From Alphaproteobacteria bacterium (GTDB lineage: Bacteria > Pseudomonadota > Alphaproteobacteria > Rhizobiales > Rhizobiaceae): a DNA stretch of 33,216 nt. The stretch covers positions 1-33,216 of the forward strand of contig JAHJUC010000698.1 in NCBI GenBank assembly GCA_018829385.1. The letters are read 5' to 3'. The notes below the pieces were generated by a model that was not told where the DNA came from, did no database searches, and was given only the letters and a program-made list of their open reading frames with translations. The first letter of the stretch is position 1; each line of letters begins with the position of its first letter. The position numbers and the translations under genes were made by a program. Of this stretch, positions 1-33,216 are shown piece by piece.

Positions 1-260
1 CTCGGCCATGAATGGCGGGCTGTCTTGCCTCAAGCCGCGCAGACGCACTTCAACCCCGCGATAGCTGAAATGGTTGACTGGCGCGATCCGCTCGATCCCC
101 TTGATCATGCAGGCGGCGACGGCTGCCAGAAGAAGCTCGGCAGGATTGAACGCGTCGGCGCGCCCCTGCATGTCGGTGTCCAGGGTGATCTCGGCGTCCT
201 TGGTCCGGGCCACCGACCCATGATTGTCGACGCGGTGTGCGGCGACTGAATATTCGAGCA
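1..260 (-). CDS. OsmC-family protein, N-terminal part (3' end beyond window)
   Basis: Absent from the ORF track because it is open at the window edge. Reverse strand from ATG at 260 reads MLEYSVAAHRVDNHGSVARTKDAEITLDTDMQGRADAFNPAELLLAAVAACMIKGIERIAPVNHFSYRGVEVRLRGLRQDSPPFMAE, with the OsmC-like NPAELLLAAVAACM motif. Confidence 0.85.
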
Positions 261-1172
261 TCACTCCCACTCCATTTGCTGGAACGCGGTCTGGGCGTTG
301 CGCCCGGCGAGGCTGTCGAACTGCTCCAGATGGGAAAAGGCTGACTGGTCCACTTGAGGCGCAGCCATGATGTCGCCGCCCTCATCGATCAGCGCCCCTA
401 TCTGCGTGCGCAGGTTCATCAGGTAGTCGTAGGTGTCGGCACGGGCCCGGTCCATCGTGGTGGGCTCGCCATGGCCGGGCACGACATGGGCCGCGCCTGT
501 TGCCTCCACCGCCAGATAAGCTTCGGGCCAGTGGGTGATCGAACTCTGGTCGCCGACGCCGAGGATGCGCTCGACATAGACGATGTCGCCGGTAAAGACC
601 GTGTCGCGCTGCGGCACCCAGACGAAGCTGTCGCCGGGCGTATGGGCGGGACCTGGGTGCACGATCTCGAAGCTCAGCCCGCCCACAGCGAACGCATAAG
701 TATCGGTGAAGGTCACGTCCGCGTGAGCCGGTTCCGTGCCTTTGAGCGCGTCGCCAATCAGCTGCGCCAGCCCGGTCATCTGCATCGAGGCGCGCGCCTG
801 CTGATCCTCGACTGCCGCCGCGGATGCGATCACGGACGCGCCCTGCGCCTGCCAGTAGCCGTTGCCGAGCCAGCGATGATCCTGCCCGCCGGTGTTGATG
901 ACATGGGTCACGCGCTGGCTGGTCACGCTGCGGATCGCATCGTGCAACGCCTCGGCCCCCCGCCACGACCCACCCGGATCGATCAGCACCGCGCCGTCGG
1001 AGGTGACCACCAGCCCGAAGGTCGCGTTGTTGGCAAGGTTCGCGGGACTTCGCTGTTCCTTCTCGCCGACGATGGCCCAGACGCCGTCGGTCACCGGTTG
1101 GATTTTCAGAACCTCGGCAGCGGCGAAGGTCGGAGTTGCAAGCAGGGCGGCAGCCAGGAGAGCCCGCATCAT
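261..1172 (-). CDS. exported MBL-fold metallo-hydrolase
   Basis: 303 aa; N-terminal signal peptide; TGGQDHRW, HPGPAHTPGDSFVWVP, FTGDIVYVERI and VPGHGEPT motifs typical of MBL-fold hydrolases. Confidence 0.88.
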   Translation of the reverse strand: MMRALLAAALLATPTFAAAEVLKIQPVTDGVWAIVGEKEQRSPANLANNATFGLVVTSDGAVLIDPGGSWRGAEALHDAIRSVTSQRVTHVINTGGQDHRWLGNGYWQAQGASVIASAAAVEDQQARASMQMTGLAQLIGDALKGTEPAHADVTFTDTYAFAVGGLSFEIVHPGPAHTPGDSFVWVPQRDTVFTGDIVYVERILGVGDQSSITHWPEAYLAVEATGAAHVVPGHGEPTTMDRARADTYDYLMNLRTQIGALIDEGGDIMAAPQVDQSAFSHLEQFDSLAGRNAQTAFQQMEWE

Positions 1173-1405
1173 GCGCTTAGCCAGCCGTCGAGCTTGCCCT
1201 CATCCGGCAGACCGCCCGCATGGACGAGCTTGCCGTCGACGGCGATACCCGGTGTCGACATGACCCCCGCCATGGCGATGGATCTGGCGTCGGTGATCTT
1301 TTCGACCGCAACCTCGACGCCGAGCCGTGACGCAGCGTCCTTGATCATCTTCTCGGTTGTTTCGCAGCGCTTGCAGCCGGGGCCATAGACCTTGACGGTT
1401 TTCAT
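1169..1405 (-). CDS. small thioredoxin-fold protein (redox-active disulfide type)
   Basis: 78 aa, MKTVKVYGPGCKRCETTEKMI (CxxC), STPGIAVDGKLVHAGG; 4-bp overlap with the downstream MBL gene. Confidence 0.88.
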   Translation of the reverse strand: MKTVKVYGPGCKRCETTEKMIKDAASRLGVEVAVEKITDARSIAMAGVMSTPGIAVDGKLVHAGGLPDEGKLDGWLSA

Positions 1406-1417
1406 GGGCGTGTCCTT

Positions 1418-2476
1418 TCAGAGAATTGCGTTGAAGAGAAAGCCGGTGGCGAGGATCCCCGAGGCGACGACCGCAATGAAGATCGCGATCAGGCGAAGCG
1501 TCAGCACCTGCTTCAGGATGATCATCTCCGGCAGGCTCAGAGCGATCACGGACATCATGAAGGCCAGCGTCGTGCCGAGCGCCGCTCCCTTGCCGAGCAG
1601 GGCCTCGACGATCGGAATCACTCCCGCCGCATTGGTATACATCGGCACGCCGACGACAACGGCTGCCGGCACCGACCACCAGGCCTCGCCGCCCATGATC
1701 CGCAGCATCATCTCCTCGGGCACGTAGCCATGGATCGCCGCGCCGATGCCGATGCCGACCAGCACCCAGATCCAGACCTTGCCGACAATCTCGCGGACCT
1801 GCTCAAGGCCGATCTTCAGCCGGTCGACCATGGTCAGCCGCTCTTCCGGTAGGTCACCAACGGGGCCGGCGTTCAACTCGCGCACCCAGTCCTGCAGATA
1901 GCGTTCGAGCCCCATCCGGCCGAGCACTATGCCTGCGACGGTGGCGATGGTGAAGCCGAAGACGAGATAGAGTGTGGCGATCTGCCAGCCGACGAGACCG
2001 TAAAGCAGCCCGAGCCCCACCGGTCCGACCATCGGTCCGGCAATCAGGAAGGAAAACGTGACGCCGAGCGGAATGCCCGCCGAAACGAAACCGATGAAGA
2101 GCGGCACCGACGAGCAGGAACAGAACGGGGTGAGCACCCCCAGCGCCGCGGCCAGCGGATAGCCCCAGACCTGGCGCTTGCCGGCAAGGATCGCCCGGGT
2201 CTTCTCCGGGCTGAACCAGCTGCGCAGAACGCCGGTGACAAAGACGATACCGGTCAGCAGAAGCAGCACCTTGGGCACATCGTAGACAAAGAAGGCGATG
2301 GCCTCGCCGGTATGGCTGTCGCGCGCCACCGGAAACTGCGATGTGACCCATTCCGAAATCGGAACGAGCTGGCCATAAAGCAGATAAAGCACCACGCCCG
2401 CGGCGGGCACGCCGCCATACCAGAGCCAGTCGGGCGCGGCACGGGGTGGGGAAGGGGCGTTTGTATCGATGGTCAT
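1418..2476 (-). CDS. permease, ArsP/DUF318 (YraQ-like) family
   Basis: 352 aa, multiple TM segments; GVLTPFCSCSSVPLFIGFVSAGIPLGVTFSFLIAGPMVGP signature. Confidence 0.88.
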   Translation of the reverse strand: MTIDTNAPSPPRAAPDWLWYGGVPAAGVVLYLLYGQLVPISEWVTSQFPVARDSHTGEAIAFFVYDVPKVLLLLTGIVFVTGVLRSWFSPEKTRAILAGKRQVWGYPLAAALGVLTPFCSCSSVPLFIGFVSAGIPLGVTFSFLIAGPMVGPVGLGLLYGLVGWQIATLYLVFGFTIATVAGIVLGRMGLERYLQDWVRELNAGPVGDLPEERLTMVDRLKIGLEQVREIVGKVWIWVLVGIGIGAAIHGYVPEEMMLRIMGGEAWWSVPAAVVVGVPMYTNAAGVIPIVEALLGKGAALGTTLAFMMSVIALSLPEMIILKQVLTLRLIAIFIAVVASGILATGFLFNAIL

Positions 2477-2760
2477 GCGACCTTCCTTTCGGATCTTGTT
2501 TCTGCGGCCAGAACCGCATCGATCACGGAGGCAAATTCAGGTGCGAGGTCCGGATTGCGGCGATAGCGCACCCATTGCGCGTCGCGCCTGTCCAGCACGA
2601 TACCGGCCTCGCGCAGCACCTTCATGTGCCGCGACATCCGGCTCTGGCTCGCCTCGAGCCTTGCCATCAACTCGCAAACGCAATGCTCGCCCCCATCCCA
2701 AAGGATTGCGAGAGCGGCGCGGCGGGTCGGATCGGAAAGGGAAGTCAGTATCTCCTGCAT
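2473..2760 (-). CDS. ArsR-family winged-helix transcriptional regulator
   Basis: SLSDPTRRAALAILWDGGEHCVCELMARLEASQSRMSRHMKVLREAGIVLDRRDAQWVRYR. ORF track starts at 2772; start at 2760 (MQEILTSL) preferred because the palindrome at 2770-2791 would then lie upstream. Confidence 0.88.
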   Translation of the reverse strand: MQEILTSLSDPTRRAALAILWDGGEHCVCELMARLEASQSRMSRHMKVLREAGIVLDRRDAQWVRYRRNPDLAPEFASVIDAVLAAETRSERKVA

Positions 2761-2769
2761 GCAGGGATA

Positions 2770-2791
2770 CATATGCGGTTTGGCGCATATG
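2770..2791. promoter_or_regulatory. putative ArsR operator, perfect 8-bp inverted repeat CATATGCG-GTTTGG-CGCATATG
   Basis: Arms 2770-2777 and 2784-2791 are exact reverse complements, directly upstream of the ArsR gene. Confidence 0.65.
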
Positions 2792-3613
2792 CGCCTTGAT
2801 CGATATCAACCGCACCTCAGATCTCGCGCACGCGCGACGCATGTTTCGATCGCAATGATGTTTCGCTCGGGCCCCGCACCGCGTCTCGTATCCGCCGGGC
2901 ACATTTCGGCGTCGGCTTGCCTGGGCGCTCCTCCGGGGCTTTGTTTATGAGCGTCCGTTTCTCCGACCATTGAAGCATGATCCGCAGACGACTGCCTCGG
3001 CGCAACTATGCCTGCGATGTTGGCAGCGGTGGGTAGGATTTCCTTGCGTCAGCAGAACGCGATCTTGGTGCTCATTTCCGCGACGTCTAAGGGTCATCGA
3101 ACTATATGCCTTACGCTTCGATAAGCGTCAGACGGAGCGAATTGATTTGATATCAAACAACATGTGAAAGGCCTGCAGTATACGCACCAGGTGTCGGCTT
3201 TCGGCGATGTCGTCACGTCCGTTCAGTGGGCGCCATCAGCTGTTTTTCCTTGTGGCGTATGCGTTCGAGCTGATGCGCGTCGCCCTGCAAGCGAGCCGGG
3301 GCGTATGTTCCGAAATAGCTATCGTGGAGATTGTCAGCACACTCGTCGTCCGGTCGCAGAAGCGATCTCCGCTCATTGCCGGCGACATCAATGGTTGTGT
3401 TTCTTGATGCCGGTATCGACAAAAAAGCCGAATTCGCCCCATCGCTGTCAACTTATCGTAAAGTTAGCGTCAAGTGGCTCTTTGTCGGACTAAGAAGCAG
3501 CTTGCTCCGTGACGCAACCAGGACGCGCCAAACTTGACATAATTGGCCTGTTGGCAGTGCCTACCTTTACATCATGACAAGGTCACAAGCGTCCGACCTT
3601 GACGTCCTGGCGC

Positions 3614-3689
3614 ATAGAGGTGGACTGGTTTCCGGAATGCTCGCGGCGCCAGAAGGCAGCCCCTTGCAGTGACGACGTTTTTTCTAGGA
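3614..3689. repeat. dispersed degenerate repeat, copy A
   Basis: Same orientation as 33141-33216 (76 bp, about 50/76 identical by hand, no gaps) and related to 22832-22887; shares ATAGAGGTGG, CGGCGCCAGAA and CTAGGA blocks. Confidence 0.6.
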
Positions 3690-3783
3690 CTTCGCTTGTT
3701 GTCCGCGTTGGAGAGCAAGTGATTTCCGGAACCGCGGTTACTCGGAGATTTAGTATCATGTCGAACATTCTCCCGTTCAACGA

Positions 3784-4911
3784 CTAGCTCGTAAGTGTGA
3801 TCACCCTGCGCAGGCTGGTCACGACATGATCGATCTCGTCAGGAGTCGTTGTCCGGCCCAGGCTGAACCTGATGGCGCCCATGCCAACCTGCGGCGATAC
3901 ACCCATCGCCTCCAGCACCGGAGACAGCTCGACGCGTCCCGAATGGCAGGCGGAACCGGTCGATGCCGCGACCTCCGGCATTGCCGAGAGGATCTCCGCG
4001 CCTACCCGGCCGACGAAGGAGACGTTGAGGGTGTTGGGAAGACGCTGGTCCGGATGACCGTTGAGAACGACGCCGTCGCCGAAGGCTTGCCTGAGGGCGT
4101 CCCAGAAAGAATCCCGCAGGTGTTGAACGCCAGCCATGGGCGCAAGGTCGGCGGCGAGACTGGCGGCGAGGCCCAGGGCCGAGGTTAGCATTGCGCTTTC
4201 CGTTCCGGCGCGACGACCGCTCTCGTGCCCGGCGCCATGGATGAACGGTTCGAGCTTCAGGCCATCACGGATATAGAGCGCGCCAACACCTTTCGGCGCA
4301 TGGAACTTGTGCCCCGCGATTGTCAGCAGGTCGACGCTGAGATCGTCCACGCGGGTCGGGATCTTGCCGACTGACTGGGCGGCATCGGTGTGGAAGGGGA
4401 TGCCGTGTTCGTGCGCGATGGTTGCGCACGCCGCAATGGGCTGGATCGTTCCGGTCTCGTTGTTGGCATGCATGATGGTGACGAGCACGGTGTCGGGGGT
4501 GATGGCGCGGCGGAGATCGTCGGGATCGACCAGTCCCGCGCCGTCGACCGGCAGCCAGGTCACCTGCGCGCCGAGGCGCTCGAGAAACCGCAACGGTGCG
4601 ACGATGGACGGATGCTCGACGCTCGAGGTGATAAAATGCGGTCGATCCCTGCCGCTTGCGAAGAAGACGCCCTTCAGCGCGTGGTTGTTCGCCTCGCTGC
4701 CGCCGCTGGTGAAGACGATTTCGTGCGGCGCGCAGCCCAGAAGCGCCGCTACCTGGCGCCTGCCGTCCTCCACCATCTGCCGGGCAGGCACACCGGCCCA
4801 GTGGTTGCTCGACGGATTGCCATACCCCGTCTCCAGGGCATGGCGCATGATCCCGGACACCTCGGGGGCGACCGGCGTGCTGGCGTTGAAGTCCAGATAG
4901 ACGTCGCGCAT
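3784..4911 (-). CDS. cysteine desulfurase (class V aminotransferase, NifS/IscS-like)
   Basis: 375 aa from ATG at 4911 (MRDVYLDFNASTPV); HANNETGTIQP, TDAAQSVGKIP, AGHKFHAPKGVG, STGSACHSG motifs. The upstream part of the 568-aa track ORF is a shadow frame. Confidence 0.93.
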   Translation of the reverse strand: MRDVYLDFNASTPVAPEVSGIMRHALETGYGNPSSNHWAGVPARQMVEDGRRQVAALLGCAPHEIVFTSGGSEANNHALKGVFFASGRDRPHFITSSVEHPSIVAPLRFLERLGAQVTWLPVDGAGLVDPDDLRRAITPDTVLVTIMHANNETGTIQPIAACATIAHEHGIPFHTDAAQSVGKIPTRVDDLSVDLLTIAGHKFHAPKGVGALYIRDGLKLEPFIHGAGHESGRRAGTESAMLTSALGLAASLAADLAPMAGVQHLRDSFWDALRQAFGDGVVLNGHPDQRLPNTLNVSFVGRVGAEILSAMPEVAASTGSACHSGRVELSPVLEAMGVSPQVGMGAIRFSLGRTTTPDEIDHVVTSLRRVITLTS

Positions 4912-4949
4912 GATCCTGCCTCCCGTTTCAAGTGTCGCTCCGTCCGCAC

Positions 4950-5375
4950 TCAGGGCTTCCAGGCTGCGTCCTGCTTCCAGCCGATGATGCCGGTCTGCAT
5001 CACCACGACGTTGGACCTGCCGGCCACGCGCAGGGCGAAGGTTGCCTGGGCCGAGAGGCTGCCGGTGTTGCAGAACAGGATGGTCATGCGGTCTTCGGGG
5101 ATCTCGTCGATGCGGTCGAGCACTTCGCGCCATTCGATGTTGACGGCGCCGGGAATGGTTTCCGTGTCGAACTGGCCCGCGTCGCGGGTGTCGACGAACA
5201 GCGCGGTCTCGAACACGCCCTGGTCGATCTGCTGCGGCAGGATGATGCCGGACTCGTAGTCCTGGAACATCAGGTATTCCTGCATGGCCTCGATGGCGGT
5301 TTCCTGGGCCATGACGGGCGCCGCGTGAAGGCCAAGTGCGACTGTCGCCACGGCCATAAGGTGTTTCAGTGTCAT
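4950..5375 (-). CDS. exported rhodanese-domain protein
   Basis: 141 aa; signal peptide ending near PVMAQ; FVDTRDAGQFDTETIPGAVNI, active-site-like FCNTGSLS, IIGWKQD. Confidence 0.87.
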   Translation of the reverse strand: MTLKHLMAVATVALGLHAAPVMAQETAIEAMQEYLMFQDYESGIILPQQIDQGVFETALFVDTRDAGQFDTETIPGAVNIEWREVLDRIDEIPEDRMTILFCNTGSLSAQATFALRVAGRSNVVVMQTGIIGWKQDAAWKP

Positions 5376-5701
5376 CGGGTCTCTCCTGTGTTCCGATAAT
5401 TGTTCTGGCTGGAGTGCTCAAGCCAGCCATTGGTGCCGCCTTCGAGCCAGAGGGCGTCCTGATGGCCAAGCTGGCGCAACAGGGCAGCACCCTCGGTCGA
5501 CCGGCCTCCGCCCTTGCCGCAGATGGTGACCGGGATCTTCCCGGCGGGGATGTCGTTCACCCGGTCTGCAAGTTCAGCCAGCGGGATATGCACGGCGCCC
5601 GCGACGTGAGCGAGGGCATAGTCCGCGGCGTCGCGGACGTCGATCAGGTGGAACCGATCCGGGCCGGCCGCAAGTTCTGCCAGCGTCAGCATCTCGGCCA
5701 T
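5372..5701 (-). CDS. cytoplasmic rhodanese-domain protein
   Basis: 109 aa from ATG 5701: LIDVRDAADYALAHVAGAVHIPL, ICGKGGGRS loop, LEGGTNGWLE; overlaps neighbours. Confidence 0.88.
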   Translation of the reverse strand: MAEMLTLAELAAGPDRFHLIDVRDAADYALAHVAGAVHIPLAELADRVNDIPAGKIPVTICGKGGGRSTEGAALLRQLGHQDALWLEGGTNGWLEHSSQNNYRNTGETR

Positions 5702-6054
5702 CAGAACACCAGCACCTTGTCGGCGGCGAGCGTCGCCTGGGCGAGTTCGTCCATGGTCGAGCGGGTCGGCCCCTCCATCATGTCGGTCCCGGCCAGCCCG
5801 CGCGCATCCATGCAGGAACCGCACATCAGCACGCGGCCCCTGGCGGACAGAACCCGGCGGATCATGCGCTCCAGGTTGTAATAGCCTTCGGGCGTCTTCT
5901 GACCCGACTTGGCGCAGAGCACGGCGTCGGCCATCAGGAAGACGGTGGTTTCCCCCTCCGGATCGTTCTTGGCCAGCGCATGAGCCATGCGCAGACCATT
6001 GAAGCTGCGCTCGGTGCCATAGGGCGGGTCGTTGAGCAGGATCAGGTGTTTCAT
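5701..6054 (-). CDS. DsrE/DsrF-family sulfur relay protein
   Basis: 117 aa; MKHLILLNDPPYGTERSFNGLRMAHAL, VLMCGSCMDARGL. Confidence 0.87.
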   Translation of the reverse strand: MKHLILLNDPPYGTERSFNGLRMAHALAKNDPEGETTVFLMADAVLCAKSGQKTPEGYYNLERMIRRVLSARGRVLMCGSCMDARGLAGTDMMEGPTRSTMDELAQATLAADKVLVF

Positions 6055-6064
6055 GGCAGGGTCC

Positions 6065-6784
6065 TCAGTTCAGAGCGCGGGTTTCGAGATCGGCGAGATA
6101 CGCCTCGATGCGGCGGGCGTTGGCGCCGCGGTCGATCTGGCCGAGGCGGGACCGCGAGCGCATGTCGATGCGGGTGCCATTGTCGGTCTCGGCAATCCGC
6201 ACCGCGACCTCGTCCTCGAAGCCGAACAGGCGGCTTGTGGCAATTGCCTCGATCTGGCTTTCCGCGGGGTCGGCGGAAAGCACTTCCCAGCCGCGATCCT
6301 CGATCAGAGCCAGCGCCGCGGCGAAGGCCTCGTCAAAGGACAGCGGCAGTTCGAGTGGCTGCACCTTGGGGTAAGCGGCACGCTGAAGCGCGGCGTTGGC
6401 CGCCGGATAGTCCGTCGGCGTCACCGTGAACCAGAACACCGGCGGATCTTCGACATCGGTCGATATGTCGTTGATGGGCGGTGTCGCGTGGGCTGCAAGC
6501 TCGAAGGCTGCGCCGAGGCCTGCGACGGGCAGGGATAGAGCCAGCCCCAGGAGGACCAATAGGGCGCCGCCCTGTCTCCGACGCAACCAGACCGCAAGCC
6601 CCGCGAGCGCGGCCAGGACGCCGGCTGCCGCCGCCCAGGCTGCCCAGCCCGCCAGGTCATAGGCCTGCGGCCAAGGCCAGCCGCCCGCCCGGAAACCCCA
6701 GACGGCAGTTGCGATAAGCACGAATGAAGCAAGCCCCAGGAGGATGGCGACGAAGCCGAGGCGGCGGGTGAGGCTGTCAGTCAT
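6065..6784 (-). CDS. DUF1499-like membrane protein
   Basis: 239 aa from ATG 6784; N-terminal TM helices then FWFTVTPTDYPAANAALQRAAYPKVQPLEL...FGFEDEVAVRIAETDNGTRIDMRSRSRLGQIDRGANARRI. Confidence 0.82.
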   Translation of the reverse strand: MTDSLTRRLGFVAILLGLASFVLIATAVWGFRAGGWPWPQAYDLAGWAAWAAAAGVLAALAGLAVWLRRRQGGALLVLLGLALSLPVAGLGAAFELAAHATPPINDISTDVEDPPVFWFTVTPTDYPAANAALQRAAYPKVQPLELPLSFDEAFAAALALIEDRGWEVLSADPAESQIEAIATSRLFGFEDEVAVRIAETDNGTRIDMRSRSRLGQIDRGANARRIEAYLADLETRALN

Positions 6785-8078
6785 GCGAGCGCTCCGGATC
6801 GGGTGCGGGATTGAGACGCGGATGGGTTTCCTCCATCCCGAGGACAAGCCAGAGGCCTGACACCGCCATGGCGGTTCCGGTCAGCCAGAACCCGGCTTCG
6901 AGCATTCCCGCCGCATCGGCGATCAGGCCCATGGCGAGAGCGCCGATGGCGTAGCCGAGATCGCGCCAGAACCGGTAGACGCCAAGCGCCGAACCGCGCC
7001 AGGACGGGTGGGCGATGTCGCCCATGGCGGCGATGAGCGTCGGGTAAAGTAGCGCCATGCCGACACCGGTGACGGCGGCTGCGACAGCCCATCCGGAGAC
7101 ACCGGCAAGGAACGGGAAGGCCAGGACGCCGGCGGCGCACAAAAAGAAGCCGGCGACGGTGGGCCATTTCCGGCCGAAGACGTCCGACAGCGGGCCGGTC
7201 CAGAGCTGGCTGCCGCCCCAGACGAAGCCGTAGATGCCGGTGACCCAACCGATCTCGATCAGGCTCGCGCCCTTGGCGACCATGAACACCGGCACCAGCG
7301 CCCACATCAGCGCGTCGACGAATTTTTCGACGCTGCCCGCCTGCGCCAGCGCCATGAAGGTGCGGTTGCGCCAGGTGACGAGGGCGAAGATCTGGCCAGC
7401 CGTCGGGCTCTCGGGCCCCTCGACATAGCGCGGACGCGGACCCGTTGTCGCCCCCGCCTTGTGCCGGGCAGCCTCGGCGCGGGCGTAGGGAAGCGTTTCT
7501 GTGAAGGCCAGCACCCCTGAGGCGAGCGCCAGGAGGATCACCACAAGCCCGAAGACGAAAAGGCTCAATCGCGGATCGAAGTAACTGGCGAGGTAACCCG
7601 TCACCAGGCCCGCCAACGCAACGCCGCCATAGCCTGCGAATTCGTTGAAGCCGGTGGCCAGTCCGCGCTCGGAGCCCTTGACGATGTCCATCTTCGCCGT
7701 GACCGTCATCGACCAGCAAAAGCCCTGGTTGACTCCAAGCAGCACGCTCGCCGCCACGATCCAGCCCCAGGACGGCGCCCAGAGGATCATGAACGGGATC
7801 GGCAGGGCCACCAGCCAGCCCCAGATCAGGACCTTGCGCCGCCCGACCCGCTCCGACAGGCGGCCGGAGACGAAGTTCATCGCGCCCTTGACGATGCCGA
7901 AGGAGACGATGAAGGCGAAGATCGCGGTCATCGAGCCCTGAACGACGCCGAACTCGGTCTCGGCCAGCGCCGGGATCACCGTGCGTTGCAGGCCTATGGT
8001 CAGGCCCACGAAGAAGACTTGCAAAAGCTGATCGAGGAAAGGCCGCAGGTTCTCGCGGATGCCGAGGGCGTAGGTCAT
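6777..8078 (-). CDS. MFS transporter
   Basis: 433 aa from ATG 8078 (MTYALGIRENLRPF); about 12 TM segments, GRLSERVGRRKVL motif. Upstream half of the 718-aa track ORF is a shadow of the next gene. Confidence 0.9.
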   Translation of the reverse strand: MTYALGIRENLRPFLDQLLQVFFVGLTIGLQRTVIPALAETEFGVVQGSMTAIFAFIVSFGIVKGAMNFVSGRLSERVGRRKVLIWGWLVALPIPFMILWAPSWGWIVAASVLLGVNQGFCWSMTVTAKMDIVKGSERGLATGFNEFAGYGGVALAGLVTGYLASYFDPRLSLFVFGLVVILLALASGVLAFTETLPYARAEAARHKAGATTGPRPRYVEGPESPTAGQIFALVTWRNRTFMALAQAGSVEKFVDALMWALVPVFMVAKGASLIEIGWVTGIYGFVWGGSQLWTGPLSDVFGRKWPTVAGFFLCAAGVLAFPFLAGVSGWAVAAAVTGVGMALLYPTLIAAMGDIAHPSWRGSALGVYRFWRDLGYAIGALAMGLIADAAGMLEAGFWLTGTAMAVSGLWLVLGMEETHPRLNPAPDPERSHD

Positions 8079-8926
8079 TCCGGTTCCTTCACGGTGATGC
8101 GCGGATCGAGCGCATGGCCGCTCGCAGGTCCCCGGACGGGCTGGATCAGCATCCGGTCGAGCCAGAGGTCGCGGGTGGTGCGAAACTGCTCGATGCCGAT
8201 CTCCATGCCCTGATGCCCCCTGGCTGGCTGGGCGATGTAGGTGCCGAGCAGCCGGTCCCACCAGGGCAGGTTGAAGCCGTAGTTCGAGTTGGTCTCGCGC
8301 GGATCGATGGAGTGGTGGACCCGGTGCATGTCGGGCGTGACGACGAACAGCCGAAGCACGCGGTCGACGGGGCGCGGCAGGTCGATATTGGCGTGATTGA
8401 AGAGCGCGGTGGCGTTGAGCAGCACCTCGAACAAGAGCACCGCGACGGCGGGCGGGCCGAGGGCAGCGACCACCGCCAGCTTGACCCCCATCGAGATCAG
8501 GATCTCGACAGGGTGAAAACGCAGGCCGGTGGTGGCGTCGAAGTCGAGATCGGCATGGTGCATCCGGTGCAGCCGCCAGAGCCCGGGAACGGCGTGGAAC
8601 ATGACGTGCTGCAGGTAGATCGCCAGATCGAGCAGCAACATCGAGACCACGATCGCGAACCAGGGAGCCACGTCGACATTGTTGAACAGGCCCCAGCCCT
8701 TGTCCTCGGCCGTGATGGCAAGGCCGACCGCGAGGATCGGGAAGGTCAGCCGCAGGATCGCCGTATCGAGCACCACGAGCGCCAGGTTGTTGGTCCAGCG
8801 GATGACGCGCGGGATCTCCCGCCGCCGCCGGGGTGCGGCGACTTCCCAGATCGCCATTGCCGCGAGCACGCCCAGAAACGCGGCAAGACGTATCATCGGT
8901 TCGGCGGCGAGGATAATGTCGGACAT
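8075..8926 (-). CDS. sterol desaturase / fatty acid hydroxylase family protein
   Basis: 283 aa; His-box motifs HVMFHAVPGLWRLHRMHH, RVHHSIDPRETNSNYG; TM segments; ATGA overlap with the MFS gene. Confidence 0.9.
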   Translation of the reverse strand: MSDIILAAEPMIRLAAFLGVLAAMAIWEVAAPRRRREIPRVIRWTNNLALVVLDTAILRLTFPILAVGLAITAEDKGWGLFNNVDVAPWFAIVVSMLLLDLAIYLQHVMFHAVPGLWRLHRMHHADLDFDATTGLRFHPVEILISMGVKLAVVAALGPPAVAVLLFEVLLNATALFNHANIDLPRPVDRVLRLFVVTPDMHRVHHSIDPRETNSNYGFNLPWWDRLLGTYIAQPARGHQGMEIGIEQFRTTRDLWLDRMLIQPVRGPASGHALDPRITVKEPE

Positions 8927-8972
8927 GGATCACTCAGCGTTCGGGGTTGCCGGATGCGATAAAATCAGTATC

Positions 8973-8994
8973 ATTCAATTGATCGCTTGAATGT
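8973..8994. promoter_or_regulatory. putative operator, perfect 7-bp inverted repeat CATTCAA-N8-TTGAATG
   Basis: Arms 8973-8979 and 8988-8994 are exact reverse complements, in the divergent intergenic space between 8926(-) and 9016(+). Confidence 0.65.
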
Positions 8995-9015
8995 TCTATC
9001 GTCAGGAACCGCCAG

Positions 9016-9681
9016 ATGTCAACCAGTCCCAAGTCCGCCCTGCTCGAGGAATATGCGCTCGTCGCCGGCGCTCTCTCCGCCCCGGCGCGGCTGTCGCTGC
9101 TCGAACAGCTGGCGCAGGGAGAGCGTGGCGTGGAAGCCCTGGCCGAGAAGACCGGCCTCAGCGTCGCCAACTGCTCGCAGCATCTGCAGCAGCTCCGCCG
9201 CGCAGCCCTTGTCACCAGCCGCCGCGACGGCAAGGCCGTGATCTACCGGCTGACGGACGCGAAGACGCTCGCGCTGATGGATCTCCTGCGTGTCGTGGCA
9301 GAGCGGAATCTGGCGCAAGTGGAACGCATTCTCCGCGGCCTCTCCGGGGGCGAAGACGCGCCCGAACCGGTCAGCCGCGAGGACCTGGCCGCCCGGCTTG
9401 CGGAAGGGGCGGTCACCGTCCTCGATGTGCGGCCCGCGGATGAATACGCCGCCGGACACATTCCGGGCGCGCTGAATGCGGCCCTGGCCGAGATCGAACG
9501 CATCATCCCTTCGCTCGAACGTGACGCCGAAATCGTGGCCTATTGCCGGGGGCCTTATTGCGTCTACGCGCACCAGGCCGTCGCCGCGTTGCGCAAGCAC
9601 GGCCTGAACGCTCGGCGGCTTGAAGGCGGACTGCCGGAATGGCGGGAGGACGGGCGCGAGGTGCGGACAGAAGCGAGCTGA
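9016..9681 (+). CDS. ArsR/SmtB-family regulator fused to C-terminal rhodanese domain
   Basis: 221 aa; APARLSLLEQLAQGERGVEALAEKTGLSVANCSQHLQQLRRAALVTSRRDGKAVIYRL then VTVLDVRPADEYAAGHIPGALN and YCRGPYCVYAHQAV. Confidence 0.93.
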   Translation: MSTSPKSALLEEYALVAGALSAPARLSLLEQLAQGERGVEALAEKTGLSVANCSQHLQQLRRAALVTSRRDGKAVIYRLTDAKTLALMDLLRVVAERNLAQVERILRGLSGGEDAPEPVSREDLAARLAEGAVTVLDVRPADEYAAGHIPGALNAALAEIERIIPSLERDAEIVAYCRGPYCVYAHQAVAALRKHGLNARRLEGGLPEWREDGREVRTEAS

Positions 9682-9690
9682 GCGTCACTC

Positions 9691-9707
9691 AGAGGTTCGA
9701 ATCCTCT
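9691..9707 (+). tRNA. tRNA T-arm-like 3' fragment (not a complete tRNA)
   Basis: AGAGG-TTCGAAT-CCTCT: 5-bp stem with 7-nt T-loop, followed by CCCGACT. No 5' portion; upstream DNA is the end of the previous CDS. Confidence 0.5.
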
Positions 9708-9719
9708 CCCGACTGTGTG

Positions 9720-9918
9720 ATGATGAGGCTCGAATTCGCCCATATCCATCCGTCAGATGACGGAAGTCTGCATGTCTGCCTGCTTGAGCCTGCCAGAACG
9801 GAAGCTGTCGCCAAGGTGTGGCCGAACGACATACCCTGGTGGTCAGCGGTGGCGCGCCGAAATCTTTCGTCATGGTCTACGGTCCGCACGACGAGGAGAA
9901 ACTGGAAACGACCTTAAG
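9720..9918 (+). pseudogene. frameshifted remnant of a luciferase-domain (DUF5519-like) protein
   Basis: Frame 1 MMRLEFAHIHPSDDGSLHVCLLEPARTEAVAK continues after a shift near 9815 as VAERHTLVVSGGAPKSFVMVYGPHDEEKLETTLS; the combined pattern resembles the GSLHMTLP...GW.E.HPLA...MVY.PRDEEELE layout of that family. Confidence 0.6.
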
Positions 9919-10100
9919 CGGGTCATCGCGGTCTCAGCGCTGGCGGAGGCTTGGAGATCCGTCTTGGATCATCGTGCAATACCGCAATTTGTCCAGAAAT
10001 GCGCAAATCGATGAGATTGTGGTAATCTAAGGTTCCTGGCCCGCTGCAGATCGAAAATGTTTCCGGATGTCTTCTGCCAAATGAAAGGTGCCTCAGGACG

Positions 10101-10502
10101 ATGAACCTACTATCGCTGTTTATGACACTTGCCGCCGCGTCGGTAGGGGGAGGTCTTTCGATATCGCCCGCAATGCCCGCGCATGTTGCTGCAAGCGTTG
10201 CAGAGCGCGGCGTTGCTTCCCGCGGAGTTGCGATGATATCTAGTGTTCGATCGAGGGGTCAGGATCGGCTCCTCGTTGCGGCTGAATTGGTGAAGAGAGG
10301 CGCGCCATCGGTCGCCGAACAAAATGGGCGGAATGCCAAGCCCGCATTGCGAAATAAGCCGTCGCCGGTCGGCCCCATCATCATCCCGGTTGGTCCAGAT
10401 CAGGGTCCGGCGGCGCCTCCGCGCCCCTTGCCGCCGCCACGGCCGCCAAATACATGCATTGGGCAGGTCTGTCCGCTGCCGGTTCCATATCCCAATTTGT
10501 AG
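10101..10502 (+). CDS. possible small exported Pro-rich protein
   Basis: 133 aa, signal-like N-terminus, C-terminal PPRPLPPPRPPNTCIGQVCPLPVPYPNL; no recognised family. Confidence 0.3.
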   Translation: MNLLSLFMTLAAASVGGGLSISPAMPAHVAASVAERGVASRGVAMISSVRSRGQDRLLVAAELVKRGAPSVAEQNGRNAKPALRNKPSPVGPIIIPVGPDQGPAAPPRPLPPPRPPNTCIGQVCPLPVPYPNL

Positions 10503-10757
10503 TGTCCGCGCACCATCTCCGCAGAGGATTAGGAGCCAAAAAAGAACTATCGGGACCATGCCGACTGATCGTCGGCGCATTCAACGAGGGCGATCGGGAG
10601 CTTGCATTTGACCGATGGGTCACGCCGGAACCTACAAAGTTCAAGCAAGACCGATAGCGGCGTGAAGTCCTCCCGCAGAATTGATGACGGATAGTGTATG
10701 CTCAATGGAACAACTTGCTCAGAATCCACTCGCAATAAGTCGCATGAGGAATGACGT

Positions 10758-11513
10758 ATGGCCATACAAACTGAACCACGCGCACCACGGCTTGCCGTCC
10801 TGATCGACGCCGACAACACATCGGCCAAGATCGTCGATGGCTTGTTCGAGGAGATAGCCAAGATCGGGGAGGCGAGCGTGCGGCGGATCTACGGCGATTT
10901 CGCCAGTCCTCGGTCCCGGGGCTGGACAGAGGTTCTGGCCCGCCATGCGATCATCCCGCAACAGCAATTTGCCTATACGAGCGGCAAGAACGCCTCGGAC
11001 ATCACCCTGGTCATCGACGCCATGGACCTTCTGCACAGCGGTCGCTTCGATGGGTTTTGCCTGGTCTCTTCCGACAGCGATTTCACTCGGCTCGCTTCCC
11101 GGATCCGGGAGCAGGGGGTCGATGTCTTCGGCTTCGGCGAGCAGAAGACGCCCGAGAGTTTCCGGCAGGCTTGCCGACGGTTCACCTACACGGAGAATCT
11201 GCTGCCCGATCTCGTATCCGACAACAGCGATGCCGCTGACGCGTCGAAATCGCTCCAACCGCCAAGTGCCGCGACACCGGTGTTGAGGAAGGTCATCACG
11301 CAAATGGACAGTGAAGACGGATGGGTTCCCCTTGGCGCGCTGGGAACGCAGCTGGCCAACCTCTCGTCAGACTTCGATCCCCGGACCTACGGGTTTCGCA
11401 AGCTGAGCGATCTCGTTCGCAAGTCCGGCGGCTTCGAGCTAGACCAGGGGGAAGGCAGAACCTTGCGCGTCCGCATGAAGCCGGCCGGCCGCAAGAAGGC
11501 CACGTCTGGTTAG
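10758..11513 (+). CDS. NYN-domain protein with C-terminal OST-HTH/LOTUS domain
   Basis: 251 aa; RLAVLIDADNTSAKIVDGLFEEIAKIGEASVRRIYGDF, SDITLVIDAMDLL, FCLVSSDSDFTRLASRIREQGVDVFGFGE; C-terminus DGWVPLGALGTQLANLSSDFDPRTYGFRKLSDLVRKSGGFELD. Confidence 0.9.
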   Translation: MAIQTEPRAPRLAVLIDADNTSAKIVDGLFEEIAKIGEASVRRIYGDFASPRSRGWTEVLARHAIIPQQQFAYTSGKNASDITLVIDAMDLLHSGRFDGFCLVSSDSDFTRLASRIREQGVDVFGFGEQKTPESFRQACRRFTYTENLLPDLVSDNSDAADASKSLQPPSAATPVLRKVITQMDSEDGWVPLGALGTQLANLSSDFDPRTYGFRKLSDLVRKSGGFELDQGEGRTLRVRMKPAGRKKATSG

Positions 11514-11613
11514 CCAATGGCTTACGTGTGACTGGCAACGGCCGGACCGTGACCTTCCTGGACCCGCCGTTGTCCGTAGGGTAGTGTCCTCGCGCAATCG
11601 GCATCGGCTCTAT

Positions 11614-13050
11614 ATGGCACCGAAAACGACACTCAACGCGAAGAACCTGGAAGCGATCGGCACGGCACGACTTGCCGAGCTGTTGATCGAGATCAGCACC
11701 GGCAGTGCTGCCCACAAGCGACGACTGAGAATGGAACTTGCGGGCAATCAAGGTGGCGCCGAGGTTGCACGCGAAGTCCGGAAACGGCTCGTGAGCATTT
11801 CGCGCGCCCGCACATTCATCAATTGGCGCAAGGTGAAGGCGCTCAGGAAGGATCTTGAGACGCAGCGGATGGCGATCGTCGAGACCCTCGCAGCCGATGA
11901 TCCGGCGGAAGCCTTCGAGCTTATCTGGCAGTTCCTGGCTCTGGGCGATTCGATCTTCGCCCGATCTGACGACGGCAGCGGCTCTCTGATCGAGAGTTTC
12001 CATCAGGCTTGCACGGATGCTGGCGTGATTGCCAAGCTGGCCCGTATGAGTGCCGATGTCCTGGCCGACAAGATTTTCTCCGCGTTGCAGGACAATGGTT
12101 ACGGGCAATATGACCGGCTGATCGCGGCGATGGTGCCGGCGCTCGGCAAGGACGGGTTGGAACAGCTCAAGGCCCTGTTCGAGCAATGGGCGAGGGAGCC
12201 ATTGGAGAAGCCAGCGGAGCACGACCGGCAGGTCATCGGCTGGAGCAGCAATGGGCCGGTCCATGAGGACGAGATCTACGGCAATCATCGGGAGCTGACC
12301 GTCCGTATCGCCTTGCAGGAAATCGCCGATGCCCTCGGCGACGTCGACGCCTATATCGCTCAGCAACCGGAGGCCACCCGCAAGGCGCCTATGGTTGCGG
12401 CGGATATTGCCACTCGTCTGCTTGCGGCTGGACGAGCAGATGAGGCTCTTGTTGCCCTGGACCGGGTGGACACGCGGGGCCGGTCCGATGTTCCTTTCGA
12501 ATGGCAACTGGCTCGCGTCAAAACGCTCGAAGCCCTGGGGCGCGGTGAGGAGGCGCAGGCCTACAGATGGAAGTGCTTCGAGCAGTCACTGAACGACAAG
12601 CACCTGCGCGACTTCCTGCGCCACTTGCCTGACTTCGATGACATCGAGGCCGAGGAAAGGGCATACGGCTACGCTCAGGCTTTCCCGGACGTTCACAGGG
12701 CTCTCGCCTTTTTCCTTCGCTGGCCGTCACTGGAAGAGGCCGCCAAGCTCGTCACTGCTCGGCAGGCTGAACTCGATGGCAACCTCTATGAACTGATGAC
12801 GCCGGCCGCCGAGCCCCTGCAGGAGAAATATCCGCTCGCGGCGATCATCTTGTTGCGCTCGATGATCGATTTCACTCTCGATCACGCGCGATCCAGCCGA
12901 TACAAGCACGCGGCGCGGCATCTTGCTGAATGTGGAGCTCTTGCTCCGCACGTTGATGATTACGACAGCGCCGAGTCCCACGACGCTTACGTGGCAAGGC
13001 TCAAATACCAGCACGGCAAGAAGCAGGGATTCTGGAAACACCTGGACTAG
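11614..13050 (+). CDS. DUF6880-like protein
   Basis: Start at ATG 11614 (MAPKTTLNAKNLEAIGTARLAELLIEISTGSAAHKRRLRMELAG); long helical protein ending near YKHAARHLAECGAL...HDAYVARLKYQHGKKQGFWKHLD. Confidence 0.75.
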   Translation: MAPKTTLNAKNLEAIGTARLAELLIEISTGSAAHKRRLRMELAGNQGGAEVAREVRKRLVSISRARTFINWRKVKALRKDLETQRMAIVETLAADDPAEAFELIWQFLALGDSIFARSDDGSGSLIESFHQACTDAGVIAKLARMSADVLADKIFSALQDNGYGQYDRLIAAMVPALGKDGLEQLKALFEQWAREPLEKPAEHDRQVIGWSSNGPVHEDEIYGNHRELTVRIALQEIADALGDVDAYIAQQPEATRKAPMVAADIATRLLAAGRADEALVALDRVDTRGRSDVPFEWQLARVKTLEALGRGEEAQAYRWKCFEQSLNDKHLRDFLRHLPDFDDIEAEERAYGYAQAFPDVHRALAFFLRWPSLEEAAKLVTARQAELDGNLYELMTPAAEPLQEKYPLAAIILLRSMIDFTLDHARSSRYKHAARHLAECGALAPHVDDYDSAESHDAYVARLKYQHGKKQGFWKHLD

Positions 13051-13209
13051 ATAGTCCACCCCGACAATTGGCCTCTGCCGGAGTCCTCCGACATATGGGA
13101 AGGGGGCCGATTGAGAGAAGCCGGTTTGACCGGGCCGTTTGCTCCACATCAAGGCCAGGCATTGAGCAATATTGCAATCTGTTTCGTTACACGGCAGCAT
13201 TTTGGAGGC

Positions 13210-14070
13210 ATGGAGATGGAAGACGCTCAGCATCCCGGACCCAGACGCCCGGTCCCGTTTTCGGCGTTGCTGCCCTTCTTCTCCATCACCTTTGCGGTCG
13301 CGTGGGGGCTGATCGGATTTTATATCCTTTACCCGGAGACGGCCACTGCCCGGTTTGGCGAGATCAGCGGCTCGCATCCGGTTTTCTTCCTGGCCACATG
13401 GGCGCCCGCGATTTCGGCGTTCATGGCCGTGTTCTTTTTCGCCGGGCTGGCAGGCGTCCGGGCATTTCTGTCGCGCCTTCTGATCTGGCGGCAGTCAGCA
13501 GGGTGGGTCGCCTTCATCCTGATCGGCCTGCCGTCTGTCTTCATCGTCGGGTCGCTGATCAAGGGCGGCCCGGTGTTGGCCCCGATGCCACCGGACGGGG
13601 CAGGCGCGATGGTTGCCATTCTGTTCATGATGCTGTTCCTGGGGCCGATCGAGGAAATTGGCTGGCGCGGCGTAGCGCAGCCACTGCTGCAGCGTCACAT
13701 GGCGCCAATCTGGGCCGGGTTGCTGATCGGAGCCGTCTGGGGCATCTGGCACCTGCCGGCGTTCGCCCTCGCGGGGACCGTCTTTGGCGGTTGGAGCTTC
13801 TGGCCGTTCTTCATCGGCAACGTCACGCTCGGGGTGCTGGTGACACCGATCCTCAATCGGGGGCGAGGCAGCCTGCTTTGGCCGATGCTGTTTCACTGGC
13901 AATTGATCAATCCGTTCTGGCCCGACGCACAGCCGTGGGACACGTGGATCCTCGTCGCAGTGGCGTTCGTGGTCATCTGGTGGAATCGCGACAGCATGTT
14001 CACCTGCAAAAGCGCGGTCACCGACGTAATCCCGAGAATGGGCAATGGGGAACTCGAGCAGGCGAAGTGA
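13210..14070 (+). CDS. CPBP-family intramembrane metalloprotease
   Basis: GPIEEIGWRGVAQPLLQ and GAVWGIWHLPAF motifs in a multi-TM protein; start ATG 13210 preferred over 13111. Confidence 0.85.
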   Translation: MEMEDAQHPGPRRPVPFSALLPFFSITFAVAWGLIGFYILYPETATARFGEISGSHPVFFLATWAPAISAFMAVFFFAGLAGVRAFLSRLLIWRQSAGWVAFILIGLPSVFIVGSLIKGGPVLAPMPPDGAGAMVAILFMMLFLGPIEEIGWRGVAQPLLQRHMAPIWAGLLIGAVWGIWHLPAFALAGTVFGGWSFWPFFIGNVTLGVLVTPILNRGRGSLLWPMLFHWQLINPFWPDAQPWDTWILVAVAFVVIWWNRDSMFTCKSAVTDVIPRMGNGELEQAK

Positions 14071-14151
14071 GCCGTCGCTCTTCACAAGTGCTCATGACAT
14101 TGGCACCGGAGCTGTCTGGCAGGCTCGGCATGATTTACCGTGACCGCGCTG

Positions 14152-15168
14152 TCAGGCGGCATTACCCTGACGTCCCCGCAGACGATCGCCACGCACCAGG
14201 AACCGCAGCCAGAGAGGTTCGGCCGCGAGCGGCGTCTCGGGCGGGCCCTGGCGTTGCGCATGGATGTGCAGATGCGGCTCGGTGCTGTTGCCCGAATTGC
14301 CCACCTGCGCCACTGGATCGCCGGCCGCGACGCGCTCGCCGGCGGCGACGCGCACGCTCCCCTGGCGCAAGTGGGCCATGACGATCACCGCATCCCCGCA
14401 CCGCAGCAGCACATGGTTGCCGAGCTTCCGATCCGCGTCACTCTCGGGCACGTGCAGGTCGGGCATCGCGTTCTCGACGGCGATCGCCTCGCCGTCGCAC
14501 GGGGCCACCAGGTCGGCGCCGAAGATCGCGTATCTGGCGGGATCGGCGGGCTGCAAACCGTCCGCACGAAGCCCCCAGTGTCCCGTTCCGAAGAAATCCA
14601 CCGCATAGGACTGCCCGCGCCAGTTCCCGAAACGCTCAATTTCAGGGTCGAGCGTTTTTAGATGGCCATTGAGCTGCTCGATCCCGCCGCCATGCCCGAC
14701 CAGAAAGTGACCATCCAGGAATGGGTTCTCGATATCGACCACCGGTCCGGGCGGCACGCGTCCGGCCTCAATGACCCGCGCGGAATAAAAACCGCCAACG
14801 CCAATCAGGACCAGCCCAAGCACCGCGCCTGCCCAGCCACCGGCGGAGGCCGGCCAGGCGGGCACTCCTCCCGATCGGGCGGCAGCCAGGACCTGGACCA
14901 GGATTGCAACGGCAAACAGGCCCCAGTAGACGTTCGGCAGCCACCAGCCAGGAACTGCCCATTGCGCCACACGCGACATGGCAAACAGAAACAAGGCCGT
15001 CCCGGTGGCGGCTGTCGCGAGAGTTGCCCAACTGGTTCCCGGCACGAACGCAAGCCAGCCAAGCAGACAGATCAGCAGCAGAACCTGGATCAACAGAACG
15101 GGTAGCAGAAGTGAAATGGCCTGATCTCCGGGCAAACTCAGGATTGGGGCGGTGAAATGATACCTCAA
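14152..15168 (-). CDS. membrane protein with M23 (LytM-like) peptidase domain
   Basis: 338 aa; N-terminal TM segments; GNHVLLRCGDAVIVMAHLRQGSVRVAAGERVAAGDPVAQVGNSGNSTEPHLHIHAQ. Confidence 0.88.
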   Translation of the reverse strand: MRYHFTAPILSLPGDQAISLLLPVLLIQVLLLICLLGWLAFVPGTSWATLATAATGTALFLFAMSRVAQWAVPGWWLPNVYWGLFAVAILVQVLAAARSGGVPAWPASAGGWAGAVLGLVLIGVGGFYSARVIEAGRVPPGPVVDIENPFLDGHFLVGHGGGIEQLNGHLKTLDPEIERFGNWRGQSYAVDFFGTGHWGLRADGLQPADPARYAIFGADLVAPCDGEAIAVENAMPDLHVPESDADRKLGNHVLLRCGDAVIVMAHLRQGSVRVAAGERVAAGDPVAQVGNSGNSTEPHLHIHAQRQGPPETPLAAEPLWLRFLVRGDRLRGRQGNAA

Positions 15169-15190
15169 TTTATGTTGAAAGTGACAACGG

Positions 15191-15418
15191 TTACCGATCT
15201 GCCCGAAATCGATGAGGTTTGTGACGCTGATAGGCTTTCACATCCTGTTCTTCAAATGGCAGATTAACCTTTCTGCCGGTTGTCAGAAAGCGCACTGCGA
15301 GCAAAGCCTCAAGGTTCGCCTCGAACATGACCGGGAGCGATTTCTCGACCTGGACGGCTGTTCCCGGCAGCTCCGCCACGCCATCCTCGCCGAACTGAAA
15401 CAGTTTGAAATCGCTCAC
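15191..15418 (-). pseudogene. truncated N-terminus of a NucS-like nuclease / DUF5655-type protein
   Basis: MSDFKLFQFGEDGVAELPGTAVQVEKSLPVMFEANLEALLAVRFLTT resembles the start of that family (MSDIKLF...LEKPLQ.LIE.NLE.LLGVRFLATEYSTGK); the tail diverges at once and stops at 75 aa. Confidence 0.55.
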
Positions 15419-15549
15419 GTCTCACTCCACGCTTCATCACCAGAAATTGCAGCTGAATTACCATTCGCCTCAGCCCGCATGTCCAGCTAAATTGCCCTGG
15501 CGCTCTGATTTGATACTGTGGGCGCAAAGCATGGCGAGGAACGCATAAC

Positions 15550-17040
15550 GTGACCACTCTGACCCTATCGCAGCTGGAGACCCATCTCTGGCGTGCGGCG
15601 GACATTCTGCGCGGATCGATCGATTCCGGTGATTACAAGCATTACATTTTTGGTCTCTTGTTCTTCAAGCGGCTCTCGGATGTCTGGCAGGAGGAGTATG
15701 AGGAGCGGCTGGCGCGCTATGGCGACGCGGAGATCGCCGCCGACCCCGAGGAGCATCGCTTCGACATCCCCAAGGGGCATTTCTGGGGCGATGTGCGCAA
15801 GCACCCCACCGACATCGGCACGCATCTGAACAGGGCGTTCCACTTTATCGAAGACGCGAACATGAAGCTGCGCGGCGTCTTCCAGGATGTCGATTTCAAC
15901 AACAAGGAGCGCTTTCCCGATGCGATGCTGGAAAAGCTGCTGCAGCATTTCGAGACCTAACGACTGCGCAAATCCGATGTCGAGCCGGATGTGCTCGGGC
16001 AGGCATATGAATACCTGATCGCGCAGTTTGCCGACGATGCCGGCAAGAAGGGCGGCGAGTTCTACACGCCGAAGATGGTCGTGCGGCTGATCGTCGAGTG
16101 CCTGAAGCCGGGAGAAGGCATGTCGATCTACGACCCGACCTGCGGTTCGGGCGGCATGCTGCTCGAGGCCGTGCATCACCTGGAGCGCCAGGGCAAGAAC
16201 CCGAAGAGCCTGTCGCTGTTCGGCCAGGAGAAGAATCTCAACACCTGGGCCATCTGCCAGATGAACCTGTTTCTGCACGACATCGACGATGCGAAAGTCG
16301 CGCGCGGCGATACGCGGCTGGAACCGAAGCACCTGACAGGCGAGGGTGTGAAGGCGATCCGCACCTTCGACCGGGTGCTGGCCAACCCGCCGTTCTCACT
16401 GAAGAGCTGGGGCCATGATGTCTGGAGCCAGGGCGATGCCTATGGCCGCGACCGCTATGGCTGCCCGCCGAAGAGCTACGGCGATCTCGCCTTCGTGCAG
16501 CACATGGTGGCGAGCCTGAAGGAAGACGGAGTCTGCGGCGTGGTGCTGCCACACGGCGTGCTGTTTCGCGGCGGCGCGGAAGGCCGGATCCGCGAGGGGC
16601 TGATCCGTGACGACCTGGTCGAGGCGGTGATCGGGTTGGCGCCCAACCTGTTCTATGGCGCCGGCATTCCGGCCTGCATCCTGATCCTGCGCAAAACGAA
16701 GCCGGCAGTGCACAAGGGCAGGATCCTGATCGTCAACGGAGCGGAGCAGTTCGTCGAAGGCAAGGCGCAGAACCATCTGTCGGAGGCCAATGTCGCCACG
16801 CTGGCAAAGGCCTATGGCGACTTTACTGACACCGACCGGTTGGCGCGGGTGGTTCCTGTCAGCGAGATCGAGGCGAACGACATCAATCTCAACATCAGCC
16901 GCTATGTGCATCTGAGCGAGGAGGCCGAAGAGGTCGATGTCGCGGCGGAAGTGGAGAAGCTGGTCGCGCTTCAGGCTGAGCGTGACGCGGCGGAAGCGCG
17001 GATGATGGGCTTTCTGCGGGAGCTTGGTTATGTCGCGTGA
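15550..17040 (+). pseudogene. hsdM: type I restriction-modification methyltransferase subunit HsdM, split by an in-frame TAA at 15958-15960
   Basis: 15550-15957 encodes the N-terminal helical domain (LETHLWRAADILRGSIDSGDYKHYIFGLLFFKRLSDVW...LLQHFET); the same frame continues RLRKSDVEPDVLGQAYEYLIAQFADDAGKKGGEFYTPKMVV, DPTCGSGGMLLEA, LANPPFSLKSWG. Confidence 0.9.
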
Positions 17041-18298
17041 ATTACCTTGGGAGCGCCTTGGGAACCTGGCCACGGTCAAAGCTGGCGCGACACCGGCACG
17101 AAAAAACGGGGACCGCTTTTACATCGGGGGCACCATAAACTGGGTCAAGACCGGGGACCTCAATAACGGTCGGCTTTACGCTACGGAAGAGCGAGTAACA
17201 GAAGAGGCTGTCAACGAAACATCACTGTCTGTTCACCCACCGGGCACCGTTCTCGTCGCCATGTATGGTGGGCTCCAACAAATCGGTCGGTCCGCCTTGC
17301 TCGAATGCCCGGCGACGACCAATCAAGCCATTTCAGCTTTGATTCCGGATCGAAACAAAATGCTGGGCGAATTCCTAAACTATTGCCTGGTCTCATTGCG
17401 TCCCAACTGGAGAAAGGTCGCGGCTAGTAGCAGGAAGGATCCGAACATCACGAAGCAGGATGTTCTTGATTTCCAGGTGCCTGTCCCCCCACTCCACGAA
17501 CAGCGCCGCATCGCCGAAATCCTGTCCAGCGTCGATGAGGCCATTGCGGCGACGCGGGCGGTGATCGAGCAGACCAGAAAGGTCAAGCAGGGCGTGCTGG
17601 AACGCCTGCTCACCAAAGGCATCGGCTACACGCGCTTCAAGCAGACGGAGATCGGGGAGATTCCGGAGGGGTGGCAGAGTCCGAAGGTCGCCGATGTGGC
17701 TTCGGTCAAGGGCGGTAAACGTATGCCGGCCGGGAGACCCTTCGCAGATTGTAAGACCGACCATCCGTATGTCCGCGTTAGCGACTTTCGCGAGGGTTCT
17801 ATCGATAAAAGTAGCCTGGTCTATGTTCTGCCTGAGGATCAAAAGCTTATCGCGCGGTATACAATCTCAGCCCGTGACGTATACATATCCATCGCCGGGA
17901 CGATTGGAGTTTCCGGTATGGTCCCCGCCGATCTAGATGGTGCCCAGCTGACCGAAAATGCTGCAAAGATAAGCGTTCACAGCGAAGCGCATCTAATGCC
18001 AGAATTCCTTTCGTTGCTCATACCTTCGCGGATTGTTCAAGAACAGATCGCGGCTGTAAAAGGCGTTGGAGGAGGAGTGCCAAAACTTGCACTGTTTCGT
18101 ATCGAGGGCTTGTCAATTCCCGTGCCACCCCGTGAGGAACAGGAGCAGATTGTTCAGCGCTCTTCATCGATCAATGAAGCACTCGTTTCTGCGAACTCGT
18201 CGCTAAGCACGCTACTCGCCACGAAATCCGCGCTGATGTCCGACCTTCTCACCGGCCGCAAACGCGTCACCGGCGCATTGCCGATGGCAGCGGAGTGA
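17030..18298 (+). CDS. hsdS: type I restriction-modification specificity subunit HsdS
   Basis: Two target-recognition-domain halves, each followed by a PPLHEQRRIAEILSSVDEAI / PPREEQEQIVQRSSSINEAL conserved region; overlaps the hsdM end. Confidence 0.92.
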   Translation: MSRELPWERLGNLATVKAGATPARKNGDRFYIGGTINWVKTGDLNNGRLYATEERVTEEAVNETSLSVHPPGTVLVAMYGGLQQIGRSALLECPATTNQAISALIPDRNKMLGEFLNYCLVSLRPNWRKVAASSRKDPNITKQDVLDFQVPVPPLHEQRRIAEILSSVDEAIAATRAVIEQTRKVKQGVLERLLTKGIGYTRFKQTEIGEIPEGWQSPKVADVASVKGGKRMPAGRPFADCKTDHPYVRVSDFREGSIDKSSLVYVLPEDQKLIARYTISARDVYISIAGTIGVSGMVPADLDGAQLTENAAKISVHSEAHLMPEFLSLLIPSRIVQEQIAAVKGVGGGVPKLALFRIEGLSIPVPPREEQEQIVQRSSSINEALVSANSSLSTLLATKSALMSDLLTGRKRVTGALPMAAE

Positions 18299-18305
18299 GC
18301 GCGCC

Positions 18306-21300
18306 ATGAGCCAAGGCCCCGAGTGGCACTTCGCCGAACGTCCCACGATCGAGCTTCTGCAAGCCATGGGCTACGGCTTCGTGGCGCCGGCGGAGCATTC
18401 GGGTTTGCGCGAGGGTGAGAACCAGGTGCTGTTTCGCCCGCAGCTGATCGAGGCGCTGATGCGGATCAACGGGATCGATCGGCCGTCCGCCGAGGCTGCC
18501 TACGGCGAGCTTGCCGCGATCAGCGACAACGAGACCTGGCTAAAGTTGCTGCGCGGCGACTACAGTCGCAAGGTCTCCGGCCAGGACACGCGGCAGACGC
18601 TGCGGGTGATCGATTTTCTCGCCCCCGGCAACAACCGGTTCAGCGTGACCAACCAGCTGCGCGTGAAGGCAGAGAACACCCGCCGGCCGGATCTGGTGGT
18701 CTATGTCAACGGCATTCCGCTGGTGGTGATCGAGGCCAAGAGCCCGCTCAACATCAAGGACAAGACCGGCGAGGCCTTCGAGCAGATAAGGCAATATGAG
18801 CGCGACATTCCGCGGCTGTTCTTCTCCAACGTCTTCAACATCGTCACCGACGGCGCGCTGGTGCTCTACGGCGCCACCGGTTCGAGTTCGAAATATTTCG
18901 GCGAATGGCGCGACCCCTGGCCGAAGAGCGAGGCCGACTTCGCCGACAGCTTGGCCAAGGGGCTCTGGTGCCTGCTGCAGCCGGGCCGGCTGCTCGATCT
19001 CATCGCCCATTACGTGGTGTTCGAGAAGACCGATGCAGGCACGGTCAAGAAGATCTGCCGCTACCAGCAGTTCCGCGCCGTCAATCGGATCGTCGAGCGC
19101 GTGCTTGAGGGCAGGCATCGCCAGGGCCTGATCTGGCACACCCAGGGCAGCGGCAAGTCGCTGACCATGGTGTTTGCCGCGCTGAAGCTGAAGACGCATC
19201 GCACGATCGTCTCGGAGGCGCTCACCAACCCGAACATCCTGGTGCTGACCGACCGCGTCGACCTGCACAGCCAAATCAGCGGCACCTTTGTCGCCTGCGG
19301 ACTGCCCAACCCGACGACGATCGACAGCGTCAAGGACCTGCATGCCCTGATCCGCAGCGGCAAGGACGGGCACACGGCGCTGTCGACCATCTTCAAGTTC
19401 CAGGGCTCTAAGCAGGCAATTGCCAATTCCGGGAACTGGATCGTCATGGTGGACGAGGCGCACCGCACCCAGGAAAAGGATCTCGGCGCCTATCTGCGCG
19501 CGACCTTGCCCGACGCCCGCTTCTTTGGCTTTACCGGCACGCCGGTGAAGAAGGACGACAAGGACACCTATGCGAACTTCGGCGTGCCGGGCGAGAGCTA
19601 TCTCGACAAATACGGCATCGACGACGCGGTGGCCGACGGCGCGACGGTGCCGATCTATTACACCGGCCGCAAGACCGACTGGCACATAGACGAGGCGAAG
19701 ATCGATATCCTCTTCGACACCTGGTTTGCCGAACTGGACGACGACAGGCTCAACGAGATCAAGAAGCGCGGGGTGCGGATCGAGGACCTGGTCAAGCATC
19801 CGCGCCGGGTCGAGCTGATCGCCTACGACATATGGACCCATTTCAAGGCCTATGCGCAGCCGGACGGTTTCAAGGCGCAGATCGTTGCCATCGATCGCGA
19901 GGCGGTGATCCTCTACAAGCAGGCGCTGACAAGGGTGATCGCCGAGGATCTGCAAGCCGGGGGCCTGGACGCCGCGACGGCGCTGGCGCGTGCCGACGCC
20001 ATGTCGGCCTGCGTCTATTCGATCAACCAGGAAGACGGCAAGCCGAGCGAGGACGCGCACAGGCAGGCGATCCGCAACGGGCTGAAGGCGCATTATGTCG
20101 ACGCCGAAGCCGAGAAGCAGGTCAAACAGGCATTCGGGCGCAAGGGCGAGGATCCGCAGTTCCTCATCGTCTGCGACAAGCTGCTCACCGGCTTCGACTG
20201 CCCGATCGAAAGCGTGATGTATCTCGACAAGCCGCTGAAAGAGCACGGCCTGCTGCAGGCGATTGCCCGCACCAACCGCGTCTCCGACCCGAAGAAGCGC
20301 AACGGTCTCATCGTGGATTACATCGGCGTCTCGGCGAACCTGGAGGAGGCGCTTGCCAGCTACCGCGCTGATGACGTGAAGAACGCTATGCGCGACCTCG
20401 ACGATCTCAGAAGCCAGCTGCGCACGGCCCATGCCGCTGTGACGGTGATGCTGAAGCCGGTCAAGCGCAAGGCGTCCGACAAGGACGGCCTGAAGGGGGA
20501 GTTCGACGCCTTCATCAAGGCCGTGGGCAGCGAGGACAAGTGGTTCGAGTTCAAGGCGCGGGCGCGCAGCTTCATCGCGCTCTACGAGACGCTGAGCCCG
20601 GATCCGAGCGTTCTGGAGTTCACCGCCGATCTGAAATGGGTGGCGACCTTCCTGCTCTACGGCACCCAGCATTTCGAGAAGCGCCAGGCTTTCGACCAGA
20701 TGAACTACAGCGAGAAGATCCGCGAGATGCTGGACAAGCATCTGGAGGCGACGGGCCTGGGCGTTACGGTCAAGCTGCGCCACATCACCGATCCGGATTT
20801 CTGGGAGGACTTCGACACCGACGGCAAGACTGACGAAGACCTGATGACGGCCGCGATCCGCAAGACGACGGAGCTCAGGAAGACCGTCAGCGAGCGGATC
20901 GACGCCAGCCCGCACCAATATGGCAAGTTCTCCGAACGGCTGCGCCAGCTGCTGGAGAAGCTCGAAAGCGCGCAGTTGAGCTGGTCGGACGAGCTGAGGG
21001 CGGCCGAGGAGATGGCCAGGGATATTGCCGCCGAGGACGAAGCGCACGTCGATGCCGGTCTCTCGCCCGGCGCTTATGGCATCCTGCAGATCCTCAACGA
21101 CTTTGATGCCGGCGCGGATGGGGAAGACCTGGCGATCCGCCTGGAGGGCCTCTACACCGACCCGGCGACCGCACCGGCCGGATGGTGGGAGAAGGACGGC
21201 CTGCGCAAGAGCCTGCGTCAACAGGTCCGCGCCATGGCGCATCTGGCCGGCCTGACCGAGCTCAGGGAGATCCCGGACCAGGTCGAAGCCTACGCGCTCA

Positions 21301-21320
21301 AGCACTTCGCGGGGCACTAG
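18306..21320 (+). CDS. hsdR: type I restriction endonuclease subunit HsdR
   Basis: 1004 aa; VVIEAKSP nuclease motif, HTQGSGKSLTM Walker A, MVDEAHRTQ, GFTGTP, TGFDCPIESVMYLDKPL, QAIARTNR helicase motifs. Confidence 0.95.
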   Translation: MSQGPEWHFAERPTIELLQAMGYGFVAPAEHSGLREGENQVLFRPQLIEALMRINGIDRPSAEAAYGELAAISDNETWLKLLRGDYSRKVSGQDTRQTLRVIDFLAPGNNRFSVTNQLRVKAENTRRPDLVVYVNGIPLVVIEAKSPLNIKDKTGEAFEQIRQYERDIPRLFFSNVFNIVTDGALVLYGATGSSSKYFGEWRDPWPKSEADFADSLAKGLWCLLQPGRLLDLIAHYVVFEKTDAGTVKKICRYQQFRAVNRIVERVLEGRHRQGLIWHTQGSGKSLTMVFAALKLKTHRTIVSEALTNPNILVLTDRVDLHSQISGTFVACGLPNPTTIDSVKDLHALIRSGKDGHTALSTIFKFQGSKQAIANSGNWIVMVDEAHRTQEKDLGAYLRATLPDARFFGFTGTPVKKDDKDTYANFGVPGESYLDKYGIDDAVADGATVPIYYTGRKTDWHIDEAKIDILFDTWFAELDDDRLNEIKKRGVRIEDLVKHPRRVELIAYDIWTHFKAYAQPDGFKAQIVAIDREAVILYKQALTRVIAEDLQAGGLDAATALARADAMSACVYSINQEDGKPSEDAHRQAIRNGLKAHYVDAEAEKQVKQAFGRKGEDPQFLIVCDKLLTGFDCPIESVMYLDKPLKEHGLLQAIARTNRVSDPKKRNGLIVDYIGVSANLEEALASYRADDVKNAMRDLDDLRSQLRTAHAAVTVMLKPVKRKASDKDGLKGEFDAFIKAVGSEDKWFEFKARARSFIALYETLSPDPSVLEFTADLKWVATFLLYGTQHFEKRQAFDQMNYSEKIREMLDKHLEATGLGVTVKLRHITDPDFWEDFDTDGKTDEDLMTAAIRKTTELRKTVSERIDASPHQYGKFSERLRQLLEKLESAQLSWSDELRAAEEMARDIAAEDEAHVDAGLSPGAYGILQILNDFDAGADGEDLAIRLEGLYTDPATAPAGWWEKDGLRKSLRQQVRAMAHLAGLTELREIPDQVEAYALKHFAGH

Positions 21321-21322
21321 CC

Positions 21323-22072
21323 ATGCCGGTGTTCCAGATCGGTGAACGCGAGATCGAATACACGCTCCGGCGCTCCTCAAAGGCCAGCAAGGCGAGCCTC
21401 AGTGTCACGCCGAAGTCATTCGAGCTGCTTGTCCCGGATGCGGCGACCGAGAGCCAGATCGAGGCGGTTCTGCAACGCCGCCGCGCCTGGATCCTGCAGA
21501 CCGTCACGCACATGCAGGAACGGGCGAAGTCGCAGACTAGGGTCTACCAGTTTGTCACCGGAGCGAAGATCCCCTATCGCGGCCGGATGACCAGGATGAG
21601 CATCGAGCCCTTCGACGGCAACCTCGTCGAGGTCGCCTTTCGCAACGGGTTCCAGATCCGCAAGCCGGAAGCGCTCTCGCCTGGCTCTGCCGACGCGTTG
21701 ATCGAGATGGCGCTGCGCCTGTGGTTGAAGCGCCGCGTGCGGGATGACGCCAAGACCTTCGTCCGCCGGCACGGTGAGCAGAATGGCCTCAAGCCTCGCG
21801 GTATCCAGATCAAGGAGCAGAAGCACATGTGGGGCAGCTGCGGCCAGGACAAGCAGATCAATCTTAACTGGCACCTGATCTTCGCTCCGAAGCCGGTGCT
21901 CGAATACGCCGTCGTCCACGAGATGTGCCACCTCAAGCACCGCAATCACGCGCCGGAGTTCTGGACCCTGGTCGGGCAGATCCTGCCGGACTGGGAACAG
22001 CGGAAGGCCTGGCTGGACGAGAACGAACACATGCTCGGCTGGGAGAGGGTGGAGCCGGTGCACGGCTTCTAA
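21323..22072 (+). CDS. YgjP-like / M48-type zinc metallopeptidase (DUF45)
   Basis: 249 aa from ATG 21323; KEQKHMWGSCGQDKQINLNWHLIFAPKPVLEYAVVHEMCHLKHRNHAPEFW (HExxH plus downstream H). Confidence 0.9.
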   Translation: MPVFQIGEREIEYTLRRSSKASKASLSVTPKSFELLVPDAATESQIEAVLQRRRAWILQTVTHMQERAKSQTRVYQFVTGAKIPYRGRMTRMSIEPFDGNLVEVAFRNGFQIRKPEALSPGSADALIEMALRLWLKRRVRDDAKTFVRRHGEQNGLKPRGIQIKEQKHMWGSCGQDKQINLNWHLIFAPKPVLEYAVVHEMCHLKHRNHAPEFWTLVGQILPDWEQRKAWLDENEHMLGWERVEPVHGF

Positions 22073-22151
22073 CCAGCGTTCGTTTGCTCGTTTAAACCCT
22101 GTCAGTTGACTGTATCGAAATGAATGACTGCAGAGGATTGACTTTCCCCCC

Positions 22152-22193
22152 TGCAAAGCAAATGGCACGACAAGAGGTGTAATTTGCTTTGCA
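22152..22193. terminator. hairpin TGCAAAGCAAAT-N18-ATTTGCTTTGCA, possible end-of-operon structure
   Basis: 12-bp perfect inverted repeat (22152-22163 / 22182-22193) 80 bp after the last hsd-operon gene; no T-tract follows, so a terminator role is uncertain. Confidence 0.4.
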
Positions 22194-22831
22194 AGGAGGA
22201 TTATGTCGTAACTGCATCGACAGTGTGGAAGAGCTTAGCCTTGTCAGGGCGAACAGGTGGGATGCATAACCTGCCCATAACTCCGAATCCCGAGCCGTTT
22301 GGCTCCATCCGGTTAGCAAAGACGCCGTAGCGCCTTCACATCATCGCGTCCGGCTTAACTCCAACCGGCACGCGACACGCGGTCGTATTTCCCAATACGG
22401 TGCCGCGATCTTTTTGGGGTCCTTTGTATTCCGGCGACAACGCGAAGGCGGGCGTCCAGATATTCTCTATCTGGGGAGCGATCGCTTCGATCTTCCGGAC
22501 GGTTGCGGATACCTCATGGTGCCCCCGTGGGATAAGGGCTTAGCCGTTGTAATCAAGTCCGCTATGGTTCGCATTCCATGACAGGAAGAGGCACGTCGTC
22601 TACGTGACGGGTATCGACGTTCGTGTTACTGGTCAGAGATTGGTTCGCGGCTAAGCTGGCAGGTAAGTTGGTGCGTTCGCTGGTAAGTGCCTGGACGGCG
22701 AATCTATGGAACTTCGTAGTGCGGCGGGGATGCCCTGCATAGACCCCATAGATATGGGGATTTGAACGTTTGGTTTCAAGGACTTCGGATCTCAATCGTT
22801 TGGCGTCGTTACTGTTTTTTCGATTCATTGT

Positions 22832-22887
22832 CTGGAACCGCGGTGGCCCAGAAGGAATCCCCTTCTGATCTTGGATTTTTGCTAGGA
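22832..22887. repeat. dispersed degenerate repeat, copy C
   Basis: CTGGAACCGCGGTGGCCCAGAAGGAATCCCC...TTTTTGCTAGGAC parallels CCGGAATGCTCGCGGCGCCAGAAGGCAGCCCC...TTTTTTCTAGGAC at 3632-3690; with copy A it also shares CTAGGACnTCGC. Confidence 0.5.
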
Positions 22888-23046
22888 CGTCGCCCCGCCT
22901 GGGATCCACCGATCCGGTAAATGGAGTTCCTTGTTTCCCAACTTCCGAACAGGGGGCGGAGCAAATGGCTAAGGCTAGCGATTGCGTTCCGCGTCGTGCA
23001 TTCTCCTGGCCGGGCGCAGTTTCGCCAACCGTAATCTGTCCGATAC

Positions 23047-23646
23047 TTATGTCCTACCCAATTCGTTAGTCTTGCGTGTCGCCTTCCGCGACCTGCGTAT
23101 CTCTTTCTCAATTGCGGATTTTACATCCATGAAGTTGTCCTTCGTGCAGAATACGGCGTCCAGAACCAGCCGATTGCCCCGCAGCAAAACAGTATGTCTC
23201 TTCTGATCGACTTCGAGCGATCGAATTTCGTGCCACTCGGTGAACCGGGAGGAATTTGCCCGAGCCAATAGCCCGGCTCCGGCGACGGTTGGGTTGCGCG
23301 CCAGCGCGCCCAGAACAATCGCCAAGGTCCGGCCGAATTTTGCGCGCCTGTCAACGACACGGGATCTGACACCGTCCGCGTCGACTTCGAAACTCACCGT
23401 CATGCGATTGTTGAAAAACAGCACGACAGCGGCGAGCACGAGAACCAACAGAATTGCCGAAACCCCGAAGATCGCCCGAAAAATGGCTCCCAGTTGATCC
23501 AAACTCCCTTCGAACCAAGCCAGCCCGATCAACAGCAACGTTAGAATTGCGAGCGGGATCAAGATCACGGCTGCAAGCTGCCTGACAATGATCGGCGTCG
23601 TCAGGAGAGGCACGTTGACCGTCCAGGCTATCGGGTCTGACATCAT
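23047..23646 (-). CDS. two-TM membrane protein of unknown function
   Basis: MMSDPIAWTVNVPLL... with hydrophobic segments LAAVILIPLAILTLLLIGLAWF and IFGVSAILLVLVLAAVVLFF and a soluble C-terminal domain; track ORF extends to 23712. Confidence 0.65.
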   Translation of the reverse strand: MMSDPIAWTVNVPLLTTPIIVRQLAAVILIPLAILTLLLIGLAWFEGSLDQLGAIFRAIFGVSAILLVLVLAAVVLFFNNRMTVSFEVDADGVRSRVVDRRAKFGRTLAIVLGALARNPTVAGAGLLARANSSRFTEWHEIRSLEVDQKRHTVLLRGNRLVLDAVFCTKDNFMDVKSAIEKEIRRSRKATRKTNELGRT

Positions 23647-23798
23647 CCAAATCCCTGTTTCAGTAGGGGCTGTATAAACCTCGAAATCGGCTCCTGACTT
23701 GACTTCGGTCAATGATCGGGCAGCGCAAAGCTGTTGTCATCATGCCTTGAAAGAAGCCTTTCGCACGCCGGAAGGCAGGGGAAAGAGATATCATTTTC

Positions 23799-26700
23799 AT
23801 GAGTTTGCGGCAGATTGCATTACGTTTGGCGGGCTCGTTGGCCACGTCAGGTCGGCGGGCCATGGTGCTTGCGCTCCTTGCGCTCCTTGCGGTCTGTCTC
23901 GTCATCGTGGTGCCGAACAAGTCGTTTGCCGAGGACGAGGCGGAGCAAAAGGTCTACCAGGAAATGCATTCGGAGGTGAAAACCGCCTTCGACAACGTCA
24001 AGGACAAATTCAACAAGCTTAACGACAAAATCAATTCCATCCGAAGCTCTGTGACCAACTGGCGTGAAGCGACAACCAAACGCAGAGAGAACGCTTCGAT
24101 CAAGGATATCAACGATCTTTTCGAAGGCGAACTGGTCGCCGGGCGCGACGAATTGCTCAAGCAGGTGTTCAGCGAGGAGTTTGTTGAGCAGATGAAGAAG
24201 GTCGAGGCGAAGCTCGGCATCCAGGTCGGTATCCCCGATACCGAGAAACTGCTCAAATTGCTTGTCGACAAGCAGGGTCGCGAAAAACTCTACGGCTATA
24301 TGTATCAGCTCAGCGGCTACGAGCGGAACCTGCGCAAAAAGGGGGTTTTCAAGGAACTCGACAAATTGAAAGACCGTTTCGAGAAGGGGTCGGGGTATAT
24401 CAGCAAGGTCGGCGACATGCTGGACTTTGTCGCCCTGTTCGATCCCTCCAATGTCGATCCGGACTCGCCGATCAGCCGCCTGAAGGCCATAGGCAACGTG
24501 CTTGGGGCAATGAAGGACATCACCGAGGCCATTCCAGGTTTCGGCCATCTTCTCGATTTCTACATCGATGCGACCGAACAGTTCACCCAGGCGCTCGAAG
24601 AGCTGAACACCAAGATCCTCGATGCTCGCGACGGGTCGATCTGCGGTCAGCTCGGTGTGCTGTCGGCAGAGCTGAAGGCGCTCGATGAACACATCAAGGG
24701 CGGGGCCTGCATCAATTTCTATACCAATTACGAGCTGCAGTCGCTGCTCAAGCCGGTGCTCGTCTGGACCCATGCCGAAAGCAATGAGACATTCTTCTAC
24801 GACAAGGACCATGATGTTGCCGCCTATCTGACATCGGGCAATCAGGGAGATCTGCTCGATCCGTTCCGCGCGCTCAAGGCAAGCAAGACCGCCGCCAACA
24901 GCAAGCGGGCTAGCCCGGCCGTGTTCATGGCGCTTGCGCGCGTCGTCACCCGGTCGAAAGCGGTCGTGGCAAAGCCTGAATGTGATGACTACGCGAGGCT
25001 TTTTTCCGACAGGAATTTTCGTGCGATCTTGCGCGAGGTCGATGTCCTCGACAATTTAGGTGCAATCAGTGCGCCGAGCGGAACGGTGCTCCAGCCAGTG
25101 ATCACAAGTCCCGCGGAAATTACAGGGTTGTGCCTTTACGATCCGCGCATGCGTCGGCTGATGCGTGACCTTGCGGACCGTTATCGCCATCTAGCCGCCG
25201 TAACCATCGATGTCTATCCGCTTGACCGGAAACAATCGCCGGATGTGAACGACGTCCGCATCGACGGGATCCCGCTGGTTTTCGGCGAGGCGGGAGCCGG
25301 CAAGAGGCGGGTGGCAGAATTTACCCGGATCGAGGCGCTGGTCGATACGCGCCACCCGATGGACGTCGAAGTGGATGCCGAAGGTTTCAAGCCGGCGCAG
25401 AAGTCACTGAGCCTCTCTGCCAAGCGCAGGTATGCGACGATCTACATGGAACGCGAAGAGGCCGAGCAGGCTGTGCCGGCAGCAGATGCCGATGCTGAGG
25501 CGGATGCCGGCGGAAGGGAAGGCGCCGGTGACATGACGGATACCGACGTCGATCAGCGGCCGGTCGAGGTTGAACCTGCCGCAAAGCAGACTGCACCGGC
25601 GCCGATTGCTCCGGTCGCGGTGGACAAGCTGCAGCCGGTTAGCCCGCAATCAGTCCCGCAAGAGCCGCAACAGACTTCTGCCCAGCAGGCAACCGCACCT
25701 GATGCGCCCGCACAGCCCGTGGAGCCGGCTGGCGATGTGCCTAGTCCCGAGACGGCTGGGGATGTTCCCTCCGCAGCGGTCGGGGCCGAAACAAGTGTGG
25801 ATGCCGGAACGGATGACGCCGGTGATGTAGACGCGCCGACGGAGGCGGCCAAGGCGGGCAGCAAAGAGACCGGCACAGATCAAGCCCCCTCTTCAGCCGA
25901 CGCGCAGGAGCAGCCTTCAACGGACCAGGCCGATGACGGTCAGGCGGACGAGGCCGGCAAGGAGGTTGCCGGGGCCGGCAATGAGGCGTCGCCATCGGCT
26001 CCCGGATCCGACAATATTGTCAGCCTCACGATTGCGCGTGGCCGGGTCTATCTTGGCGAAACCGTTCAGATCTCGACGCCTTACCGGGGCGAGGACATCG
26101 CCCGTGGAACCGATGAGTGCGATCCCAACAGCACCAATCCGTTCACCGGCTGCGAGGTCACTCCGTCAGGAAGCAATGGAGCCAGCGTGTATATCGGACG
26201 GGCCGACGATACCGAAGATCTCGGTCCGGCCCGGCCGTTACCAAGCCTTGAATATATCTGGCACGGCAGCGAGGGCGTCACCTTCGAGCCGACGACGTCA
26301 AACGATGGCCGGACATTTGCGACCTTCGAGCGCGTTGGTGAAATGAAGATCTGGGCCCAGGTGGTCAAGCAGGGTTCGACCATCGCCGAGACCGAGCAGC
26401 AGACCGTAAATGTCCTGGCGCCGTCGCTTTCGATCAGGTTCGATCCGGCTTCGGGGGCTAATGCGGGATCGAAGATCAAGGCGACGGTCGTCGCGACCCC
26501 GATGGTCTTGCCGAAATACTGGACTGTCCGGTGGCTGGAGCCGCCGACCGCCGACCGGGAGGAGCTCAACGGCAACGGCTCCGAAATCCGCTTTTCCGGC
26601 GCGGCGGGCAAGCCTGTGACGCTCGAAGCCACGGCCAATGTCGCCTTCTACGGCGACGAGATCGGGTCGGTCACCGGCAGCTACAGTCTGGAGGCTGGAA

Positions 26701-28658
26701 GTCTCGATGTCACGGCGAGATCGCGTGGGCCGCGGCCGCAAATCTGGGACCGAGCCAGCGGCGGTCTGGTCGATCTGCCCGACGGGCAATATGTCGATGG
26801 ACAGGAGATCGACTTGCGCGCCGAGTTCGCGGGCGGCGATGCGCCAGGCGAAGTCCGGTGGCGCTGGTCGGTCAATGAGGGCACCTCTATCTCAAACGAG
26901 ATCTCGCAGACCCCGACCGTCTCGCGGGCTCAAGCGGGGCAGATCGAGGCCAAGGTGATAGCCACGGACAAGAACGGCGTCGAGCTCGCGTCGGGATCGA
27001 TCAGCCTGAGCGTGCAGGCGCAAGGGCAGCCACCCGCCGACAAACCCGGGTCGGCCGCGTCCAAACCCGAACCTGTTCCGGATGTGACCGATACACCGGA
27101 CCGCCAACCTTTGACGCAGAAGCAGGACCCCGCCCGTCCGATACCGGCTCCCGCCACACCAGCGTCCACCGCGAAACAACCCGTCACGGCGGCGCCTGCC
27201 AGTCCCACCATATCGCCGTCACCGGCAGAGCCCGCTACCCCACCGCGACCGACGCCATCCTCAACGCCGCAGCCCGCCCCGCCGCAACCTGCACCGCCGC
27301 CGGCAGCTGTGGCATGCGCGATCGGTTCGCCGCAATATACGGCCGCTGTGGAGTTGTGGACCCGGGGCCTATCCATGATCTCGGCAGGCAATGCAGAGGT
27401 CGGCCTCGGGGCATTGGAGGCAAGTCTGGTCGTCTGTCCCGATCCAACGCGTCAAACCCAGTTCACGGCCCTGCGCCAGCAGCTCAGCAGGGCAGGGGCG
27501 ACAGCGTCTCAGCCGCCCTTGCCAGCCGCCGATTGCAGCTCCGGCGGCAATGATTATGCCGAAGCGATGAACAACTGGCAGCAGGGTGTTTCCCTGCTGG
27601 GCGCCGGCGACCATCAGGCAGGCGTCGTGGCTTTGGAGCGGAGCCTCGGCCAATGTCCCGATCCGCAACGCCAGTCCCAGCTCGACCGGTTGAAGGCGCA
27701 GCTTGAAGCGGCGGCCGCTCCGCAGTCCGGGGATACCGGTGCCTGCCTGCCGGGCGGCGACCGGTATGCATCTGCCCAGGATGCCTGGCGGCGCGGCATC
27801 GCGCTGATCGGCAGCGGTGAAAGCGGTGCGGGCGTAGCGCTTCTGGAGATGAGCGTTGGGGAATGTCCCGACGACACGCGCCAGTCCCAGCTCGAGGCCC
27901 TCAGGCAGCAATTGAACATCTCCGAGGAAAATGGCGATGAGGTTGCAGGAGACGGTGGCGAACGGGGCGCACCGACCAGCATCGAGGACGCGGTCAAGCA
28001 GGCCGCGAAGGCCTGCGAACCAGGTGGTGCGCGCTACGCGGAGGCCGAAGCAAGCTGGATCCGGGGTAGCGATCTGCTTGGGGCAGGTGATCGGACAGCG
28101 GGGCTGGAAGCGCTACGCAAAAGCGTCTCGATCTGTGCTGATCCCGACCGGGTTGCCAATCTGGAGCAGGTGAGTGTGCTGATCGAAGAAGCCATCGTGA
28201 GGGAACGGCAGGCTCAGGCCGATGCCCAGCGCCAGGCCGAAGAGGCGGCAAGGCAGGCCGCAGATGTGGAGCGCACGCCACCACAGCCACCACAGCCCGT
28301 CGAGCCTCAGTCGATGGAGGCGCCGTCAAAGCCGCAATCGACACGCTATTCAGGCTCAGTTGAAGGCGCGCCGCAATGCAGGCTTTCCTTCGAATTTTCA
28401 AATGGACAGGTCAGTGGCCAGATCACCGGCACCTATGAAGGCGACCAGATCAATCTGGCTTTCCAGGGCACTGCCGACGGCAACCAATTCAGCGTTCCGT
28501 TGAGCGGTTACCTTATCGATTCCTCTGGCCGTTTCGGGCGCGTTTCGATCACGGGGACGGTTAGCGGGACCTTTTCCAACGGATTTTTCACCGGCAATTG
28601 GACCGCCGGAAACAACTATCAGTCCGATCGAGGCGGCTGGATCGCCAGCCCGGAATAG
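23799..28658 (+). CDS. 1619-aa exported multidomain protein (helical N-terminus, Pro/Ala/Asp-rich linker, Ig-like beta region, four Cys-paired repeats, C-terminal beta domain)
   Basis: Single uninterrupted ORF; N-terminal hydrophobic segment MVLALLALLAVCLVIVVPNKSFAED; domain order read from the translation. Confidence 0.9.
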   Translation: MSLRQIALRLAGSLATSGRRAMVLALLALLAVCLVIVVPNKSFAEDEAEQKVYQEMHSEVKTAFDNVKDKFNKLNDKINSIRSSVTNWREATTKRRENASIKDINDLFEGELVAGRDELLKQVFSEEFVEQMKKVEAKLGIQVGIPDTEKLLKLLVDKQGREKLYGYMYQLSGYERNLRKKGVFKELDKLKDRFEKGSGYISKVGDMLDFVALFDPSNVDPDSPISRLKAIGNVLGAMKDITEAIPGFGHLLDFYIDATEQFTQALEELNTKILDARDGSICGQLGVLSAELKALDEHIKGGACINFYTNYELQSLLKPVLVWTHAESNETFFYDKDHDVAAYLTSGNQGDLLDPFRALKASKTAANSKRASPAVFMALARVVTRSKAVVAKPECDDYARLFSDRNFRAILREVDVLDNLGAISAPSGTVLQPVITSPAEITGLCLYDPRMRRLMRDLADRYRHLAAVTIDVYPLDRKQSPDVNDVRIDGIPLVFGEAGAGKRRVAEFTRIEALVDTRHPMDVEVDAEGFKPAQKSLSLSAKRRYATIYMEREEAEQAVPAADADAEADAGGREGAGDMTDTDVDQRPVEVEPAAKQTAPAPIAPVAVDKLQPVSPQSVPQEPQQTSAQQATAPDAPAQPVEPAGDVPSPETAGDVPSAAVGAETSVDAGTDDAGDVDAPTEAAKAGSKETGTDQAPSSADAQEQPSTDQADDGQADEAGKEVAGAGNEASPSAPGSDNIVSLTIARGRVYLGETVQISTPYRGEDIARGTDECDPNSTNPFTGCEVTPSGSNGASVYIGRADDTEDLGPARPLPSLEYIWHGSEGVTFEPTTSNDGRTFATFERVGEMKIWAQVVKQGSTIAETEQQTVNVLAPSLSIRFDPASGANAGSKIKATVVATPMVLPKYWTVRWLEPPTADREELNGNGSEIRFSGAAGKPVTLEATANVAFYGDEIGSVTGSYSLEAGSLDVTARSRGPRPQIWDRASGGLVDLPDGQYVDGQEIDLRAEFAGGDAPGEVRWRWSVNEGTSISNEISQTPTVSRAQAGQIEAKVIATDKNGVELASGSISLSVQAQGQPPADKPGSAASKPEPVPDVTDTPDRQPLTQKQDPARPIPAPATPASTAKQPVTAAPASPTISPSPAEPATPPRPTPSSTPQPAPPQPAPPPAAVACAIGSPQYTAAVELWTRGLSMISAGNAEVGLGALEASLVVCPDPTRQTQFTALRQQLSRAGATASQPPLPAADCSSGGNDYAEAMNNWQQGVSLLGAGDHQAGVVALERSLGQCPDPQRQSQLDRLKAQLEAAAAPQSGDTGACLPGGDRYASAQDAWRRGIALIGSGESGAGVALLEMSVGECPDDTRQSQLEALRQQLNISEENGDEVAGDGGERGAPTSIEDAVKQAAKACEPGGARYAEAEASWIRGSDLLGAGDRTAGLEALRKSVSICADPDRVANLEQVSVLIEEAIVRERQAQADAQRQAEEAARQAADVERTPPQPPQPVEPQSMEAPSKPQSTRYSGSVEGAPQCRLSFEFSNGQVSGQITGTYEGDQINLAFQGTADGNQFSVPLSGYLIDSSGRFGRVSITGTVSGTFSNGFFTGNWTAGNNYQSDRGGWIASPE
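27315..28197 (+). repeat. four tandem protein repeats inside the 1619-aa protein
   Basis: Repeat starts at Cys codons 27315, 27534, 27744, 28014; pattern C.(P/S)GG..YA.A...W..G..L(L/I)G(A/S)G(D/E)..AG...LE.S...CPD..RQSQL..L..QL. Confidence 0.88.
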
Positions 28659-28663
28659 GAGAG

Positions 28664-29365
28664 ATGCACATGCCAAGATTAAATCCGCTCGCGCTGTCGT
28701 TGCTTCTCATGCTGGGCCTGCTTGCCGGCCCCGCAAACGCCATGGATCTTGGCAAAACGGGCATTGGCCTCAATCCGCCGGCGCGGGGTTGGAAACTCGA
28801 AGATCACGATGATGCGGCTCTGAAAGTCTGGCATCTGCGCGCCGATACCTGGGACCCGGCGCCGAAGGAGTCCGGTTTAATCTCGGTGACCGTCACCTTT
28901 CTGGACGGCGATCCGTGGCCTGACATCGCGGCGATGCGCGATCAGGCCGCCGACATTGTTGCTGGCCAGCTTATGACTGCTGTCACCGCCCGCACGCCAT
29001 TTGAACTCGTCAGCGGCCGTTTCGAGATAGCGGGTGCGGATTTCGAGGGCGGGCTCGATCTGGTCTCGGAAGGCGACAAGCCTGTCAGCGCCCGGCTGCT
29101 TCTGATCCGCACCCGCAGCGGATTTCTGATGATCACGGCTTTCTCGGTGCTGCCGATGAGGGAAAAGCCGTTCTCCGCGCTGTTTGGAGAAACCGGTATT
29201 CTGACTGCTTATGGTCCGGGGGCGGCAGGATTGAATGGAACGCCCGCCGCGGCTGAGGCTTCCGTGCCTGCTCCGGCTGATCCTGCCGCCAATCCAGCAG
29301 CTATCGAGGATCTGCTCAAACAGATGCAGCAACAGTTCCAGCCGTCAGCGGAAACTGGAAATTGA
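28664..29365 (+). CDS. exported protein of unknown function
   Basis: 233 aa; signal peptide LALSLLLMLGLLAGPANAM; AGGAGAG ribosome-binding site immediately after the preceding stop. Confidence 0.75.
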   Translation: MHMPRLNPLALSLLLMLGLLAGPANAMDLGKTGIGLNPPARGWKLEDHDDAALKVWHLRADTWDPAPKESGLISVTVTFLDGDPWPDIAAMRDQAADIVAGQLMTAVTARTPFELVSGRFEIAGADFEGGLDLVSEGDKPVSARLLLIRTRSGFLMITAFSVLPMREKPFSALFGETGILTAYGPGAAGLNGTPAAAEASVPAPADPAANPAAIEDLLKQMQQQFQPSAETGN

Positions 29366-29376
29366 GGAAGGCGAAG

Positions 29377-29865
29377 ATGACACGTTTCGCAACCATGACA
29401 CTCGTTGCATTCGCCATTCTGCAGGCCATGCTCTTATCAGTAACGCCGACGCTTGCCGACTATGTCGGCAATCTCAATCCCAACGGGGATAACTACCTTA
29501 CGCTGCGCCAATATGCGACCGCGAAATCGCGAGAGATCAGCCGCATGGGGCCCGGAACGATTGTCGAAATTTTGGATGCGGATGGCGACTGGTTCTACAT
29601 CCAAACCCAGGACGGGCGCATCGGCTGGGCGCATAGCAACTACATTCTTCCCGGATTGCCCGGCGGCAATACGCCGCGACCTGACAATGCCGCGCCGTTT
29701 GGTGTGGTTAACGATGAAGCCGGAGATGTGCCCGTTGAGGACTATCAGGAACCGGCCGTTGCCGGCGGCATCGCTTCAGGTGCCGCTAACGTTGGAGGTG
29801 TTGAGTTCGACTGGCTCGAAGGACACATGACCCAGTTCCATGATCCGTTGAAATACTACCCGTGA
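29377..29865 (+). CDS. exported SH3-domain (SH3b-like) protein
   Basis: 162 aa; signal peptide then LTLRQYATAKSREISRMGPGTIVEILDADGDWFYIQTQDGRIGWAHSNYI. Confidence 0.8.
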   Translation: MTRFATMTLVAFAILQAMLLSVTPTLADYVGNLNPNGDNYLTLRQYATAKSREISRMGPGTIVEILDADGDWFYIQTQDGRIGWAHSNYILPGLPGGNTPRPDNAAPFGVVNDEAGDVPVEDYQEPAVAGGIASGAANVGGVEFDWLEGHMTQFHDPLKYYP

Positions 29866-29879
29866 GCGAGGGACACACC

Positions 29880-30890
29880 ATGAATATCCGCGTCTTGGCA
29901 TGGGCAGTCTGCATGGCCGCCGTCTCAGTCCCTATGGCGATGGCCAATGACACCTCCGCCCGTCTCGCCAGCGGCGGACTGGTCTTCGGCAAGCAGCTTG
30001 GCGTGGTCATGCAATCGGAAGATCTTTACATTTCTCCCGACATGATCCGCGTGCGGTATGTGTTCCACAACGAAACGGCAACGGATCTCGAGACGATCGT
30101 TGCCTTCCCGTTGCCGGAGACCGCGCCTTCCGGCGACATCGGCGGAGGTTATCATTTCGGCGATGGCGTCACGGCCAATTTCGTGGATTTCAAGACATGG
30201 GCCGGCGGAACGCCGGTTGTCACCCAAGTCGAGCAGAAAGCACTGGCGCTCGGCCTCGACCGGACGGAGATCCTGAACCGTCTCGGTGTGCCGATCGGGT
30301 CCTACATTCCGCCGACGGATCCGCGGTCTGCCTTTCACGGGCTTTCGCGCCTGAGCGAGGCAGAGTGGGGCGAGCTTGCCGCGCTGGGCTTGCTCAGGAT
30401 CGATCCGCAGGGACATCCCTCGCCAGGGTGGACGGTGGCGACGACATTCTACTGGACCCAAGTCTTTCCGGCCGGCGAGGACACGGTGATCGAGCATCAA
30501 TATCGACCGCTGATCGGGTCGAGCTTCGATGCACCCATCAGCGGCGATCCGGACGATCAGGACGCGGCCCGCGCCTCGATCAGGTTTTGCATCTCGGAAC
30601 AGGACAAGAAAGCGCTGCGTGAGCTTCATGACGGCAAGATCGACGGCAGAACTTACACCGCGTTTTCCGAAGAACTTGGCTACATCCTCAAGACTGCAGC
30701 GAACTGGAGCGGCGCGATCCGGGATTTTCATCTCGTCATTGAGGCGCGGGAACCGATTGATTTCGTCTTCGCCTGTCTTCCGGGGCTCAAGCGCATCTCT
30801 CCTTCGCGGCTTGAGCTGAGTGAGGCTCAATTCTGGCCTTTTTCGGATCTGGACGTGCTTTTCGTGATCTCGAAGCCCCTGGACAACTGA
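29880..30890 (+). CDS. exported DUF4424-like protein
   Basis: MNIRVLAWAVCMAAVSVPMAMANDTSARLASGGLVFGKQLGVVMQSEDLYISPDMIRVRYVFHNETATDLETIVAFPLPE. Confidence 0.8.
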   Translation: MNIRVLAWAVCMAAVSVPMAMANDTSARLASGGLVFGKQLGVVMQSEDLYISPDMIRVRYVFHNETATDLETIVAFPLPETAPSGDIGGGYHFGDGVTANFVDFKTWAGGTPVVTQVEQKALALGLDRTEILNRLGVPIGSYIPPTDPRSAFHGLSRLSEAEWGELAALGLLRIDPQGHPSPGWTVATTFYWTQVFPAGEDTVIEHQYRPLIGSSFDAPISGDPDDQDAARASIRFCISEQDKKALRELHDGKIDGRTYTAFSEELGYILKTAANWSGAIRDFHLVIEAREPIDFVFACLPGLKRISPSRLELSEAQFWPFSDLDVLFVISKPLDN

Positions 30891-30911
30891 CCCTTCCCAA
30901 AGGAGACCCGC

Positions 30912-31394
30912 ATGCGTGTTGCAACTCTCTCATTGATCTTGATATCACTTGTGACTGCCGGCACCGCTGCGGCCATGGATTGGCGGCACTATCAGAATGC
31001 CCGGTTCGGAACCAGCGCCGATGTCCCCACCGCTTTCGCTCCTGCGCCACCGCCGGAAAACGGTGACGGCCAGCGATTTGACGGACCCAACGGCACGATT
31101 ACCGTCTACGGCGCTTTCGATTTCACCGGCAGTTTCTCTGGCTACCGGAGCTTTCTCAAAGACACGCTTGAGAGCGAGGGCTGGAAGCTGACCTACACGC
31201 CGTCGGGCGAAAACTGGTTTGTGCTCTCGGGCGTAAACCAGGGACGCATCCTCTATCAGCGCGTCGAACGTCCAGCCGGCTGCAATGGCGACATCCTTCA
31301 CCACATTGAATTCCGCTATCCCGCCCGCGATGGGATGGAGTGGGAATCAATCGTCGAGCGCGGCGCAAAATCTCTTGATGGGCCGTGTGGTTGA
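30912..31394 (+). CDS. small exported protein of unknown function
   Basis: 160 aa; signal peptide MRVATLSLILISLVTAGTAAAMD; ribosome-binding site AAAGGAG upstream; same strand, short gap. Confidence 0.75.
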   Translation: MRVATLSLILISLVTAGTAAAMDWRHYQNARFGTSADVPTAFAPAPPPENGDGQRFDGPNGTITVYGAFDFTGSFSGYRSFLKDTLESEGWKLTYTPSGENWFVLSGVNQGRILYQRVERPAGCNGDILHHIEFRYPARDGMEWESIVERGAKSLDGPCG

Positions 31395-31644
31395 GCATGA
31401 ACGGAATAGTCGGGGTTTCTGTTTGACCCAGAGAAGTTCCGTGGCGAGCGTTTGGGGTGCGCGATGAAGGATTGCTGCGTTGGAGTCTGATGCTTACCTG
31501 CGACTCGCTATGGCCGAAATCGGTCCTGGATCAGGTAGTCCACAGCTGAATCAGTGCGGATACCGGTGGCACTTCTCATCACGGCACCAAATTTGTATCT
31601 GACCCGGAACGATCTGCTGACCATCCGGAGAACGATAAACGGCA

Positions 31645-32868
31645 ATGACGATCTATACGGTCCATCTCCCGCGGGTAAAAACCGGCGACTTTGTTCCGCT
31701 TGATTTCAAGCGCACAGACTATCAGGCAAAACAGAAGAGATTTCTTGGTCGATATGGGCTCAAGCCTGAAATCAGCTTTGACGATTTCACAACCAGTGCA
31801 GTCATCGACTGGCTGGATGTGACCTTTGGAACATTGGTAATCACACAAGCCAGATGGATCAGCGAGCATATCAAAACCCTCACGGGGGAGGCTGTTTCCG
31901 TTCGCGAGATCCAGCCTTATGACTTCCCTCGCTTCACCGCACGGTTTCAACAACCATCAATGCCGCTGGTGAAGAAGGCGCTTGCGGCGGTCGAAGGGCG
32001 CTTCAGCTTGGCGGCCGGACCGACGATCTCCGGTCTTGAGGTCAGCATCGACTTCACGCCGAAGATCCCGAGTGATCAAGCCAGGGCAAGAATGGTGGGG
32101 GTGCTGGCGCGACATTTGTTGCCAGGCAGGAACGTCCTAATGAGAACGGTCGATCGCCCACGCTTCACATGGGGGAACTCACTTGAAGATACAAAGCACC
32201 TACTCGGGAAACCGGACGATGGGCCTGATCATACACAACCCTTGCCATGGAGGCGGGTAAGAGTGCCTGCGGACTATGCCAGACTCTTCACATCCGGTGA
32301 CCAGATGCCGTATGTCGACGCGACGGTCTATTTCGGATCCGAGAAGTCAGCCTGTCTTTGGCGGATCATGGACAAGGTGGTCGATCAGCAAAACCGTCAA
32401 ACTGGGACCTCCAAGGCTTTGGACGACCATGAGAAGCGAGCGCGCATCGAAGTTTCGCTCGGGGTAGCTGAGATTCGTCGCCTGAGTATCACGTCTCTCG
32501 ATGACCTACGACGATTCCGCTTCACCAATTTGCAGAAGGAGTTCTTCGCGTTCTACCTTCCAACCTTCGCGGCGACCGACGCTGTGCCCGTCCTGAATTA
32601 TAGAGCCGTGAAGGAAATGCGGAGCCAGGAACGTGTCCGGAAATTTCTGAAAGCCGGCGTCGTTGGATTGCAGGCCATGGACCATGCGTGGGAAACGAGG
32701 CGAGCCTCCAACCGTGCGGACATCGCGAAGGTGTTGAGGTCACGTGGGCAACCGGTAGCTCGTTTCAAGGCGGGCAAGGGGAAGCACGGGACGCTTCTGG
32801 CTTATCGGGAACTGAACAAGCGAGTCGAGACTGCGCTCAGGCATTTGGCCGAGGGTGTTGGCTCGTAG
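31645..32868 (+). CDS. Rep_trans-like (replication initiation factor-like) protein
   Basis: 407 aa; AVIDWLDVTFGTL, GLEVSIDFTPK, YVDATVYFGSEKSACLWRIMDKVVDQQNR, KRARIEVSLG resemble the layout of Rep_trans replication initiators; family call is by eye. Confidence 0.5.
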   Translation: MTIYTVHLPRVKTGDFVPLDFKRTDYQAKQKRFLGRYGLKPEISFDDFTTSAVIDWLDVTFGTLVITQARWISEHIKTLTGEAVSVREIQPYDFPRFTARFQQPSMPLVKKALAAVEGRFSLAAGPTISGLEVSIDFTPKIPSDQARARMVGVLARHLLPGRNVLMRTVDRPRFTWGNSLEDTKHLLGKPDDGPDHTQPLPWRRVRVPADYARLFTSGDQMPYVDATVYFGSEKSACLWRIMDKVVDQQNRQTGTSKALDDHEKRARIEVSLGVAEIRRLSITSLDDLRRFRFTNLQKEFFAFYLPTFAATDAVPVLNYRAVKEMRSQERVRKFLKAGVVGLQAMDHAWETRRASNRADIAKVLRSRGQPVARFKAGKGKHGTLLAYRELNKRVETALRHLAEGVGS

Positions 32869-32919
32869 GGAAGGGTTACGTCCCTACGCCCTATATACAG
32901 TTATTAGAGGCAACCGGTT

Positions 32920-32941
32920 CCCTCGGCTAAAATATCGAGGG
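32920..32941. terminator. hairpin CCCTCG-N10-CGAGGG downstream of the Rep-like gene
   Basis: 6-bp perfect inverted repeat 52 bp after the stop; loop GCTAAAATAT; no strong T-tract. Confidence 0.35.
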
Positions 32942-33140
32942 ATTAAGGGGTCGTGATGCGGTTTTTGACCAGGCTGAGTGGGAAAAACTCGGCACGGTGG
33001 CGATCGCGATACTCCCGCAAACCTCTCGGCCTTCCTCGGCGCCCCCGACTGCTGCTTCGACTCCGACACAGCTGGAACGGCATGATCTGGGTTTGGGAAA
33101 GCCGGACATATCGTTCAACCTCCGATCAACCGCTCCTTCG

Positions 33141-33216
33141 ATAGAGGTGGTTTCGATCCTGGAAATGTCGCGGCGCCAGAAAGCATCCCCGTCGTGACCG
33201 TCACCTCTTCCTAGGA
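33141..33216. repeat. dispersed degenerate repeat, copy B (reaches window end)
   Basis: Direct-orientation, gap-free partner of 3614-3689. Confidence 0.6.

Follow-up and report, generated by a model that had tools for sequence, protein, structure and literature searches.

An apparently mobile cassette of exported-protein genes in Hoeflea and the recurrent neighbours of DUF4424

The window analysed here is a 33,216-nucleotide contig from an alphaproteobacterial genome that is 76% complete and whose genus-mates include Hoeflea alexandrii. Between positions 23799 and 31394 of its plus strand are five consecutive genes (B to F), each with a product that bears an export signal at its N-terminus; a gene for a membrane protein (A) diverges from them. 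This arrangement raises the questions of whether the genes belong together as a unit and, if so, what a set of exported proteins that includes one of 1619 residues might do in the cell envelope. The features are as follows.

23047–23646, minus strand: A, divergent membrane protein of 198–199 aa (open reading frame and hydropathy; Pfam matches sub-threshold only)
23647–23798: A-B intergenic region, presumed divergent promoter (alignment of four genomes)
23799–28658, plus strand: B, exported multidomain protein of 1619 aa (open reading frame, weak profile matches, predicted structures, hydropathy)
28664–29365, plus strand: C, exported protein of 233 aa with no family (open reading frame, Pfam, NCBIfam), found only with B
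29377–29865, plus strand: D, exported protein of 162 aa with one bacterial SH3 domain at residues 41–90 (SH3_3, PF08239)
29862–30890, plus strand: E, exported DUF4424 protein of 342 aa (PF14415), a divergent paralogue and an optional part
30912–31394, plus strand: F, exported single-domain protein of 160 aa with the motif YxNxRFG...NGDGxRF...ITVYG

The initial annotation had pointed to five co-directional exported genes with tiny gaps and to a divergent membrane protein at 23.0–23.6 kb, and both descriptions hold. The intergenic distances are 5 bp (B-C), 11 bp (C-D), −4 bp (D-E, where the reading frames overlap at 29862–29865) and 21 bp (E-F), and ribosome-binding sequences, each graded good, lie upstream of C (TAGGAGAG, which overlaps the B stop codon), D (GAGGAAGG) and F (AAAGGAGA). 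As called by eye and hydropathy, all five products begin with a hydrophobic signal segment closing at an A-x-A-like site. Gene A starts with an ATG at either 23646 or 23643, and its product has several hydrophobic segments, with a hydrophobic N-terminal half and a soluble C-terminal half. The earlier SH3b-like and DUF4424-like assignments are also borne out: D matches PF08239 with 43.1 bits (curated cut-off 27; E 4.7e-11), and E, which has a signal segment, matches PF14415 over the whole domain (1–306 of 306) with 256.5 bits (curated cut-off 27; E 4.3e-76). There is no family match above cut-off in Pfam or NCBIfam for A, B, C or F, the large protein has no enzyme family in either database, in agreement with the initial annotation, which recognised no enzyme domain in it, and no HExxH motif or peptidase family was found in A–F. 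When the B DNA is shuffled 200 times, no open stretch exceeds 338 codons, and dN/dS is 0.05–0.31 for every cassette gene relative to its relatives, indicating purifying selection; the B reading frame is therefore not a chance occurrence. No sigma-70-type match in the A-B intergenic region exceeds the chance level. A segment within it at 23690–23740 (GGTCAATGATCGG..AGCGCAAAGCTG) is kept in four of four genomes and is a candidate regulatory site.

That these genes form a unit is indicated by comparison with H. alexandrii DSM 16655 (L002), H. alexandrii G21627-S1 (L003) and the Hoeflea MAG M_23 (L004; genome G139), a set of four genomes including the window's own, of which two are MAGs or incomplete; most alignments have four rows. 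The segment A–F (~8.5 kb) is present in the same order in L002 and L003 at ~90% DNA identity (tblastn, blastn), and the block shared by the window and L003 extends from ~110 bp beyond the 3' end of A to ~20 bp past F, with different flanks. The A product is 87%, 91% and 66% identical in L002, L003 and L004 respectively, and its gene is divergent from B in all three. In L004 the genes A, B and C are kept at ~76% DNA identity and E is absent, and the counterpart of D is a single 479-aa gene encoding, in this order, an SH3 domain, an F-type domain and a SPOR-like end (E 0.0044 for SPOR, which is under the cut-off). Window D and this fused protein have in common the tail FDWLEGHM.QFH.P, at the C-terminus of D, and window D stops just short of the point matching the start of the F domain in L004. 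In a tree of F domains, window F clusters with a copy from genome G097 and not with the L004 domain (support 98/95), and thus the F part was probably exchanged and not merely split. The DUF4424 gene, being missing from L004, is not core to the cassette. By these comparisons the block A–F is a real unit, inherited and moved together in accessory DNA.

The unit is rare in our searches, which are samples of the family and class and not exhaustive. The N-terminal part of B is present in three of 398 Rhizobiaceae genomes, all of one genus, and C is present in 4 of 18 Hoeflea genomes. There are no relatives of B in other genera among the 398 genomes and no credible ones among ~390–395 genomes of the class, where the weak matches include a generic TPR protein; none were found in plasmids or in viral contigs (queried, for the latter, with the N-terminal part), nor do A, B, C, D and F match any PHROG family, as a phage-encoded module might. 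The proposal of an undescribed envelope system therefore stands in part: the genes are co-inherited, envelope-directed and unmatched by any characterised system, but the neighbourhood is kept in only a few Hoeflea genomes rather than broadly conserved, and one of its two suggested anchors, the DUF4424 gene, is dispensable in one relative.

In both H. alexandrii genomes the cassette lies ~1–4 kb from a tRNA-Val(gac) gene, after which there is an FGase gene.

L002 21411–21485: tRNA-Val(gac), with the variable region on one side
L003 18273–18347: tRNA-Val(gac), with the variable region on one side

The corresponding site in G139 is empty (L134 17737–18208, with glgP and the tRNA gene 0.4 kb apart) and the cassette is on another contig; the window contig ends before any such site, the tRNA-Val of its genome being on a separate contig. 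Other Hoeflea genomes differ in spacing or cargo at this site, and in L002 the variable region comes to no border on its left within 40 kb. From these positions the cassette is accessory DNA, located at two chromosomal places. We note that tRNA-Val(gac) in Hoeflea has a variable region on one side, often with glgP beyond, and that a 407-aa open reading frame just past the cassette (window 31645–32868) has a weak match to a replication initiation factor (PF02486, below cut-off).

Such a location invites the explanation that the cassette is envelope-acting defence or competition cargo in variable DNA, shielding the cell surface from phage, predators or neighbours. Its proximity to tRNA-Val in L002 and L003, its patchy occurrence in 4 of 18 Hoeflea genomes, and the matching hsdMSR (type I restriction-modification) genes adjoining it in the window and L002 are in keeping with this role. 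However, restriction genes are not next to the cassette in L003 or L004, the L004 flanks are metabolic genes, and A, B, C, D and F have no match among PADLOC anti-phage families. We consider a defensive role unlikely, although it retains an appreciable minority chance. The window hsdM gene (15550–17040) has one in-frame stop near 15958 where the L002 frame is open, a difference that could reflect a genuine lesion or a fault in the assembly.

The large protein B is a mosaic of regions.

Residues 1–44: signal peptide
Residues 45 to about 420: helical part
Residues about 465–550: beta domain
Residues about 555–770: acidic/Pro-rich linker
Residues about 780–1075: Ig/PKD-like region (PKD E 0.0016, below cut-off)
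Residues about 1080–1170: Pro-rich linker
Residues 1173 to about 1470: four TPR-like repeats (TPR_9 E 0.0007, below curated cut-off)
Residues about 1525–1619: C-terminal beta domain

The matches to distant domains in B all fall below curated cut-offs. Each of the four repeats has one pair of cysteines at a spacing of exactly 40 residues (1173/1213, 1246/1286, 1316/1356 and 1406/1446), conserved among the relatives, and this regularity would fit an oxidising compartment. The repeats are modelled as TPR-like helices (pLDDT about 65–85), and a fold search with this model gives TPR proteins as the best PDB matches, including NlpI, NlpI-MepS and Prc-NlpI, although these are weak (best E 1.8e-3). 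The N-terminal 560 residues have a model too poor for use (pLDDT 38). A 569-aa protein at L068 was considered as a homologue of B, as was an L068 membrane protein for A, and neither is supported. In H. alexandrii G21627-S1 the region on the left side of the cassette (L003 3833–8768) encodes an exported protein of F5/8 type (NADase_transloc) and also has a pair of overlapping frames that resemble one broken large exported repeat protein with a B-like layout, the homology not being significant; a second B-like gene at L003 4570–8765 is suggestive in layout but was rejected (hhalign E 0.16, BLASTP 0.38).

With its Ig/PKD-like region, Pro-rich linkers and repeats, B could be a long surface protein of a matrix or adhesin module, with C–F aiding its export or anchoring, and an RTX/cadherin-type protein is present among the variable neighbours in L003. 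This we regard as distinctly improbable: the B signal peptide is of the Sec type, no RTX repeats or adhesin family are matched in Pfam or NCBIfam, and no outer-membrane barrel or anchor family was matched.

The F-type domain is common in Rhizobiaceae, being found in 83 of 249 genomes. The window's own genome encodes a further F-domain protein (L074 8089–9942) composed of a zinc ribbon, a membrane segment and an F domain, and the division/cell-wall cluster of G097 has, between murB and ddl, a gene (L069 9479–9976) whose F-type product shares 47% identity with window F. A general tie of F to division clusters was rejected, as it holds at just 1 of 30 F loci examined, and homology of C either to F or to the C-terminus of the L074 protein is unsupported.

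The best new lead comes from the neighbours of DUF4424. In a 2013 study reporting the structure of Legionella lpg2210 (PDB 4g2a), DUF4424 genes were without recurrent neighbours, and a catalytic partner was proposed because of the likeness between the fold, a beta-sandwich, and the leukotriene A4 hydrolase N-domain (PMC3848476). Of 200 Rhizobiaceae genomes, 72 have DUF4424, most of them a single copy, and in several loci examined this usual copy adjoins thyA and folA. Other copies are placed differently: in G030 DUF4424 overlaps the next gene, which encodes a 793-aa fusion of SH3 and F domains; in G157 an SH3 gene is followed by DUF4424; and in four Rhizobium strains a DUF4424 gene carried on a plasmid has immediately after it a gene for an exported protein of 610–640 aa, in which PG_binding_1 is combined with an F-type domain (E 1e-10 to 1e-12 with a local profile) and with DUF4344, a putative metallopeptidase domain (HESGH). 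Three of these pairs were examined in full, and the fourth (11515TR) was placed by coordinates only.

L144 5001–8004: Rhizobium plasmid DUF4424 and metallopeptidase pair
L146 5007–8000: Rhizobium plasmid DUF4424 and metallopeptidase pair
L147 5001–7920: Rhizobium plasmid DUF4424 and metallopeptidase pair

Every full-length plasmid copy of the three-domain protein adjoins DUF4424. Such a partner is absent beside DUF4424 in the plasmid copies of R. sullae, A. tumefaciens and Methylobacterium, and at the usual thyA-folA copy. Non-canonical DUF4424 is thus repeatedly beside a wall-binding domain and an F domain; a single origin of the partnered copies is compatible with the DUF4424 tree but not demonstrated by it (p-AU 0.20). 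The other SH3-subfamily matches inspected were caspase loci or unrelated. That the cassette is a passenger operon, whose exported genes travel jointly without acting jointly, might be suggested by the lack of E and the replaced F part in L004 and by the wide occurrence of F and DUF4424 families on their own, but seems a poor prospect given that A-B-C-D order is held at ~76% DNA identity in a different chromosomal place and that SH3, DUF4424 and F come together again in differing layouts elsewhere.

Our preferred reading, to which we give somewhat less than an even chance, is that the cassette is accessory and transferable and adds a periplasmic, cell-wall-associated protein assembly. The products of B–F would be exported by Sec and cleaved, with B as the scaffold, its TPR-like repeats and Ig-like region offering binding surfaces in a manner analogous to NlpI with wall hydrolases, and the Cys pair in each repeat could form a disulfide. 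The SH3 domain of D would tether the assembly to peptidoglycan, E and F could be substrate-binding or adaptor modules, and A may be an inner-membrane partner or regulator. Because A–F has no enzyme motif, we suppose that the cassette recruits or regulates a host enzyme, either a peptidase of the periplasm or a wall hydrolase, whose gene lies at another place in the chromosome. The unity of the A–F block, the A-B-C order and SH3 plus F content kept in L004, purifying selection, the Pfam matches of D and E, the TPR-like repeats of B with their weak fold matches and regular Cys pairs, the recurrent association in G030, G157 and the four Rhizobium strains, and the catalytic partner predicted for DUF4424 (PMC3848476) all argue for such an assembly. 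Against it, any activity must lie outside the cassette, DUF4424 is dispensable in L004, and other DUF4424 genes are unpartnered. Bacterial SH3 domains take various ligands, the N-terminal 560 residues of B are without a usable model, and the DUF4424 tree leaves both one and several origins of the partnered copies admissible. A more specific version, which we think rather unlikely, takes DUF4424 to be the detached subunit that binds substrate for periplasmic metallopeptidases which are split and tethered to the wall. On this view the Hoeflea version would have given up its built-in peptidase in favour of a giant TPR/Ig scaffold that recruits an enzyme of the host.

What is new here is B and C, which are outside every described family, the seemingly mobile unit A–F, a clear target for deletion and test, and the recurrent DUF4424 neighbourhood, in contrast to the 2013 report of none. 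The combination of DUF4424 with wall-binding and F domains (and, on plasmids, with the DUF4344 metallopeptidase) offers a concrete test of the catalytic-partner prediction, and the putative metallopeptidase beside Rhizobium plasmid DUF4424 suggests agreement with the partner that the fold had led one to expect.

Among known systems, the caspase (C14)-SH3-OmpA loci of Rhizobiaceae are similar in having exported SH3 proteins within a gene cluster, but caspase and OmpA domains are missing from the cassette and the neighbours are unrelated. E resembles the DUF4424 family (PF14415; lpg2210, 4g2a) in its whole-domain match and export, and departs from it in having 31–36% identity to other copies, no YARHG domain, and a position between SH3 and F genes. 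The Rhizobium plasmid pair shares with the cassette a DUF4424 gene beside a wall-binding domain and an F domain, although the pair has an HESGH metallopeptidase where the Hoeflea cassette has B and C. NlpI is a periplasmic TPR adaptor of wall hydrolases, and although B is ~5 times longer, has no clear lipoprotein signal, carries Ig-like and other domains, and has TPR sequence matches below cut-off, it is like the NlpI-type adaptors in its exported TPR-like repeats and in its fold matches to NlpI-MepS and Prc-NlpI.
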